Below are positions 1 to 64,000 of a stretch of 64,000 bases of DNA, piece by piece. The stretch is from Chitinophagaceae bacterium (GTDB lineage Bacteria > Bacteroidota > Bacteroidia > Chitinophagales > Chitinophagaceae). The position numbers were made by a program, and so were the translations under genes. Position 1 is the stretch's first letter. Each line of letters starts with the position of its first letter. The stretch is taken from assembly GCA_019638625.1 (NCBI GenBank), contig JAHBTK010000002.1, positions 1,054,001-1,118,000 on the forward strand. The letters are read 5' to 3'. The notes under the pieces were generated by a model. That model did no database searches and was not told where the DNA came from. It saw only the letters and a list, made by a program, of their open reading frames with translations.

Positions 1-6
1 ACGTTC

Positions 7-51
7 ATACGAAGAACGAAAGTTAAATTTTGCACTTTCGTTGATACGAAG
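7..51. repeat. hairpin with flanking direct repeat
   Basis: AACGAAAGT (15-23) is the exact reverse complement of ACTTTCGTT (34-42), with a 10-nt loop. The same 8-mer ATACGAAG flanks it at 7-14 and 44-51. It lies just downstream of the DUF4269 gene on the minus strand. It may be a terminator-like or cassette-boundary structure; no T-run supports a classical terminator. Confidence 0.4.
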
Positions 52-81
52 CCGTTCAGCCCGCCTATTGCCAATACGATG

Positions 82-630
82 TTAGCGGTTCGGGCTTTTG
101 TCATTCGTTTCAAATTTTAGTAGTTCGGTATAAGGGTTACCTGTCAAGCCGAGTGCTAATGCAAACGCTGGTTCTGTCTTCTGTCCTTGTCGTTTGAGTT
201 CAATAATTTGTTGTCTGAATTTTTCTCCGTGTTTGTTTAGCAAATTATGTTCAACTATTAAATGTCTGTATGCAAATTGTTGTTTTGTCGGAATACTTTG
301 TCCAAAAATCTCAATTTCAAAACCGTCCAAAAAGAAGTTGGCGACAATAGCCAATGTGTCTAAACTTGGTTGTTCTCTGATTGCAAAACTTCTTTCGCTA
401 TTAAAATTGTCTGTGATTGATTTTTGAAACTCTTGTTTGTCTGCGAAACAGCAAATAATGTCAAGGTCGCTATTTTCTATGTCAATGTTTATGGGTATTG
501 TCCCGACAAGAATGGGGTCAAACTGTTTAAGTTTTGATAAAATTTGATTATTCGTCAAGATAGAATATGCTTGTCGTTGTCGGTTGTTTCCGTGTTGTAA
601 ATATTCTATATTGTCAAAATTCATATTCAC
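82..630 (-). CDS. DUF4269 family protein
   Basis: This 182-residue protein matches the DUF4269 family. The N-terminal part carries a nucleotidyltransferase-like signature (GT-x-PINI...SDLDIICCF, residues about 43-62), where the SDLDI acidic pair resembles the metal-binding motif of MNT/DNA polymerase beta-type transferases. The molecular function is not established. The start used is GTG at 630, whose GTGA overlaps the stop of the upstream cupin gene and implies translational coupling; an in-frame ATG two codons later (624) is the alternative. The gene is AT-rich compared with the rest of the window and ends inside the left inverted repeat of the putative cassette, so acquisition by transfer is likely. 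Confidence 0.8.
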   Translation of the reverse strand: MNMNFDNIEYLQHGNNRQRQAYSILTNNQILSKLKQFDPILVGTIPINIDIENSDLDIICCFADKQEFQKSITDNFNSERSFAIREQPSLDTLAIVANFFLDGFEIEIFGQSIPTKQQFAYRHLIVEHNLLNKHGEKFRQQIIELKRQGQKTEPAFALALGLTGNPYTELLKFETNDKSPNR

Positions 631-1109
631 AAACTTAGTTTTTCAATTTCGGTTTTGATGTTTGGAAACGCTTTTATCAATTCATTTTTATTGCCCAATT
701 CATAGTCGTCAAAGTCAAAACCCGGTGCAACAATACAACTGACAAGTGCAAATCCTTTTTCGTTTTTAAGTCGTGCGGCAAACCAAACATTTGCTGTTAT
801 AATAACCTGCGGTTCTTCATTCAAGTCTAACCGATTACCCAAAGTTTTTGTTTCTAATTTTCCGTCATTGGTTATCATAAATATTTCCAAAGGCTCGCCT
901 TGATGAAAAAGCCAAAGTTCGTCTGAACTTACTTTGTGAAAATGTGATTTGTCTGTGTCTTTCAGAAGATAATAAACCGCAGTTCCCGTATTTCTTACCT
1001 TACCGTTGTCAAGTGTAATTGATTTTTCGCCCCTATAAGTTTCCCTGTAAAAACCGCCTTCGGGGTGTCTGGTCAGATTAAGTTTTTCTATTATCGTTTC
1101 TGCTGTCAT
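627..1109 (-). CDS. cupin domain-containing protein (DUF985/Cupin_5)
   Basis: 160 residues, full length for the Cupin_5 (DUF985) family. The family's N-terminal signature LTRHPEGGFYRETYR is at about residues 11-25, followed by the cupin segment SHFHKVSSDELWLFHQGEPLEI (split around residue 60) and the C-terminal APGFDFDDYELG. These small beta-barrel proteins bind sugar- or nucleotide-like ligands, but the reaction is unknown. The gene overlaps the DUF4269 start by 4 nt on the same strand, so the two form one translationally coupled unit inside the putative cassette. Low GC suggests the same foreign origin as its partner. Confidence 0.85.
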   Translation of the reverse strand: MTAETIIEKLNLTRHPEGGFYRETYRGEKSITLDNGKVRNTGTAVYYLLKDTDKSHFHKVSSDELWLFHQGEPLEIFMITNDGKLETKTLGNRLDLNEEPQVIITANVWFAARLKNEKGFALVSCIVAPGFDFDDYELGNKNELIKAFPNIKTEIEKLSL

Positions 1110-1159
1110 TTTGTTTAAAAGTGTCTGTGTTGCCGTGTCGTCCTTGCCTGACCGCTAAC

Positions 1160-1173
1160 TCATAAATTTATGA
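1160..1173. repeat. perfect 14-bp palindrome
   Basis: TCATAAATTTATGA is a perfect palindrome lying directly next to the right inverted repeat of the cassette and about 50 nt upstream of the cupin gene start (minus strand). It could be an operator or a trace of the integration site; no further support is visible. Confidence 0.3.
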
Positions 1174-1212
1174 CACTTTTAGGAATCAAGTGTACAAAAT
1201 AGGCGTTGATTA

Positions 1213-1449
1213 TTAACGCTTTAGGGTTCGCCATAAAAATTGTTGTGCCGCCAATACAACTTTCGCCTTATCCGTATATAACCGTGTATACACGTCTCCA
1301 CACGGATATCTACCCCATAGCTCCGCCTTCTCTCCCATGTGTAATTGCAGGCTCTCGCTTGAATCTGCACGCATAATGCATCCCAAATCCGGATCATGCA
1401 GGATGCACTGATAAGCCATTAAACCGATTGTACAGGTTTGAGTGGCCAT
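1213..1449 (-). CDS. small hypothetical protein
   Basis: A 78-residue reading frame of unknown function with five cysteines and a mixed, globular-looking composition (ending ...AAQQFLWRTLKR). A purine-rich GGAGGGG sits directly before the ATG, too close for a normal Shine-Dalgarno site, although this group does not depend on one. No domain was recognised and no partner gene is close; the holin-like gene is on the other strand. Its base composition matches the chromosome rather than the low-GC cassette to the left. It may be a real small gene or a chance frame. Confidence 0.35.
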   Translation of the reverse strand: MATQTCTIGLMAYQCILHDPDLGCIMRADSSESLQLHMGEKAELWGRYPCGDVYTRLYTDKAKVVLAAQQFLWRTLKR

Positions 1450-1700
1450 CCCCTCCGGATGGTCTTCAGACGGGCAATCAAAAAGTGAGGATTAAAAAGG
1501 ATTGGTCAGGATAAGGTGGTTTTCATAATATCAAAAATCCGCTGCGGTGGAAAATGGTGCGGGTCACAGTGACAGTGCGGGTAAGGCAGGTAGCCCGGCT
1601 TCCGGTTATTTCAAGACCCATGCCCGGATTGCCGGTGCAAACCGGTTGTATAGCTCACAATTACAGCTTTTTGTTGTACCTTTTTTGAAAAATTATCCAT

Positions 1701-2039
1701 ATGGGCTTTATCATACGCATCCTGGTAACCGGGGCGGTGGCTTTCGGGTTATCCTATATTTTAAAGGGAATTCACATTGATACGTACTGGACCGCTATCC
1801 TGTTTGCCTTGGTGCTGGCGGTCATCAATATCATCATTCGCCCGATCTTTATACTGCTTACCATACCCATCACCGTTGTCACGTTCGGGTTGTTCCTGTT
1901 CGTCATCAATGCCCTGCTGGTGCTGCTGGCAGCCAAATTCATCAGCGGCATACAAATAGATGGCTTCTGGTGGGGACTGCTTTTCAGTTTCCTGCTTTCG
2001 CTGGTTTCCTCTATCCTGTTCAGCAAGCCGGAGGAGTAA
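1701..2039 (+). CDS. phage holin family protein (holin 4_2 superfamily), membrane protein
   Basis: 112 residues, almost entirely hydrophobic, with four predicted membrane helices (about residues 3-21, 29-48, 52-76 and 88-107) and short polar links containing conserved-looking GIHID and GIQIDGFWWG repeats. This matches the small PF04020-type membrane family found on many bacterial chromosomes. No lysin or other phage gene is nearby, so despite the family name it is probably a housekeeping inner-membrane protein of unknown role. A -7-like TACCTTTT (1677-1684) lies 16 nt before the ATG. Confidence 0.8.
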   Translation: MGFIIRILVTGAVAFGLSYILKGIHIDTYWTAILFALVLAVINIIIRPIFILLTIPITVVTFGLFLFVINALLVLLAAKFISGIQIDGFWWGLLFSFLLSLVSSILFSKPEE

Positions 2040-2141
2040 ATTCCGCTATTAAAATGATAACCATATCATAACAACGCCCTGAAATGCGTTCTTATATCAA
2101 ATTTCCGGTTATCAGCACGCAAAATAAACAGTATAATCCCC

Positions 2142-2170
2142 TTGCATATTTTAAAAAACCAATAGGTTTG
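2142..2170 (+). promoter_or_regulatory. predicted promoter of the E1 gene
   Basis: TTG (2142-2144), an 18-nt spacer, and TAGGTTTG (2163-2170) fit the Bacteroidota TTTG/TAnnTTTG consensus. The box ends 3 nt before the ATG at 2174, which would give an essentially leaderless mRNA and supports 2174 over the upstream ATG at 2084. Confidence 0.45.
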
Positions 2171-2173
2171 TAT

Positions 2174-4192
2174 ATGCATTTTTCGCAAAAGGGCTTATCG
2201 GCATCCCAACTGGAGCATTTTTACAGGTCATTGCTGTTACCCAGGATGATTGAGGAAAAAATGCTGCTGTTGCTGCGCCAGGGACGTATCAGCAAGTGGT
2301 TCAGCGGCATCGGCCAGGAGGCCATTGCCGTGGGCGCCAGCCTGGCGATGGAAAAAGAGGAATGGATATTTCCCATGCACCGGAACCTGGGCGTGTTTAC
2401 CACAAGGGGCCTGCCCCTCAGCCGGTTGCTGATGCAATGGCAGGGCGCCCGGGAGGGCTATAGCCGGGGGCGTGAGAGAAGCTTTCATTTCGGAGACCGG
2501 GAGCACTATATCTGTGGCATGATCTCCCACCTCGGCCCCCAACTGGCGGTGGCCGATGGCATAGGACTGGCATACAAGCTGAAAGAAGAGAAAAAGGTTA
2601 CCCTTGTATTCACCGGCGAGGGAGGCACCAGCGAGGGGGATTTTCATGAAGCGCTGAATATAGCCGCTGTCTGGGACCTGCCGGTTATCTTCCTTATAGA
2701 AAACAACGGGTACGCGCTGAGTACCCCTGTGAATGAGCAATACCGCTGTAAAGACCTGGTGGATAAGGCCAAGGGATATGGTATAGAAAGCGTACAGGTA
2801 GACGGGAATAATATCCTGGAGGTGTACGACACCATTAAGGGGGTGAGGGACTACTGCCTGGAGCAGCAAAAGCCCTATCTCGTGGAATGTATGACTTTCA
2901 GGATGCGGGGGCATGAAGAAGCCAGCGGAACCAAATACATACCGGAGGAGCTTTTTGAACTTTGGGAGAAAAAGGATCCGCTGAAGACTTTTGAGCACTG
3001 GCTGCTGAAAGAGCAGATACTCTCAACCATAGAAATAGAAGCTGCCAAAACAGAATGTAAAAAATATATAGAAACCGAGGTGGCGAAGGGTTTTAACACC
3101 CCACCGGTAGTACCCGTGACCGCCCATGAAACCAGAGACGTCTATGCCGACCTCACAGAAGTGCAAAGCGACAAGGAAATACTGGTAATAACCGACACGA
3201 GCAATATTCATCCCTCCCTGTTCAATCTCCGGGAAAAAAGGTTCATCGACAGCATTGCGGAAGCCATTTACCAAAGCATGATCTTCCACGATAATCTTAT
3301 TATAATGGGACAGGACATCGCGGAATACGGAGGGGCGTTTAAAATAACGGAGGGGCTGGTAAATAAGTTCGGTAAGGAAAGGATCCGCAATACGCCCATC
3401 TGCGAAAGCGCAGTGATAGGGGCCGGGCTGGGGCTGAGCATGGAAGGGATAAAAAGCATTATCGAAATGCAGTTCGCGGATTTTGTGACCATGGGCTTTA
3501 ACCAGATCGTAAATAACCTGGCCAAAATACATTATCGCTGGGGGCAAAACGCTGATGTGGTGATACGTATGCCTACCGGTGGCGGTATGGGCGCCGGTCC
3601 TTTTCATTCGCAAAGCAATGAGGCATGGTTTATGCATACGCCCGGGTTGAAAGTAGTATATCCTTCTACCGCGGCCGATGCCAAAGGACTGCTGGTAGCC
3701 GCGGTGAATGACCCGAACCCGGTATTGTATTTTGAACACAAGGCGCTTTACCGGAGTATCTCCGGACAGGTGCCCGAAGAAATATACGAAGTGCCGATTG
3801 GCAAAGCCCGTATTGTGGAAGAAGGAAGCGATATCTCTATTATAACCTATGGCGCCGGGGTTCACTGGGCCCTGGACTATGCGGCGCAATACCTCGATCT
3901 ATCCATTGACATCCTTGATCTGCGTTCCCTGCTGCCGCTCGACTACGACGCTATATACGCTTCTGTGCAGCGTACCGGCAAGGTCTTGGTGTTGCACGAA
4001 GATACGCTCACAGCCGGCGCCGGCGCGGAGATCAGCGCCTGGATCTCGGAACACTGCTTCCGCATGCTGGATGCGCCCGTGATGCGTTGTGCTTCTCTTG
4101 ACACGCCTGTTCCCTTCAATACGGAACTGGAGAAAAACTTCATGGCAAAATCCAGGCTGCATGAATCCGTGCAAAAACTATTGAATTATTGA
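2174..4192 (+). CDS. 2-oxo acid dehydrogenase E1 component, fused alpha and beta subunits
   Basis: A thiamine-diphosphate-dependent 2-oxo acid dehydrogenase E1 (branched-chain or pyruvate type) with both subunits in one chain of 672 residues. The alpha half holds the ThDP motif, starting GEGGTSEGDFHEALN and ending ENN (about residues 148-178). The beta half begins near residue 350 and has the typical ESAVIGAGLGLSMEG and GGGMGAGPFHSQSNEAW segments. It decarboxylates a 2-oxo acid and passes the acyl group to an E2 lipoyl protein; no E2 or E3 gene is close, so the substrate cannot be fixed. The start at 2174 was chosen because E1 alpha homology begins there; an ATG at 2084 would add 30 residues. 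The fusion is common in Bacteroidota. Confidence 0.9.
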   Translation: MHFSQKGLSASQLEHFYRSLLLPRMIEEKMLLLLRQGRISKWFSGIGQEAIAVGASLAMEKEEWIFPMHRNLGVFTTRGLPLSRLLMQWQGAREGYSRGRERSFHFGDREHYICGMISHLGPQLAVADGIGLAYKLKEEKKVTLVFTGEGGTSEGDFHEALNIAAVWDLPVIFLIENNGYALSTPVNEQYRCKDLVDKAKGYGIESVQVDGNNILEVYDTIKGVRDYCLEQQKPYLVECMTFRMRGHEEASGTKYIPEELFELWEKKDPLKTFEHWLLKEQILSTIEIEAAKTECKKYIETEVAKGFNTPPVVPVTAHETRDVYADLTEVQSDKEILVITDTSNIHPSLFNLREKRFIDSIAEAIYQSMIFHDNLIIMGQDIAEYGGAFKITEGLVNKFGKERIRNTPICESAVIGAGLGLSMEGIKSIIEMQFADFVTMGFNQIVNNLAKIHYRWGQNADVVIRMPTGGGMGAGPFHSQSNEAWFMHTPGLKVVYPSTAADAKGLLVAAVNDPNPVLYFEHKALYRSISGQVPEEIYEVPIGKARIVEEGSDISIITYGAGVHWALDYAAQYLDLSIDILDLRSLLPLDYDAIYASVQRTGKVLVLHEDTLTAGAGAEISAWISEHCFRMLDAPVMRCASLDTPVPFNTELEKNFMAKSRLHESVQKLLNY

Positions 4193-4293
4193 TACTGCCG
4201 GGACTCACGGCATACCTGTTACTTTCCCGACAGGAGAACAAAACTTTACAAATTATTAAGCCGATAATTCTCAAAAGCAGTTAACTTACATAC

Positions 4294-5163
4294 ATGAAAC
4301 ACTTATCGGTATTATTTGCTGCCTTATTTCTGCAGAACCTTCCTCCTGTAAATAGTTTTGGACAAACAGGTGATCTGAACAACCTGCTTTGGGAAATTTC
4401 CGGCAATGGGTTAACAAAACCGTCTTACCTGTATGGCACGGTGCACATGATCTGCGAAAAGGATTTTTTTATGAAGGACGGACTTAAAGAAAGCTTCGCT
4501 AAAACGGAAAAACTTTACCTGGAAGTGGATATGGACGATCCCGCGCTGAATATGAAAATGCTGCAGCTTGCGATGTTGCAGGGAAAAAAGCTGAGTGATT
4601 TTTTTACCCCGGAAGATTACGCCCGGCTGAATGATTTTTTCAGGGACTCCCTGAAAATGCCCCTGGCAATGCTGAACACGATGAAACCATTCGCCCTGTT
4701 CAGTATGATGCTGCTGAAAGCCATGCCCTGCAATGATCATAAATCGTATGAGCTGACTTTTGTAGAAATGGCTAAAGCGCAATCCAAGGAAGTGCTGGGG
4801 CTTGAGACCATCGAAGACCAGATGAAAATTTTTGATGACATGCCCGACTCTGTGCAGGCCCAAATGGTAATGCGATATGTGGATGAATTTGACAATCAAC
4901 GCGGCGAGTTCAATAAACTGGTTGAGAATTATAAAAAACAGGATGTAGACGCGCTGTACGAACATATCATGTCTTCGCCGGATATAGCCGGAGCGGAAGA
5001 AGCATTACTCTTCGGCAGGAACAGGCGCTGGATACCGGTAATAGAGGAGGCCATGAAAAATGAGCCTGTTTTTATTGCCGTGGGTGCGGGTCATCTCGGT
5101 GGCGAACAGGGTGTGATCCGGCTACTAAAAGAAAAAGGATATACGCTTAGTCCAGTGAAATAA
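4294..5163 (+). CDS. TraB/GumN family protein
   Basis: 289 residues with an N-terminal signal peptide (cleavage near residue 24, after NSFGQ). The mature part starts with the family signature LLWEISGNGLTKPSYLYGTVHM and ends with the second conserved block IAVGAGHLGGEQGVIRLLKEKGY. The GT-x-H and G-x-GH-L blocks define the TraB/GumN (Tiki-related) fold, some members of which are metalloproteases; catalysis here is unproven. The protein is probably exported to the periplasm. It sits 101 nt downstream of the E1 gene and 64 nt before gldB on the same strand, with no terminator seen between them. Confidence 0.88.
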   Translation: MKHLSVLFAALFLQNLPPVNSFGQTGDLNNLLWEISGNGLTKPSYLYGTVHMICEKDFFMKDGLKESFAKTEKLYLEVDMDDPALNMKMLQLAMLQGKKLSDFFTPEDYARLNDFFRDSLKMPLAMLNTMKPFALFSMMLLKAMPCNDHKSYELTFVEMAKAQSKEVLGLETIEDQMKIFDDMPDSVQAQMVMRYVDEFDNQRGEFNKLVENYKKQDVDALYEHIMSSPDIAGAEEALLFGRNRRWIPVIEEAMKNEPVFIAVGAGHLGGEQGVIRLLKEKGYTLSPVK

Positions 5164-5227
5164 ATTGTAAAATAACTGACTGCATAAACAAAGCACAACA
5201 AATTAATAACTAAAGCGTTAGGCTTTC

Positions 5228-6262
5228 ATGCAAAAGTTAATTGGGTATCTTTTCCTGGGTTTATTATGCTGGAGCTGCGGCAGCAAAAAGGGTATTCCGG
5301 ATGTTTCAGGTATACAGGTGAACCTGGAAGTACAAAGGTTCGAGCAGGACTTTTTTAGTATTGATACCAATAATATTGAGGCTTCAATTCCGGCGCTCCA
5401 CCAGAAGTACCCCTTCTTCCTGGCGGATTTTTTACAAAACATCCTGGGCCTGTCCCTGGAGGAGGCAGAAAATACCAATGCCGCCATCAGGATATTCTTA
5501 CGGGATTATCAACTGGTGAAGGATACTGCCGATAAAGTGTTCCATAGCTTTTCTACTGTTGAAAAAGAGATCAAACAGGGGTTGCAGTTTGTAAAGCATT
5601 ATTTTCCCGCATATGAAGCGCCCGAAAAAATAATAACTTTTATCGGACCGCTGGACGCGGTTTTTCAAACACCCTTCGGCAAAACGGGGGATGTGATTAC
5701 ACAGGATGCACTGGCGGTAGCGCTGCAACTGCACCTGGGAGAAAACGCGTCTCTTTATCAAAGCCAGATCGCGCAGTCTATTTTTCCGAAATATGTATCC
5801 AGGAAATTTTCCCCGGAATATATAGCGGTCAACGGTATCAAAAATATCGTAGACGATATCTTCCCGGGACTACCCAACAGAACCCTGCTGGACCATGCCG
5901 TTGATAAAGGGAAGAGGCTTTACCTGCTGGATAAGTTTATGCCCTATACCCCGGATTCCATCAAAACCGGGTACACACAAAAGCAACTTAAAGACTGTTA
6001 TGCGAATGAAGGGTATATCTGGAGTTTCCTGGCGCAAAACAACCTGATCTTTAACAGCGATCCGCTGCGTATCCAGGGATACGTGGAAGAAGCTCCTTAT
6101 ACACAGGAACTGGGAGAGGGTTCTCCCGGTAATATTGCTCTTTTTGTTGGCCGCCAGATCGTAAAGAAATACATGGAACTGTTTCCTGAAACCACTCTGG
6201 AAGAGCTGCTGCAACTGGATGCGCAAACGCTTTTGAACCAATCGAAATACAAGCCGAAATAG
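5228..6262 (+). CDS. gldB: gliding motility lipoprotein GldB-like
   Basis: 344 residues with a lipoprotein signal; the lipobox LCWSC places the lipidated cysteine at about residue 16. The rest matches GldB-type proteins: an N-terminal VQRFEQDFFSID segment, a central FIGPLDAVFQTPFG, and a C-terminal region with an LGEGSPGNIALFVGRQIVKKY block. GldB is required for gliding in Flavobacterium, but homologues also occur in non-gliding Bacteroidota, so motility cannot be inferred from it alone. No other gld genes are in the window. It is an outer- or inner-membrane lipoprotein facing the periplasm. Confidence 0.8.
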   Translation: MQKLIGYLFLGLLCWSCGSKKGIPDVSGIQVNLEVQRFEQDFFSIDTNNIEASIPALHQKYPFFLADFLQNILGLSLEEAENTNAAIRIFLRDYQLVKDTADKVFHSFSTVEKEIKQGLQFVKHYFPAYEAPEKIITFIGPLDAVFQTPFGKTGDVITQDALAVALQLHLGENASLYQSQIAQSIFPKYVSRKFSPEYIAVNGIKNIVDDIFPGLPNRTLLDHAVDKGKRLYLLDKFMPYTPDSIKTGYTQKQLKDCYANEGYIWSFLAQNNLIFNSDPLRIQGYVEEAPYTQELGEGSPGNIALFVGRQIVKKYMELFPETTLEELLQLDAQTLLNQSKYKPK

Positions 6263-6331
6263 CGGTGGCTCCAGGCAAGTGATGTTTAGCCCTGCTTAAT
6301 CTTATCTTTTCGGGCTTCTCCATAACCTTTG

Positions 6332-6339
6332 TATTTTTG
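6332..6339 (+). promoter_or_regulatory. -7 box of the CCA-transferase gene
   Basis: TATTTTTG fits TAnnTTTG and ends 5 nt before the ATG at 6345. No clear -33 TTTG is present; TTTTCG at 6307-6312 is the nearest match. It implies a leaderless or almost leaderless transcript. Confidence 0.4.
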
Positions 6340-6344
6340 GGCGC

Positions 6345-7763
6345 ATGTTTATCAAGTGTACAGAACAGGAAGCATACATTTTTGACCAGGTGGCAAGGGC
6401 GGCACGGGAACTGGGAGTGGATGCATACATTATCGGGGGATTTGTTCGCGACAAGATCATTGACAGGGAGTCGAAGGATGTGGATATTGTTTGCCTGGGA
6501 GACGGGATTGAACTGGCAAACAAAGTAGCGGGTTATTTTAAGCCTGTTCCTAAAGTCTCTTTCTTCAAAAATTTCGGGACTGCTCATATAAAGGTAGATG
6601 ACATGGATATAGAGTTTGTAGGGGCGCGTAAGGAAAGCTACCGGTCGCATTCCCGTAAGCCTGAAGTGGAGCCAGGCACGCTGGAAGATGATCAGAACCG
6701 GCGCGACTTTACGATCAACGCGCTGGCGGTCAGCCTGAATAAATCAAACTTTGGTGAACTGATAGACCCCTTTGAAGGATATAGGGCCATTGAGGAAAAA
6801 ATCATCCGTACGCCGCTGGACCCTGACCGGACTTTCAGTGATGACCCCCTGAGAATGATGCGGGCGATCAGGTTTGCCTCTCAGTTGCAGTTTACCATAG
6901 ATGAGGTCACCTGGAAGGGGATCAAAAAAAACAAGGAACGGATAAAGATTGTATCGCAGGAACGCATTACCGACGAGTTGAACAAGATATTGCTGAGCGC
7001 GAAACCATCTGCAGGGCTGGACTTTCTTTTTCAATCGGGCATACTGGCGATCATTTTTCCGGAAATGGTAGCGCTTGCAGGCGCGGAATATATTGACGGG
7101 ATGGGGCATAAGGATAATTTTTATCATACCCTGCAGGTGGTCGACAATATTGCAGTTTATACGGATGATCTGTGGTTGCGCTGGGCCGCCCTGCTGCATG
7201 ATATCGGTAAACCCCCTACCAAACGTTTCGAAGAGGGTCATGGGTGGACCTTTCACGGGCATGAAGTAGTAGGCGGCCGTATGGTACCCAAAATCTTCAG
7301 CAAACTCAAGCTGCCGCTGGACAATAAAATGCGGTTTGTAAGAAAGCTGGTAGAACTTCATCTCCGGCCTATAAGCCTCACAAAAGAAAACATTACGGAC
7401 TCGGCCATACGGCGTTTGCTTTTTGATGCGGGAGATGATATCGATACACTAATGTTGTTGTGTAAGGCGGATATTACTTCTAAAAACAAACAAAAAGTAA
7501 AACGCTATCTCGACAATTTTGAAATGGTAAAATACCGGCTGGAAGAAGTGGAAACAAGTGATAAGATACGAAACTGGCAGCCTCCGGTGAGCGGAGAAAT
7601 GATCATGGAGGTTTTTGGTATTCCACCCTGCCGCCACGTGGGCGATATTAAGAATGCTATAAAAGATGCGATCCTGGATGGTGAAATAGAGAATAGTTAC
7701 GAGTCCGCCTATGCATATATGTTGCGGGTTGCGGCAACCCTCAACCTGCATCCGGTAAAATGA
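6345..7763 (+). CDS. cca: CCA tRNA nucleotidyltransferase with HD domain
   Basis: 472 residues. The class II nucleotidyltransferase head is clear: GGFVRDKIIDRESKDVDIV (about residues 27-45), with the metal-binding D-x-D pair, then the RRDFTINALA motif and the DDPLRMMRAIRFA motif that select nucleotides and bind tRNA. A C-terminal HD phosphohydrolase domain carries HDIGKP with H-x-x-H-G before it. It adds or repairs the 3' CCA end of tRNAs; HD versions may also have phosphatase activity. The length is normal for the Bacteroidota form. It appears to be a single-gene unit between gldB and the pRiA4b gene. Confidence 0.92.
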   Translation: MFIKCTEQEAYIFDQVARAARELGVDAYIIGGFVRDKIIDRESKDVDIVCLGDGIELANKVAGYFKPVPKVSFFKNFGTAHIKVDDMDIEFVGARKESYRSHSRKPEVEPGTLEDDQNRRDFTINALAVSLNKSNFGELIDPFEGYRAIEEKIIRTPLDPDRTFSDDPLRMMRAIRFASQLQFTIDEVTWKGIKKNKERIKIVSQERITDELNKILLSAKPSAGLDFLFQSGILAIIFPEMVALAGAEYIDGMGHKDNFYHTLQVVDNIAVYTDDLWLRWAALLHDIGKPPTKRFEEGHGWTFHGHEVVGGRMVPKIFSKLKLPLDNKMRFVRKLVELHLRPISLTKENITDSAIRRLLFDAGDDIDTLMLLCKADITSKNKQKVKRYLDNFEMVKYRLEEVETSDKIRNWQPPVSGEMIMEVFGIPPCRHVGDIKNAIKDAILDGEIENSYESAYAYMLRVAATLNLHPVK

Positions 7764-7821
7764 TGCTGCATCAGCAACCGGCCCCTTAAACAGAGATATG
7801 TACTAACTCCTTTATTTATAT

Positions 7822-7829
7822 TAACTTTG
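7822..7829 (+). promoter_or_regulatory. -7 box upstream of the pRiA4b ORF-3 gene
   Basis: TAACTTTG matches TAnnTTTG, 35 nt before the ATG at 7865; the -33 element is not convincing. Confidence 0.35.
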
Positions 7830-7864
7830 AAGTTTCAAAGATTTTAAAAATCCAAATCATACTC

Positions 7865-8416
7865 ATGGCCATTTTGAAATTCAGGATCTATTTTGAGGAA
7901 GATGATAGTATCTATAGAGATATAGCGATTAAACACACTCAAACTTTTTTTGATCTTCACAGTGCTATTCTCGGCAGCTTTGAGTTTGACAACAAACACC
8001 AGGCAACATTTTACAGGAGTAATGATAATTGGGCCCGGGGAAGGGAGATCAGCATTGAAAAATATGACAAACCTTATAAAGTGGCTCCGTTGATCATGTC
8101 AGAGACACAAATCAGCTCTGAGATCAAAAACCCGAACGAGCGGTTTATTTATACCTATGATTTTGTAAAGGGCTGGACCTTTCTGGTAGAGTTGATCAAC
8201 GTCTCTAAGGAAGAAAGCTCCAAGCTCAGTTATCCCGCTGTTACCCGCACCGAAGGAATCGCCCCCAGCCAGTATGGAACCAAGAGCATCCTGGGAGATA
8301 AATTTGTGGACGTGGAAGAGAAATATGACCTCACCAAGAATATGGATGGTTTTGAAGCCGAAGGAGAGGATGACGAAGCCATGGAAGATGAAGCCGGCAC
8401 AACAGAGGAAGAATAA
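7865..8416 (+). CDS. pRiA4b ORF-3 family protein
   Basis: 183 residues. The body resembles the plasmid pRiA4b ORF-3 (IS1096 TnpR-like) family: an N-terminal FRIYFEEDDSIYRDIAIKHTQTFFDLHSAI block, then DFVKGWTFLVELI around residues 98-110. The last 25 residues are strongly acidic (EGEDDEAMEDEAGTTEEE). The family is common and not reliably mobile in Bacteroidota, and its function is unknown. No transposase is adjacent, but a non-coding repeat element begins 35 nt downstream, so transcription may run into it. Confidence 0.75.
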   Translation: MAILKFRIYFEEDDSIYRDIAIKHTQTFFDLHSAILGSFEFDNKHQATFYRSNDNWARGREISIEKYDKPYKVAPLIMSETQISSEIKNPNERFIYTYDFVKGWTFLVELINVSKEESSKLSYPAVTRTEGIAPSQYGTKSILGDKFVDVEEKYDLTKNMDGFEAEGEDDEAMEDEAGTTEEE

Positions 8417-8450
8417 AAAAGGATTTGCCACAGCCTGCACGAATGAGTAT

Positions 8451-9187
8451 CCCGACTTGTCTAAATTAGTGCGGTAGACAAGTTGAGAGAGAAATATCAT
8501 TTTGAATTTTATAACGATTAACAAACAGGGAAATGTCGCCCCTCCGGGGCTTGGCTCCAACTGATACTATTGATCAGCTACCATACTGCCGGTCGTACCG
8601 ACCTGGCTATTAGGGCTCCAAATCAATGCGGCGATGACACATCGGTCACCGTCTCCCCGAATGGAACGCCCGCCTACCGGCCGGCAGCGGTTCCGAATGC
8701 CCGGAAGAGAGGTCTCCCACACCTTCACGAGATTCCGTTTCCGCCGCAGGTGGGAGAGGAATGATGATTGACTGTCAGCTCGTTGCAAAACATGTATTGG
8801 CGCCTGAGTGAAAGCGTCCCCGCAGAAGTATTTTGAACCATTATCATTGAATGATATCGATTTGCCAATGGTTTTTAAATAAAGCCCTGTAAGGGCGGTA
8901 TTCTGGTAGAACAGGGACCCCGTCATCAAAGCCCCGGAAGGGGCGACATTATTTTTATACCTGGCAACAAGACTTTCACCCGGGCAAAAGCATACCGCAG
9001 AAGTGCTTTGAACCATTATCATAACTGACTTGTCCAAATTAGTGCGGCAGGTTGATTTCGGGAATATAACGCATCCTGCATTTTACCTTCAAAGTAGCGG
9101 TTAGTACAGTCAAATCATAAAAAGAGCGATATAACCTACTGAAAATCAGCCTCTGTTTTTTAATACTATAAGGGCGGACAAGTCGGG
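8451..9187. repeat. non-coding composite repeat element
   Basis: This 863-nt gap between genes is filled with repeats. A 24-nt segment beginning GACTTGTC (8454-8477) recurs at 9027-9050 with two mismatches. CCCGACTTGTCT (8451-8462) reappears inverted as GGACAAGTCGGG (9176-9187). The self-complementary ATGTCGCCCCTCCGGGGCTT (8533-8552) is repeated inverted at 8929-8949. A block reading CGCAGAAGT...TTTGAACCATTATCAT occurs at 8821-8846 and 8997-9022. No credible gene is present. It looks like a degenerate insertion or MITE-like unit with nested copies. Confidence 0.6.
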
Positions 9188-9214
9188 AAAATATGCCTGC
9201 GTTGGTAACAGCAA

Positions 9215-9252
9215 CTCTTCCTATAAAAGGAAGAGGCTGCCGAAAAGCAGCC
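9215..9252 (-). terminator. terminator of the DksA-like gene
   Basis: Read on the minus strand, GGCTGC/GCAGCC (9235-9252) forms a hairpin followed by TCTTCCTTTT. A second stem CTCTTCCT/AGGAAGAG (9215-9222 and 9228-9235) directly follows. It lies 28 nt after the stop of the DksA-like gene. Confidence 0.65.
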
Positions 9253-9279
9253 CCCTGTTCTTATAAGAGTTCGTATTGT

Positions 9280-10182
9280 TTATTGAATGTTCGGGTTTTT
9301 GGCGAAGCCCATTTTAGCTTCAATGCTCAGGGTAGCATGTGGTACCGCCCTTAATCTTGCTTTGTCGATCAGTTTGCCGGTTACCCTGCAAATACCGTAG
9401 GTTTTGTTTTCAATACGCATCATGGCTTTTTCAAGGTGATCGATATACTGAATCTGGCGGCTGGCCATCTGGCTCAACTGCTCCCTTTCCATGCTGATGC
9501 TTCCATCTTCCATTGTCATATACCTGTTCTCACTTTCATCGCCACCCATATCATCCTTTCGGGTAATTAGCCCCTGTAAATAGTTCAGTTCCTTCTTTGC
9601 CGCTTCCAGTTTCCTCTGTATCAGCTCTCTGAATTCTGTAAGTTCTGCGTCGCTATACCTCATTATTGGTCCGTTTTGTTGTGCAGACGGCTTGTCCAGC
9701 ACGGATTGTGTAAATTCCGGCTCGTACTTCCTGGACACGCTGGTACTAAGCTTGGGAATGACAACCGGTTTGGAAGGCTCTGCCTTTGGTTTTTCCTTGG
9801 CTTTAACTACCGGCTTTACCGGAAGAACGGGCGTCACCGGTTTCTGTTCTTTTACCACCGGTTTTTTTATTTCTTCTTTTACTACCTTTTTCACCGGAAG
9901 CTTTTTTGCCGGAGCGGTTTTTTTCACCGGAGCAGCCTTTTTAACAGGCGTAGCTTTTTTAGCCGGTTTTTTTACTTCGGGCTTTTTAGTAGTTGCCTTT
10001 TTTGCAGCAGGCTTGGCAACCGGTTTTTTGGCGGCAGGCTTCGGCTTGGCCGGCTGTTTGGCAACGGCTGCCTTTTTAGGCGCCGCCTTGGTGGCTTTCA
10101 CTGCCTTTTTAGGTGCTTTTTTTACAGGCTTGGCTGCTTTCGTTGCGGCAGTCTTTTTTGCTGCTTTTTTATTGGTTGCCAT
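9280..10182 (-). CDS. TraR/DksA-like protein with histone-H1-like Lys/Ala/Pro tail
   Basis: 300 residues. Roughly the first 150 consist almost only of K, A, P, V and T in repeats such as KKAAPVKK and KKPAAK, like histone H1 or bacterial Hc1-type tails, so DNA or RNA binding is likely. The C-terminal 130 residues match the DksA/TraR coiled coil (FRELIQRKLEAAKKELNYL) and finger region. The finger is degenerate: only one cysteine remains (GICRVTGKLI), so a four-cysteine zinc site cannot form. DksA-type proteins act in the RNA polymerase secondary channel; whether this one still does is open. It starts 4 nt after ileS and is probably cotranscribed with it. Confidence 0.85.
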   Translation of the reverse strand: MATNKKAAKKTAATKAAKPVKKAPKKAVKATKAAPKKAAVAKQPAKPKPAAKKPVAKPAAKKATTKKPEVKKPAKKATPVKKAAPVKKTAPAKKLPVKKVVKEEIKKPVVKEQKPVTPVLPVKPVVKAKEKPKAEPSKPVVIPKLSTSVSRKYEPEFTQSVLDKPSAQQNGPIMRYSDAELTEFRELIQRKLEAAKKELNYLQGLITRKDDMGGDESENRYMTMEDGSISMEREQLSQMASRQIQYIDHLEKAMMRIENKTYGICRVTGKLIDKARLRAVPHATLSIEAKMGFAKNPNIQ

Positions 10183-10186
10183 GCAA

Positions 10187-13100
10187 TTATGCTTTTTTGG
10201 TCACTAAAATTTTTAAAGTTATGTCATTTACTTCAATTTCAATACCATTCGTAATATCGGGTAACCATTCTATAGAATCTGCCAAAATTTCCGCGCAAAT
10301 ATATGTATTAAATTCGCTAATTGATTGTTTAAGTTTTGCATTTTCAGAGAGTTTTACCAAAATCCTGTCAGTCAACTCGTAGTTATTATCCTTACGGATT
10401 TTCTGCACCCTGTTGATGAACTCTCTCGCATTTCCTTCATTTTCAAGAGCCGGCGTAATCGTTATATCCAGGGCCACTGTCAGCAGCCCCTTGCCGGCCA
10501 CTGTCCACCCCGGTACGTCCTCACTCTGGATATCTACTTCATTTAGCAGGATTTCAACCGGTTCTCCGTTGATGTCCAGGGTATAAGTGCCTTCCCGCTC
10601 TATTTTTTTGATATCGTCCTGCGTAAATACTGCCAAAGCACTGGAAACAGCTTTCATTTTGGGTCCCAGCTTTTTACCCAGCGCTATAAAGTTGGGCTTG
10701 ATCCGTTTGCTGATAAAATCATTGTCACCCGATATATATTCTATTTCTTTTATGTTAACCTCCGACTTTATCAGGTCTGCCACTTTTTCCACCTGGGATC
10801 TCATATCCGGGTTTAGTATAGGTATTAAAACTTTTTGTAATGGCTGCCGGACTTTTATATTCACTTTTTTGCGAAGCGACAGGATAAGGGATGATATATC
10901 CTGCGCCAGTTGCATCCGCTCCTCCAGTTTTTCATCTGTTTTGCCGGGATCCGGTTTGGGGAAATCGCTATGGTGTACGGATTCAAAGGGTAACCTTCCG
11001 GTGACCCCGTTCAGGTTATTGAAAATGGCATCGCTGAAAAAAGGGGATATGGGCGCCATGAGCTGCACCACTGTTTCCAGGCATTCATACAGCGTTTGGT
11101 AGGCGCTTATTTTATCATGCCTGTCTGTTTCGGTTTGGGCAGGTTTCCAGAACCGGCGGCGGCAGAGGCGAACATACCAGTTGCTGAGATGTTCGTCCAC
11201 AAAATCTTCGATAGCCCGGCCGGCATGGGTGGGTTCATAGTCATCCATGTAATCGTTTACCGTTTTTTTCAGTGTATTCAGAGATGATATGATCCAGCGG
11301 TCTATTTCAGGACGCCCGGCGAGCGGGATATAGTCCTCTTTAAACGTGAACCCGTCCACATTGGCATACAATACAAAAAACTGGTAAGTATTATATAGGG
11401 TACCGAAAAATTTACGCTGCACTTCCTTAATTCCGTCCAGGTCAAACTTCAGGTTATCCCAGGGCGAGGCGTTGGTGATGAGGTACCAGCGGGTAGCGTC
11501 AGCGCCGAACTGGTCAATAGTGGCAAAGGGATCCACCACGTTGCCCAGCCGCTTACTCATTTTGTTCCCGTTCTTATCCAGTACCAAACCATTGGAAACG
11601 CAGGTTTTAAAAGCCAGCCCCGGATATAGGTCGTCATTCACTTCAAATCCGTCTTTTTTCAGCTCATCCTGCACGGATTCTTTCAGCAGGCTACCCAGAG
11701 CGTGCAGGGTATAAAACCATCCCCGGGTTTGATCCACTCCTTCACAGATAAAGTCAGCGGGATAATTTTTGGCAAAGATCTCTTTGTTTTCAAATGGAAA
11801 ATGCCATTGCGCATAGGGCATAGCACCGCTGTCGAACCATACGTCCACCAGGTCGGGCACCCGTTTCATGGGTTTGACTTTGCTGCTCACCAATACCACG
11901 TCGTCCACGAATGGCTTGTGCAGGTCAGCTCCCGCGTCCCCTGCTCCAAAGGAAGAAACGGTGGAGATACCGGCATCATACGATTCCCTTATAGCTGCAT
12001 TCAGTTCCGCCATTGAACCAATACAACGCTCCTCACCCCCTTCTTTTACACTTATATAATTGCCGGCTTCATCTACGGTTTTCCAAACCGGCAGGGGCGT
12101 ACCCCAGTAGCGGCTGCGGCTCAGGTTCCAGTCCACCATATTCTCCAGCCAGTTGCCGAAACGGCCCTCACCCGTAGATTTGGGTTTCCAGTTGATGGTT
12201 TTATTCAATTCCACCATTCTTTCCCGCAATGCCGTGGTTTTAATAAACCAGGCGTCCAGCGGATAATATAGTACGGGCTTGTCTGTACGCCAGCAGTGGG
12301 GGTAGTTATGCTCGTATTTTTCTACTTTAAATGCCCTGTTCTCTTTCTTCAGCTTTACACTAATGTCTACATTCACATCCACATAATCTTTCTCATCCTT
12401 ATAGTTCTTTACATACCGGTTGCTGAACTCTCCTATTCCGTCCACGAATTTTCCTTCGCGGTCTACCAGTACTCTTTTTTCGCGGACACCATATTTATTT
12501 ATTTCTGTGAAAAAGCCGAGATTGTATTTCTGACCAACCTTATAGTCATCAGCGCCAAAGTCCGGCGCTGTATGCACAATACCGGTACCATCTTCGGTGG
12601 TTACAAAATCTCCTGTGATCACCCGGAAAGGGTCGGCTCCGGGAACGCTTGCTTTTACGTTTTCCGGCGCGTTCGCTTCAAAAGGCAACAGTTGTTCGTA
12701 GCGTAATCCTTCCAGTTCTTTTCCGGTAAAGGTTGCCCGGACACTCCAGGGTAACACTTCCCCTTTCGCGCCTTCAAATGTTGGATTGTCCCATTCTTTT
12801 CTTTCTCCTTCGGGGGAGAAAAATTTACCTGTTAACGCTTTAGCCAGGATAACGTTCACGGGCACATGCGTATAGGGATTAAAGGTTTTCACCAATACGT
12901 ATTCGATATTGGCGCCCACTGTCAGCCCCAGGTTGGATGGCAGCGTCCAGGGAGTGGTGGTCCATGCCAGGAAGTAAGTATCGTCGCCGGCCGCCGTAAT
13001 TTTTTTTCCTGTGGGGTGTTCATTATTTGCCGTTGCATCAAAAGGGAACATCGCCACCGCGGAAGTATCTTTCACCATCTTATAAGTACCCGGCTGGTTG

Positions 13101-13687
13101 AGTTCATGGGAACTAAGCCCGGTACCTGCAGCCGGTGAATAAGGCTGTATGCTTACACTCTCGTACAGGTAATCTTTTTTATACAGTTCGCTAAGACACC
13201 ACCAAAGGGTCTCTATATAGTCGTTCTCAAAGGTGATATACGGTTTGGAGAGATCAACCCAGTAACCCATTTTTTGGGTCAATTCGTCCCATTTGCCTTT
13301 GTATTTTAATACCTCCCTTCTACAGGTAGCATTATATTCTTCTATGGAAATGGTTTTACCGATATCTTCTTTGGTGATCCCCAGCATTTTTTCCACACCC
13401 AGTTCCACCGGCAATCCGTGGGTATCCCAGCCGGCTTTGCGGTGAACCTGGTATCCCCGCATGGTTTTGTAGCGGCAAACCAAGTCTTTGATGGTCCTGG
13501 AAATAACATGGTGTATGCCCGGCATACCATTGGCGCTGGGAGGCCCCTCGTAAAACACAAAGGAAGGAGCTTCACCCCTGAGGGAAACACTCTTTTCAAA
13601 GGCATGATCCTCATTCCATTTCTTTAATATTTCCTGTTCTATAGCCGGAAGGTGTAAGCCGGTAAATTCCCTGTATTTCGTAGCCAT
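10187..13687 (-). CDS. ileS: isoleucine--tRNA ligase (eukaryote-like type)
   Basis: 1166 residues, the length of the eukaryote-like IleRS class rather than the 930-residue bacterial type. The class I signature is present as GPPSANGMPGIHH (HIGH variant, ending near residue 60), and the second signature as NKMSKRLGN in the middle third. The editing (CP1) domain and the anticodon-binding C-terminal region follow normal order. It charges tRNA-Ile in the cytoplasm. Enzymes of this class are generally less sensitive to mupirocin (family knowledge, not tested here). The start at 13687 is supported by a -7 box 18 nt upstream. Confidence 0.97.
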   Translation of the reverse strand: MATKYREFTGLHLPAIEQEILKKWNEDHAFEKSVSLRGEAPSFVFYEGPPSANGMPGIHHVISRTIKDLVCRYKTMRGYQVHRKAGWDTHGLPVELGVEKMLGITKEDIGKTISIEEYNATCRREVLKYKGKWDELTQKMGYWVDLSKPYITFENDYIETLWWCLSELYKKDYLYESVSIQPYSPAAGTGLSSHELNQPGTYKMVKDTSAVAMFPFDATANNEHPTGKKITAAGDDTYFLAWTTTPWTLPSNLGLTVGANIEYVLVKTFNPYTHVPVNVILAKALTGKFFSPEGERKEWDNPTFEGAKGEVLPWSVRATFTGKELEGLRYEQLLPFEANAPENVKASVPGADPFRVITGDFVTTEDGTGIVHTAPDFGADDYKVGQKYNLGFFTEINKYGVREKRVLVDREGKFVDGIGEFSNRYVKNYKDEKDYVDVNVDISVKLKKENRAFKVEKYEHNYPHCWRTDKPVLYYPLDAWFIKTTALRERMVELNKTINWKPKSTGEGRFGNWLENMVDWNLSRSRYWGTPLPVWKTVDEAGNYISVKEGGEERCIGSMAELNAAIRESYDAGISTVSSFGAGDAGADLHKPFVDDVVLVSSKVKPMKRVPDLVDVWFDSGAMPYAQWHFPFENKEIFAKNYPADFICEGVDQTRGWFYTLHALGSLLKESVQDELKKDGFEVNDDLYPGLAFKTCVSNGLVLDKNGNKMSKRLGNVVDPFATIDQFGADATRWYLITNASPWDNLKFDLDGIKEVQRKFFGTLYNTYQFFVLYANVDGFTFKEDYIPLAGRPEIDRWIISSLNTLKKTVNDYMDDYEPTHAGRAIEDFVDEHLSNWYVRLCRRRFWKPAQTETDRHDKISAYQTLYECLETVVQLMAPISPFFSDAIFNNLNGVTGRLPFESVHHSDFPKPDPGKTDEKLEERMQLAQDISSLILSLRKKVNIKVRQPLQKVLIPILNPDMRSQVEKVADLIKSEVNIKEIEYISGDNDFISKRIKPNFIALGKKLGPKMKAVSSALAVFTQDDIKKIEREGTYTLDINGEPVEILLNEVDIQSEDVPGWTVAGKGLLTVALDITITPALENEGNAREFINRVQKIRKDNNYELTDRILVKLSENAKLKQSISEFNTYICAEILADSIEWLPDITNGIEIEVNDITLKILVTKKA

Positions 13688-13704
13688 ACTGTAAAAAATG
13701 GGGG

Positions 13705-13712
13705 CAAAGGTA
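13705..13712 (-). promoter_or_regulatory. -7 box of ileS
   Basis: On the minus strand TACCTTTG matches TAnnTTTG exactly and lies 17 nt before the ileS ATG. The -33 region is only partly conserved. Confidence 0.5.
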
Positions 13713-13845
13713 CAGAAATATAAAGGAAATCTGCCGGGTTGAACGTGGTCCCCGGGTTAGGCAAACCTGCTAAAATCGTTGCCGGATGTTAATATCGCCG
13801 TAAATTGCTCCATTATTTATTATATATACCGGTCATCTCTGTTTC

Positions 13846-14745
13846 ATGAACAAAAAGCTCGTTTTCCTCTTAAATCCAATCTCCGGAAAAGGCGATAAAT
13901 CCAAAATCAGGCGGATTATTGAAAGGAAAATGGCAGAAAAGAAGGTCGGTTATGAAATACTTCCCACGAACGCTGAAGGAGACTATTCCTCTATCAGGGA
14001 AAAGATAAAAGAAGGCGTCCGGGATATTATTGTGTGTGGGGGTGATGGCACATTGAGCGCGGTAGTGGACAACCTCCGCGATACCGGCGTGAGTTTTGGA
14101 CTGATCCCGCTCGGCAGCGGAAACGGTCTGGCGCTGACGGCAGGCATTTCCAAAAATCCCGAAAAAGCGCTGGAGCAGATATTCAACGGGAAACCGGTAC
14201 TTACAGACGCGTTTTCGATCAACGACAGGTTTTCCTGCATGCTCAGCGGGCTGGGTTTTGACGCGCAGGTGGCACACGACTTCGCCAGGCAGAAAACCAG
14301 GGGGTTGCGTACCTATATAAAACAGACCTGCAGTAACTTCTTAAAAGCCAGGCCTTACAAATTTGAGATCTCTACCAAAGAAAATACAATTTCAACGGAA
14401 GCCTTCTTTATCAGTATAGCCAATAGCAACCAGTTTGGCAACCAGTTTACCATTGCTCCCCGGGCAAGCCTTACCGATGGTTTGCTGGATATAGTGATCG
14501 TGCAGAAAATGACCAAATTGCATATGCTGGCGGCTGTTATGAGGCAGGTGATCAGCGGAGAGGTAAAAGACCGCCCACATAAAAAAGATAATGTAATTTA
14601 TTATCAAACCCCTGCCCTCACTATTAAAAACCTGGAAAAAGCCCCGCTTCATATTGACGGGGATCCGGTAGAAACTGCCGACGTATTTAGCATCCGGGTT
14701 ATTCCCAACGCCTTTTTCCTGATACGGCCGCAGCCCGGTTTATAG
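13846..14745 (+). CDS. diacylglycerol kinase family lipid kinase (YegS/BmrU type)
   Basis: 299 residues with the lipid-kinase catalytic fold. Near the N-terminus is FLLNPISGKGDKSKIRRI, which binds phosphates; VCGGDGTLSAVVDNL (about residues 63-77) is the glycine-rich nucleotide site; LGSGNGLALTAGIS follows. The C-terminus holds PLHIDGDPVE. It probably phosphorylates diacylglycerol or a related lipid at the inner membrane face; the exact substrate is unknown. It is transcribed divergently from ileS and is followed after about 150 nt by a sigma factor gene. Confidence 0.9.
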   Translation: MNKKLVFLLNPISGKGDKSKIRRIIERKMAEKKVGYEILPTNAEGDYSSIREKIKEGVRDIIVCGGDGTLSAVVDNLRDTGVSFGLIPLGSGNGLALTAGISKNPEKALEQIFNGKPVLTDAFSINDRFSCMLSGLGFDAQVAHDFARQKTRGLRTYIKQTCSNFLKARPYKFEISTKENTISTEAFFISIANSNQFGNQFTIAPRASLTDGLLDIVIVQKMTKLHMLAAVMRQVISGEVKDRPHKKDNVIYYQTPALTIKNLEKAPLHIDGDPVETADVFSIRVIPNAFFLIRPQPGL

Positions 14746-14897
14746 CGCTTATTTTTAATATAATCAACAGTACTTAATTTTACTGTATCAATTTTTTTCC
14801 CGGAACTGTAACTTTTGAGTCCATCCGGCGTATAACATACTAAAGTGGCAAAACTGAAACAAAGCTCCCGTAAGCAAGGATAACTGACTGTAGAAAC

Positions 14898-15380
14898 ATG
14901 ACTGAAAAAGAATATAATGAATGTGTGAACGAGTATGCGGATAACGTATATCGGTTTATATATAAAAACCTGAGGAACGAAGAGGATGCCCGGGACGTTG
15001 TACAGTCGGCTTTTGAAAAGATGTGGCGCAACCGGGAAACAATTGATTACGCCAAAAGCAAATCTTTTTTGTTTACCGTGGCTTATAACCAGATGATTGA
15101 CCATATACGAAAGGAGAAAAGAGTAGTATTGAAAGAAGAGTTCAGGGAGAGCGCGGGCATAGTGTTACCCGGCAACGATATAAAGCGGGTATTGGAACAG
15201 GCGCTGGACCGGCTAAACGAAACACAGAAATCGCTGGTGATGTTAAAAGATTATGAAGGCTACTCCTATGAAGAGATAGGAAAAATTACCGGGCTGAGTG
15301 AAAGCCAGGTAAAAGTGTACCTGCACCGTGCCCGTGTGCAACTGAAGGAGTACCTGGTGAAGATGGATAACCTTATTTAA
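14898..15380 (+). CDS. ECF-type RNA polymerase sigma factor
   Basis: 160 residues with region 2 (RFIYKNLRNEEDARDVVQSAFEKMW, about residues 18-42) and region 4 (LVMLKDYEGYSYEEIGKITGLSESQVKVYLHRAR) of extracytoplasmic-function sigma-70 factors; region 3 is absent, as usual. It is the first gene of a tight set: a probable anti-sigma protein starts 13 nt later and an outer-membrane protein 27 nt after that, so the three are likely one operon. The signal sensed is unknown. Confidence 0.93.
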   Translation: MTEKEYNECVNEYADNVYRFIYKNLRNEEDARDVVQSAFEKMWRNRETIDYAKSKSFLFTVAYNQMIDHIRKEKRVVLKEEFRESAGIVLPGNDIKRVLEQALDRLNETQKSLVMLKDYEGYSYEEIGKITGLSESQVKVYLHRARVQLKEYLVKMDNLI

Positions 15381-15393
15381 CAACAAGTGCACA

Positions 15394-16506
15394 ATGAAGA
15401 TCGATAAACATAATTACGAGGAGTATTTTCTACTGTATGTAGATAACGAACTGAGTGCGGAGGATCGTAAAGCTGTGGAGGATTTTGCCAATAACAACCC
15501 CGATTACCGTGCAGAGCTGGACGCGTTGCTACAGACGCAATTGCAGGTTCCCGGAGCGTTGGGTTTCGATAAGTCCCTGTTATTTAAAACGGATACTCCG
15601 GCTATTGATGACATGCACCTGGTGCTCTATATAGACGATGAACTGAATGAGGCGGAAAGAAAGAAAGTAGAAGCAAAGGCGGAACAGGATGAGGCCATTG
15701 CTAATGAATTGGCCTTATTAAAACGGACTAAACTGTCTGCGGAGTTGGTGCCGTTTGAAAATAAAGAGGTTTTATACCGGCATGAAACAAAAGTGGTGAG
15801 GCCCGTATTCCGGTGGGGACGCCTGTTAGCTGCCGCTTCCGTATTATTAATAGGCGGTATGCTGTGGTTGAACAGGGATATGGTGGCGTCCGATACGGAA
15901 CCGGATCCCCAGGTTGCACAGGGCACCGGAGCTGAAAAAACAGACCCCATAACTGATTACAGCTCACAGGAAGCAAGCGATAAAACACCGGAAAAAGAAA
16001 TAAAAATACTCGCCTCGCAGGAACGGCCTGTAAAAAAAACAAGTACTGGTAAAGAGGAAAAGAATGTTATTGCAGCAACTGTTACCACCAATGCCGGCAC
16101 GGAGAATACCAGCGATGTTACATCTGTATCTGTTGTTGCAACGGAAAAGCAGGTACCGCTCGCCGTGACTGCTAAAACCATTCCGGAGGTTGAGAAGACC
16201 ATAGTGGGGGAAAGGATGGAAACCTTCGCTGCTTTCCACAATGAGCGGCAGCCGGTAACACCGGTGATCCTGAGCGAAGAAGACTTCATTAGGGAGAAGG
16301 AAGAACCGGTAACAATAGCCGCCAACACGGTAGCTTACATGGACGGAGAAGAGAACCGGGAGAAAAAACTAAACGGAAATATGCGTGGGCTTCTCAGGAA
16401 AGCATCCCGCTTTATTAACAGGAGCACGGTTACCGAATCTGATACAGAAGTGGAGGAAGACAAATCTGTAGTAAGGATAGCCGGCTTCGCTATCGCTAAA
16501 AAATAA
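15394..16506 (+). CDS. probable anti-sigma factor, membrane-anchored
   Basis: 370 residues of unrecognised family. The cytoplasmic N-terminal part contains two similar blocks: LLYVDNELSAEDRKAVEDF (about residues 13-31) and LVLYIDDELNEAERKKVEA (about residues 76-94), which look like a duplicated anti-sigma-type helix. A single membrane helix follows at about residues 144-160 (LLAAASVLLIGGMLWL), then a long low-complexity, Thr/Lys/Glu-rich extracytoplasmic region. The position directly after an ECF sigma gene and this topology support an anti-sigma role, inferred rather than shown. Confidence 0.65.
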   Translation: MKIDKHNYEEYFLLYVDNELSAEDRKAVEDFANNNPDYRAELDALLQTQLQVPGALGFDKSLLFKTDTPAIDDMHLVLYIDDELNEAERKKVEAKAEQDEAIANELALLKRTKLSAELVPFENKEVLYRHETKVVRPVFRWGRLLAAASVLLIGGMLWLNRDMVASDTEPDPQVAQGTGAEKTDPITDYSSQEASDKTPEKEIKILASQERPVKKTSTGKEEKNVIAATVTTNAGTENTSDVTSVSVVATEKQVPLAVTAKTIPEVEKTIVGERMETFAAFHNERQPVTPVILSEEDFIREKEEPVTIAANTVAYMDGEENREKKLNGNMRGLLRKASRFINRSTVTESDTEVEEDKSVVRIAGFAIAKK

Positions 16507-16533
16507 GCATTCAACTTTTTTAAACTTAAAACG

Positions 16534-17376
16534 ATGAAAAAAGTACATCTATTGATGGGAGGGCTATTGCTATGCCTTGCAGGAAGCGCCCAAACGGATA
16601 CCACACCGGAAAAAAAATCTGATACGGTGAGAGTAGGCAGTATAATTATTGTAAAAGACGGAGACGGTACTGAAGTGACGGCCGAATCAGAAGGGAAAAA
16701 AGTACATCATAAATACCGTCGCAAAAAAAGCCGGGTCTCTACCAACTGGTTCATTCTCGACCTTGGGTTTACTAATCACCACGATAAAACAGATTACAAT
16801 ACCAGCGAGGCGCAGAACTTCGTACACGGTCAAACAGCAGGTAACCCGGCCGGTAAAAGTGATTTTGCCCTGAAGCCTTCCTCTTTCAACCTGAATATCT
16901 GGTTGTTCCAGCAGCGTATGGGGTTGTATAAAAATTATGTGAACCTGAAATACGGGGTAGGTGCAGACCTGAACCGATACTACTATAAATCCGATATAAG
17001 ATACATTGACGGACCGTCTCCTTACGTGGAAAGGCAACACGCTGACATGTCGTACAACAGGCTGGCAGCAGATTATGTGACCGTGCCGTTGATGCTGAAT
17101 ATAAATCCTCACCCCGGCAAAAAGTATGGACTGAGCTTCAGCGCAGGCGCCAGCGCCAGCTACCTTTACCGCGGGCGCAACCGCCAGAAAAGCGACGACT
17201 TTGGCAAATACAAATTAAGCAGTGATTTTAACCTGGAAAGATGGAAGTTCGCTTATGTGGGAGAACTGGGATTGGGCCCTGTAAAACTATACGGATCTTA
17301 TTCCATCACGCCCCTGCACCAGTATGGCGTAGAGCAACATCCTTATACCATTGGTATACGCTTCAGCAGCCTGTAA
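16534..17376 (+). CDS. outer membrane beta-barrel protein
   Basis: 280 residues with a signal peptide (LLMGGLLLCLAGSAQ, cleaved near residue 20), a short soluble segment (VRVGSIIIVKDGDGTEV) and a basic HHKYRRKKSR stretch. The rest alternates polar and aromatic residues typical of an eight-stranded-type PorT/OmpA-like barrel and ends in IGIRFSSL. It is the third gene of the sigma/anti-sigma set (27 nt spacing), so it may be an outer-membrane target or sensor of that system. A terminator follows. Confidence 0.7.
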   Translation: MKKVHLLMGGLLLCLAGSAQTDTTPEKKSDTVRVGSIIIVKDGDGTEVTAESEGKKVHHKYRRKKSRVSTNWFILDLGFTNHHDKTDYNTSEAQNFVHGQTAGNPAGKSDFALKPSSFNLNIWLFQQRMGLYKNYVNLKYGVGADLNRYYYKSDIRYIDGPSPYVERQHADMSYNRLAADYVTVPLMLNINPHPGKKYGLSFSAGASASYLYRGRNRQKSDDFGKYKLSSDFNLERWKFAYVGELGLGPVKLYGSYSITPLHQYGVEQHPYTIGIRFSSL

Positions 17377-17405
17377 ATATTTTTTCAGTTTTCTCATGTT
17401 CAGAC

Positions 17406-17436
17406 CGCCTTCGTTTCCACGGAGGCGTTACTTTTT
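17406..17436 (+). terminator. terminator of the sigma/anti-sigma/barrel operon
   Basis: CGCCTTCGT (17406-17414) pairs with ACGGAGGCG (17419-17427) across a 4-nt loop, with one G-T wobble, and is followed by TTACTTTTT. Confidence 0.7.
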
Positions 17437-17469
17437 AGGAGTAAATAAGATAATAGGCGGGGAAAAGCG

Positions 17470-18375
17470 CTAGAACTCAACGATCGCATATGCTTTGTTG
17501 TCAACATACGGGCCTCCGGGGTGATGTGCCGTATAGTCCAGGTTCATCCAGTAGTGCCCATCCTCTTCCCGGTAATACAACCCGGTGAAGTTAAATTCCG
17601 CAAACAGGTTGGCGATGGCCTCCTGGGTTTCGGTAAACCTCTTTTTATCCCCGCAATACAGTTCCGGGTAAACATGGTTTTCAGTCAACACCATCCTGCA
17701 TTTAGCGCCTATCGCTTTCAGGCAGGAGATCATCAGAATGGTGTAATCGTCACAATCCCCCCCCAAACCATTTTCTATCGTTTCTCGGGGAGAGGCATAA
17801 TATTCGTCGCGATCAGGATCGCTTACATATTTGAAATTGCTGTTGATATGCTTGAACAGGGAAAGATAACGAACTGTTGTTCCGTATTTTTTGTGGTAAT
17901 CATCAAAAAACTCTATAGAATGTTTTATGGAAAAATTTCTCACTACGGAGTCCTTGAAATCGATCTTTGCCTTTAAGCCTTTTACCGCCTTTTCCACGCC
18001 GGTATCAAACAGTCCGGGTTTTACCAGGTAAAGATCTTTTTCCTTTACGTTTCTTACATCCCAGCTTTTGGTTACCAGGTTGCGGTACCCGGTGATCATG
18101 CTTTGTAAAGTATAATCGCTGGTAAAATGGCTATATACTACAAAGCCGGAAAACAGGAGGAAGGCGGGAATGATGAGCGGGCGGAATACCCATAATATCA
18201 GGCGAACGACCAGGAACGCGATGATGATAGATATTAAAAGATCTACATTCCAGTAACCTATGATTACCGGAGGAAAAAAACGATTGATCAAAGGCGCCAG
18301 CGGAACTACAGTGAGTAACCCGATGGTATTTAATAATAGTTTTTTCGCAAAAATGGTTGTTTTTTCGTCTGTCAT
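17470..18375 (-). CDS. transglutaminase-like membrane protein
   Basis: 301 residues. Three membrane helices occupy about residues 12-30, 42-60 and 66-82. The C-terminal part contains the transglutaminase core: NGLGGDCDDYTILMISCLKA, where Cys208 of GDCDD is the expected nucleophile, and H234 in ENHVYPELY is the likely catalytic histidine. These domains in bacteria act as proteases or amidases in the envelope; the substrate is unknown. It is divergent from the Gfo/Idh gene, convergent with the barrel gene, and stands alone. Confidence 0.75.
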   Translation of the reverse strand: MTDEKTTIFAKKLLLNTIGLLTVVPLAPLINRFFPPVIIGYWNVDLLISIIIAFLVVRLILWVFRPLIIPAFLLFSGFVVYSHFTSDYTLQSMITGYRNLVTKSWDVRNVKEKDLYLVKPGLFDTGVEKAVKGLKAKIDFKDSVVRNFSIKHSIEFFDDYHKKYGTTVRYLSLFKHINSNFKYVSDPDRDEYYASPRETIENGLGGDCDDYTILMISCLKAIGAKCRMVLTENHVYPELYCGDKKRFTETQEAIANLFAEFNFTGLYYREEDGHYWMNLDYTAHHPGGPYVDNKAYAIVEF

Positions 18376-18532
18376 TCCCTGTAATAATAACGCTAATAGT
18401 AATAGTAACTATTGTACACTTTGTTAAAAAATAGCCAGACCCTGCTGCAAAATTCCGGTTATTTATTTATATCAATTTGGAGTATTTTCGGGCATACGAA
18501 CCCGTAAGAAAAGAATAATATAAAATTATACT

Positions 18533-19522
18533 ATGCAGGAAGTAAAATGGGGAATGATTGGCTGCGGAAATGTTACCGAGAAAAAGGCTGGCGCACCGGC
18601 CATCAACAAAGTACCTCATTCAAAACTGGTAGCGGTGATGGCCCGTAAAGCGGATAAGGCAAAAGACTATGCGGAGAGGCATGGCGTTGCCCGCTGGTAT
18701 ACGGATGTGGACGCCCTGATCAATGACCCGGAAGTAAATGCGGTGTACATAGCCACTCCCCCCAATGTACACCTGGCATATGCTGCCAAAGCCATCAAAG
18801 CCGGGAAAGCCGTGTATATAGAAAAGCCCATGGCCCGCGATTTTGCCGAGTGTGAGGCGATCAACAAACTGGCGGCAGAAGCCGGTGTGCCGGTATTTGT
18901 GGCCTACTACCGCAGAACCCTGCCCTATTTTGTGAAGCTGAAAGAACTGATTGATTCGGGAGTTATCGGCGATATCCGTCTCATTAATATCACCTTACAC
19001 TGGCAACCCTACGGGGAGGAAACCGGAGAGGATCCCCAACCCCGCTGGCGTGTTTTTCCGGAGATCTCCGGTGGCGGACATTTTCACGACCTGGCATCCC
19101 ATCAGTTCGACTGGCTGGAATATGTGTTCGGTAAAATAAAATATGCAAAAGGGATCTCCCGCAACCAGGCAGGGCTATACCCGGCAGATGATGTGGTCGT
19201 AGCCAATTTTGAATTCGAGAATGGTATCCTGGGGAACGGAAGCTGGTGTTATACAGTCAATAAAGAGCAACGTATAGACCGTACACAGCTCATAGGCTCG
19301 AAGGGAAAGATAATTTTTTCTTTTTTTGAAAGCAGCTTTATAACCATAGAAACTGCCGGTGGCATTACCGAATACGAGGTGCCTTACCCGCCTCATGTGC
19401 AACAGCCCCTGCTTGAAACCATCGTAAGCGAGTTAAGAGGAGAAGGAACATGCCCGAGTACAGGAGAAACCGGCGCCCGGTCGAGCCTGGTGATGGATCG
19501 GATTGTGGCAAAACAGGGATAA
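18533..19522 (+). CDS. Gfo/Idh/MocA family oxidoreductase
   Basis: 329 residues. The N-terminal Rossmann fold has GMIGCGNVTEKK, and the EKP motif that binds the cofactor and substrate occurs as YIEKPMARD (about residues 96-104). The C-terminal beta-sheet domain contains GGGHFHDLASHQFDWLEYVFG, with the family's catalytic histidine region. It is an NAD(P)-dependent sugar or inositol-type dehydrogenase or reductase in the cytoplasm; the neighbourhood does not reveal the substrate. It appears monocistronic. Confidence 0.88.
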   Translation: MQEVKWGMIGCGNVTEKKAGAPAINKVPHSKLVAVMARKADKAKDYAERHGVARWYTDVDALINDPEVNAVYIATPPNVHLAYAAKAIKAGKAVYIEKPMARDFAECEAINKLAAEAGVPVFVAYYRRTLPYFVKLKELIDSGVIGDIRLINITLHWQPYGEETGEDPQPRWRVFPEISGGGHFHDLASHQFDWLEYVFGKIKYAKGISRNQAGLYPADDVVVANFEFENGILGNGSWCYTVNKEQRIDRTQLIGSKGKIIFSFFESSFITIETAGGITEYEVPYPPHVQQPLLETIVSELRGEGTCPSTGETGARSSLVMDRIVAKQG

Positions 19523-19639
19523 ACCGCCCTGTTTATTTATCACAGGCAGTAATAATACGTGAGAGGTTTTGTCAAATCTTTTTTTAGTTGAATATTTGTA
19601 TCGTGATCCGAACGGAGGGTTATATTACAAATTTGATAC

Positions 19640-21082
19640 ATGAGAAAATCGTTTTTGGGATTATGGCTGATAACCTTATCCGCCAACCTAGCAGTAAAAG
19701 CACAAGATAATAAATGGGATCTCAGGAGATGTGTTGAGTATGCACGCGAGCACAATATACAGGTTCGTCAGCAACATATCCAGGCTAACCTCGCCCACCT
19801 GGATTATACACAGGCAAAATACTCCCAGTTACCCAGCTTAAATGGTTCGTTGCAGGGCGGCTGGAACTTCGGGCGTTCCGTAGACCAGGTAAACTATACC
19901 TACTCCACTCAAACTTTTTTTCAGACCAATGCAAGTTTAACAAGTAGTGTTACGCTGTTTAACTGGTTCAGCAGAACCAATACCACCCGTGCAAACAGGT
20001 TGACAGCCGAAGCGGAGAGACTGCAGGAAGAGAAAGTTAAAAATGATGTATCCCTGAACGTAGCCAATCTGTACCTGCAGGTGTTGTTTAATATACAGCA
20101 GGCGGACATAAATGAAACCCGTTTGGCGCAATCAAGGGCACAGTACGAAAACACCAGGAAGCAGGTAGACGCCGGGGCGCTGCCGGAACTGAATGCCGTG
20201 GAACTGGAAGCCCAGGTGGGCGTGGACAGCGCCAACTGGATACAGGCTAAAACCAATATAGAACTATCCGTTCTGCAATTAAAAAATGCACTCAACCTGC
20301 CCGCTGATACCACCTTCGTTGTGGATGCACCTCCTGTTGAATCTATCCCGGTAGATAATATCCTGGAAGTGGCGCCATCGGCTATTTATGAAATGGCGCT
20401 GGCGTCATTACCACAGTTCCGGGTAAACGATTTGAGGCTGCAGGCGGCTGAAAGAAATTATAAAGCCGCATATGGTCAACTCTTTCCGACAATCTCTGCA
20501 TATGGCCAGCTCAATACCCTTTCCAACAACCGGACAATGGAAGGTTATGGGAATTTTATGGAGTTTAATCCCGTGATCGGTACTGTCGGCACATTGCCGG
20601 GAGCTTTGGAAGTAAATGCTGTTATCAAACAGAGAATGTATGACAACTACAGGAATACTTCTTTTATCAAACAATACAGCAACAACTTTGGGCAGAACCT
20701 GGGCTTCAGCCTCAATGTTCCCATTTTTAACGGATTGTCCTTAAGGAATAATGTACGCAGGCAAAAGCTGAACATCGAGAATCAGCAAATGATGTTGGAA
20801 CAGGACAGGCTGAATATGAAACGCGACATCTATGATGCCTATCAGCAGGCGCTGGGAGCGTTTGAAAAATACAATGCCAGCAAAAAATCCGTTGAGTCAG
20901 CACAAAAAGCATTTGACTATGCCACACGGCGTTATAATATCGGGGTATTGCAGACCATTCAGTGGCTGAACAATCAAAATACCCTGGCGGAAGCAAAGAT
21001 AAACGCACTGATCGCCCAGTTTGACTATGTATTTAAAATGAAAGTGCTGGAATTTTATAAAGGGCAGGGCATTAAATTATAA
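19640..21082 (+). CDS. TolC family outer membrane channel protein
   Basis: 480 residues with a signal peptide (LWLITLSANLAVKAQ, cleavage near residue 22). Two OEP repeats of long heptad-like helices follow: the first includes LRRCVEYAREHNIQVRQQ, and the second ends in TRRYNIGVLQTIQWLNNQNTL. This is the outer-membrane exit channel of an efflux or type I secretion system. It is followed after 24 nt by a membrane-fusion protein on the same strand, so the two form an operon. Confidence 0.9.
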   Translation: MRKSFLGLWLITLSANLAVKAQDNKWDLRRCVEYAREHNIQVRQQHIQANLAHLDYTQAKYSQLPSLNGSLQGGWNFGRSVDQVNYTYSTQTFFQTNASLTSSVTLFNWFSRTNTTRANRLTAEAERLQEEKVKNDVSLNVANLYLQVLFNIQQADINETRLAQSRAQYENTRKQVDAGALPELNAVELEAQVGVDSANWIQAKTNIELSVLQLKNALNLPADTTFVVDAPPVESIPVDNILEVAPSAIYEMALASLPQFRVNDLRLQAAERNYKAAYGQLFPTISAYGQLNTLSNNRTMEGYGNFMEFNPVIGTVGTLPGALEVNAVIKQRMYDNYRNTSFIKQYSNNFGQNLGFSLNVPIFNGLSLRNNVRRQKLNIENQQMMLEQDRLNMKRDIYDAYQQALGAFEKYNASKKSVESAQKAFDYATRRYNIGVLQTIQWLNNQNTLAEAKINALIAQFDYVFKMKVLEFYKGQGIKL

Positions 21083-21106
21083 TCTTTAAATTATTAATAA
21101 AGTACA

Positions 21107-22492
21107 ATGAACAAAAAACTGCTTTGGATAATTGGTATTCTCCTTGTTTTGATAATAACGTTGGTTGGATTGAAGAAGGCGGGCGTTATCGGTAAGGAAG
21201 AAGGGCTGAATGTTTCAGCGGAGAAAGCCGTGCGAAGAGATATTACCGAAATAGTAACGGCGAGCGGTAAGATTTACCCGGAAATTGAAGTGAAGATCAG
21301 TCCTGACGTGTCCGGGGAGATCACCGAGCTGACCGTACAGGAAGGCGACAGTGTGAAAAAAGGCCAGATACTGGCAAGAATTTATGCAGACATATATGCC
21401 ACGCAACGGGACCAGGCGGCTGCACAGGTAGCCAGTCAGCAGTCCATCGTTTCCAATACCGAAGCGCAACTGGTAGCCCTTAAATCGGCAATGGACCTGG
21501 CAAAATTAACCTACGACAGGCAAAAGCAGTTACTGGGAGATAAAGTGATTTCCCGGGCGGAATTTGAACAGGCGGAAAACGCCCTGAATACGGCACAGGC
21601 AAATTACGATGCGGCACGCCAGAGTATCCGCAGCAACCAGGCGCAGGTGCAGAGCGCGGTGGCCAATTTACAAAGAGCCAATAAAGACCTTAGCCGTACG
21701 GCGCTGATAGCACCCATGACCGGTGTAGTATCTCTCCTGAACGTAAAACTGGGGGAGAGAGTGGTAGGCAACTCGATGATGGCAGGAACTGAAATGATGC
21801 GTATTGCCGATATAAGCGCCTTTGAGATCAGGGTGGAAGTAGGAGAGAACGATGTGCAGAAAATAAGTATCGGCGACACCGCGATCGTGGAAGTGGACGC
21901 TTATGGAAACAGGAAATTTAAGGGAATAGTAACGCAGATAGCCAGCAGCCAGAAAGGAGCTGCGCTGCAAAGCGCCTCGGCTTCCAGCAGTTCTACAGAT
22001 GTAACCAACTACGAAGTTAAAATCAGGATTTTAAGTGATTCTTATAAAGATCTGGCAGATCCTTCAAAACCCAGGAAACTTCCTTTCCGGCCCGGTATGA
22101 GCGCCAGTGCGGATATTCAGACCAGGACCAACAGGAATGTCATCACGGTACCTATAAACGCCGTGACCGTACGGGATAAGAGCGATACCGCATCGGTCAG
22201 CGTTAAAGGCGTTGGTAAGAGCAAAACAGATTCAACCAATGTAACTTCGGGCGGAACCACACCGGAGGATGACAAAATGATTGAATTGGTGTTTGTGCTG
22301 CAGAAAGACAATACGGTAAAAATCGTACCGGTGAAATCAGGTATCCAGGATTTGAACAACATTGAGATCCTGAGCGGACTGAATGATGAAGATGAAGTGA
22401 TAACGGGACCCTATACCATTGTAAGTAAAACGCTGAAAAACGGATCAAAAGTGAAAGTGGTGCCCAAAAACCAGTTGTTTGAAAGCAAATAG
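21107..22492 (+). CDS. periplasmic adaptor subunit (HlyD/MacA-like membrane fusion protein)
   Basis: 461 residues. A single N-terminal membrane helix (about residues 4-22) is followed by a split lipoyl domain (KISPDVSGEITELTVQEGDSVKKGQILARI), a long alpha-hairpin rich in Q, A and N (about residues 95-190), the returning lipoyl half (LIAPMTGVVSLLNVKLGERV) and beta-barrel domains. It links an inner-membrane pump to TolC. MacA-type adaptors are normally followed by an ABC permease/ATPase pair; here none is present and the operon ends at a terminator next to the rpmH island. The pump may lie elsewhere or have been lost. Confidence 0.9.
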   Translation: MNKKLLWIIGILLVLIITLVGLKKAGVIGKEEGLNVSAEKAVRRDITEIVTASGKIYPEIEVKISPDVSGEITELTVQEGDSVKKGQILARIYADIYATQRDQAAAQVASQQSIVSNTEAQLVALKSAMDLAKLTYDRQKQLLGDKVISRAEFEQAENALNTAQANYDAARQSIRSNQAQVQSAVANLQRANKDLSRTALIAPMTGVVSLLNVKLGERVVGNSMMAGTEMMRIADISAFEIRVEVGENDVQKISIGDTAIVEVDAYGNRKFKGIVTQIASSQKGAALQSASASSSSTDVTNYEVKIRILSDSYKDLADPSKPRKLPFRPGMSASADIQTRTNRNVITVPINAVTVRDKSDTASVSVKGVGKSKTDSTNVTSGGTTPEDDKMIELVFVLQKDNTVKIVPVKSGIQDLNNIEILSGLNDEDEVITGPYTIVSKTLKNGSKVKVVPKNQLFESK

Positions 22493-22503
22493 ATTCGAAA
22501 AGG

Positions 22504-22590
22504 AATGATCAGAATAAAAAACCGCAAACTTTTCAGCTTGCGGTTTTTATTTTACATAAAGCCGTTAAAACACGGCTCCGGGAAATAATT
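22504..22590. repeat. copy 1 of an 87-bp repeat carrying the rpmH terminator
   Basis: Identical to 24526-24612 except for one C/T difference (22562 versus 24584). It contains the hairpin AAACCGCAA/TTGCGGTTT with flanking A and T runs, so it terminates in both directions and serves the adaptor gene 11 nt upstream. Because copy 2 is the natural 3' end of rpmH, this copy is probably a duplication. Confidence 0.85.
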
Positions 22591-22637
22591 CCTTTCTCCG
22601 AAGAGTCTCAACTCCAGGCCTTTTGCGCGTAGGCTGG

Positions 22638-22658
22638 ACTCTGCGAGGAATTTAAAAA
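22638..22658 (+). repeat. 21-bp imperfect direct repeat flanking the toxin-antitoxin locus (left copy)
   Basis: The 21-mer starting ACTCTGCGAGGAATTT recurs at 23551-23571 with two mismatches. The two copies frame the toxin-antitoxin pair at a distance of about 0.9 kb. Confidence 0.5.
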
Positions 22659-22733
22659 TAATACCAACAAAAAAAATGTCAGTATTATCAGTGGTCTTAA
22701 GCGAAAAATTTATGTAGTGTATATTTTTAGGGG

Positions 22734-22741
22734 TAAATTTG
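22734..22741 (+). promoter_or_regulatory. -7 box upstream of the antitoxin gene
   Basis: TAAATTTG fits TAnnTTTG, 44 nt before the ATG at 22786; the -33 element is weak (TTTA at 22709-22712). Confidence 0.35.
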
Positions 22742-22785
22742 GGTAATAAAGCTAAAAAAGTCTTTGCCTCTTAAAAATTTATTTT

Positions 22786-23004
22786 ATGACTGATACATTA
22801 CACCTGCGTATTAAAAAACAATATGCCGCAGCTCTGATCGAAGATCTTATTAAAGTGGATGCGATAGAATCAGTGGAAGAAGATACCATTGAACTTACGC
22901 CAACTCAGAAAGCCGCACTGGATAAAGAACTGGACGCCATTAAAAACAATCCCGGCTATTTATTAAAATGGAATGACATTAAACACCGGTATAAAAAACC
23001 ATAA
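22786..23004 (+). CDS. antitoxin of a RelE/ParE-type toxin-antitoxin pair
   Basis: A 72-residue acidic protein. The N-terminal half (HLRIKKQYAAALIEDLIK) precedes an acidic linker and a helical C-terminus (TPTQKAALDKELDAI...WNDIKHRYKK) resembling short antitoxins that wrap around ParE/RelE toxins. Its stop TAA overlaps the toxin ATG by one base (TAATG), a translational-coupling arrangement typical of such pairs. Antitoxins of this kind usually bind their own promoter; palindromes in the 290-nt upstream gap were not clear. It is identified mainly from its partner. Confidence 0.75.
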   Translation: MTDTLHLRIKKQYAAALIEDLIKVDAIESVEEDTIELTPTQKAALDKELDAIKNNPGYLLKWNDIKHRYKKP

Positions 23005-23294
23005 TGCCACCCTATACCATTTACATTACCCCAACTGCAAGTAACGATTTAGATGACGCTGTTGAATATTATAACCTCCAGGCTGAAGACCTCGGATACC
23101 GCTTTTCTGACCTGGTTGAAACATATTTAAACCGCATTGCCCTTACGCCCACCGCTTCGGCTGTCCGGTACCGTAACATACGATGCAAACCTATGGCTAC
23201 TTTCCCATACCTCATCATGTTCACAATCGATGAACCCAATCACGCCGTTCATATTCTCCGTTTCTTCCACACCAGCCAACAACCGATCTGGTAA
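23004..23294 (+). CDS. RelE/ParE family toxin
   Basis: 96 residues with the ParE/RelE fold pattern: TPTASNDLDDAVEYYNLQ at the N-terminus, a central FSDLVETYLNRIALTP helix, the conserved RNIRCKPMATFPYLIMFTID strand pair, and a C-terminal VHILRFFHTSQQP, where R and H near the end resemble catalytic or contact residues. Members either cleave mRNA on the ribosome (RelE) or poison gyrase (ParE); the sequence does not decide. It is coupled to the upstream antitoxin. Such modules often stabilise accessory DNA. Confidence 0.85.
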   Translation: MPPYTIYITPTASNDLDDAVEYYNLQAEDLGYRFSDLVETYLNRIALTPTASAVRYRNIRCKPMATFPYLIMFTIDEPNHAVHILRFFHTSQQPIW

Positions 23295-23341
23295 AACTTT
23301 TCACATCAACATTAAAAACATTGGATGTAATTGCTATTAAC

Positions 23342-23364
23342 GGCACAAGCGGGACGCTTGCGCC
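23342..23364. repeat. GC-rich hairpin element
   Basis: GGCACAAGCG and CGCTTGCGCC are almost perfectly complementary around GGA (23 bp). It stands just downstream of the toxin gene in AT-rich DNA. The form GCGGGACGCTTGC resembles short dispersed palindromes; a related one is at 24444-24465. Confidence 0.5.
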
Positions 23365-23550
23365 TGGTACCTGAGTATTTTTAACATGCCTTATATTATT
23401 AGCGTATATGACACCAGAGGTTGTTCATCAGAAAAAACTATTGGTCAACAAAACCTGGAGTAAACAAAAGCAAATACCTGATATTGTAAATTAATACCAG
23501 GATTAACTGTAAACTTGTAAACTTATTTTAGGACGAGACAGGGAGGAGAA

Positions 23551-23571
23551 ACTCTGCGGGGAATTTAAGAA
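23551..23571 (+). repeat. right copy of the 21-bp direct repeat
   Basis: Partner of 22638-22658 (19 of 21 identical). It is itself enclosed by GACAGGG (23537-23543) and CCCTGTC (23584-23590), which could form a stem. The stretch 23295-23589 otherwise shows no gene. Confidence 0.45.
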
Positions 23572-23589
23572 CTGTAAGTAAAACCCTGT

Positions 23590-23754
23590 CTAGCTGAGAT
23601 GTTGTGATTTTATAATACGAATAGCTATTAAAACTATTAATATCAACAAAAAAATAAATAAAAGCAATGAAAACGGATTAATCGTCTTTTTACCTTTATT
23701 TTTTCTGCTCCTTATATTAAAAAATATTTCTACTATTTGTAAAATAAAATCCAT
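23590..23754 (-). CDS. small membrane protein, 54 residues
   Basis: An uninterrupted frame from ATG at 23754 to TAG, encoding 54 residues. It begins MDFILQIVEIFFNIRSRKNK, has a basic linker, and then one strongly hydrophobic helix (FSLLLFIFLLILIVLIAI) with a short polar C-terminus, so the N-terminus is probably cytoplasmic. The start lies 4 nt after the stop of the broken TPM gene on the same strand, so it was probably the second gene of that unit. Very AT-rich, unlike the flanking chromosome. Function unknown; no family recognised. Confidence 0.5.
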   Translation of the reverse strand: MDFILQIVEIFFNIRSRKNKGKKTINPFSLLLFIFLLILIVLIAIRIIKSQHLS

Positions 23755-23758
23755 TGTT

Positions 23759-24255
23759 TTATATAGTGTCGATCTTAATTAATTCATTGATACCTTCTTT
23801 AAACCCTTCGAAAAAGTTAGCTTCTTTAAATTTTGGCACCATCATAGGTATCCATAATTGCCTTACATTTTTCTGGAGGATAATAGGGCGCAGACCTTTT
23901 GTTTGTTCTAATGAACAGCTTTTTATCTTCACTAAATAGAACAACTATAACAAGATTTCTGGCTGCATTATTATCGTAATTATACAAAAAATAATCAGTA
24001 TATCTCATCTCCAAACTCTTTAAATGATGGTATAACTATACATAAAACTTCAATACCGTAGTGTTTATAATGCTCTTTAAGAACCAATGAGAGCTGTGTT
24101 TTCTGAATACTATCTAACAACCCTACATTATCATATACAAACCCATTCTTAGCAATATCTATTGTCTCAAAAAAAGTATCTGTTGATTTCTTATGAGAAT
24201 CACTAAACTTACAAGAGGTAACAAACAGAACTAGAAATAATACTAGATATCTCAA
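23759..24255 (-). pseudogene. frameshifted TPM-domain lipoprotein
   Basis: Three reading frames joined in order give one TPM-domain (PF04536-type) lipoprotein. Frame 1 starts at TTG 24255 with a lipobox (VLFVTSC) and NVGLLDSIQKTQLS, ending at 23995. Frame 2 (to 23826) continues with TDYFLYNYDNNAARNLVIVV and KLFIRTNK. Frame 3 (to 23759) holds PKFKEANFFEGFKEGINELI, the usual C-terminal helix. The breaks are near 23995-24014 and 23835-23845. Either the gene is dead or the assembly has two indels in AT-rich DNA. TPM domains have been linked to photosystem repair and phosphatase activity; no function can be assigned here. Confidence 0.65.
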
Positions 24256-24261
24256 CTTTAA

Positions 24262-24410
24262 CTGCCGTTGTTGGTATGCAGCGTAGCTAATGTGGGTGGC
24301 GTACCAACAACAGGAGCTTGGGGGTTGTTACATTAATATAACCCGTGCAATAGAATGTTGTTGGTAATACCAGCGCACAATATGCTTTGCACAACACCCA
24401 ACAACGGCAG
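24262..24410. repeat. 149-bp element with nested inverted repeats
   Basis: The outer arms CTGCCGTTGTTGG (24262-24274) and CCAACAACGGCAG (24398-24410) are perfect 13-bp inverted repeats. The inner arms TACCAACAACA (24302-24312) and TGTTGTTGGTA (24356-24366) are perfect 11-bp inverted repeats. Each outer arm can also pair with the nearer inner arm, giving two hairpins. Four-arm geometry like this is typical of integron attC sites. It lies 6 nt upstream of the TPM gene start. Confidence 0.6.
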
Positions 24411-24443
24411 CAATTCCCGACCTGTGCCCGATTATTAAATTCA

Positions 24444-24465
24444 TGCGAGGCGAGGACGCCTCGCA
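24444..24465. repeat. short GC-rich palindrome
   Basis: TGCGAGGCG (24444-24452) and CGCCTCGCA (24457-24465) form a perfect 9-bp stem around AGGA. It is similar in style to the hairpin at 23342-23364. Confidence 0.5.
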
Positions 24466-24525
24466 CAGCGGGGGGCTTTACCAGCCAACCACGCGGTTCG
24501 GTGACAACACCGACCGCAGGCAAAA

Positions 24526-24612
24526 AATGATCAGAATAAAAAACCGCAAACTTTTCAGCTTGCGGTTTTTATTTTACATAAAGTCGTTAAAACACGGCTC
24601 CGGGAAATAATT
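24526..24612 (-). terminator. rpmH terminator region, copy 2 of the 87-bp repeat
   Basis: On the minus strand the hairpin AAACCGCAA...TTGCGGTTTTTTATT follows the rpmH stop by about 42 nt and has a long T-run. The 87-bp repeat ends on the last base of the rpmH stop codon. This copy is contiguous with rpmH and therefore probably the original. Confidence 0.8.
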
Positions 24613-24767
24613 TATTTAGCGCCTTTTTCGTCGGAGATAGTCAGCTTCTTCCTTCCCTTTTTGCGACGGCTGGCCAATACTTTGCGGCCATTGGCTGTTT
24701 GCATACGTTTACGGAAACCGTGTACGCTTTTGCGACGACGCTTATGTGGTTGAAATGTACGTTTCAT
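24612..24767 (-). CDS. rpmH: 50S ribosomal protein L34
   Basis: A 51-residue frame, easily overlooked because of its length. It starts [20 protein letters not shown] and continues [20 protein letters not shown], the highly conserved L34 sequence, ending [10 protein letters not shown] with the short C-terminal tail seen in Bacteroidota. It is a structural protein of the large ribosomal subunit. In many bacteria it neighbours rnpA and dnaA; here it instead faces the TolC/adaptor operon across the island, with the heme genes behind it. The -7 box TACCTTTG (minus strand, 24888-24895) predicts a 5' UTR of about 115 nt. Confidence 0.98.
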
Positions 24768-25154
24768 AATTTTTTACTTTTCACTTTTCAATTAATAGTC
24801 CGGAGAAGCGAACTGTTCAAATCCATTTCACCTTCTTACAGACAGGTCACCACACCCGATCTGGCAGGAGGTTGGATGAAAGGACGGCAAAGGTAATATT
24901 TCATTCCGAAATAATTAAGCAATTGGAGCTAATTTATATTGACTTCGCAAACATGTATATAATTCTGATTATCAACCCAAAACACCCATCGCCAATGAGC
25001 AGGATTTTGAATACCTGGCGGCAGGCTGCCACAGGGAGGCGTTAAATTGAAAAGCGGCCGGGTATGCCAAGGGTAATAAATGGTTGAAAAGCTTTAAGGC
25101 CTCCGTTTGTACGTATTACGATTTTACATTACTTTGCTGAAAAACAATGCCATA
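24768..25154. promoter_or_regulatory. rpmH promoter and long leader; divergent intergenic region
   Basis: The minus-strand -7 box TACCTTTG is at 24888-24895; no good -33 element at 17-20 nt was found. Between it and the rpmH start is a leader of about 120 nt of unknown use. From 24900 to 25154 no gene or clear repeat is seen. Confidence 0.4.
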
Positions 25155-25532
25155 ATGCATGAGCCGCAACCCCCGGAAGTAACAGATGTAAAAAAAACAA
25201 AGAATGTATTATTATTTGCTACCTGCCTGATCATTATCGGGGAAGTGGTTGCGCTGCTCGCCAACAGCAATTTTTCATGGATGGTTACCCTGGTTACCCT
25301 GGTGGAAGTTGTTATTTTCCTGGTGCTTTCATTTATTGCCGTTAAAAATCCATACAGCGCGGTGTTTTCCGCATTGGCTGTTTTTATAATAGCCTCTATT
25401 CTTGCGGCTGCCGTCAAACCCACTTACCTGGGAGGCAGTATTATCATTAAAATTTTTATACTTATTTACCTGGTGCGGGCAATACCGGAGGCCCGTCAAA
25501 CCCAGCTTTCTTTAAGAAAAGAAAAAGAGTAA
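25155..25532 (+). CDS. hypothetical membrane protein
   Basis: 125 residues with four predicted membrane helices (about residues 18-36, 41-60, 66-87 and 94-112) and a charged C-terminus. The N-terminal 15 residues are polar and proline-rich (HEPQPPEV). The start was set at ATG 25155; an upstream in-frame codon at 25107 would add 16 residues. No family was recognised. The gene lies 43 nt before hemC on the same strand and may be cotranscribed with the heme genes, though no functional link is evident. Confidence 0.65.
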   Translation: MHEPQPPEVTDVKKTKNVLLFATCLIIIGEVVALLANSNFSWMVTLVTLVEVVIFLVLSFIAVKNPYSAVFSALAVFIIASILAAAVKPTYLGGSIIIKIFILIYLVRAIPEARQTQLSLRKEKE

Positions 25533-25575
25533 TCAGTTTCGGCTATAAGTCATTTCTGTTAAGTACTTTCACGCC

Positions 25576-26532
25576 ATGAGTTTAATCAGGATCGGAACGC
25601 GTGACAGCGAGCTGGCTACATGGCAGGCCAAAAGAGTAGCGGGCCTGCTGAACGAAAAGGGATTAAAGACCGAACTGGTTTTTATAAAAAGCGAAGGGGA
25701 TATCAACCTTACCGTGCCCTTGTACGAGATGGGGGTGCAGGGTATTTTTACCAAAGCGCTGGACATCGCGTTGCTGGAAAAAAGAATCGACCTCGCGGTA
25801 CACTCCTACAAAGATGTTCCTACACAATTAGCCCGCGGCCTCGCAAAAGCCGCGGTGCTGAAAAGAGATTCGTATAAAGATATCCTTGTATGCAAATCAG
25901 GAAAAAATGAGTACGCGGAAGCCCTCGGATATCAGGATGGACAATGGACCGTTCCTTCGGGAGGGGGATTTATCGTTGCCACCAGCAGTACGCGCAGAAG
26001 GGCTCAATGGCTGAATCGCTACCCCGGTCACCGGATAGAAAACCTAAGGGGAAATATCAACCGGCGGCTGCAGAAATTACAGGAAAGCAACTGGCAGGGC
26101 GCTATCTTTGCGGCAGCGGGTTTGGACAGGATCCGGATCCGGCCGGAAAACAGCATAGAGCTGGACTGGATGCTGCCGGCGCCTGCCCAGGGAACCATTG
26201 TTATGGCTGCCCGCGAAGATGATCACGACCTGCTGTCTGCCTGCAGTATTTTAAACCATGCGGATACGGATACCTGTACCGGGGTGGAAAGAGATTTTCT
26301 GAAAGCGCTGGGTGGCGGTTGTGCGACACCGGTAGGCGCGCTGGCTGAGATAACCGGAGACCTGCTGCATTTTAGAGGAAACCTGGTGTCTGCGGACGGT
26401 AAAATAAAAGTTGAAACCGAATGGAAAGTACCGGTTGCGGATGCCGGCAAAACGGGAGCGCTTGCTGCAAAAGAGATTTTAAACAACGGCGGTGTGCCGA
26501 TAATTGAATCCATTCGCAATGGCGGAGCATAA
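25576..26532 (+). CDS. hemC: hydroxymethylbilane synthase (porphobilinogen deaminase)
   Basis: 318 residues. The N-terminal RIGTRDSELATWQAKRV motif, the active-site block DLAVHSYKDVPTQL, the arginine-rich ATSSTRRRAQWL and the cofactor site GGGCATPVGAL (the Cys holds the dipyrromethane primer) are all present. It joins four porphobilinogen units into hydroxymethylbilane. It opens the series hemC-hemD-hemE-hemF-hemB, all on the plus strand; hemD overlaps its end by 14 nt. Confidence 0.97.
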   Translation: MSLIRIGTRDSELATWQAKRVAGLLNEKGLKTELVFIKSEGDINLTVPLYEMGVQGIFTKALDIALLEKRIDLAVHSYKDVPTQLARGLAKAAVLKRDSYKDILVCKSGKNEYAEALGYQDGQWTVPSGGGFIVATSSTRRRAQWLNRYPGHRIENLRGNINRRLQKLQESNWQGAIFAAAGLDRIRIRPENSIELDWMLPAPAQGTIVMAAREDDHDLLSACSILNHADTDTCTGVERDFLKALGGGCATPVGALAEITGDLLHFRGNLVSADGKIKVETEWKVPVADAGKTGALAAKEILNNGGVPIIESIRNGGA

Positions 26533-27250
26533 AATACATATACTGTCTACCCGGCTCCTGAAAAAAGAACTGATAGAGAAAGCGCAGCGGGAGAATATAG
26601 AAACCCGGGCAGAAGCCTTCATTCAAAATATTCCGGACACTTCACCGCAAATATCCGAAAAGATACAGTTCCTGTCGCAGCAGCCGGTTGTGGCCATATT
26701 TACAAGCATTCATGCCGTAGAAGTAGTGAAAAGCGAATTGGGAGGAGTAACGCCGCCCTGGAAGATCTGCTGTACCAGCGGGGCAACAAAGGACGCGTTG
26801 CTGGGGTTTTTCGAGGAGCATAATATCATAGCAACCGCCAAAAACGCCAGCAGCCTGGCTGAAAGGATATTACAGCAGAAAAATATTAAGGAAGTGTATT
26901 TTTTCTGTAGCAAACAGCGACTGAATGATTTACCGGAAACATTGACGGATGTAGGCGTGCAGGTGAATGAACTGGTGGTTTATCAAACGGTTGGCACCCC
27001 CAGGGCAGTAACAGAAGAATATGACGCCATCCTGTTCTTCAGTCCAAGCGGTGTACACAGCTTTTTTTCCATGAATACCATTCCGCTGCACACCACTTTG
27101 TTTTCAATAGGGAAGACAACCACCGCTACCATCGAATCGTATTGCGGGAATGAAGTGGTAACCAGCCAATGGCCGGGAGAAGCGACGCTTGTAGACCTGG
27201 TGATCAATTACTACGGTAAAACAGCGGGAAGAATGCAGGACACAAAATAA
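26519..27250 (+). CDS. hemD: uroporphyrinogen-III synthase
   Basis: 243 residues from ATG 26519; a TTG at 26504 would add five residues. The protein shows the weakly conserved two-lobed HemD pattern: ILSTRLLKKELIEKAQ at the start, VAIFTSIHAVEVVKSEL in lobe one, CCTSGATKDALLGFF at the hinge, and the conserved DAILFFSPSGVHSFFS and FSIGKTTTATIES near the end. It closes and inverts ring D of hydroxymethylbilane to give uroporphyrinogen III. The 14-nt overlap with hemC implies translational coupling. Confidence 0.92.
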   Translation: MAEHKIHILSTRLLKKELIEKAQRENIETRAEAFIQNIPDTSPQISEKIQFLSQQPVVAIFTSIHAVEVVKSELGGVTPPWKICCTSGATKDALLGFFEEHNIIATAKNASSLAERILQQKNIKEVYFFCSKQRLNDLPETLTDVGVQVNELVVYQTVGTPRAVTEEYDAILFFSPSGVHSFFSMNTIPLHTTLFSIGKTTTATIESYCGNEVVTSQWPGEATLVDLVINYYGKTAGRMQDTK

Positions 27251-27306
27251 AGTATAAGGCGCCGGGAGAATAATGAGCTGCCGGTGAGAACTAAAGCATA
27301 AACAAG

Positions 27307-28347
27307 ATGAAAAATGATTTGCTGCTGAGAGCATTAAAAGGAGAAACGATTGCCCGCCCGCCGGTATGGATGATGCGCCAGGCGGGCCGCTATTTGCCGG
27401 AGTACAGGGTACTCAGGGAGAAATACGGCTTTTTTGAAAGATGCCAGACACCGGAACTGGCCTGCGAGATCACCCTGCAGCCGATCGATATTGTAGGGGT
27501 GGATGCAGCGATATTATTTTCTGATATCCTGGTGGTGCCTCAGGCCATGGGGCTGGAAGTGCAACTGGTAGAGAGCAAGGGGCCGTGGTTACCGGACCCG
27601 ATAAAAACAGAAAGCGATTTAAAACGCGTACGGATACCCGATGTAAATGAGACATTGCAATATGTGTTTGATGCTATCCGGCTGATAAAAAAAGAATTGA
27701 ACAGCAGGGCGCCCCTGATCGGTTTTGCCGGCGCTCCCTGGACCATCTTATGTTATATGGTGCAGGGCAAAGGCAGCAAAACCTTCGATGAAGCAAAAGC
27801 TTTCTGTTATACGCAACCGGAGCTGGCCGCCAGGCTGCTGCAGATGATCACTGACACCACTATTGCTTACCTGAAAGAGCAGGTGAGAGCCGGAGCGGAT
27901 ACGGTACAGGTTTTTGATAGCTGGGGCGGGTTACTGGGACCGGATGATTTTGAGAACATTTCCTTAAAATATATCCGCCAGATCGTACAGGCACTGAAAG
28001 ACGAAGTGCCGGTGATCGTATTTGCCAAAGGCGCCTGGCACAGCCTGAAACCTATGGCCGACACCGGCGCTGCCGGGTTGGGAATCGACTGGTGCATTAC
28101 CGCCGGAAATGCGAGGAAATTTGCGGGAGACAATATAACCCTGCAGGGAAATTTCGACCCGGCCAAACTGCTGTCACCGATCCCTGTTATACAACAGGAA
28201 GTACGGAGCATGATAAAGGCATTCGGGAATAAACGATACATCGCTAATCTAGGGCATGGGATACTACCCAATGTGCCTGTTGATCATGCAAGGGCATTTG
28301 TGGACACTGTTAAAGAAAGTGAAGTACATTTTGCCGCGATGCCCTGA
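27307..28347 (+). CDS. hemE: uroporphyrinogen decarboxylase
   Basis: 346 residues, full length. The diagnostic N-terminal [18 protein letters not shown], the second signature [16 protein letters not shown] and the catalytic-site aspartate block [14 protein letters not shown] are all intact. It decarboxylates the four acetate side chains of uroporphyrinogen III to coproporphyrinogen III in the cytoplasm. It lies 56 nt after hemD and is probably in the same transcript. Confidence 0.97.
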
Positions 28348-28431
28348 TAATGATTGACCGGTCTTACCGCAATTTGATTGTGATCATGCGGAATAAACCC
28401 CCTGTAGACCAACTTTGCAAAAATTGATCGT

Positions 28432-29370
28432 ATGGAAACAACTGTTCCCCCTGCAACAACACTCACTAAAGAGAACTGGATACATTATATTCACCAACTG
28501 CAGGACAATATCTGCCGGGCGCTGGAAGCGGTGGATGGTAAAGCTGTTTTTGTGGAAGATAAATGGGAACGCGATGGCGGAGGTGGAGGGAAGACAAGGG
28601 TAATAGCGAATGGAGATGTTTTTGAAAAAGGCGGGGTGAACACTTCCGTGGTATTTGGCAAAGTAACCGACCCGATGCGTAACCAGTTGAAAATAGAGGG
28701 AGAATCCTGGTTTGCCTGCGGGCTGAGCCTGGTGATCCATCCGCTGAATCCTTTTGTGCCTACCACACATGCCAACTGGCGTTATTTTGAATTATACGAC
28801 AGGGACAACCATGTCACCGACAGGTGGTTTGGCGGTGGGGCGGATCTTACTCCTTATTATTTGTTTGATGAAGATGCCCGCCATTTCCATCGTACACTGT
28901 ACGATGCTATAACGCCCTTCGGAGAAGGGCTGTATGATAAGTACAAGCAGGCCTGCGACGAATATTTTGCCAATAAGCACAGAGATAACGAGATGCGTGG
29001 AATAGGAGGTGTTTTTTATGATCACCTGCGGGCCGAAACCGCGGAGGAAGCTGACCGGTTGTTTAAGTTCCAGCAGGCCAACGGCAACTGCTTTACCACG
29101 GCCTATATACCCATTGTGGAAAAAAGAAAGGGAATGCCATGGAATGCCGCGAACAAATACTGGCAGGAGATCCGCCGGGGAAGGTATGTAGAGTTTAACC
29201 TTATCCACGACAGGGGCACTATTTTCGGACTGAAAACCAATGGCAGGACCGAGAGCATCCTGATGAGTCTTCCGCCAACCGTGCGTTTTGATTACAATTA
29301 TCAGCCCGCACCCGGCTCTGAAGAAGCCAGGCTGCTGGATGCCTGCCAGCACCCGAAAAGCTGGGTCTGA
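28432..29370 (+). CDS. hemF: oxygen-dependent coproporphyrinogen-III oxidase
   Basis: 312 residues matching the aerobic HemF type, not the radical-SAM HemN. Conserved blocks include VIHPLNPFVPTTHANWRYF, WFGGGADLTPYY, and the C-terminal GTIFGLKTNGRTESILMSLPP. It uses O2 to convert coproporphyrinogen III to protoporphyrinogen IX, which points to an aerobic lifestyle. It starts 84 nt after hemE, and a 297-nt gap separates it from hemB. Confidence 0.96.
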   Translation: METTVPPATTLTKENWIHYIHQLQDNICRALEAVDGKAVFVEDKWERDGGGGGKTRVIANGDVFEKGGVNTSVVFGKVTDPMRNQLKIEGESWFACGLSLVIHPLNPFVPTTHANWRYFELYDRDNHVTDRWFGGGADLTPYYLFDEDARHFHRTLYDAITPFGEGLYDKYKQACDEYFANKHRDNEMRGIGGVFYDHLRAETAEEADRLFKFQQANGNCFTTAYIPIVEKRKGMPWNAANKYWQEIRRGRYVEFNLIHDRGTIFGLKTNGRTESILMSLPPTVRFDYNYQPAPGSEEARLLDACQHPKSWV

Positions 29371-29667
29371 AAATCCGGCTTCGTTCTGCACAGCAAACAA
29401 TCGCCCCGATCCCGCCCCGGCGGAAGAGGTTTCAACACTTTTAGCACTTACTCCTGGTCGTGAGAATTCTCGTCGCAGACGCAGCCTGCTCCCACGAAAT
29501 GACATGAGGCACATTTTCAAACCTATCTCTTTCTCCCTTTCCCCAGGAAAGGAAAGCGGCACTATTGAACCAAGCCAAGCTTTTTGTCCTATCGTATTCC
29601 CGATTAAATATATACCGACTTATTCTTCCATTTTCCGCATTCTCGCATTTCCACATTAATTTAGCGT
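29371..29667 (+). other. intergenic region hemF-hemB
   Basis: 297 nt without a credible gene. A weak -7-like TAATTTAG (7 of 8 to TAnnTTTG) lies about 8 nt before the hemB ATG; otherwise nothing is seen. Confidence 0.4.
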
Positions 29668-30645
29668 ATGTATTTACAAAAAAGAAACAGGATACTCAGG
29701 AAGAATGCCGCTATCAGGTCCATGGTGGCGGAAACCACACTTACTCCCGATGACTTCATACTCCCGGTTTTTGTGGATGAAGGCGAAAATGTTCAGTTCG
29801 AAATCCCGTCGATGCCGGGATATTATCGTTATTCAATTGATTTGCTGCTCAGGGAAATAAAAGAAGCCTGGAGCCTGGGTATTAAGAGTGTATTAATTTT
29901 TGTAAAGGCAAAAGACGAAGAGAAAGACAATACCGGCAGGGAAGCCTGGAACCCGGACGGGCTGATGCAGCGTACCGTAAAGTCTATTAAAAACGCCCTT
30001 CCCGATATGGTGGTGATGACAGATGTGGCGCTGGACCCTTATTCGATCTATGGCCATGATGGTATAGTAAAAGATGGTAAAATAGTGAATGACGAAACGG
30101 TGGAAGCGTTGGTAAAAATGAGCCTTAGTCATGCCGCCGCGGGAGCAGACTTTGTTGCGCCCAGCGATATGATGGATGGCCGGATTGCCGCCATCAGAAA
30201 AGCGTTGGAAGAAGGTGGTTTCACGGAAACGGGTATCATGGCCTATAGCGCCAAATACGCGTCCTGTTTTTACGGCCCCTTCAGGGATGCGCTGGACAGC
30301 GCCCCCGGCTTTGGCGATAAAAAAACCTACCAGATGAATTTTGCCAACCGGAAGGAGGCAGTGACAGAAGTATTGCAGGACGTGTCGGAAGGCGCAGACA
30401 TTGTAATGGTAAAACCCGCGATGGCCTACCTGGATATCATCCGGGAAGTAAAGAACGCTGTAAATATTCCTGTAAGCGCCTACCATGTGAGCGGGGAATA
30501 CGCGATGATAAAAGCGGCATCAAAAATAGGCTGGCTGGATGAGGACAAAGCCATCATTGAAAGCCTGACGTCCATCAAAAGAGCAGGGGCAGACCTGATC
30601 GCCACTTATTTCGCCAAATCAGCAGTAAAAATCCTGCAGGGGTAG
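29668..30645 (+). CDS. hemB: porphobilinogen synthase (delta-aminolevulinic acid dehydratase)
   Basis: 325 residues. The Schiff-base lysines lie in DIVMVKPAMAYLDII and, for the second site, in SAKYASCFYGPFRDAL. The metal-site segment reads DVALDPYSIYGHDG: the cysteines of the zinc-dependent enzyme are replaced by Ala and Asp, so this is the zinc-independent, probably Mg-activated type. It condenses two 5-aminolevulinate molecules to porphobilinogen, feeding hemC. hemA, hemL, the protoporphyrinogen oxidase and hemH are not in the window. Confidence 0.96.
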   Translation: MYLQKRNRILRKNAAIRSMVAETTLTPDDFILPVFVDEGENVQFEIPSMPGYYRYSIDLLLREIKEAWSLGIKSVLIFVKAKDEEKDNTGREAWNPDGLMQRTVKSIKNALPDMVVMTDVALDPYSIYGHDGIVKDGKIVNDETVEALVKMSLSHAAAGADFVAPSDMMDGRIAAIRKALEEGGFTETGIMAYSAKYASCFYGPFRDALDSAPGFGDKKTYQMNFANRKEAVTEVLQDVSEGADIVMVKPAMAYLDIIREVKNAVNIPVSAYHVSGEYAMIKAASKIGWLDEDKAIIESLTSIKRAGADLIATYFAKSAVKILQG

Positions 30646-30769
30646 GTCAGCAACCGGTATAATATTCATCGTCCATATCGTTTATTCAATAATTGCCGGA
30701 TACTTATTTCGGAATTACCGTTTGTTTTTTATTTACATTTAATCCTTTATTCATCCTATCGAGTGCTGC

Positions 30770-31951
30770 ATGAAGATTTCCCGTATTGTAACCAATCTTA
30801 CATTCTGGGTGCTGCTATCAATCATCCTGGCTATTTTGCTGGGTCACTTTTTTCCGCAAACGGCTGTGAAAACAGAGTGGATGGGGAAGGGATTTGTTAA
30901 CCTGATCAAGATATTTATCGGGCCTATTATCTTCCTTACCATTGTGCTGGGTATTACGGGAATGGGCAGCCTGAAAAAAGCAGGGCGGATCGGGTTTAAA
31001 GCAGTGGTGTATTTTGAAGTGATCACCACTTTTGCGCTGATCCTTGGAATCCTGTTCGCCAATGTTTTTAAACCCGGAAAAATAGACCGGCAGGGGTTAC
31101 CGATATCCCAGAATTACAAGGCTACAGAAAATGCGGACTTCAGTTGGCTGGGGTTTTTAAAGGAAAACTTTACGCTGCAGGTATTGATCGCCGCGATATT
31201 GGTAGGTGTTTTTCTCGTCAGGAGCCGGTACCGGGAAAAAGTCACCGGGTTTCTTTCCCGTATAGCACATTATGTTTTTATAGCGCTCAAATATGTCATG
31301 TACCTGGCGCCGTTCGGCGCTTTTGGCGGCATGGCCTATTCTATCGGGAAATTCGGGATCGCTACCCTGTTGCCATTGGGTAAGTTGATGCTGACCATGT
31401 ATGGAACAATGGCTGCTTTTGTTTTTATAGTACTGGGAACGGTCATGCGGTATTACCGTTTGAATATCTTCAGGTTCCTCTCCGCTATCAAAGAAGAATT
31501 GCTGATTGTGCTGGGCACCTCTTCCTCGGAATCGGCGTTGCCATCGCTGATGAAAAAGCTGGAGGGCATGGGCTGCAGCAAATCCGTAGTAGGACTGGTG
31601 GTTCCCACGGGTTACTCTTTCAACCTCGATGGCACTTCCATTTATTTGTCCATGGCTATTATTTTCCTGGCGCAACTGTATAATGTACACCTGTCCTGGT
31701 ATGAAATGGGCTCTATCGTGCTTATCCTGATGGTCACTTCCAAGGGAGCTGCCGGCGTTACCGGGAGTGGGTTCATCATACTGGCTTCCACGCTTACGGC
31801 CCTGCATAAAATTCCGCTGGAGGGGCTGGCTTTTTTGCTGGCGGTAGATAAGTTTATGAGTGAGGCGCGGGCTATCACCAATATTATCGGCAATGGAATA
31901 GCTACGCTGGTAATATCAAAAAGCGAAAAAGAGCCGGTAGTGATCAGTTAG
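30770..31951 (+). CDS. dicarboxylate/amino acid:cation symporter
   Basis: 393 residues, eight or so membrane helices plus two re-entrant loops of the DAACS (GltP/DctA) family. The serine-rich loop LGTSSSESALPSLMKKLEGMG and the helix GYSFNLDGTSIYLSMAIIFLA with the conserved NLDGT motif are diagnostic, followed by SKGAAGVTGSGF in the second hairpin. It takes up glutamate, aspartate or C4-dicarboxylates with protons or sodium; the substrate is not resolved. Its end overlaps the convergent CAP-domain gene by 8 bp. Confidence 0.93.
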   Translation: MKISRIVTNLTFWVLLSIILAILLGHFFPQTAVKTEWMGKGFVNLIKIFIGPIIFLTIVLGITGMGSLKKAGRIGFKAVVYFEVITTFALILGILFANVFKPGKIDRQGLPISQNYKATENADFSWLGFLKENFTLQVLIAAILVGVFLVRSRYREKVTGFLSRIAHYVFIALKYVMYLAPFGAFGGMAYSIGKFGIATLLPLGKLMLTMYGTMAAFVFIVLGTVMRYYRLNIFRFLSAIKEELLIVLGTSSSESALPSLMKKLEGMGCSKSVVGLVVPTGYSFNLDGTSIYLSMAIIFLAQLYNVHLSWYEMGSIVLILMVTSKGAAGVTGSGFIILASTLTALHKIPLEGLAFLLAVDKFMSEARAITNIIGNGIATLVISKSEKEPVVIS

Positions 31952-32453
31952 CCCTTGCTCCAAAGGTTTGCGTCCAGTAATTCCCGGAACGGCCAATGCC
32001 CATTTCTTTGAAATGTTTGCTCATGATGTTTTTGCAATGGCCGGAACTGTTGATCCAACTGTTAAATACCTGCTGTTCGGTTGTTTGCCCCCATGCGATA
32101 TTTTCACCGGCGGCTGTCCATTGGTAACCCGCGAGTTTTATACGGCTTCCGGCCGTAGACCCGTTTTGGCCTTTATGGTCGAAATAGCTGTTCTCCTGCA
32201 TGTCTTTACTATGATCGTACGCTGCCTTGCCCAGCAGATCATTCCAGGCCAGGGGTAATACCGGCGGCATACTTTCCGGACCGCATTGGCATCCGGACTG
32301 GCGAACCTGGTTAACCATATCCAGTATGGATGAAACTTTTACATTGTAGGCAAACTCCGGCCGGCCGCTTGCATCGGTGTTATTTGTTTCCTTTTTACAG
32401 GCAATGAAACTCAACATTACAAAAGCAACAGGCAGGATATTTTTGTACCGCAT
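31944..32453 (-). CDS. CAP domain-containing lipoprotein
   Basis: 169 residues with a lipoprotein signal (FVMLSFIAC, lipidated Cys near residue 19). The mature part is a CAP/SCP domain (PF00188 type): AAYDHSKDMQENSYFDHKG, AGENIAWGQ, and FNSWINSSGHCKNIMS with the conserved H and E residues of the CAP cavity, and MGIGRSGNYWTQTFG at the end. Bacterial CAP proteins are secreted and of mostly unknown role. It is convergent with the symporter (8-bp overlap of coding ends). Confidence 0.88.
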   Translation of the reverse strand: MRYKNILPVAFVMLSFIACKKETNNTDASGRPEFAYNVKVSSILDMVNQVRQSGCQCGPESMPPVLPLAWNDLLGKAAYDHSKDMQENSYFDHKGQNGSTAGSRIKLAGYQWTAAGENIAWGQTTEQQVFNSWINSSGHCKNIMSKHFKEMGIGRSGNYWTQTFGARAN

Positions 32454-32633
32454 AGGAGGTTTTGCAGTTAACGTTTTTTACCGCCTCCTCATTTTTGACA
32501 TATGATAATTTCAGTATCTTAAGGTTTCCTGCTGCCGGGTTTAGGCTTTTAATATTTTTCCTATGTATATGATGGTTCAATCCAAAAACCTTCCTATATT
32601 CAATTAACGAACTGCTAATTTAATTTAATAGGA

Positions 32634-34052
32634 ATGGAGATTATTCATGTTAGTGCCGAGTGTTATCCTGTAGCCAAAGCCGGAGGACTGGGAGATGTAG
32701 TAGGAGCTTTGCCAAAATACCAAAACGAACTTGGACATATTGCCAAGGTTGTAATGCCCATGTACCGGACTAAATTTCTGCTCAACAATGAGTGGGATGT
32801 GGTACACAAGGGAAGGTCCAATATGGGCGACTACTGGTTTGACTATACCATCATCAAGGAACGAAGTAATAAACTGGGTTTCGACCTCTACCTCGTAGAT
32901 ATAAACGGGTTGCTCGACCGGGAGAAAATATATGGCTATGACGATGATGCAGAAAGGTTTACCGGTTTCCAGATAGCGGTGGTAGATTGGATTTCGCAGT
33001 GGGTACACAAGCCGGATGTTGTACACGTACATGATTATCATGCCGGGTTGATCCCCTTTATGATGAAGCATTGCTACAAATACCAGCACCTGCACAGCAT
33101 ACCGTCTGTTTTAACCATACATAATGCACAATACCAGGGCGTAATGGGCTGGGACAAAAGTTACCTGCTGCCGCCATGGGATAGCTGGAAATGGGGGATG
33201 CTGGACTGGCGGGGTAATATCAATCCCCTGGCCTCCGGTATAAAATGCGCCTGGAAGGTAAATACCGTGAGTCCCAGCTATATGGGAGAACTAAGGCAGT
33301 CTTCCAATGGACTGGAAGACCTGTTTGAGTATGAAAAAGGTAAATGTACCGGCATCCTGAACGGGATAGACGCGGCAGTATGGGACCCGGCAACGGATAC
33401 CTACCTGGAGGAACATTTTACCGCGGAGACAGCCAAAGAAGGCAAGGCCAAAAACAAAAAGAAACTTTGTGATACCTTCAACCTGGACCCTGAAAAACCG
33501 TTGATCGTATTTATTGGAAGACTGGTGGGAGAGAAGGGTGCTGATATTCTGCCGGCTTCTATCAGCGACAGCTTTTATTATATCGGCAGGAAAATGAACT
33601 TCCTGATACTCGGAAGCGGTTTCCCTGAGGTAGAGTCGCAATTAAGCTCCTTGCAACGCATTGCCCAAAACGACTACAATGTTTATATCGGCTATAACGA
33701 AGCTTTAAGCCATCTTATGTATGCCGGGGCGGACTATTTACTGATGCCCTCCCGCGTGGAGCCCTGCGGCTTAAACCAGATGTATGCCATGCGATATGGC
33801 ACCATCCCCATGGTTCGCCGCACCGGGGGACTAAAAGATACCGTTAAGGATTTTGGAGAGCCGGGAGGATATGGTATTGTATATAACTGGGCCGCAATAG
33901 GCGATATCACGCAGGGAATATGGCGGGCCGTTGACCTGTATGACGATAAGGAAAAGGTAGATGAAATAAGAACGAAAATGATGCTGCTGGATTTTAGCTG
34001 GCAAAAAAGCGTATCGGAATACACCCTGCTGTATGAATCTTTAAAGAACTAA
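32634..34052 (+). CDS. glgA: glycogen synthase
   Basis: 472 residues of GT5 type. The ADP-glucose-binding motif KAGGLGDVVGALPK is at residues about 15-28; the C-terminal GT-B half has VFIGRLVGEKGADIL and the donor-site segment MPSRVEPCGLNQMYAMRYGTIPMVRRTGGLKDTV. It adds glucose from ADP-glucose to the non-reducing end of glycogen. glgC, which makes the ADP-glucose, follows after 34 nt in the same direction, so the two form an operon for storage polysaccharide. Confidence 0.95.
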   Translation: MEIIHVSAECYPVAKAGGLGDVVGALPKYQNELGHIAKVVMPMYRTKFLLNNEWDVVHKGRSNMGDYWFDYTIIKERSNKLGFDLYLVDINGLLDREKIYGYDDDAERFTGFQIAVVDWISQWVHKPDVVHVHDYHAGLIPFMMKHCYKYQHLHSIPSVLTIHNAQYQGVMGWDKSYLLPPWDSWKWGMLDWRGNINPLASGIKCAWKVNTVSPSYMGELRQSSNGLEDLFEYEKGKCTGILNGIDAAVWDPATDTYLEEHFTAETAKEGKAKNKKKLCDTFNLDPEKPLIVFIGRLVGEKGADILPASISDSFYYIGRKMNFLILGSGFPEVESQLSSLQRIAQNDYNVYIGYNEALSHLMYAGADYLLMPSRVEPCGLNQMYAMRYGTIPMVRRTGGLKDTVKDFGEPGGYGIVYNWAAIGDITQGIWRAVDLYDDKEKVDEIRTKMMLLDFSWQKSVSEYTLLYESLKN

Positions 34053-34086
34053 GGAAATCCATTACCAATACTTAATAATCATAACC

Positions 34087-35361
34087 ATGAACAAAAATGT
34101 GATTGCTGTCATTTTAGGAGGAGGCGCCGGAACCCGTTTATCTCCCCTTACAGCTACGAGAAGTAAGCCCGCTGTGCCTATTGCCGGAAAATATCGCCTG
34201 GTGGATATTCCTATCTCCAATTGCCTTAATTCCGATATCGGGCGTATGTACGTACTAACGCAGTTCAACTCTGCTTCACTAAATAAACACATCAAGAATA
34301 CCTATTATTTTAGCCGGTTCAGCAAGGCCTTTGTGGATATCATTGCCGCGGAGCAAACGCCCGACAACCCCGGCTGGTTCCAGGGTACCGCGGATGCCGT
34401 AAGACAATCCCTCCGCCACCTGCAGCAGCAGGATTTTGATTATGTGCTCATTCTCTCCGGCGACCAACTGTACCAGATGGACTTTAGCGAGATGCTGCAA
34501 AACCATATTGACAAAAAAGCGGATATTTCAATAGCTACCATACCTGTAGGTGACCGGGAAGCCCCGGAGTTCGGAATACTCAAAGCCGACGAAGAGCAGA
34601 CGATTACCTCCTTTATTGAAAAACCGAAAAAAGACGTATTACCGGAATGGATAAGCGATACAGGGGATGAAATGAAAAGTGCGGGAAGAATATACCTCGC
34701 CTCTATGGGCATCTATATTTTTAACCGTAAGCTGCTTTTCGATCTGCTCCTCGATACGAAAAAAGAAGCCACGGACTTTGGTAAGGAAATTATACCCGGC
34801 TCTATTGACCAGCATAAGGTAGTGAGTTTCCAATACGAAGGATACTGGACGGATATCGGGAACATCTATTCGTTCTTTGAAGCCAATATTTCTTTAACGG
34901 AGGACATCCCGGAGTTCAACCTTTTTGATACCAACCAAACCATCTATACCCGCCCGAGGATGTTACCACCTGCCAAGGTAAGCGGCACCACGCTTGAAAA
35001 AGCAATTATGGCAGAAGGTTGTATCATTAATGCATCGAGAATAGAAAAAAGTGTGATGGGCATTCGCTCCCGTATCGGGTATGGCACTACTATTGTTAGC
35101 ACCTACATTATGGGATGCGACTATTACGAGACGCTGGAGGATATGAATAGTGCCGCACAAAGAGGGTTGCCTAAGTTAGGTATCGGAGAACGTTGTTATA
35201 TCCGGAATGCCATCATTGATAAAAACTGCCGTATAGGAAACGATGTACGTATCAATGGAGGTAATCATCTTCCAGATTCAGACAACCCGCTGTACACCGT
35301 GAAAGATGGAATAGTGGTAGTTAAAAAAGGCGCTATCCTGCCTGATGGATTTGTGATTTAA
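34087..35361 (+). CDS. glgC: glucose-1-phosphate adenylyltransferase
   Basis: 424 residues. The nucleotidyltransferase signature GGGAGTRLSPLTATRSKPAVP is at the N-terminus, with YRLVDIPISNCLNSDI next to it; GWFQGTADAVRQ and the acceptor-site FGILKADEEQ follow. The C-terminal third is a left-handed beta-helix with hexapeptide-like repeats. It converts glucose-1-phosphate and ATP to ADP-glucose, the committed step of glycogen synthesis, and in most bacteria is allosterically controlled by sugar phosphates. It is the second gene of the glgA-glgC unit and is followed by hairpins. Confidence 0.96.
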   Translation: MNKNVIAVILGGGAGTRLSPLTATRSKPAVPIAGKYRLVDIPISNCLNSDIGRMYVLTQFNSASLNKHIKNTYYFSRFSKAFVDIIAAEQTPDNPGWFQGTADAVRQSLRHLQQQDFDYVLILSGDQLYQMDFSEMLQNHIDKKADISIATIPVGDREAPEFGILKADEEQTITSFIEKPKKDVLPEWISDTGDEMKSAGRIYLASMGIYIFNRKLLFDLLLDTKKEATDFGKEIIPGSIDQHKVVSFQYEGYWTDIGNIYSFFEANISLTEDIPEFNLFDTNQTIYTRPRMLPPAKVSGTTLEKAIMAEGCIINASRIEKSVMGIRSRIGYGTTIVSTYIMGCDYYETLEDMNSAAQRGLPKLGIGERCYIRNAIIDKNCRIGNDVRINGGNHLPDSDNPLYTVKDGIVVVKKGAILPDGFVI

Positions 35362-35390
35362 TGTGGTAACGGATAAGCCGCAGACAAAAG

Positions 35391-35504
35391 CACCCTGAAA
35401 GTTCAGGGTGTTCAGCACTTATTGTGACTTCAGAGGTTGTGCTAAATAATTAAGTATTTTCAAATAGGCTAAAGGCTTTTCAGGAAGTCTTCAGCCTTTT
35501 TTTT
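35391..35504 (+). terminator. two hairpins after glgC, the second a strong terminator
   Basis: CACCCTGAA (35391-35399) pairs with TTCAGGGTG (35402-35410), giving a tight hairpin without a T-run. About 60 nt later AAAGGCT (35471-35477) pairs with AGCCTTT (35493-35499) and runs into eight T residues, a classical terminator. From 35505 to 35696 nothing else is seen. Confidence 0.7.
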
Positions 35505-35696
35505 ACGATGATAATATTTTAGGGAGTACCTGTCCGGTCTTTCAAAAAGTTTATGCAAAAAGCTGGAAAACAATTTGTTAAATAAATATTCTTTGGTGGC
35601 TGATACTTTATTCATAATGGCGGCTTTTATGATTAATACTTTATAACGGATCCATACGGGGTTTAGTATGCAGGTTAAATAAGGTTAACGATCCGG

Positions 35697-35725
35697 TTGA
35701 ATAAATAATGTAAAATCTACATTTG
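35697..35725 (+). promoter_or_regulatory. promoter of the two-component operon
   Basis: TTG (35697-35699), an 18-nt spacer, and TACATTTG (35718-35725) fit the Bacteroidota consensus. The box ends 5 nt before the histidine-kinase ATG, predicting a leaderless mRNA. Confidence 0.6.
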
Positions 35726-35730
35726 CTCAA

Positions 35731-37134
35731 ATGAACAAGAATATTTCTCTGATATTAATGATTACAGCGATCCTGTTGATTGCTGCATTTCAGATATATT
35801 GGTTGAACGTAAATTATGAGGAGCAAAAACGGGACCTGCGTTTCCGGACGAACGTTCTGTTCAGGGAAAGCATTTTTGACCTCAGAGCCAGCAAACTAAA
35901 GCTGGATACAACAGCCCGGCTGCGTTATGGGCTACCGCCGGACGTATCGAGGTTCATGGATGCCATACGCAGTAAAATTACAGACTCCGTTCAGGAGCCA
36001 AGCAGGGTCAATCCGCTGGAAGTGATTTCTCTTGAGAAAAAAGGGGGGTTGGGGCTTGCTGACTCTGTACCCAGGGCAGGTTACAGGTCTGCCGGTCGCT
36101 TTTTTGAGTTCCTGATTGGAATTGACTCCCTGCAAGATTCCTTAAGGCTGGTGGACGTAAGCAACGCCTACACCGCCACCCTGAAAAAAGAAAATGTGCT
36201 GGTAAATTTTAACATCGAACGGACACCTGATTCTTTAAACCGGGCCAATCCACCCAAACCGGAATGGAATAAAGTTACCATTGGCTTTTCAAACCCCGTT
36301 ACCTATACCCTGGAGTTGGGCAATGTATCCTCTTACCTTTTATCCAAAATGATACCCCAGATCTTATTTTCCGTATTCCTGATCGGGCTTACCATTACCG
36401 CGTTTACTGTGTTGTATAAGAACCTGAGGGCGCAGCAGAAATTAACCGGCATCAAAAATGAATTCATCAGCAATATTACCCATGAGTTGAAGACACCTAT
36501 TTCAACAGTAGGCGTGGCTATAGAAGCAATTAAAAACTTTGATGTACTGCGGCAACCGGAAAAAGCCCGGGAATACCTCGATATTGCCGGTAATGAGCTG
36601 AATCGTTTGTCTATGCTGGTTGACAAGGTATTACGTTTGTCTATGTTCGAAAAGCATGCAACGGAGCTGAAGCCGGAAAGCTTTGACCTCAGGCAGCTTA
36701 CTGAAGAAGTGATCAACTCAATGGGGTTGCAGTTCGAGAAGGCCGGCGCGAAAGTGTTCCTGCATACGGAAGGAGAAAGTTTTGTTATCAATGCAGACAA
36801 GGTTCATATTACCAGCGTGCTGTACAACCTGGTAGATAATGCACTAAAATACTCCGGAGACCAGCCGGTACTGAATATAGCAGTAAAAAATGACGGACAT
36901 ACCTGTATCGTTCGCGTGAAGGATAACGGTCCGGGTATTCCAGAAGAGTACCAGGCAAAGATATTCGAAAAGTTTTTCCGGGTTCCTACCAACAACAGGC
37001 ATAACGTAAAAGGGTATGGATTGGGCCTAAGCTATATAGCTCATATCATTGATCAGCATAAAGGAACAATTACGCTGCAAAGTCAACCGGGCCAGGGTGC
37101 TGAATTTATCGTTAAATTGCCGGTTAATGAGTAA
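35731..37134 (+). CDS. sensor histidine kinase
   Basis: 467 residues. One membrane helix lies at about residues 5-25 and a second at about 207-229, enclosing a periplasmic sensor of about 180 residues with no recognised fold. The HisKA segment FISNITHELKTPIS places the phosphorylated histidine at residue 251. The ATPase domain has DNALKYS (N box), VRVKDNGPGIPEEY (G1) and VKGYGLGLSYIAHIIDQH (G2). No HAMP linker is obvious. The response regulator gene overlaps its last 8 nt, so the pair is translationally coupled. Confidence 0.93.
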   Translation: MNKNISLILMITAILLIAAFQIYWLNVNYEEQKRDLRFRTNVLFRESIFDLRASKLKLDTTARLRYGLPPDVSRFMDAIRSKITDSVQEPSRVNPLEVISLEKKGGLGLADSVPRAGYRSAGRFFEFLIGIDSLQDSLRLVDVSNAYTATLKKENVLVNFNIERTPDSLNRANPPKPEWNKVTIGFSNPVTYTLELGNVSSYLLSKMIPQILFSVFLIGLTITAFTVLYKNLRAQQKLTGIKNEFISNITHELKTPISTVGVAIEAIKNFDVLRQPEKAREYLDIAGNELNRLSMLVDKVLRLSMFEKHATELKPESFDLRQLTEEVINSMGLQFEKAGAKVFLHTEGESFVINADKVHITSVLYNLVDNALKYSGDQPVLNIAVKNDGHTCIVRVKDNGPGIPEEYQAKIFEKFFRVPTNNRHNVKGYGLGLSYIAHIIDQHKGTITLQSQPGQGAEFIVKLPVNE

Positions 37135-37819
37135 GGCTAAAATCCTATACGTGGAAGACGAGATCTTTCTTGCCAAGATAGTAAGAGAGAGCCTGGAAAG
37201 CAGGGGATATACCATTATTCTTGAAACGGACGGCGGAAAAGCGGTGGAGCAGTATAAAACTGCCCGGCCCGATATATGTGTGCTTGATATAATGCTCCCG
37301 AATAAAGACGGCTTCTCAATTGCCGAAGAGATACGGAATATGGATACCGATACCCCCATCATTTTTCTTACGGCCAAAATACAGACAACAGACCTTGTAA
37401 AGGGCTTTAGCATGGGGGGCAACGACTATATCCGTAAGCCCTTTAGTATGGAAGAACTGATCGTGAGAATAGAAAATGCATTGCGACAGCGCAATGGCCT
37501 AAAAAACCAGTCGGATCAGAAAGAAGATACAAAGATTGGTGCGTTTACATTTAACCCGCACAGGCAAACCCTGAACAGCAACGGGCAGGAAAGGAAACTG
37601 TCTTTCCGGGAAAGTGAACTGCTGAGATTACTTTATGAAAACCGCGACCGTGTAATTGACAGGAGGGATATACTGAATGTACTATGGGGCAGCGACTCCT
37701 TCTTCAATTCCAGGACACTGGATGTATATATTACCAAGCTCAGGGGCTATTTAAAGACCGACCCTTCGCTGGAAATCATAACCGTAAAAGGTATAGGCTA
37801 CAGGTTTGTAACGGGGTAG
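37127..37819 (+). CDS. response regulator, OmpR/PhoB type
   Basis: 230 residues from ATG 37127. The receiver domain begins AKILYVEDEIFLAKIV; the phospho-acceptor is Asp54 in ICVLDIMLPNKDGF, and GNDYIRKPFSMEEL carries the conserved Lys. The C-terminal winged helix has the Trans_reg_C pattern LSFRESELLRLLYENRDRV and ends with VKGIGYRFVTG. It is the partner of the upstream kinase. Its coding end lies 3 nt from the end of the convergent LysM gene. Targets are unknown. Confidence 0.94.
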   Translation: MSKAKILYVEDEIFLAKIVRESLESRGYTIILETDGGKAVEQYKTARPDICVLDIMLPNKDGFSIAEEIRNMDTDTPIIFLTAKIQTTDLVKGFSMGGNDYIRKPFSMEELIVRIENALRQRNGLKNQSDQKEDTKIGAFTFNPHRQTLNSNGQERKLSFRESELLRLLYENRDRVIDRRDILNVLWGSDSFFNSRTLDVYITKLRGYLKTDPSLEIITVKGIGYRFVTG

Positions 37820-37822
37820 GCT

Positions 37823-38845
37823 TTATCCCCTTGCATAGGCCACCTCCGCCTGGAACTTAGGTTCTTTATCATTCACCCGGAGCTCCGCCGCCGCAGAATT
37901 ACTTATCCTGATAAGCAATCCCTCGTTTTCCTTGCCGGGCGGCAATTCTCCCAATACTTTTGCAAAAATGATACGATTATTGCTCGGGTTCGTGATCCGC
38001 ACTATCGTTCCCGGGGTGATATTGTTCATCAATGCATAATATTTGGCATCCTGCCAGCCACTGGTGCTTTTAAAAACTGCCGCATTACCGGATTCACTTC
38101 TGAAAGACGGGCTGCTTTGAGATTGTTGCTGGTAAACTGGTTTAAAGAAACCGGCGCCATCTGTGGTGCTTTTCGGGGTTGTGCTTACGGTATTCGTTGC
38201 AGGACGACTGCCGCCTGCCGGGGTATTGTTTTCTGCAGTAGTATTGGTATTAACAGCTTGCACTACCGGCTCTTTTTGAACAGCGGGAACGCTGGTGGCG
38301 GCAACCGGGGCTGAAGCGTCCAGGTAGGAAGCAGGTACTGTTCCACCTATCCTTTTAATGCTGCCCGTAGCAGCCAGGGGAGAGTCTCCCGTCTTCACCT
38401 TCAAAAAACCCACTACCAACCGCTGGCCCACGCTGATATTTTCCGAGCTTAAGCCATTCCATTCCTTCAGGTAGTCCGCACTGACCTTATTGGCATTTTG
38501 CCCGATCCGGAAAAGCCCTTCTTTTTCAGAAACAATATGATACAGGGGGATAAATACTTCGTTGGTGCTGGCTACCGCTCTGCGTTGAACAAAGTTTTCA
38601 GCGATCAGTGGAATTTTAATAACCTGGTTTATTTCCAGTCCGCTGGTGATGGTCAATCCGTTAAACGGAGCTATTTCGCGGGGGCTGATATTATATAACC
38701 GTCCGATGCTATAGAGATTTTCCTTTGCCGCTACTGTGTGGTTCAGGTACAGTTTTTCTCCCTGAGACTGAACAACGAGGTCTGACTGGGCAGCAAGAGA
38801 AAATGAGATAATAATGGTGAATACTATAAGAAACAGTTGCTTCAT
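37823..38845 (-). CDS. LysM peptidoglycan-binding protein
   Basis: 340 residues with a signal peptide (LFLIVFTIIISFSLAAQ). Two LysM repeats follow: one at about residues 33-77 (HTVAAKENLYSIGRLYNISP) and one at about 102-150 (VSEKEGLFRIGQNANKVSADYL). A long Thr/Asn/Ala/Pro-rich linker leads to a C-terminal domain of about 80 residues (GTIVRITNPSNNRIIFAKVLG) resembling RlpA-like double-psi barrels. It probably binds peptidoglycan in the periplasm; lytic activity is not evident. Convergent with the response regulator. Confidence 0.82.
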   Translation of the reverse strand: MKQLFLIVFTIIISFSLAAQSDLVVQSQGEKLYLNHTVAAKENLYSIGRLYNISPREIAPFNGLTITSGLEINQVIKIPLIAENFVQRRAVASTNEVFIPLYHIVSEKEGLFRIGQNANKVSADYLKEWNGLSSENISVGQRLVVGFLKVKTGDSPLAATGSIKRIGGTVPASYLDASAPVAATSVPAVQKEPVVQAVNTNTTAENNTPAGGSRPATNTVSTTPKSTTDGAGFFKPVYQQQSQSSPSFRSESGNAAVFKSTSGWQDAKYYALMNNITPGTIVRITNPSNNRIIFAKVLGELPPGKENEGLLIRISNSAAAELRVNDKEPKFQAEVAYARG

Positions 38846-38902
38846 CAGATATTATTTATTTTCAGCACCTACGAAAATAAGAAAAATCGCTGAGTTTTAA
38901 TG

Positions 38903-40306
38903 TTATAACGAAGGAGGGGAAGGTTTTAATATACGGAACCTTTGCGGGTAATAGTTATTTATCCTGTTAGGAAGGATTTTTGCCCATCCTAACCGGAACC
39001 CCTTATAAGTAATTAAACACCAACCATTAAGAGCTGTGGAAACCGTGATATTTTTCTTTTGCAGGTACTCTATGGCCTGGGCTTTCCCGAGTTCCAGGCA
39101 TTGAAACCTGTCTGAAACCAGGTTTCCGGCTGCCAGTTCATGGTCGGGGATTAACAGTTTCTTAATAATCTTACCCAGCGTTACACCAGCTTTTTTAACA
39201 TGTAAAACGGACTTCAGGGCATTGATCGTTTCACTCCAGGCGGCGGGTAATGCCCTGTACGCTTCCTGCTCTTCTGTAAAGCACCAGTATGCGGGGTCTG
39301 CAACCGCGTCTGCGAGGATATCCACGGATGCTCTGTTTATTGGGGGCATTTTTTTCAAAGGAACGGCCATTTCGGAACTGTTGCTGGTTTTGCGAAAGCA
39401 CGCTATGTATAGCCCCTCTCCTTTTAAATTATAGGGATAGAACCGGTAGCCGTTGCAATTATGAAGCGGTGAAATGGATTCCACAATACCCCATTCGGGA
39501 TGCAAAGGGATACTTACAGGTACCGCTTGCAGTGTGGTACTGAGCCAGTCCGCGATATCTTCATTCTCTTCTTTTGAATAAGAGCAGGTGGCATACACCA
39601 AAACGCCGCCTTCCTTCAAAGCCGGCCATCCATCTTCCAGGATCCGCCGCTGCCGTTTGCTGCAATGTGCCACATGCGCCTGCGACCATTCATTCATTAC
39701 TTCCGGGTCCTTTCTCAACATTCCGCTGCCACTGCAGGGCGCGTCAACCACTATCAGATCGAAAAACCCTTCCAGCTTCCTGAATACGGAAGGGTCATTA
39801 CAGGTAACCATCATATTCTCACTCCCCCACCGGATCGCGTTTTCAACCAAAATGCCGGCGCGGGAACCAATAACTTCGTTAGCAACTACCAGTCCTGCCG
39901 GAAACAGGGCGGAAAGGTGCGTTGCCTTCCCTCCCGGAGCCGCGCACAGATCGAGCACTTTAAGCGGTGCGGTGGAATGGCCGGGAAAACAGGTTTTGAT
40001 GACCTGCTCCAGGAACATGGAAGAAGCCTCCTGTACATAATAACACCCGGCGTGAAACAGCGGATCGAATGTAAATGAAGGTCTTTCTGCCAGGTAATAA
40101 CCATTGGCACACCAGGGAACAGCGGACAGGGTTTCCGCCGGCAGTTGCTCCAGCTCCGCGATACTGGCTCCCTCCGTGTTGCGCTTAAAAGGATTTACCC
40201 TTATGGAAGTTACCTGCTCGACGGATGAATGCGCCTCAACAAAAGCCGGTTCGGAAAAACCGGGCGCTCCCTGCAGCGAGTCCAACAGCTCTTTTATTAA
40301 AATCAA
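38903..40306 (-). CDS. RsmF/NOL1-NOP2-Sun family RNA cytosine-C5 methyltransferase
   Basis: 467 residues from a TTG start. The SAM-binding loop is VLDLCAAPGGKATHLSAL; the two catalytic cysteines lie in DAPCSGSGMLRKDP and VYATCSYSKEENE, as in RsmF and RsmB. A C-terminal PUA-like extension (residues about 320-467) matches the RsmF layout. It methylates cytosine C5 in rRNA or tRNA; the exact target base cannot be told. It is transcribed in the same direction as uvrC but separated from it by a terminator and 160 nt. Confidence 0.9.
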   Translation of the reverse strand: MILIKELLDSLQGAPGFSEPAFVEAHSSVEQVTSIRVNPFKRNTEGASIAELEQLPAETLSAVPWCANGYYLAERPSFTFDPLFHAGCYYVQEASSMFLEQVIKTCFPGHSTAPLKVLDLCAAPGGKATHLSALFPAGLVVANEVIGSRAGILVENAIRWGSENMMVTCNDPSVFRKLEGFFDLIVVDAPCSGSGMLRKDPEVMNEWSQAHVAHCSKRQRRILEDGWPALKEGGVLVYATCSYSKEENEDIADWLSTTLQAVPVSIPLHPEWGIVESISPLHNCNGYRFYPYNLKGEGLYIACFRKTSNSSEMAVPLKKMPPINRASVDILADAVADPAYWCFTEEQEAYRALPAAWSETINALKSVLHVKKAGVTLGKIIKKLLIPDHELAAGNLVSDRFQCLELGKAQAIEYLQKKNITVSTALNGWCLITYKGFRLGWAKILPNRINNYYPQRFRILKPSPPSL

Positions 40307-40449
40307 TTTTATATTTATTTGATAATGATATACATACCTGTTGCCTCCCTGTAGCAGGCCGTTAAAAAATACCTGTTGCCAAAATTGAGCCCAAAATATC
40401 CTTCCGTTCGATTATCTTTACTTCGGTTTTTCATAGGATATTGGATTTT

Positions 40450-40481
40450 AAAAAAGGGCGGGATTTCTATCCATTGCCCTC
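40450..40481 (-). terminator. terminator overlapping the uvrC stop codon
   Basis: On the minus strand AGGGC (40476-40480) pairs with GCCCT (40455-40459), followed by six T residues. The stem starts inside the last codons of uvrC. Confidence 0.55.
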
Positions 40482-42284
40482 TTTTTTTGACTCAAAATAA
40501 CGGACCACTATATCTGCCTTGCTTTTTCCCACTACTTCAGCAATTTCTTCAGCGGATCTTGCCTTTATATTTTTCACCGATTTAAAAGTGCTGAGCAGCA
40601 TATCCGCCGTAGCCCTACCAATGCCGCTTATGTTTTCCAACTCGTTTTTAAAAGTGCCCCTGCTTCTTTTATTACGATGAAAAGTTATCCCAAACCTGTG
40701 AACTTCATCCCGGATCTTCCGGAGGAGTTTAAGGCTGTTGCTATCCCAGGGGAGCCTGATCGATTGCTGGTCTCCCTCAAAAAATATTTCTTCTTCATTT
40801 TTTGCCAGTCCAACCAGTGTCAGTTTTCCCTTCAGGTTGAGTTCTTCTATCGCCTGCAGGGCAGCACCCAACTGACCCTTTCCGCCGTCAATGATCACCA
40901 GTTGCGGCAGCGGTTCATTTTCTTCCGAAAGCCTTTTGTACCGCCGGTACACTGCCTCTTTCATAGTAGCAAAGTCGTTAATGCCTTCCACTGTTTTCAC
41001 ATTAAAGTGCCGGTAATCTTTTTTACTGGGTACTCCCATTTTGAAACATACCATGGCGGAGACAGGATAGCTGCCCTGGAAGTTGGAGTTGTCAAAACAC
41101 TCTATGTGCACCGGTAACTCCGGCAACCTCAGATCGTTCTTTAGCTCTGCCAACACCGACTCCTTTTCCGCATTGGACTTATCGTCCAGTTTCAGCATCT
41201 TCCGTTTTTTGAGCTCTTCCATAAAATAATTCACATTCTTCTGCGAAAGCTCAAGCAGCTTCTTACGGTCTCCCGCTTTGGGAACAATTACCGTTACACC
41301 TTCTTCGGGATATTCCACCGGAAAAGGAGTGATGATCTCTTTTGTGGCACTTTCGAAAGTTTCACGCAGGTCGGCTATGGCGAAAACAAGCACTTCTTCA
41401 GCAGTTTCTTCCAGCTTTTTCTCCAGTATTATGGTTTGTGTTTGAATAATAGTGCCGTTCTCTACCATCAGGTAGTTTACATAAGCGGTGTCTCCCTCCT
41501 GCAAAATGGAGAATACATCCACTGTCCCCGTTTTATTATTCACTATTGCAGATTTTGACTGGTAGGTCTGCAGGTGCTCAATCTTTTTCCGGATGATCTC
41601 GGCCTTTTCAAATTCCATATTGGCGGCAGCCTCCTTCATTTCCTCCCTGAACTGGCTTATTACAGGGGATAAATTACCCTTCAGCAGGTATTTTGTTTGC
41701 CGTAGCAGTTCCTGGTATTCTTCCTCCGACTGCAGCCCTTCACAGGGGCCTTTACAATTGCCCAGGTGATACTCCAGGCAAACCTTGTACTTACCCTTTG
41801 CAATATTGGCCGGGCTTAGGTTGAGCTTACAGGTTCTCAACGGGATGTTCTGCCGTATAAAATCCAGGAGCTCCCTTACCTTACCTACCGAGGTATAAGG
41901 ACCCAGGTATTCGGACCCGTCGCTGATCTTCCTCCTTGTTAAAAATATACGTGGGAAATGTTCTTTTTTAATGACAATAAAAGGATAGGATTTATCATCC
42001 TTCAGGTTGATATTGTATTTAGGCTGGAATTGCTTGATAAGCGCGTTTTCCAGCAGGAAGGCGTCCTGTTCAGAATCGACAATAGTGAATTCAATATGGT
42101 GGATCCGCTGTACAAGCTCGTGGGTTTTATAATTAGTAAGCGTTTTGTTGAAATAGGAACCCACCCTTTTCTTCAGGTTTTTTGCCTTGCCCACATACAG
42201 CAACTCATTGGCCTCGTCAAAGTATTTGTAAATACCCGGCTCGGTAGGGATGGTTTGCAGAAGCGTTTGTAAATGCGTACTCAT
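40467..42284 (-). CDS. uvrC: excinuclease ABC subunit C
   Basis: 605 residues. The N-terminal GIY-YIG nuclease (PGIYKYFDEANELLYVGKAKNLKKR) makes the 3' cut, a UVR motif (FEKAEIIRKKIEHLQ) binds UvrB, the central RNase-H-like domain (HIECFDNSNFQGSYPVSAMV) makes the 5' cut, and a C-terminal helix-hairpin-helix pair (ISGIGRATADMLLSTF) binds DNA. It acts in nucleotide excision repair. The start at 42284 was chosen because an earlier ATG (42296) falls inside the predicted -7 box TAATTTTG. Confidence 0.96.
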   Translation of the reverse strand: MSTHLQTLLQTIPTEPGIYKYFDEANELLYVGKAKNLKKRVGSYFNKTLTNYKTHELVQRIHHIEFTIVDSEQDAFLLENALIKQFQPKYNINLKDDKSYPFIVIKKEHFPRIFLTRRKISDGSEYLGPYTSVGKVRELLDFIRQNIPLRTCKLNLSPANIAKGKYKVCLEYHLGNCKGPCEGLQSEEEYQELLRQTKYLLKGNLSPVISQFREEMKEAAANMEFEKAEIIRKKIEHLQTYQSKSAIVNNKTGTVDVFSILQEGDTAYVNYLMVENGTIIQTQTIILEKKLEETAEEVLVFAIADLRETFESATKEIITPFPVEYPEEGVTVIVPKAGDRKKLLELSQKNVNYFMEELKKRKMLKLDDKSNAEKESVLAELKNDLRLPELPVHIECFDNSNFQGSYPVSAMVCFKMGVPSKKDYRHFNVKTVEGINDFATMKEAVYRRYKRLSEENEPLPQLVIIDGGKGQLGAALQAIEELNLKGKLTLVGLAKNEEEIFFEGDQQSIRLPWDSNSLKLLRKIRDEVHRFGITFHRNKRSRGTFKNELENISGIGRATADMLLSTFKSVKNIKARSAEEIAEVVGKSKADIVVRYFESKKEGNG

Positions 42285-42293
42285 ATTCCGCTG

Positions 42294-42301
42294 CAAAATT
42301 A
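42294..42301 (-). promoter_or_regulatory. -7 box of uvrC
   Basis: On the minus strand TAATTTTG fits TAnnTTTG and ends 9 nt before the ATG at 42284, again implying a very short leader. No convincing -33 element. Confidence 0.4.
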
Positions 42302-42347
42302 ACAGAAATGCAGCGTTAACGGGGTTATTCAGTTTTAAGGGATATTT

Positions 42348-42908
42348 TTATTTATCCCAGATATATTTATCGTGTATCACTTTCTCCTCTGCACCGGGTT
42401 GCTGGATGAGGGTTGTTATCTGGCAGTTTTTATTATTGGTCCAGAGCATTTTTTCAATAACTGTGCTATCCTCCGCCGGCAGTACCTTTTCTATATAAAT
42501 CGTAAATACATCAGAGTTGGCAGCCGAAAGCAGCACATCCAGTTTTCTCACCGGCAGGATATTCCCCGGTTCGGGTGTGTAGATCAGCGTCATTGTTCCC
42601 ACACTGGCATCCAACAGGGGTGTTTCTTCATACTGCTGAATTTTGTCCGGTGTGCTGATATCCGACTCAATGAATTTTGATACTATTGCTTTGCGGAAAT
42701 CGGCTTTGTCAACAATGAAAGTGTCAACCGCATTATCGATCGTGCGGTAGTGGATCACCGCCAGCGGCATGGAGTCCAGGTGATTAAGCTGACTTTGAAA
42801 ATATCCCGCAATAGGATAAAAGTCCTTTTTTTCTTTCCCGGCAGTCTTTTGACTACCGCAGGAAATGGACAAAAGCGTTGCAGCGAATAATATCAGGAAT
42901 AACTTCAT
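42348..42908 (-). CDS. hypothetical lipoprotein
   Basis: 186 residues with a lipoprotein signal; the lipobox LLSISC puts the lipidated Cys near residue 17. The mature part contains alternating strands and an N-terminal FYPIAGYFQSQLNHLDSMPLA segment. No family was recognised beyond its export. A -7 box TACATTTG (minus strand, 42914-42921) lies 5 nt before the ATG, and the gene precedes uvrC by 64 nt on the same strand. It may be a small envelope protein. Confidence 0.7.
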   Translation of the reverse strand: MKLFLILFAATLLSISCGSQKTAGKEKKDFYPIAGYFQSQLNHLDSMPLAVIHYRTIDNAVDTFIVDKADFRKAIVSKFIESDISTPDKIQQYEETPLLDASVGTMTLIYTPEPGNILPVRKLDVLLSAANSDVFTIYIEKVLPAEDSTVIEKMLWTNNKNCQITTLIQQPGAEEKVIHDKYIWDK

Positions 42909-42961
42909 GGTTGCAAATGTAGTAACCCATAAACTACCAGGAGGCGTGAATATTGTTATAA

Positions 42962-44299
42962 CTAGAATATTGTTTTTGTCACGCCGATCTTAAAGCCAAA
43001 GTCAACCATGTATTCGTTGATGGGGTATTGCCTTTTGTAGCTGGAGGCTAATTGATAGCGAAACTGGGGACCCGCGTGCCAGTTGAAGGCGCCCATTTTG
43101 TAAGAAACAAATGTTTCAACGCCGGCATTGATATTCCACTTACGTATCAGGGAAGGATCCTTGGCATAATGCCTGAAATCAGTGGAAAGCAGGTAGACAT
43201 TGTTGGCAAAATTATACACCGGTTGTGCGCTTGCCGCCAGGTTCCATTTAAAATTAGAGTTGCCGAGAATCGTCCACTCCACGCCTACCGGCATCGCAAT
43301 CTGGAAATATTCGTTATTCAACCAGGAAGCGGCTTTCCCGTCTATATTCTGAATGGTGGTATATACCTTTAATGAATCGCTGTAAGGACCAACTGCCAGC
43401 GTCGCCTGCTCAGGTTTTCCAAACATCGCCTTCACCTGGTACCGGGAGTAATTCAACTGCAGCCCGCCTTTTACAACCAGCCGGTTATTCAGTTTGTAGC
43501 TGAAGCCTGCGCCCACTTCAGCGCCTACTGCCGGCTTCTGGATTACTGAATTATTTACGGTTCCCACGCTTGCTTCCGTTTCATAAGGTACTCCCCGGAA
43601 AATCTCGGTGATATTTTCCAACCCGCTGGTCAACCTCCTATAGCTTATCGTGGGCGAAAAGGAGACATGCCATTTTAACCTTGAGGGTTTGAAAGGCTCA
43701 CCACCCCACAGCATTTTTCTTACTTCGGTTTTAGTATCCTTTTCTTCTTCGTTGACGGTTACCAGTTTGGTTGTATTTTTTACGTTCTTAACAATCAAAC
43801 CCAGTTCGCTGATATTGGGAGGGGTGATATGAAGATCCGGAGTCTCTTTATCCGGTACAATGATCTCACCACCCGGTATATTGTCTTCAATTATCATTCT
43901 TGTGTCAGACAGGCTTGCAAGAGGCTGCTCATTAATTGTAACCACTGCAGGACGGGGTTTAATAATTGTCTCCCCTTCATTAAAACTGTAAGCAACCGGC
44001 AATGCAGGCATCACTGCTTTCGGCAACGAAGGCAAAGCGGCGGCAACGGTATTATTGGTCACCGGGGTGTTTTGCTGATAGTCCGAATGATTAAAAGTGT
44101 AAATATCTTCGTATTCAACCAGTTTGGTACTTATGGTAAGCATGAGGAGTGTAAGCACCAAAAAATTCCACCTGCTTTTTGGCTGAATCGACCTTTGTAT
44201 ATTATTCCATACCTTGTCAGATGGATATAATTTATATTGATCCGACTTTTCTTTTAAAAAATCTTCAAGCGCATCATCCGTGTAAATATTTCTCTCCAT
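42962..44299 (-). CDS. membrane-anchored protein with C-terminal outer-membrane-type beta-barrel region
   Basis: 445 residues. The N-terminus is cytoplasmic-looking (TDDALEDFLKEKSDQYKLYPSDKVWNNIQ split over residues 8-36), followed by one membrane helix (WNFLVLTLLMLTIST, about residues 44-58), a disordered linker, and from about residue 210 a region of amphipathic strands (VSFSPTISYRRLT, GAGFSYKLNNRLVVKGGLQLNYSRYQ) resembling an OMP_b-brl barrel. It follows an ECF sigma gene by 60 nt, so the N-terminal part may act as an anti-sigma module. How an inner-membrane anchor and a barrel coexist is unclear. Confidence 0.65.
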   Translation of the reverse strand: MERNIYTDDALEDFLKEKSDQYKLYPSDKVWNNIQRSIQPKSRWNFLVLTLLMLTISTKLVEYEDIYTFNHSDYQQNTPVTNNTVAAALPSLPKAVMPALPVAYSFNEGETIIKPRPAVVTINEQPLASLSDTRMIIEDNIPGGEIIVPDKETPDLHITPPNISELGLIVKNVKNTTKLVTVNEEEKDTKTEVRKMLWGGEPFKPSRLKWHVSFSPTISYRRLTSGLENITEIFRGVPYETEASVGTVNNSVIQKPAVGAEVGAGFSYKLNNRLVVKGGLQLNYSRYQVKAMFGKPEQATLAVGPYSDSLKVYTTIQNIDGKAASWLNNEYFQIAMPVGVEWTILGNSNFKWNLAASAQPVYNFANNVYLLSTDFRHYAKDPSLIRKWNINAGVETFVSYKMGAFNWHAGPQFRYQLASSYKRQYPINEYMVDFGFKIGVTKTIF

Positions 44300-44359
44300 A
44301 GTCAGTTCCTTGGATATCTTCCTTCTATCTATATCTATGTTAGCGTTAATTTGTTTTGG

Positions 44360-44929
44360 TTAAGGCAACGCCACCGCTTTCTTGCCTGGTATAGCCGGCA
44401 TAAGACTTCTCTTTACCAGCAAATCTTCGAGCATCATACGCGCCCTGGTGTATTGCGACCGGCTGGTACTTTCCTCTATATCCAGCATTACCGCAATCTC
44501 TCCATGGGAGTACCCCTCTATCGCATACAGATTCAAAACCGTTCTATAACCGAGGGGAAGGGTTCTTATACATTCTACCACCTGCTTGGCCTGCACGATG
44601 GATGGAATGGCTTCCTCGCGGATATATACACCGGACGCATGAATCAAATCCACACTCTCGGCGAATTTTTTGTTTTTCTTAAGGTTATTAATGCATGTAT
44701 GTACCATCACTTTTCTTATCCAACCCTCCAAGGCGCCCCGGTTCTGGAACTGCCTTATTTGTGTAAAGACCTTGATGAAACCCTCCTGCAACATGTCTTC
44801 CGCGTCTTCACGACTTTTAGCATACCGGTAACATACAGACAACATTTTTGGACTGTACAATGAATACAGTTCCTGTTGTGCAGCCGCATTATTACGAATA
44901 CAGCCTTTTAACATTGCCTCTTCTGTCAT
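44360..44929 (-). CDS. ECF-type RNA polymerase sigma factor
   Basis: 189 residues from ATG 44929; a TTG at 44962 would add 11 residues upstream. Region 2 is AAAQQELYSLYSPKMLSVCYRYAKSREDAEDMLQEGF and region 4 is YRTVLNLYAIEGYSHGEIAVMLDIEESTSRSQYTRAR, both split here for brevity and typical of Bacteroidota ECF factors. The basic tail ends GKKAVALP. It precedes the anchored barrel protein by 60 nt on the same strand, and the two likely form a signalling pair. Confidence 0.92.
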   Translation of the reverse strand: MTEEAMLKGCIRNNAAAQQELYSLYSPKMLSVCYRYAKSREDAEDMLQEGFIKVFTQIRQFQNRGALEGWIRKVMVHTCINNLKKNKKFAESVDLIHASGVYIREEAIPSIVQAKQVVECIRTLPLGYRTVLNLYAIEGYSHGEIAVMLDIEESTSRSQYTRARMMLEDLLVKRSLMPAIPGKKAVALP

Positions 44930-45067
44930 GAAATCGAAGTTGATTTCACGTAAATTAGACAATTTTCTGCTAAAAAATGCTGCCTGACCTGTTTTTTCTT
45001 ATCAAAAATCAGGCGAACAGGAGTATCAGGGTTGTTATATTAGGAAAATTCATCATGAAATCCGATG

Positions 45068-45544
45068 TTATTCTTCCCTGATTTTTGCAATGGCTGCTTT
45101 TATAAGGTCGGATTCATAGCCTTTTTGTAACAGGTAGTCCTGGGTTTTGTGCATCCTGGTGAACACATTTCGCTCCCCTTTCAGGCTGGTCCATTTTTCG
45201 CCCGCCAGTTTTGAGAGCCGGCCAGCATAGTCGTCCTCGTCAATTTGCTTCAGGGCCTTTTTGATACAGTAAGCGCTGATCTGTTTTTCCTTTAAAGCGG
45301 ACTCAATCTTTTTCCTGCCCCATTGTTTCATGCGATATTTTCCGCCGGCAAACTGAATGGCAAACCTTTCCTCGTTCAGGTACCCTTCCTCAATCAACCG
45401 GGCGGTTATTTCCTCCACGTCCGCCTTCCATTGCCCCAGACTGTAGAGCTTATCCCGTACCTCCTTATGGCAACGCTCCTGGTAGGCGCAATAATGCTTT
45501 AGTTTTTGAAAAGCCTGTTCTTTTGGAATTCTGTTGAGCGACAT
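45068..45544 (-). CDS. recX: RecX family regulatory protein
   Basis: 158 residues from ATG 45544; homology begins at SLNRIPKEQAFQKLKHYCAYQERC, so the 42 residues of an upstream extension (from 45670) are left out. Three RecX-type helical repeats follow, with ARLIEEGYLNEERFAIQFAGGKYRMKQWGRKKIESAL as the core (residues about 45-85). RecX binds RecA filaments and limits recombination; recA is not in this window. It stands alone, 138 nt from the sigma gene ahead of it. Confidence 0.85.
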   Translation of the reverse strand: MSLNRIPKEQAFQKLKHYCAYQERCHKEVRDKLYSLGQWKADVEEITARLIEEGYLNEERFAIQFAGGKYRMKQWGRKKIESALKEKQISAYCIKKALKQIDEDDYAGRLSKLAGEKWTSLKGERNVFTRMHKTQDYLLQKGYESDLIKAAIAKIREE

Positions 45545-45708
45545 GGTCAGCACAAAAGTAGTTGAGTTGTACCAGATCAACCCTGTGAGAGTTGTCCGGA
45601 AAAATTTGTCCGGATCTTCAGATTTATTACGCCCAACCAGGTCAACCTTTCTTCTAAATATCCTTTCCAAACAATAAGTCCTTATGCATGAGTCACCTGA
45701 AAAGTCAA

Positions 45709-45733
45709 AAGGCTATCAGTAACTGACAGCCTT
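45709..45733. terminator. hairpin between recX and the acyl-CoA dehydrogenase gene
   Basis: AAGGCTATCAGT (45709-45720) and ACTGACAGCCTT (45722-45733) are complementary with one mismatch, forming a long stem. On the minus strand it lies 32 nt after the dehydrogenase stop and is followed by TTTTGACTTTT. Confidence 0.6.
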
Positions 45734-45764
45734 CACAAATGTATGTTATGGGGGTATGACAGCC

Positions 45765-47552
45765 CTACAGAGAATACCTGTTATCCGCGATCAGCTTGTC
45801 GGCAATTCTTCTTCGGGTATCTTTGCTGTTAAAGGAAGCCGCTTTGGTAAAGCGTTTCAGCCCCAGCAGCATCATGCGTTGCTCATCTCCTTCCGCAAAT
45901 GCATTGATGGCATCCTTTCCGCTTTTATTCACGCGGTCGGCTGTATCATACAGGTAGGTGCGGGCTATGTCAAGATAGAGCGAAGCCGCAGATTCTCCCT
46001 GCGCATCCGCAATTTTAATAGCCCTCAGCAAAGCGCTTTCCGCATGGAAAATATTAATGGCCATATCTGCTATATTCATCAGTATCTCCTGCTCGCTTTC
46101 TATTTTCATCATCAGCTTTTGTACCGCTGCACCGGCTACCATCAGTATGGCTTTCTTCATATCGGTAATCAGTCTGATCTCTTTGGCATAAGGTCCTTCA
46201 TCGCCACTGCCGAAGTCCGGAATGCTCATCAGCTCTTTCTGTACTGCCATCGCCGGTCCCATCAGGTCCAGCTTACCTTTCATCGCCCGTTTCAGCACCA
46301 TATCTACGGTGAGTAAACGATTGATTTCATTGGTCCCCTCAAAGATGCGGTTGATACGGCTGTCGCGGTAAGCCCTGGATATGATGTACTCCGCGCTGAA
46401 CCCGTTGCCACCGTGTATCTGCACTCCTTCGTCCACTACAAAATCCAGCACTTCACTGCCAAACACTTTCAACATCGCACATTCGATCGCATATTCTTCC
46501 GCAGCGCCCAACAGGGCTTCATTAAACGGTTTGCCTTCCTGCAGCAGTTCCTGCTCCTTATCGTCTACCCACTTGGCAGTCCGGTATAAGGCACTTTCGG
46601 CCACCCACATGCGAATAGCCATTTCCGCTATTTTATGTTTCATAGCTCCGAAATTGGCTATGGCCTGTTTGAACTGTTCGCGGGTATTGGCGTATTGTAT
46701 TGAAATGGTAGCCGCTCCTTTGGCCCCACCCAGCGCCGCCGCGCATAATTTCAGCCTGCCGATGTTCAGGATATTAAAGGCTATGATATGCCCTCTTCCG
46801 ATTTCGCCCAGTACATTCTCAACCGGCACTTTGGCATCCTGGAAATACAATTGCACCGTAGAGGAACCTTTGATCCCCATTTTGTGCTCTTCGGGTCCCT
46901 GTGTAAAACCTTCCGTATTCCTGTCTACTATAAATGCGGTGAATTTGTCGCCGTCTATTTTGGCAAATACGGTATATACATCTGCAAAACCGCCGTTGGT
47001 GATCCAGCATTTTTGTCCGTTCAGTAAATAATACTTGCCATCATCACTCAGGCGGGCGGTTGTTTTGGCGCTCAGGGCATCGCTGCCACTGTTTGGCTCG
47101 GTTAGTCCATACGAGCCTTTCCACTCACCGGTCGTCAGTTTGGGGATGTATTTGGCTTTCTGCTCCGGTGTGCCGAAATATAAAATGGGCAGGGTGCCGA
47201 TGCCGGTATGCGCCGCCAGGGCTACTGAAAAGGAAAACCCGCTTCCCAATCCTTCGTTTACGAGGGTGGATGTTACAAAGTCCTTACCCAGCCCGCCAAA
47301 TTCTTCCGGAATGGAGGCGCCCAGCAACCCCTGTTCACCGGCTTTGTCAATTAACGAAGGCATTAACCCCGGTTCCAGGTTATCAATCCTGTCTATAAGC
47401 GGGAGGACTTCCGTATTCACAAACGATGTACACATGTCCATGATCATGTTTTGCTCCTCGGAAAAATCCTCCGGAGTAAACACCACTTCGGGTCCACTCT
47501 CTTTAATGATCCATTCTCCTCCTTTAAGTGCAGCAATCTTTTCAGTATTCAT
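45765..47552 (-). CDS. acyl-CoA dehydrogenase
   Basis: 595 residues, the long form common in Bacteroidota with an extra C-terminal helical domain after the standard 380-residue core. Core motifs: GLTEPNSGSDALSAKTTA (FAD region), KCWITNGGFADVYTVFAK, and IHGGNGFSAEYIISRAYRDSRINRIFEGTNEINR, whose Glu in FEGTNEI is the expected catalytic base. It oxidises an acyl-CoA to the enoyl-CoA; chain-length preference is not visible. A MarR regulator gene precedes it by 31 nt on the same strand and probably controls it. Confidence 0.94.
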   Translation of the reverse strand: MNTEKIAALKGGEWIIKESGPEVVFTPEDFSEEQNMIMDMCTSFVNTEVLPLIDRIDNLEPGLMPSLIDKAGEQGLLGASIPEEFGGLGKDFVTSTLVNEGLGSGFSFSVALAAHTGIGTLPILYFGTPEQKAKYIPKLTTGEWKGSYGLTEPNSGSDALSAKTTARLSDDGKYYLLNGQKCWITNGGFADVYTVFAKIDGDKFTAFIVDRNTEGFTQGPEEHKMGIKGSSTVQLYFQDAKVPVENVLGEIGRGHIIAFNILNIGRLKLCAAALGGAKGAATISIQYANTREQFKQAIANFGAMKHKIAEMAIRMWVAESALYRTAKWVDDKEQELLQEGKPFNEALLGAAEEYAIECAMLKVFGSEVLDFVVDEGVQIHGGNGFSAEYIISRAYRDSRINRIFEGTNEINRLLTVDMVLKRAMKGKLDLMGPAMAVQKELMSIPDFGSGDEGPYAKEIRLITDMKKAILMVAGAAVQKLMMKIESEQEILMNIADMAINIFHAESALLRAIKIADAQGESAASLYLDIARTYLYDTADRVNKSGKDAINAFAEGDEQRMMLLGLKRFTKAASFNSKDTRRRIADKLIADNRYSL

Positions 47553-47583
47553 AAAATTTAATTTAGCTTATGTCTAAATGGCT

Positions 47584-48024
47584 TTATTGTAAATTATCAT
47601 ATACTCTTTGAAGTATGGTTTTGCAAAACTCGATCTCATCGGGCGTTACGCCTCCCAGCGCCTCATTTAACGTTTGATTGGCCATCTCCATTGTCTGGTC
47701 GCGAAGCGGCAACGCAACATCCGTCAGGTAGATAAGGTTGATGCGCCGGTCCTCTTTGGACGCCACTCTTTTTACCAGATGCAGTTTTTCCAGGTTGTCT
47801 ACCAGCCGGGTAATACTGGGCTTGTCCCGGAATGTAGCGTTGCAAAGCTCCTGCTGGCTCAATCCGTCATTTTTCCATAAATGATACAGAACACTCCATT
47901 GTTCTATAGTGATATCAATGCCATGCTGCTTAAAATTCTTTTGCAGGCGCCTGGCAATAGCTGTTGATGCTACCCCGGTAATAAAACTGTATAATTCTCC
48001 TCTTTTAAATTGGTTGTTGGACAT
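47584..48024 (-). CDS. MarR family transcriptional regulator
   Basis: 146 residues with the winged-helix MarR core: ITIEQWSVLYHLWKNDGLSQQELCNATFRDKPSITRLVDNLEKLHLVKR (residues about 35-83), including the recognition helix KPSITRLVDNLEK and the wing SKEDRRINLIYLT. It lies directly upstream of the acyl-CoA dehydrogenase gene, 31 nt apart in the same direction, so it may sense fatty acyl ligands and control fatty-acid degradation; this is inferred from context. Confidence 0.9.
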   Translation of the reverse strand: MSNNQFKRGELYSFITGVASTAIARRLQKNFKQHGIDITIEQWSVLYHLWKNDGLSQQELCNATFRDKPSITRLVDNLEKLHLVKRVASKEDRRINLIYLTDVALPLRDQTMEMANQTLNEALGGVTPDEIEFCKTILQRVYDNLQ

Positions 48025-48223
48025 ATAGTTAGTTATGCAACTAATTCAAAGCTATAAAATTATTTGCTGATTTAAAAACTGTTTTAAAAAAAATGAACTT
48101 TCGATAACAAAGAGCTTTGGTGCCGTTTTGTTGACAGCTTTTTGTAATAAATGGTTGTATTTGTGCAACATTGATCTTACAAAATACGTTAGCCGTGTGT
48201 TAAATAAACTTTAGAATTGTAAC

Positions 48224-48307
48224 ATGAAAAATGCAGAAAAGTATTTTTTTGGGCTTATCGCAATAGGATATTTTGTAATGTATTGTGTAATGGCTATGAT
48301 TGCCTGA
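48224..48307 (+). CDS. candidate small membrane peptide, 27 residues
   Basis: ATG at 48224 to TGA at 48305-48307 encodes 27 residues: a polar start (MKNAEKYFF) and one hydrophobic stretch (GLIAIGYFVMYCVMAMIA). It lies 24 nt ahead of the lipoprotein gene on the same strand in the otherwise empty region 48025-48331. Hydrophobic composition and position favour a real small protein, but a short chance frame cannot be excluded. Confidence 0.35.
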   Translation: MKNAEKYFFGLIAIGYFVMYCVMAMIA

Positions 48308-48331
48308 TTAATAAACCCTTAAACAAATTTT

Positions 48332-48787
48332 ATGAAGCGGACACTGAAAAGTCTGGTCGTTATCAGTCTGTTGTCTCTTTTCGCATCCTGCGAGGATGGT
48401 ATGGTGGAAGAATTCCAGGAAACCCTGAGTAAAAAGGATTTAATTACCCATACGTGGAAAGTGGCTGATGTAAAAACAGCAGGGGTCAGTATCTTACCAG
48501 TGGTTACCAGGCTGCAGTGTATCACCGATAATATCCTGACATTTAACCCGGATGGCAGTTTTATCATAGATGAAGGCGCCAATGTTTGTTCCCCTGCATT
48601 TGCAGGAAGCGGTACCTGGTCGCTGGTAGAAAACGACACGGTAATCAAATGGAATTTTACGGCTCCTGAGAACAGGGAGGTATTCGTCCCGATTGTAGAA
48701 CTTTCCGGTACCACATTAAGAATATCCTACCATTTTGAAGACGTTCCACTGCCTGGGACATATGAAATGGTATTGGACAGGCAGTAA
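48332..48787 (+). CDS. lipocalin-like lipoprotein
   Basis: 151 residues with a lipoprotein signal (LLSLFASC, lipidated Cys near residue 20). The mature part has the short lipocalin-like pattern seen in many Bacteroidota lipoproteins: LITHTWKVADVKTAG, then ILTFNPDGSFIIDEGA, GTWSLVENDTVIKWNF, and a closing IVELSGTTLRISYHFED. These are surface or periplasmic proteins of unknown ligand. It stands alone, with a possible small membrane peptide just before it. Confidence 0.75.
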   Translation: MKRTLKSLVVISLLSLFASCEDGMVEEFQETLSKKDLITHTWKVADVKTAGVSILPVVTRLQCITDNILTFNPDGSFIIDEGANVCSPAFAGSGTWSLVENDTVIKWNFTAPENREVFVPIVELSGTTLRISYHFEDVPLPGTYEMVLDRQ

Positions 48788-49227
48788 TATTGTTGTGATA
48801 TAACGGGTAACAGCTTTGCGTTCGGCAGGGAATTTGAAAAACGTCCGGCCCGGAACTGCAGCCGATTAAAGATACTGAAGTTGAGAATATCTTCTATTGC
48901 CCATCTGTATTCGGTCTGCCGAATATGTAGCTGATAGTAGTGCTGACGATAAGGATTTATCCGTCGCCCCCTGCTAACGCAAAACTACATGTTGTACGAA
49001 TACCTTTCTTTTCGTTCCTGTTGTGTCAACCTAATGTGGCATGTTCACCTGAGCAAAAATAACTCTTACATGATAAAGGAAATTAGGTTGAGAGCAAATT
49101 GGCTTTGTATGTCGGCTAAAAGGGGTATTGTTTAGTTAAACATCCGGATGAAGAATGGTTCAAAATAAAATCCTTTATACGCAAAAAAGCCCCAACACAA
49201 ACAGAGCTTTTATTTGATAAGCATCTT
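48788..49227. other. intergenic region with two inverted-repeat pairs
   Basis: 440 nt without a credible gene. GCTTTGCGTTCGGCAGGG (about 48811-48828) is mirrored by CCCCCTGCTAACGCAAAAC (about 48968-48986), an imperfect inverted pair 140 nt apart. CAACCTAAT (49027-49035) is mirrored by ATTAGGTTG (49082-49090). These lie between the chromosomal lipoprotein gene and the AT-richer DUF4242/AraC pair, and the first pair resembles the cassette-type ends at the left of the window. Confidence 0.45.
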
Positions 49228-49608
49228 TTATTGCTTTGCTGTTTCCGGACCAATGATAGTTGATACTTCGCTGATCTTGCTAGCAGGAAATCCTGCTTTC
49301 TTAGCATGTTCACGGATTTGTTCTTCGCTCTCTGCCTTATAAACACAATAGATCTTGTTGCCGGTAACATAACTATGGAGCCATTGGATTTTTGGTCCCA
49401 TTTCAGTGAGAACCGTGCAAGAAGTTTGCGATGCTGTTTTTAATTCTATCGCTGACAGGTTCCCCACTCCCGGCATTTCTCTTTCGATTACGTAGGTTTT
49501 CATCGTTGTCTCTTTTTGTTTTGTATTTTCGGTTTGAGCTTTAACGACAGAAGTGATTATAAGTAGGAATGTAAATACTACAATACCCGTTTTGATGATT
49601 GTTCTCAT
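49228..49608 (-). CDS. exported DUF4242 protein
   Basis: 126 residues with a signal peptide (IVVFTFLLIITSVVKAQ, cleavage near residue 25). The mature part is a DUF4242 domain: KTYVIEREMPGVGNLSAIELK, QWLHSYVTGNKIYCVYKAESEEQIREHAKKAGFPA and SEVSTIIGPETA. The domain is a ferredoxin-like fold, and one actinobacterial member binds nickel; metal binding here is only a possibility. Encoded directly downstream of a regulator that carries the same domain at its N-terminus, so the two may share a ligand. Confidence 0.8.
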   Translation of the reverse strand: MRTIIKTGIVVFTFLLIITSVVKAQTENTKQKETTMKTYVIEREMPGVGNLSAIELKTASQTSCTVLTEMGPKIQWLHSYVTGNKIYCVYKAESEEQIREHAKKAGFPASKISEVSTIIGPETAKQ

Positions 49609-49757
49609 AAAAAAATATTTAGTTGATTAGTGATGCACAAAGATGCCTACACCGGGAGCGGATTATCTGTAACGAATCATTCATTGAATGGTAATAAAAT
49701 AAAACAAATCGTTCAAAAAATGGTAATCTGAATTCGTCAGAGTGGATGAGAAAATAG

Positions 49758-50858
49758 TTAATGAAGCAAATCGAAATAAGCTTTTGGAAGTAGTCCGAAT
49801 TTCTTTTTAAAGCACTTGGTAAAATAAGAAGGGCTGCTGAAACCCGAGGCAAATGTTATTTGTGAAATGGAATAACGTTGTTTTTTCATCTGCTCCCTGG
49901 CTTTGTCAAGGCGGTATTCCTGTAAGAGTGTATTAAAGGATAAGCCGGTCAAAGCAGTAACTCTTCTATAAAATTGAGATTGACTCATTGCCATAACCTT
50001 GCAGTAATCTGTTGTGCCATATTCCGGTTCCTTCCAGTATTTCTCCAGCATTGAAAATAGCAATATTAGAAAGTTTTCTTCTTGTGGAGATAAGTTCAGA
50101 AAATGGTCGTGGTTGTTTTGATAGAGTTCATACGGCGTTAATTCTTTTACGGTTGAAGATACTGCAACACGGTAGTAGTCGGTAATTGCACAGAGATATT
50201 TGGCAAATTGAATGGTGTCTCCAAACAGATAGTTAGTTCTTCCAACAGGCTCTCCTCCATCAATGCTCATTCTAAACCCTAATAGGTTTGCATCCTGTTC
50301 ATGCAGTTCTTTTTGTATAGCTAAAGCACAGGTAAGCGCTTTAGTGGCTAAATTAAACGATGCAATCAATCCATACCCCCCGTGTTCAGCCTCATTACCA
50401 TCTTGTGCTTTAATATTTTTTCTCACTATTGCATAATAATTGTTAACCAATCCATTTGTTTTTTCATTGCCCAGTTGATGTTGCAATAGGATTGGATCCT
50501 TGATTTGTATAATCAATAGGATCCTAAAGGAGGGGTCAGAAAAGACTTTCAATCCGTCTTTGGAGATGGCTGCATTATCCGGATCCTGAATTCTTCCTAA
50601 GAAAGAAGCGACAACGGTGCTACTTACTTCAATAATTTTATTGGGTACAAGCCCATGCGATTTGCTATGCAATTTCGTGACCGCATCCCTGTCCGGTGCT
50701 TCAATCAAACAAAAACTAGAATTCCTGCTCTGATCAAACCAGTAAGTCAAACAATTGCAACCAAACTCCTCCTGATATATCAGATCGCTTTGATGGGCTA
50801 ATGCTACATCGTTTGCAGTTACACTCGGAAGGGTATGAACATCCATGTAAATCGGCAT
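49758..50858 (-). CDS. AraC-type regulator with DUF4242 and cyclase-like domains
   Basis: 366 residues in three parts. Residues 1-85 resemble DUF4242 (PIYMDVHTLPSVTANDVALAH, FCLIEAPDRDAVTKLHSKSHG). Residues about 110-240 have the outline of a class III nucleotide-cyclase-like domain (YGLIASFNLATKALTCALAIQKEL, FRMSIDGGEPVGRTNYLFGDTIQFAKYL) without obvious metal-binding aspartates, so probably a ligand or dimerisation module. Residues about 265-366 are an AraC DNA-binding domain (YSISQITFASGFSSPSYFTKCFKKKFG). It lies upstream of the small DUF4242 protein on the same strand and probably controls it. AT-richer than the surroundings. Confidence 0.82.
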   Translation of the reverse strand: MPIYMDVHTLPSVTANDVALAHQSDLIYQEEFGCNCLTYWFDQSRNSSFCLIEAPDRDAVTKLHSKSHGLVPNKIIEVSSTVVASFLGRIQDPDNAAISKDGLKVFSDPSFRILLIIQIKDPILLQHQLGNEKTNGLVNNYYAIVRKNIKAQDGNEAEHGGYGLIASFNLATKALTCALAIQKELHEQDANLLGFRMSIDGGEPVGRTNYLFGDTIQFAKYLCAITDYYRVAVSSTVKELTPYELYQNNHDHFLNLSPQEENFLILLFSMLEKYWKEPEYGTTDYCKVMAMSQSQFYRRVTALTGLSFNTLLQEYRLDKAREQMKKQRYSISQITFASGFSSPSYFTKCFKKKFGLLPKAYFDLLH

Positions 50859-51056
50859 ATACTAAATTTAACGACCGAAAGTTAATATTTTTTCTGGCTG
50901 TTTTCTTCTTGTCTGCCGTTATCTATTATTTCTTCAGATTCCAGATTTGTCGGCTTTAATAAAACACTGGTTGTATGATTTCACATCACAAATCCCTTTA
51001 TTCAGAAGAGAACATAATTTCGCTTTAGGGTTTCGTGCAACATACCCTTTATACGC

Positions 51057-51087
51057 CGGGCTGAACAGACAGGTTCAGCCCGTTTTT
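51057..51087 (+). terminator. perfect 10-bp hairpin with T-run on the plus strand
   Basis: CGGGCTGAAC (51057-51066) and GTTCAGCCCG (51073-51082) pair perfectly around a 6-nt loop and are followed by TTTTT on the plus strand. Both neighbouring genes are on the minus strand, where no T-run follows, so it should stop a plus-strand transcript. Confidence 0.55.
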
Positions 51088-51126
51088 ATTTCTACTTATC
51101 TGCTTCTTTTCTGGAACCCTCTTCAG

Positions 51127-52113
51127 CTATGTTGTGGTCAAAAATGTTTTATTAACCCATTTTTGTTCCGGGCTTATACGGCACCATCCATCCCGTTCTT
51201 CATAAATAAAGGCTTCTTCACCCTCCCGGAGTTCACTCACCTTCAATGCACGGGCGGAAGGTTGATTCCTCACATTCAAAACATCGGCATTTACCGTTGC
51301 CCTGTAAACGTCTTTGGTATAGTTGGCGGCAACCCAGTGGTTTTGGGAACCGGATATTTTGTACCATCCATTCCGGATTTTATATACACGCAGTATGGCC
51401 CCCAGCGTGGCAGGTGCCCTGTCTGGTGCTTTTTCGGAACTGCTGTCGGGCTTCGTGCGGATGTTGAGGGAGCGGGCTGTTACGGAAACATATTTGAGAA
51501 TGATGTTGCTGTTGATATTGGTTTGCCCTCCCAGCACCTTCTCTACCAGAGGAAGAAAATTGGATTCGCAATCAGCCACTTTGTTTCCACCAAAGAAGGC
51601 CGTACCGGGGCAGGATTTATTTCCCCCGCTGCCATTGTTCCGTACTCCGTCTGAAAGCCTGAACCAGTGATGGTACACCACCCGTTCGGTGGTTACCGGG
51701 ATATTGAACTTCAGGCAAATGACGGCAGTAGCGCTGATGATGGCGGAAGCCTGTTCTTTGCGCATAGCATCGCCCCCGGTATCAAAATTGCCCAAATTTT
51801 CAATGCATATGGCATTGCTGTTTTGCCCCACAATGCAGGCGGGAGACTTTTCTATGCTTCTGCCAGTCATAACCGTTCCGTCGGGAAAAATGGTAAAATG
51901 TTGTCCTATATCATTCCAGCCGTTGCTGTTCACATGGTAGTTTCTCATTCCCCTTTGCAACTCGAAGTGGTTGTCGCCGGTAAATAGTGCATAGTTGGGG
52001 CTATAAGTATGGTGCTGCTGCAGGGTGACGATGGTGCGTGCTACCATCAGGTCGCTGATGTACGACTCAAACTCTCCTGTATCCATCAGTGTGAATCCAA
52101 ATTTTGTTTGCAT
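51127..52113 (-). CDS. N-acetylmuramoyl-L-alanine amidase with two SH3-type repeats
   Basis: 328 residues from ATG 52113; a longer frame from 52227 adds 38 residues of unlikely sequence. The amidase_2/PGRP-like part has TIVTLQQHHTYSPNY, YHVNSNGWNDIGQHFTIFPDGTVMTGR and the late zinc-ligand-type segment SCPGTAFFGG. Two bacterial SH3 repeats follow (TARSLNIRTKPDSSS and NADVLNVRNQPSARAL), which usually bind the cell wall. No signal peptide is evident, so it may act inside a phage-derived or lysis context or be exported another way. No phage genes are adjacent. Confidence 0.8.
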   Translation of the reverse strand: MQTKFGFTLMDTGEFESYISDLMVARTIVTLQQHHTYSPNYALFTGDNHFELQRGMRNYHVNSNGWNDIGQHFTIFPDGTVMTGRSIEKSPACIVGQNSNAICIENLGNFDTGGDAMRKEQASAIISATAVICLKFNIPVTTERVVYHHWFRLSDGVRNNGSGGNKSCPGTAFFGGNKVADCESNFLPLVEKVLGGQTNINSNIILKYVSVTARSLNIRTKPDSSSEKAPDRAPATLGAILRVYKIRNGWYKISGSQNHWVAANYTKDVYRATVNADVLNVRNQPSARALKVSELREGEEAFIYEERDGWCRISPEQKWVNKTFLTTT

Positions 52114-52393
52114 AAAACTGGTTTTAAAAGATTGAGTTGCTTTCGGGATCCGGAGCCAGGGAAATGGGTAGTGGACATAGACCCGGATTTTGCAGCAAAC
52201 TGCAAAAACGGTACAGCGCCCTTTCATAAAGCAGGATCAGGAAGAAAAAAATCAGCGGTACACTAAAAAAGGAGGTTGTTGGTAAGATGCAGGATTAACT
52301 GCTATAAATGTAGCTATTATTTTCGGGGATCAAAAGAAAACGGCAGGTATTTTAAAGCATTTTTGGGCATCCCCGTACCGGCATATCCTGCAC

Positions 52394-52423
52394 AAAAAAA
52401 TACCTGTCCGCCGGGACAGGTAT
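52394..52423 (-). terminator. terminator of asd
   Basis: On the minus strand ATACCTGTCC (52423-52414) pairs with GGACAGGTAT (52409-52400), and seven T residues follow (the A-run 52394-52400 on plus). It lies 23 nt after the asd stop. Confidence 0.8.
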
Positions 52424-52446
52424 CATATTTGTATCGGTAGTGTTTT

Positions 52447-53454
52447 TTAGAGCAGTTGCTGCGCTACCAGGTATTCGGCTATCTGAACAGCGTTGGTGGC
52501 AGCCCCTTTGCGAAGGTTGTCACTCACTATCCACATGTTCAGGGTATTGGGGTTAGACTCATCCCTGCGCAACCTGCCTACAAACACCTCATCCTTTTCG
52601 TGGGCATCTTTTGGCATGGGGTACTGCGCATTGGAGGGATCATCCACCACCATCACACCCGGCGAGTGGCTTAGCAATTCCCTTACCTCATCCAGGTCAA
52701 AATCTTTTTCAAATTCAATATTCACGCTTTCGCTGTGGCCGCCCATGACCGGGATACGCACCGTGGTAGCGGTAACACGAATATTTTCATCCCGCATGAT
52801 TTTCTTTGTTTCATTCACCATTTTCATCTCCTCTTTTGTGTACCCGTTATCCAGGAATACATCGATCTGGGGAATTACGTTCATGTCTATTTCATACGTA
52901 TAGGCCATAGGGTATTCTTCTTTTGCCCCTTTTACCGATTTGTTTCTTTCGCCCATCATTTGCTCCACGGCTTTTACACCGGTACCGGTAACGCTCTGGT
53001 AAGTGCTTACCACTACTCTTTTGATATTGTATTTTTTATGCAGCGGATTCAACGCCACTACCATTTGTATGGTGGAGCAGTTAGGGTTGGCAATGATTTT
53101 ATCCTCCCTGGTCAAAGCGTCCGCATTGATCTCAGGTACCACCAATTTTTTAGTGGGGTCCATTCTCCAGGCGGAGGAATTGTCAATTACCGTAATGCCG
53201 GCTTCTGCAAACCGGGGCGCCTGGGCAAGCGATGTGCTTCCGCCGGCAGAGAATAAAGCTACAGCAGGTTTAGCAGCAATGGCATCATCCGCACTTACCA
53301 CCTTGTACTTCTTCCCCCTGAACTCCACTTCCTTGCCTATAGATTTTTCAGAAGCAACGGGAATTAATTCTGTTACCGGGAAGTTTCTCTCTGCCAGTAC
53401 CTGCAACATTTTGGAGCCTACCAAACCTGTGGCGCCTACTACTGCAACTTTCAT
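52447..53454 (-). CDS. asd: aspartate-semialdehyde dehydrogenase
   Basis: 335 residues, normal length. The NADP-binding GATGLVGSK motif is at residues 7-15, the catalytic cysteine is Cys126 in ANPNCSTIQ, and the substrate-binding basic/histidine block VMGGHSESVN follows at about residue 240. It reduces aspartyl phosphate to aspartate semialdehyde, the branch point to lysine/diaminopimelate, threonine, isoleucine and methionine. The 5' region holds its own promoter, a Lys/Thr/Ile-rich leader ORF and a terminator with an alternative fold, so regulation by attenuation is predicted. The gene is monocistronic; a terminator follows. Confidence 0.97.
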   Translation of the reverse strand: MKVAVVGATGLVGSKMLQVLAERNFPVTELIPVASEKSIGKEVEFRGKKYKVVSADDAIAAKPAVALFSAGGSTSLAQAPRFAEAGITVIDNSSAWRMDPTKKLVVPEINADALTREDKIIANPNCSTIQMVVALNPLHKKYNIKRVVVSTYQSVTGTGVKAVEQMMGERNKSVKGAKEEYPMAYTYEIDMNVIPQIDVFLDNGYTKEEMKMVNETKKIMRDENIRVTATTVRIPVMGGHSESVNIEFEKDFDLDEVRELLSHSPGVMVVDDPSNAQYPMPKDAHEKDEVFVGRLRRDESNPNTLNMWIVSDNLRKGAATNAVQIAEYLVAQQLL

Positions 53455-53480
53455 TTTGTTGTTTTGTTTTATTGATTATT

Positions 53481-53553
53481 AAAAGAAAAAGCCTTTCCGT
53501 TTTGGAAAGGCCTCGAATATATCCGGTCATACAATACACTCTTAAACCTTTCC
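53481..53553 (-). promoter_or_regulatory. predicted transcription attenuator of asd
   Basis: Terminator: GCCTTTCC (53511-53504), loop AAAAC, GGAAAGGC (53498-53491), then TTTTTCTTTT; an 8-bp stem with an outer A-T and G-T pair. Antiterminator: the 5' arm CCTTTCC (53510-53504) can instead pair with GGAAAGG at 53553-53547, which lies in leader codons 17-19, extended by G-T and A-T pairs to ten. The folds exclude each other. A ribosome finishing the leader would cover the upstream arm and allow termination; a stall at the Lys/Thr/Ile codons would leave it free. The terminator sits 27 nt before the asd ATG. Confidence 0.7.
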
Positions 53554-53601
53554 CCTGAGGAACTGCTTCTTGGTGATCTTTGTATGCTTTATTATAGTCA
53601 T
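53542..53601 (-). CDS. Lys/Thr/Ile-rich leader peptide of asd
   Basis: ATG at 53601 to TAA at 53544-53542 encodes MTIIKHTKITKKQFLRGKV. Eleven of 19 residues are Lys (5), Thr (3) or Ile (3), and ten of these fall in the first 12 codons. These are end products of the pathway in which asd acts. The ORF begins about 8 nt after the -7 box, and its last codons include the antiterminator arm. No function other than as a ribosome sensor is suggested. Confidence 0.65.
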   Translation of the reverse strand: MTIIKHTKITKKQFLRGKV

Positions 53602-53609
53602 AGTGGGCG

Positions 53610-53640
53610 CAAAGGTAATCGTCCGGTTTGATTGTTCAAA
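53610..53640 (-). promoter_or_regulatory. promoter of the asd leader
   Basis: On the minus strand TTTG (53640-53637), a 19-nt spacer, and TACCTTTG (53617-53610) are an exact match to the Bacteroidota TTTG-N19-TAnnTTTG consensus. The start site is expected near 53605, a few nucleotides before the leader ATG. It lies within the short gap after the nuclease gene. Confidence 0.75.
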
Positions 53641-53655
53641 AAAAATATCAAAAAA

Positions 53656-55059
53656 TTATGTCAATCCTATTTCATAATGCATCTCGGGTATCTGCACATC
53701 CCGGAAATCTTTCTTGAGAAGTCTTGTTTTAAAGTCGAGCTGTACATCGTACTCCCCGTGCACCAGGAACAATGTTTTTACTTCCCGCGGCTCCTGGCAG
53801 GCTAAAAACTGCGAAAGGTCTTCATAATCGCCATGTGCGCTCATGCTCCTGATAGAGCCGATCTCGGCATTTACCTGGTGTTCCACGCCAAAGATGGAAA
53901 CTTCTTTTGCCCCTGCCAGCAGGCGCCCGCCCAGCGAGTTAGGCTCGCAATACCCCGTAAACAGCACCACATTCCGGCTGTTCTCCACATTGTTGCTGAT
54001 ATGATGCATAATACGCCCCCCTTCCGCCATTCCGCTGGCGGAGATGATCACGCAGGGTTCGTTGCGGTAATTCAGCAGTTTTGACTCCTCCACGGACTTT
54101 ATGAAACGCAACCCTTTAAACTCAAAGGGATCGCTATCCGATTTCATTATTTTTTGAATGGTATTATTAAAATACTGCGGGTAACTTTTGATGATCTCTG
54201 TGGCTTTCACGCTCAGGGGGCTGTCTACAAAATAATCCAGGTCCGGCAATCTCCGTTCCAGTTCCAGTTGGTTGAGTGCAAACAGGATCTCCTGGGTACG
54301 GCCTACGCTGAAGGCAGGTACGATCAGTTTACCCCTTTTTTGAAAGCATGTTTTTTCAATCCATTCCAGTAAATGATCGGGCGTAGTGGTAAAGTTTTCG
54401 TGCAGGCTGTTTCCGTAGGTTGACTCCAGGATTATATAATCGGCCTGCGGAAAGTTTTGAGGCGAACGGAGGATCATATCCCGGTACCTGCCCACATCAC
54501 CGCTGAAGCTGATCGCGGTCGTTTTGCCATTTTCCGTAACGCGTAAATGAACAGCGGCGCTACCGATAATATGACCGGTATCCGTATACAGCAACTCCAC
54601 GCCCTCTGCTATTTCAAACCATTTACCATAATCTACCTGGTGAAAGAAGCCCATTGCTTTTTTGGCATCCTCCGTATTGTATAACGGTATTATATAGGGT
54701 CTGCCTGACGCGGCCCGCCGCTTGTTGATGTATTTTACTTCATCTTCCTGGATGCTGCCGGAATCTTCCAATAAAACCCTTGTCAGTTCTTCGGTGGCCG
54801 GGGTGCAGAAAATTTTTCCTTTGAACCCGTCTTTTACAAGTTTGGGTATCAGCCCGCTGTGGTCGATATGTGCATGAGATAATACCAGGTAGTTTATTTC
54901 TCCGGGGTTGAAGCCCCAGTTCCGGTTCAGGTCGTCCGTTTCTTTTCCCAGCCCCTGAAACATTCCGCAGTCAAGCAGTATCCTGGTTCCGTTTTTAAGG
55001 GTCAGCAAATGTTTTGAACCTGTTACCGTTCTGGCAGCCCCGTGAAATGCTAACTTCAT
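53656..55059 (-). CDS. MBL-fold beta-CASP nuclease (RNA specificity domain)
   Basis: 467 residues. The metallo-beta-lactamase core shows LSHAHIDHSG (zinc ligands, about residues 57-66), TGHIIGSA and SFSGDVGR. The beta-CASP insert follows, then IISASGMAEGGRI and the RMMBL tail MSAHGDYEDLSQFL with the final HGEYDVQ. The family includes RNA 3'-processing and exonuclease enzymes of the CPSF-73 type; bacterial members of this length act on RNA, but the target is unknown. Its stop lies 16 nt from the -33 element of the asd promoter, and read-through would meet the asd attenuator. Confidence 0.9.
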   Translation of the reverse strand: MKLAFHGAARTVTGSKHLLTLKNGTRILLDCGMFQGLGKETDDLNRNWGFNPGEINYLVLSHAHIDHSGLIPKLVKDGFKGKIFCTPATEELTRVLLEDSGSIQEDEVKYINKRRAASGRPYIIPLYNTEDAKKAMGFFHQVDYGKWFEIAEGVELLYTDTGHIIGSAAVHLRVTENGKTTAISFSGDVGRYRDMILRSPQNFPQADYIILESTYGNSLHENFTTTPDHLLEWIEKTCFQKRGKLIVPAFSVGRTQEILFALNQLELERRLPDLDYFVDSPLSVKATEIIKSYPQYFNNTIQKIMKSDSDPFEFKGLRFIKSVEESKLLNYRNEPCVIISASGMAEGGRIMHHISNNVENSRNVVLFTGYCEPNSLGGRLLAGAKEVSIFGVEHQVNAEIGSIRSMSAHGDYEDLSQFLACQEPREVKTLFLVHGEYDVQLDFKTRLLKKDFRDVQIPEMHYEIGLT

Positions 55060-55108
55060 ATCATTCGAGTTTACTATCGGCTAAAATACCACTATCCCTT
55101 TACTATTC

Positions 55109-56638
55109 TTAATAATTGTTGTTATCATATCTTATTTCCCATACGCCCACTTTCTGCTCCGGCATAGTAACCTTCAAACCGGAAGCATACACTCTCACGG
55201 GGATCTTACCTATCAACGGGATCAGTTTTTTGCCCTGCCTGCTCATTTTGCTTAAATCCAGCTCCACCTGCACGTTTTCACTTTTGTCTGAAAAATTGAT
55301 GAGTATAACAATGCGTTCGTTTTCCGAACGGCGCATGAAAGAATACACTGCGGAACTATTGTTGGGCAATATGATATGGCTGCCGCTGATAAGCGCCCTG
55401 TATTTTGTTCGCAACAGGATCAGCTTCCGGTAAAAGCTCCACAGGGAGGAAGCCTCTAACTGTTGCTCTTCCACGGAAATGCCATCATGGTCATGGAGGC
55501 TGCTATCGTTCCACCAGGGGCCTGTGTTTTTGTACCATAAAGCCATACCCCTGCCTTCTACCGTGGCATGCCAGCGCATGGCCTCCCTTCGTGGAATATC
55601 ATTACCATCTGAGTTCCCGTATTTACCGAAGCCGCCATCACCTTTCATCCCGATTTCCTGTCCGTAATAGATGACAGGAACACCCCCTGTTAAAAGGTTC
55701 AGGGCGGCGCCGATGCGCAGGGCATCAGGGTTGCTGTTAACCACTGTGGCAAACCTGTGTACATCATGATTTTCTATGAACACCATCTGGCGATTCTGGT
55801 CAATATCCTTATGAAAAGCCGCATCCACCGCTTCCGCAATTTTGTCTTTACTGAAAGAAATAAATGCTTCCCGGAGGCGGAATGCAAATACCTTATCAAC
55901 GCCTGCCTGCTGAATATGATCTGCGCCATAGGAGTCCCAGTCTGTTTGTTCTCCCAGGAATACCACAGTGGGATTTATCTTCTTTAGCCGTTTGATGAGC
56001 GGGCGCCAGAAACCGGTAAAAAGTTGGCTGAGATGAGGTTTTTCGTCGAGTGTGTCCATCATATGGTCCAACCGGAACCCGTCTATACCATATTCAAAGC
56101 TCCCGTTCCCCAAAGGATCTATCCAGTAAGCAAACAAGCTATACATATAATCCTGCACCCGCCGGCTCAACAGGTTTACGGTTGTAACCCGCCGGTAAGT
56201 ATTGTTGTACCCGTGCAAACCGGACAAATTGAATATAACGGTTTCAGGCAGGTGGTTCTCCTCATCTTTATACACAATGTATTCTGAATAGGGGGAGGAA
56301 GGGTTGCCATAGGATGCTTTGAACCATGCATGATCTTCTGTTACATACTGGATCTCCATATCCATGTATATTTTCATCCCTTTCTGATGAACTGCTTTCA
56401 CCAGTTCAATGTAATCGATACGCGAGCCATATAACGGATCTATTCCTTCAAAATCATCTGCAAAGTAGTTGTGATAAAATACAGACTTGTAGACAGGCGT
56501 AAGCATAATGGAAGTGACACCCAGATCCCGGAGGTAATCCAGCTTTTCCTTTACACCTGTCAGGTCGCCATGGGTATCCCCATTGCTATCGAAAAAGCTC
56601 CTGAGAAATATATGATAAATGATCTCATCCTTTATCAT
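55109..56638 (-). CDS. alpha-amylase family glycosyl hydrolase (GH13)
   Basis: 509 residues from ATG 56638; an upstream ATG at 56665 would add nine residues. GH13 motifs are in order: GVTSIMLTPVY (strand beta2), GIDGFRLDHMMDTL with the nucleophile Asp, VFLGEQTDWDS with the acid Glu, and FIENHDVHRFATVV with the transition-state Asp. It cleaves or transfers alpha-glucans. No signal peptide is visible, so it may act on cytoplasmic glycogen or maltodextrin, which would fit the glgA-glgC operon elsewhere in the window. Confidence 0.92.
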   Translation of the reverse strand: MIKDEIIYHIFLRSFFDSNGDTHGDLTGVKEKLDYLRDLGVTSIMLTPVYKSVFYHNYFADDFEGIDPLYGSRIDYIELVKAVHQKGMKIYMDMEIQYVTEDHAWFKASYGNPSSPYSEYIVYKDEENHLPETVIFNLSGLHGYNNTYRRVTTVNLLSRRVQDYMYSLFAYWIDPLGNGSFEYGIDGFRLDHMMDTLDEKPHLSQLFTGFWRPLIKRLKKINPTVVFLGEQTDWDSYGADHIQQAGVDKVFAFRLREAFISFSKDKIAEAVDAAFHKDIDQNRQMVFIENHDVHRFATVVNSNPDALRIGAALNLLTGGVPVIYYGQEIGMKGDGGFGKYGNSDGNDIPRREAMRWHATVEGRGMALWYKNTGPWWNDSSLHDHDGISVEEQQLEASSLWSFYRKLILLRTKYRALISGSHIILPNNSSAVYSFMRRSENERIVILINFSDKSENVQVELDLSKMSRQGKKLIPLIGKIPVRVYASGLKVTMPEQKVGVWEIRYDNNNY

Positions 56639-56694
56639 GCAAAACAGAATATCTCCATATGGCAATTAAAATGCCGAAGATAACTCACAGCCTG

Positions 56695-57411
56695 TTAACT
56701 GCCGGTGCTTCCAAACACTTTTTTCAACAAAGAAGTTACCCTGGCAGCAGGGTCTTTCCTTATTTTCTGTTCTTCCTGTCCGATCTCATAAAATAACCCG
56801 GTCAGGGATCTTTCCGTTACATAACCTGCGAGGTCTGTATTGACGGGCTTTGAAGAGAACTTGTTGTAGGCGGAGAATACATCGTTCCAGTATTTTGTAG
56901 CGTCGGTTGTTGCCAGTGCTTTTTCTATCACGGGTTTAAACGCGTTTGTAAGCGGCGTCGTAGTCCTGGACTTAAAATAATCAGTAGCGGCATAATCCCC
57001 TCCTTTTAATATTCCCAACGCATCGGTGATCGTCATTTCCTTAACGGCGTTTACGAATATCGGTGTGGCAGATTTTGATGCTTCTTCCGCCGCCCGGTTC
57101 ATAGAAAGAATGGCTTTGTCAACCAGGCTTCCCAATCCGAGATTCCTCAACGTGCTTTCTACTTTCTGCGCTTCTTCCGGCATTAATATTTTTATAGCGG
57201 CATTGCTGAAAAATCCGTCTACGGCCGAAAGCTTATTGCTGCTGTTTTGTGTGCCGATGCTAAGCGCCTCTTTCAATCCGGCGGTTATTTCGGCGGAACT
57301 TAAGCCGCCGGTTTGCGTATTCATGCCGCCCAGCACCTGTTGAGCGGTTTCACAACCCGGCAACAGCAGCAATAAAGAACCCGTTACCAGTAAACAAAAT
57401 ACTCTTTTCAT
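56695..57411 (-). CDS. DUF4197 domain lipoprotein
   Basis: 238 residues with a lipoprotein signal (LLLLPGC, lipidated Cys near residue 19). The mature part matches DUF4197 throughout: AGLKEALSIGTQNSSNKLS, FFSNAAIKILMPEEAQKVE, ITDALGILKGGDYAATDYFKSRT and TERSLTGLFYEIGQEE. The family is helical, periplasmic and functionally unknown. It begins 20 nt after the aminotransferase gene on the same strand and may share its transcript. Confidence 0.88.
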   Translation of the reverse strand: MKRVFCLLVTGSLLLLLPGCETAQQVLGGMNTQTGGLSSAEITAGLKEALSIGTQNSSNKLSAVDGFFSNAAIKILMPEEAQKVESTLRNLGLGSLVDKAILSMNRAAEEASKSATPIFVNAVKEMTITDALGILKGGDYAATDYFKSRTTTPLTNAFKPVIEKALATTDATKYWNDVFSAYNKFSSKPVNTDLAGYVTERSLTGLFYEIGQEEQKIRKDPAARVTSLLKKVFGSTGS

Positions 57412-57431
57412 TAAATGATATTGATTTATCG

Positions 57432-58727
57432 TTACTTTAATTTTCTTAACGCTGCGCCCAACGCCTGCAACATATCGCCAATAGACTCCTTTTTACAAGT
57501 GCCTACACTCAACCGGTACCACGCGGAATCCGGCGGAGCCCCGAACGCATAAAACGGCACTACAGCCAAACCGGCTTCGTTCAGCAGGTAGGAGGTCACG
57601 TCTTTTTGATCTTTCAGCAAAACACCATCAGCCGTTTTGCTGCCCGAGGCATCTACTTTGATGGTCAGGTATATAGCTGCCTGCGGGGCAATCGCGTCCA
57701 CAGGCAGGCCTTCGCCTTTTAACGTAAGAAAGCCATCATAAATTTTTTGCAGCCGGTAGGAAATTTCGGATTTAAAATGGTCAAGGTAAGTTTCTATCGC
57801 CTCCTTGTTTCGCAGAAATTTTGCCACTCCTTTTTGTTCTGCCATGGGCGCCCAGGCGCCTATATGCGATAAGATCGCTTTCATTTTATTAATGATCGCT
57901 GCCGGACCTAACGCCCATCCTACCCGCACTCCGGTAGCGGCAAAACATTTGCTGATCGCATCTACATACACTGTATAGTTTTTCATGGCGGGTCGCAACG
58001 ACACAGGGTCGTAATGCCGGATGTCTCCATATGTCAACTGCCAGTACATCTGGTCGTACAGCACATATAGCTTTTTTTCTCCATTTTTCCTGGAAGCATT
58101 TTCTTCCAGCACCATATCGCAGATATTTTCCAGGGCTTCCCTGGTAAACGTGGTGCCCGTTGGGTTTTGCGGAGAACAAAGTGCCAGGATAACAGCGCCT
58201 TTCAGGTGTGGTTTGATATCCCCCGGCGCGGGCATGAAATTATTTATCGCGCTGGCCGGTATTTCGCAATGCCGGCCTTCCACAAAATGCGTATAATGAT
58301 TGTTGTTCCAGGAGGGGACCGCATAAATTATCTTATCTCCCTTGTCGGCAACGGTCCTGAAAAATCCGTAAATAAGGGGGCGGCCGCCGGATGCCACCAG
58401 GATTTCCGAAGGCGCATACCGAAGCTTTTCTTTTTCCGCTACAAAACCGGCTATTGCTCCCCGCAAATCCGCATTTCCTTCCGCTGCCGGGTAATTGGTA
58501 AAATGTTCCCGGTAGGCGTTAATAATCTCTTCTTCCAGTTGTGACGGGATAGGGAATATCCGGGGGTCAAAATCTCCGATTGTAAAATTGTATATCTGAG
58601 CTCCCTGTGAAATTTTTTCCTTTATTTCACCACTGAGTTTGATTATCTCAGAGCCGATTAACGTTTCGGCAAGTTGCGAAAATCGCTCTTTGCCCGTTGT
58701 GACTGTCTGGTTTTTTGTGTGTTCCAT
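57432..58727 (-). CDS. PLP-dependent class I/II aminotransferase
   Basis: 431 residues from ATG 58727; an upstream ATG (58793) would place 22 extra hydrophobic residues before MEHTKNQ and would overlap the divergent MarR gene. Key segments are EILVASGGRPLIYGFFRTVADKGD, ALCSPQNPTGTTFTREAL, and VDAISKCFAATGVRVGWALG, where the Lys of ISKCF binds PLP. It is an aspartate-type fold I aminotransferase; the amino donor is not evident. A -7 box TAATTTTG lies 9 nt before the start. DUF4197 follows closely. Confidence 0.9.
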   Translation of the reverse strand: MEHTKNQTVTTGKERFSQLAETLIGSEIIKLSGEIKEKISQGAQIYNFTIGDFDPRIFPIPSQLEEEIINAYREHFTNYPAAEGNADLRGAIAGFVAEKEKLRYAPSEILVASGGRPLIYGFFRTVADKGDKIIYAVPSWNNNHYTHFVEGRHCEIPASAINNFMPAPGDIKPHLKGAVILALCSPQNPTGTTFTREALENICDMVLEENASRKNGEKKLYVLYDQMYWQLTYGDIRHYDPVSLRPAMKNYTVYVDAISKCFAATGVRVGWALGPAAIINKMKAILSHIGAWAPMAEQKGVAKFLRNKEAIETYLDHFKSEISYRLQKIYDGFLTLKGEGLPVDAIAPQAAIYLTIKVDASGSKTADGVLLKDQKDVTSYLLNEAGLAVVPFYAFGAPPDSAWYRLSVGTCKKESIGDMLQALGAALRKLK

Positions 58728-58736
58728 AATATGGCA

Positions 58737-58802
58737 CAAAATTACCAAGATAATCCCGGGCAGAGCCGTATAAATGCAAAATAAATTAATCAATTATTTT
58801 TG
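58737..58802. promoter_or_regulatory. divergent promoter region aminotransferase/MarR
   Basis: TAATTTTG on the minus strand (58744-58737) serves the aminotransferase gene, ending 9 nt before its ATG. TATTTTTG on the plus strand (58795-58802) serves MarR, ending 13 nt before 58816. Both fit TAnnTTTG; -33 elements are weak. The regulator could control both. Confidence 0.45.
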
Positions 58803-58815
58803 TAAAAACGCCCGG

Positions 58816-59265
58816 ATGCCAATAGAACAAGATATAAAGCAGTCAAAATTCAGAAATGAGTTTCACAAGGGAGCGATCAACCTGATATTTACCTATGGCT
58901 GGCTGATGGAACGCCAGAAAAAAATTTTTGACTCAGAAAATATCACACCACAGCAGTTTAATATTCTCAGGATACTGCGTGGAGCATCTCCACGTCCTCT
59001 TTCCACGTTACAGATAAGGGAACGCATGCTCGATAAAATGAGTGATACCAGCCGGATTGTAGACCGGATGGTGGCAAAACAACTTGCCTCCAAAAAAACC
59101 TGCGCTTACGACAAAAGGCTCGTGGATGTATCCATTACAGAAAAAGGGATAGAACTGCTTTCCAGGCTCGACACCCGCAACGGGGAAATAGACGAACTGT
59201 TAAAAAAATTAACGGAAGATGAAATAAAGCAGCTAAACGAACTGTTAGATAAGGTTAGGAGTTAA
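58816..59265 (+). CDS. MarR family transcriptional regulator
   Basis: 149 residues from ATG 58816; the upstream ATG at 58774 was not used because it precedes the -7 box. The winged helix is NITPQQFNILRILRGASPRPLSTLQIRERMLDKMSDTSRIVDRMVAKQLASKK (about residues 45-97), with the wing KRLVDVSITEKGIELL. It is divergent from the aminotransferase and lies 38 nt before the glycosidase gene on the same strand. The ligand is unknown. Confidence 0.9.
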   Translation: MPIEQDIKQSKFRNEFHKGAINLIFTYGWLMERQKKIFDSENITPQQFNILRILRGASPRPLSTLQIRERMLDKMSDTSRIVDRMVAKQLASKKTCAYDKRLVDVSITEKGIELLSRLDTRNGEIDELLKKLTEDEIKQLNELLDKVRS

Positions 59266-59303
59266 TAATTGACCTATCTTCATTGAATAACCTGAAGTTT
59301 TGC

Positions 59304-60860
59304 ATGAAAATATCCGTTGTTTCCTGTTTTTGTATCCTTTTTTCATTTCATACCGCTTTCGCCCAGCCGAAATATGAGTTCAGGGCTGCCTGGATTGCTA
59401 CAGTCGCTAATATTGATTGGCCTACCCGGGGGAACTATGACAGCGAAAGCCAGAAAGCGGAATACATTCAACTGCTGGATATGCATGTGAAAAACGGTAT
59501 GAATGCGGTTGTCGTGCAGATCCGCCCTGCGGCAGACGCTTTTTACCCCTCTGAGTATGAACCCTGGAGCGAGTGGCTAACGGGAAAACAGGGCAGGGCG
59601 CCGGCTCCGTATTACGATCCGCTTCAGTTTATGATAGAAGAAGCGCATAAAAGAGGGCTGGAGTTCCATGCCTGGTGTAACCCTTACCGTGCAGAACTGA
59701 CAATAGGAAAGTCTTCTATTGCTCCTGATCATATTACCAAAAAAAGGCCGGATTGGTTCCTGGTATATGGCGGTAAACGGTATTTCGACCCGGGTAATAA
59801 AGAAGTGCAGGAATATGTGGTTAAGGTGATCAGGGATATTGTAAAACGTTATGATGTAGACGCCCTTCATTTTGATGACTATTTTTACCCTTACCGCATT
59901 CCTAACCGGGAGTTCCCGGATACGAGGTCCTATACCCGTCATGGAAAAGGAATGGCGAGAGATGCCTGGAGAAGAAGTAATGTAGATTCCATTATTATAA
60001 AACTGAACCGTGCGATAAAGGAAGAAAAGCCGGATTGCAGGTTTGGCATCAGTCCTTTTGGTGTGTGGCGAAACAAAAGTAAAGACAGCCTGGGCAGTGA
60101 AACTACAGCCGGGCAGACCAATTACGACGATCTGTACGCGGATATATTGTTATGGTTGCGGGAAGGATATATTGATTATGTGGTCCCCCAGTTATACTGG
60201 GAGCATGGCCACCGGGCAGCTCCCTATGAAGTGCTGGTAGACTGGTGGGCGGAGCATTCCTATGGCCGGCATTGTTATATCGGGCTGGGTTACTACAAAG
60301 GCGGCAGCAATGCCCGCTGGCGGGATGCGGAGATCATTCCTTCGCAGATACGGGATGCCCGCAGGCATGCTGCCATACAGGGAGCGGTTTATTTCAGCTC
60401 CAAATCGTTTCTGTCTAACCCCAATGGGTGGAATGACAGCCTGCAAAACAACTATTACAGGTACCCGGCGTTGATACCACCCATGCCCTGGATTGACAGC
60501 ATCGCACCCACCGCACCTGTAATCACCTCTATCAAAAAAACACAGGGAAATGACTCCCTGCTGATCAATATTGCCAACAGCGATCAAACAAAGAAGGCAA
60601 GGAAACTGGCGTTATATATATTCAGCTCACCCCAAAGTTTCGACGTTTCCCAAAAAACACCTGCTTTTGTAATCCCTCTCCGGGACAATACGCTTGAATA
60701 TCGCATTGCCCTGGCAGACATAACGCACTCGGAACCCGGCGAAAGCTGCCTGTATTTTGGCTTTACAACGGTGGACTCCAACAATATGGAAAGCGACGTC
60801 AGCAACATACAGGAACTTGAGCACGATACACAGGCTAAAAGCTGGAACCTGGTCCGGTAA
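59304..60860 (+). CDS. family-10-like glycosylhydrolase (GHL10/DUF187)
   Basis: 518 residues from ATG 59304 with a signal peptide (VVSCFCILFSFHTAFAQ, cleavage near residue 20). The GHL10 TIM-barrel follows: EFRAAWIATVANIDWPTRG, HVKNGMNAVVVQIRPAADAFYPSEYEPWSEWLTG, LHFDDYFYPYRIPN with the acidic pair, and FGISPFGVWRNKS. A C-terminal beta-sandwich completes the chain. The family is thought to act on cell-wall or envelope glycans; substrate unknown. It is exported. Confidence 0.9.
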   Translation: MKISVVSCFCILFSFHTAFAQPKYEFRAAWIATVANIDWPTRGNYDSESQKAEYIQLLDMHVKNGMNAVVVQIRPAADAFYPSEYEPWSEWLTGKQGRAPAPYYDPLQFMIEEAHKRGLEFHAWCNPYRAELTIGKSSIAPDHITKKRPDWFLVYGGKRYFDPGNKEVQEYVVKVIRDIVKRYDVDALHFDDYFYPYRIPNREFPDTRSYTRHGKGMARDAWRRSNVDSIIIKLNRAIKEEKPDCRFGISPFGVWRNKSKDSLGSETTAGQTNYDDLYADILLWLREGYIDYVVPQLYWEHGHRAAPYEVLVDWWAEHSYGRHCYIGLGYYKGGSNARWRDAEIIPSQIRDARRHAAIQGAVYFSSKSFLSNPNGWNDSLQNNYYRYPALIPPMPWIDSIAPTAPVITSIKKTQGNDSLLINIANSDQTKKARKLALYIFSSPQSFDVSQKTPAFVIPLRDNTLEYRIALADITHSEPGESCLYFGFTTVDSNNMESDVSNIQELEHDTQAKSWNLVR

Positions 60861-60932
60861 ACTTTTAGAGTTATTGCTGTAACGTTTTGCCGGGGATAGC
60901 GACCAATTAACTACCTGAGTTATTCATACGTT

Positions 60933-61424
60933 TTGGAAGCAGCTTTTTTACAACTGGTACAGCAGCATGCAGGCATCCTGCATAAAGTGTGCAACTTATA
61001 CTGCACCCACCCCGGCGACAGGCAGGACCTGCTGCAGGAAATGATGCTGCAACTCTGGAAATCATTTCCGGCATTCAGGAATGAAGCCAAACTAAGTACC
61101 TGGATATACCGGGTGGTGTTGAATACCGCTATTACCGCATTCAGAAAGGAAGAGAAAAGACCCGCTACGCAGGCGCTTACCGAAGAAACGATTTTATATG
61201 ACAGGGAAGACGACGCTTCATTGTATAACGAACAATGGAAAATGATCCAGGGCGCCATCGGCGATTTGACAGATATTGAAAAAGCCATCATTATTCTGTA
61301 CCTGGAAAACAGAACCTATATGGAAATGGAAGATATCCTCGGGATCAGCCAGGCGACCCTGAGGGTGAAAATGAACCGCATCAAAGAAAAACTCAGAAAA
61401 AAGGTTAACGCTCAAACTTTTTGA
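60933..61424 (+). CDS. ECF-type RNA polymerase sigma factor
   Basis: 163 residues from a TTG start; no ATG is available in frame nearby. Region 2 reads HKVCNLYCTHPGDRQDLLQEMMLQLWKSFPAFRNEAKLSTWIYRVVLNTAITAFRK (about residues 17-70), and region 4 is IEKAIIILYLENRTYMEMEDILGISQATLRVKMNRIKEKL. It overlaps the next membrane-protein gene closely (2 nt gap), so the two are cotranscribed and probably form a sigma/regulator pair. Confidence 0.9.
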   Translation: MEAAFLQLVQQHAGILHKVCNLYCTHPGDRQDLLQEMMLQLWKSFPAFRNEAKLSTWIYRVVLNTAITAFRKEEKRPATQALTEETILYDREDDASLYNEQWKMIQGAIGDLTDIEKAIIILYLENRTYMEMEDILGISQATLRVKMNRIKEKLRKKVNAQTF

Positions 61425-61426
61425 TC

Positions 61427-62041
61427 ATGGAACTACAAGAACTGGAAAAAATATGGAGGGATCCTGCTGCAGAGAAAACGATTCAACAGCGGGAAGTGGA
61501 GGAGATGCTTCGGGGATCTTCCTGCAACCATATATCGAAAATGAGGACCAACCTCTTCCGGGAGCTGGTGACGGTAATTATATCCGTTTTCATCGTCTCT
61601 GTCGTTTATTTTTCCGGTTTTGGCGGCCGCCTGCAGGAAGTAAGCTGGATATATATAGGACTTGCAATGGTTTTTGCCGCCTATTATTTTGCAAAAAACA
61701 GGCTGCTGAAGGACATGCTGAACCACACCGGCAACCTGAGAAACCACCTTGAACACCGGTTGAACAAGCTTGAAAAGTACACCCGTTATTACCTGATAGC
61801 CGGCTCCGCCCTGGTTCCCGTAATATTATTCGCCTTTTATTTTCTTTTGCAACAAAAAACCATTCCCCTGCAGGTGTTCGGGTTTTCACGCCACACTCCG
61901 GGTTTCATCATCTTCTATTCGCTGGTAACGATCATCCTTACGGCCGCGCTGTATTGTTTTAATAAATGGAATATCCGGGTACTCTACGGCAAGCACATTG
62001 AAAAATTAAAGAGATTGTTGACTGAAATGAATGATGTATAG
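61427..62041 (+). CDS. membrane protein, partner of the sigma factor
   Basis: 204 residues. A polar N-terminal part (ELQELEKIWRDPAAEKTIQ) is followed by two pairs of membrane helices: about residues 46-62 and 72-86, then about 125-145 and 160-180. No family recognised. Its ATG at 61427 lies 2 nt after the sigma-gene stop, and the position suggests it keeps the sigma factor at the membrane, but no anti-sigma motif is visible. Confidence 0.65.
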   Translation: MELQELEKIWRDPAAEKTIQQREVEEMLRGSSCNHISKMRTNLFRELVTVIISVFIVSVVYFSGFGGRLQEVSWIYIGLAMVFAAYYFAKNRLLKDMLNHTGNLRNHLEHRLNKLEKYTRYYLIAGSALVPVILFAFYFLLQQKTIPLQVFGFSRHTPGFIIFYSLVTIILTAALYCFNKWNIRVLYGKHIEKLKRLLTEMNDV

Positions 62042-62058
62042 CCAGTTAAAAGAATCAG

Positions 62059-62080
62059 GGGGAGCTGGACAACTCCCCCG
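62059..62080. terminator. shared hairpin between convergent genes
   Basis: GGGGGAG (62059-62065) and CTCCCCC (62074-62080) pair across an 8-nt loop. It lies between two convergent stops; on the minus strand TGATTCTTTT follows. Confidence 0.55.
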
Positions 62081-62124
62081 CTTATAGACCCTCTATTAAT
62101 CTATAAAAAAACATCGGTTGATAC

Positions 62125-63381
62125 TTAATTGTACCGGATACCTTTAGTATACCAAAAGTCTTTATACGAAAGCGTAAAAGTTATTTTTCCGTATTGTTCT
62201 TTAATAAGGTTTTTTGCCCGGGTTCCCCGCATACCCAGCTCCAGCCCTATGAGATAACTTAAGGTGCTTCTTTTTGAGCTAAATCCCACACCCAGCGTAA
62301 CTCCCATATCCTTTAACTGTTCGTTGTTTACCGTGAGATAAGAGTTGCCATAGAAAACACCCGCCTGGTAAAATTTTTTTTCAATCATCATAGGCCAGGC
62401 CTGCTGCCAGTGAGAGAACTCCACACCTGCTGAGAACCGGTTACTGTTGGTAAGCGAATGCCCCACTCCCCTATAGCGGATAGCAGACCAGTTCTGATAA
62501 CGGTAGTCTGCCGCCATCATGAGTTTTTTATTTTTAGTGAGCGCCAGCCCCGCGCCTACAGTTTGAGGTAATGTGAAAAAATCATTTTTAGTGATATCAT
62601 ATTTTATAGTGGTGGTGCTGCTGGATACTTCAGAGGAATGCTGTGCATAAAGATCCGTTTTATTGGACCAGGTCCCGCCCAATGCAATATCCCATTTGGA
62701 TGTAAGTTTTGAAAAGAACTGCGCTCCATAGGTAAAATGGAAGTTCCTTAGAAAAATGTTATTAGTGGTGATAACAGATTCTGTAAGCTCCGTGCCTTCC
62801 AGGGTTTCCTTTTGATTGAGCGACCCAAAAAGGTAAGAAGCGCCTACGCCTACGGAAAAATGTTTTCCAATTTTGAAACCATTATCCCAGTACACTTTAT
62901 TAACTCCTCCCGTACCTTCATAATCGGCATAGGTAAAAATGTGGGTGCCCTGTATGCTTTTTTTACCTGAGAAGGCATAATTAGAAGTGCTGAAGGGCAT
63001 GATCCCCACAGAACTTCCCCACCATTTGGCGGCTTTGATGCCCATGCTGAACCTGTTGACACTAAAATCCCTGGACTGCCTGTCGCTGCCGGCAGCAAGC
63101 GTATTGCCACTATAAGCGGTGATCTTTCCCCTCCCGGAGGCCTCTACCAGGAAGAATTGGTCCTGCAGCTCCGAATAGGAGGCCGGGTTGTTTTGAATAA
63201 GATAATATTTACTCCTGTAAGCCTGTCCCGTATTCGCCATACCGGAAGTGCGATTGAAAAAACTCTCTTCAATATCGCCTATACCCAGTACAGAATAGGG
63301 AGAGCTGTTGTTTTGGCCCTGCACATACAGGGAAGACAACAAAGTGAACACAGTTAGTATATGGTATCTGCTGGTCTTCAT
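62125..63381 (-). CDS. outer membrane beta-barrel protein, FadL/OMPP1-like
   Basis: 418 residues with a signal peptide (ILTVFTLLSSLYVQGQ, cleavage near residue 23). The mature start NNSSPYSVLGIGDIEE and the early RTSGMANTGQAYR and YYLIQNNPASYSELQDQFFLVE segments resemble FadL-type proteins, followed by many amphipathic strands. It may admit hydrophobic compounds across the outer membrane or belong to a secretion-linked group; the sequence does not decide. It starts 1 nt after the DUF4270 gene on the same strand, so the two are cotranscribed. Confidence 0.75.
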   Translation of the reverse strand: MKTSRYHILTVFTLLSSLYVQGQNNSSPYSVLGIGDIEESFFNRTSGMANTGQAYRSKYYLIQNNPASYSELQDQFFLVEASGRGKITAYSGNTLAAGSDRQSRDFSVNRFSMGIKAAKWWGSSVGIMPFSTSNYAFSGKKSIQGTHIFTYADYEGTGGVNKVYWDNGFKIGKHFSVGVGASYLFGSLNQKETLEGTELTESVITTNNIFLRNFHFTYGAQFFSKLTSKWDIALGGTWSNKTDLYAQHSSEVSSSTTTIKYDITKNDFFTLPQTVGAGLALTKNKKLMMAADYRYQNWSAIRYRGVGHSLTNSNRFSAGVEFSHWQQAWPMMIEKKFYQAGVFYGNSYLTVNNEQLKDMGVTLGVGFSSKRSTLSYLIGLELGMRGTRAKNLIKEQYGKITFTLSYKDFWYTKGIRYN

Positions 63382-63382
63382 T

Positions 63383-64000
63383 TTAATTCTGTTGATGAAC
63401 GGAGATATAATAAACTTTCAGACGGACCCTTCCGACCCCGTTTTGCCTGTCGTCGAAGAGGGTCCTGTTAAACAGTGTATTGAATGCAGGATAGGGTGAG
63501 GAGAACAGGAGTCCGTTTGTGTTGTCTGCGGCCAGTGTTATTTGCTGGTTCAGGTAGGCTGTGATATCATAGGTATAAAAGGTATTTTCCCCGTTCAACC
63601 AGTCAATTTTTAAATCTCCATTTTGGGCATATGAGGAAGAAGGAGTACCCTGAAGTCCTAATGCATTTCCGATCAGGTTTTTGTTATCGGTGGTGTAAGC
63701 GGACAGTTCAGGAGGCAATTGCGTGAAATAGCTATAGGATCCACTTCGGGGCTCCAGTACCAGTTCAGCGCTCATCAACTGCAGGTAATCCTCCCGTTGA
63801 AGGATCGCTTCCCGGATATTGGGGAAACGGATTTTCATCAGAACACCGGTTATGGGTTGCAGGTAGGCTGCATTGGCAAGCAATGCGGAAGGGATCTCCT
63901 TAGACTCGGGAATGGCCACATCCAGTATAGTGCCTGCCCTGCTCCAGCTTATCTGGTTGAATTGCCTGTTTCTGCCGGTGAGGGGAAAGTCAATATATTT
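63383..64000 (-). CDS. DUF4270 family lipoprotein, truncated by the window end
   Basis: The frame is open to the end of the window, so only the C-terminal 205 residues are seen; the N-terminus lies beyond 64000. The visible part matches DUF4270: IDFPLTGRNRQFNQISWS, AAYLQPITGVLMKIRFPNI, LMSAELVLEPRSGSY and the final LFNRTLFDDRQNGVGRVRLKVYY. The family comprises large exported proteins of unknown role. The stop is 1 nt from the start of the FadL-like gene. Confidence 0.8.
   Translation of the reverse strand, partial: KYIDFPLTGRNRQFNQISWSRAGTILDVAIPESKEIPSALLANAAYLQPITGVLMKIRFPNIREAILQREDYLQLMSAELVLEPRSGSYSYFTQLPPELSAYTTDNKNLIGNALGLQGTPSSSYAQNGDLKIDWLNGENTFYTYDITAYLNQQITLAADNTNGLLFSSPYPAFNTLFNRTLFDDRQNGVGRVRLKVYYISVHQQN

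Follow-up and report, generated by a model that had tools for sequence, protein, structure and literature searches.

A probable ribosome-mediated transcription attenuator in the asd leader of Chitinophagaceae

The leader of asd in a Chitinophagaceae bacterium reads, with a probability of roughly 0.87, as a ribosome-mediated transcription attenuator of the classical kind, which would probably turn asd on when aspartate-family amino acids run short. Lysine, threonine, methionine and isoleucine are made through asd, and the genome holds a single copy of the gene. The element lies between asd and a co-directional beta-CASP/metallo-beta-lactamase-fold gene (53656-55059, upstream) in the window, by which we mean the whole 64,000-nucleotide stretch that was analysed. 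When both strands of these 64 kb were scanned for a pattern of promoter, ATG, short ORF and G+C-rich terminator, the full arrangement was found to be unique, with two further pattern matches having, in place of such a terminator, no more than a purine arm facing a T-rich one.

Anatomy and conservation of the asd leader

The features of the leader, made from the letters of the minus strand and from comparison with relatives, are collected in Table 1. The original prediction had described an exact TTTG-N19-TAnnTTTG promoter, a 19-codon leader with 11 Lys/Thr/Ile codons, an intrinsic terminator just before asd and a duplicated GGAAAGG, and each of these was recovered. The promoter is present to the base at 53640-53610 (-) and the leader ATG stands 8 nt downstream of TACCTTTG, so that a 5' UTR of only a few nt is predicted. 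The leader carries 5 Lys, 3 Thr and 3 Ile codons (11 of 19), and the terminator arms with their U-run were located at 53514-53481, with asd starting from 53454. One copy of GGAAAGG runs from codon 17 into codon 19 (53553-53547) and the other forms the 3' arm of the terminator, and CCTTTCC is a possible pairing partner for either. That prediction included neither the helix P1, in which leader codons (53586-53573) are paired with GUGUAUUGUAUG 3' of the leader, nor the internal Met codons of many relatives. Compared with dinucleotide shuffles, the window leader folded better (z -3.1).

Table 1. Positions of the asd leader element in window coordinates, with the His-operon leader of the same genome
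Feature	Sequence	Position	Strand	Basis and remarks
-33 element	TTTG	53637..53640	(-)	read from sequence
-7 element (TAnnTTTG)	TACCTTTG	53610..53617	(-)	sequence; 19 nt after TTTG
Leader ORF, 19 codons + stop	MTIIKHTKITKKQFLRGKV	53542..53601	(-)	sequence and conservation in 115 distinct relatives; ATG 53601-53599, stop 53544-53542
Segment 1, P1 5' arm (codons 6-10)	CATACAAAGATCAC	53573..53586	(-)	arm-swap duplex test; covariation
Segment 2a, antiterminator 5' arm	GGGGAAAGGUUU	53544..53555	(-)	pairs with 53504-53514; swap test z -8.1; overlaps leader codons 16-19 and first base of stop codon
Segment 2b, P1 3' arm	GTGTATTGTATG	53528..53539	(-)	also pairs with next segment in antiterminator
Segment 3, antiterminator 3' arm and terminator 5' arm	GAGGCCTTTCC	53504..53514	(-)	common to both helices
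Segment 4, terminator 3' arm + U-run	GGAAAGGCTTT	53481..53498	(-)	swap test z -14; covariation; arm 53498-53488, U-run reaches 53481
asd, aspartate-semialdehyde dehydrogenase, putative regulated gene		52447..53454	(-)	NCBIfam TIGR01296 and NF011456, above cut-off
His-operon attenuator, own genome	MVKTAHHHHPFLPGR	G000:C5:158869-158996 (L226)		upstream of hisG; 30-genome set L246-L275

Relatives were drawn as asd loci from genus, family and named genomes, together with further upstream regions, and the same element was found before asd in 115 distinct Chitinophagaceae-related sequences (90 once close copies were removed), with Niastella yeongjuensis, Limnovirga soli, Sediminibacterium roseum and a metagenome-assembled Flavihumibacter genome among the named carriers. 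Conservation in relatives had been set beforehand as a test able to refute the prediction, and the leader ORF, regulatory codons, P1, antiterminator potential and terminator were all found to be kept. In Mucilaginibacter and Pedobacter, comparison of the regions upstream of asd showed no such element there. With E <= 1e-4 as the limit, a covariance model of the element matched 196 of the 299 family genomes searched, and a class-wide search at E <= 1e-5 gave matches in 15 of 295 sampled genomes, a figure that includes four from the Chitinophagaceae. Outside the family the latter threshold yielded 13 matches, of which 10 lie before asd, one before hisG and one before an aldo/keto reductase gene; one outside family (f42) resembles a sequence used in training the model (L064), and the other outside families are independent. 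Order-wide, matches outside the family were weak (E above about 1e-6) and look like mostly background in A+T-rich genomes, those inspected being some hisG leaders, one lysA leader and otherwise unrelated loci. The element is conserved across the Chitinophagaceae and sporadic in other families of the class.

Pairing of the leader RNA and its predicted switching

Three helices recur in the homologs, namely P1, the antiterminator and the terminator. Each was subjected to a swap test, comparing duplexes of cognate arms with duplexes whose arms were exchanged between species (arms set by alignment columns), and the cognate arms were stronger for P1 (z -11 to -13), the antiterminator (z -8.1) and the terminator (z -14), z-scores that overstate independence since related sequences share history; control tests on unrelated segments gave values near zero or of opposite sign. 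The covariation score of P1 and terminator over 100 distinct sequences was 0.372, compared to 0.209 +/- 0.007 when shuffled and 0.03-0.15 when slid, on an alignment that is model-fitted and hence leans towards the modelled structure. With an unfitted MAFFT alignment, covariation was likewise above its own shuffles. The antiterminator helix displayed no significant column covariation of its own in the homolog alignments, because its arms vary too little, and its support consists of conserved pairing and the energy-based swap test. A second partner for the 3' arm of P1, used in the antiterminator form, is the segment preceding the terminator (z -3.5 to -4.3), so that P1 and antiterminator exclude each other directly. 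The resulting layout of 1:2 / 2:3 / 3:4 is that of classical attenuators.

Folding was then constrained by a ribosome whose footprint was assumed to cover the region from 18 nt before the A-site codon to 13 nt past it. For the window sequence the antiterminator wins with the ribosome at codons 2-8, and the terminator wins with the ribosome anywhere from codon 9 to the stop as well as with no ribosome, the ribosome-free outcome following from the presence of P1 as a third, protecting helix. In a transcript snapshot ending after segment 3, a ribosome at codons 2-12 gave the antiterminator in 92-100% of 89 homologs and a ribosome at the stop codon in 0%; without a ribosome it formed in 74% of homologs, which makes the ribosome-free default uncertain. 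At equilibrium, and even with the ribosome stalled, the terminator is favoured over the antiterminator in most homologs, so that the switch must be kinetic there, though this was not the case for the window sequence. The logic originally proposed, that stalling at regulatory codons favours the antiterminator, is what constrained folding yields, both for the window sequence and for the 89 homologs.

In the mechanism that we propose, RNA polymerase would start a few bases before the leader AUG with a ribosome following it. Where aspartate-family aminoacyl-tRNAs are plentiful, the ribosome would reach the stop codon and cover the antiterminator 5' arm, segment 3 would then pair with segment 4, and transcription would end before asd. 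Where Lys- or Thr-tRNA (in many relatives also Met-tRNA) is scarce, the ribosome would stall within about codons 2-12 and disrupt P1, leaving segment 2 free for segment 3, so that no terminator would form and asd would be transcribed. If the leader were not translated at all, P1 would be expected to form and the terminator to win.

Leader codons and the leaders of other genes

The leader behaves as a reading frame across the family. Its ATG follows a TAnnTTTG or TAnnTTCG box by 7-9 nt in 78/115 distinct relatives, and when the ORF was picked by promoter spacing alone, blind to composition, the same start was obtained in 98/99. Within a conserved nine-codon block variation is greatest at the third position, one codon excepted, and a codon just outside P1 specifies Thr in 49/77 sequences through a mixture of ACA, ACC and ACG. 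From this conservation we infer that the leader is translated.

In the homolog set 51% of leader codons specify Lys, Thr, Ile or Met; dinucleotide shuffles give 33% (z 16-18) and the other reading frames 21-25%. The share stays at 51% with the ORF chosen by promoter spacing only. Residue by residue, the excess over shuffles is 2.8-3.0x for Met, 1.7x for Lys, 1.3x for Thr and 1.2x for Ile. By position, the four residues occupy 41-94% at codons 2-12, the positions at which a stalled ribosome frees the antiterminator in folding, and 0-18% from codon 14 on. As they reach about 74% in the part of the leader upstream of P1 (Lys 32, Met 16, Ile 14, Thr 11), P1 pairing is not their explanation. A point on the other side is that the core KHTKRTKK also preserves His and Arg codons, in part owing to P1. 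Set against the his-operon leaders of the same family, asd leaders have 15% Met at codons 2-5 (his leaders 0) and 40% Lys at codons 6-12 (his leaders 0.5%), with no difference in Ile. The interpretation first proposed holds at its core, the predicted sensed set being better given as Lys, Thr and Met: a place for Lys and Thr is well supported, whereas Ile, which is not enriched over his-operon leaders, is not separately supported, although the window leader has three Ile codons. The sensing of Met is supported for the family as a prediction, with MTIIKHTKITKKQFLRGKV itself having no internal Met codon.

Other leaders of the same family serve as natural controls. Those of the his operon share the layout (for example MVKTAHHHHPFLPGR in the same genome, and MNIYTHHHHHTLPKG) and are His-rich in 28/30 genomes. 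They resemble the asd leader in promoter-ATG layout, ORF length, a P1-like arm and the arrangement of antiterminator and terminator, and differ from it in carrying His codons in place of Lys/Thr/Met and the arm GGTAAGC instead of GGAAGG. In front of thrA the family has its own, different leaders, rich in Thr and Ile and ending in runs such as TSTIIIIITTR. A second copy of the asd-type element stands directly upstream of dapA in three genera (loci L215, L233-L235, L237, L238, L240-L242 and L245), with leaders such as MQLIKKHTKQVKKHSMYGEG, compared with MQKLMKHTKRTKKHSRHWEG in the asd copies of those genera. From asd to dapA copies Met falls from 11.5% to 1% and Thr from 18.8% to 10.4% with Lys staying at 37.5%, a shift that may reflect only one or two duplications. 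As read from these sequences, leader codons follow the target gene, with His before hisG, Thr/Ile before thrA and fewer Thr and Met before dapA.

The thrA leaders (L276-L305; own genome L298, G000:C8:139647-142085) end at a CAACCCGUUAAGGGUUG-like hairpin and contain a conserved stretch, CAUAUUAUCC...GGGC, that lacks a U-run. Their mechanism apparently differs from that of the asd attenuator.

Alternative readings, known systems and possible origin

A metabolite-binding riboswitch, for which the short ORF would be incidental and P1 and antiterminator would form a ligand-dependent fold, could explain why P1 covaries strongly and why the leader core CAUACAAAxCG is conserved in sequence. We regard it as very improbable, as the ORF has been retained, with a Thr codon whose third base varies freely and a constant distance from its promoter, the his and thrA leaders carry target-matched codons, and there is no aptamer-core-like sequence conservation outside the arms. 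No Rfam family matched either, in a search that the original prediction had called for: the asd motif (RF01732), the lysine riboswitch, the T-box and Bacteroid-trp (RF01692) gave no hit in the window at gathering score and none in the window stretch with E values of up to 10 allowed, nor did any appear in the 12 related loci searched to E 1. For Thr_leader (RF00506), too, the stretch yielded no covariance-model match with E values of up to 10. A known Rfam RNA family was accordingly rejected as the identity of the element.

Equally improbable, in our judgement, is that a basic, KHTKRTKK-like peptide arrests the ribosome on free lysine or another ligand (compare TnaC and SpeFL) and not via uncharged tRNA. 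In part of the family that core is almost invariant, but peptides as different as MNTIIIIKSKKMIS, MMIKKIKCAKKLFR and MNISCMKRKMKKPLL share only amino-acid composition, and several of the best-conserved residues overlap P1. Still less credible is a terminator that is unregulated or belongs to the upstream gene, combined with a small expressed peptide of independent function and no attenuation. The position of the element between the co-directional gene at 53656-55059 and asd would suit it, since a terminator alone could insulate asd; against it, the leader has its own promoter upstream, segments 1 and 2 are conserved with their pairing, and the codons change with the target gene. A functional small peptide was rejected because relatives keep composition rather than sequence.

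The best reading of the asd leaders is that they would form a family of leader-peptide transcription attenuator, known in kind and absent from Rfam and the accessible literature. The E. coli thrL leader (Thr_leader, RF00506) is the Thr/Ile attenuator of thrABC. Like it, the asd leader has a peptide with end-product codons of the aspartate pathway, competing hairpins and a U-run terminator; unlike it, the asd leader would control asd rather than thrA, includes Lys and, in the family, Met codons, and has a near-leaderless ORF. Leader-peptide attenuation has been documented mainly in Proteobacteria and Actinobacteria (PMC2965389, 2010). In the Bacteroidetes, the Bacteroid-trp motif RF01692 is described as cis-regulatory (Weinberg et al. 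2010, PMC2864571) and is similar to the asd leader in phylum and, by its name and listing, in amino-acid-pathway cis-regulation, but concerns trp rather than asd and has no match in the window. For Flavobacterium psychrophilum, of the same phylum, an account in outline (PMC9723704) reports 'strong clues' that amino-acid operons are preceded by leader-peptide attenuators, which likens those leaders to the present one; unlike the present analysis, that account mentions no asd family in its main text and offers no comparative treatment of such a family there. No asd attenuator in Bacteroidota was found in the accessible literature, and the survey of Lopatovskaya et al. 2010 (cited in PMC4833913) may predict such leaders.

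The asd leaders would thus provide a Bacteroidota attenuator family with clear comparative support, in which several aspartate-family amino acids, not one end product, would be pooled at a branch-point enzyme and in which the leader begins almost at the predicted first transcript base. The his, thrA and dapA leaders of the same genomes make codon specificity directly testable, and asd gains a regulatory annotation in a large environmental family. Rather tentatively, one ancestral near-leaderless attenuator of Bacteroidia might have been duplicated and re-specified by its leader codons, to His for his, to Lys/Thr/Met/Ile for asd and to a Lys bias for dapA and lysA. If true, the attenuator family would be modular, and RNA pairing would limit which codons can be exchanged.

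Some further leaders were observed in these searches. At L231 (G043) a leader MMKINTEYKRNKRSYLLG precedes an aminotransferase gene related to that of the window (57432-58793), and no MMKINTEYKRNKRSYLLG-like leader was found before the window copy. A lysA leader, MMIYKHKSSKRFLPKW, is followed by a terminator at L219 (G223), in another family of the order. At L317 (G626:C10:36670-38200) a Met/Cys-rich leader, MNNNAKHILNTINSNMMCCMMCI, is likewise accompanied by a terminator, with an aldo/keto reductase as the next long ORF, and is possibly a Met/Cys attenuator.
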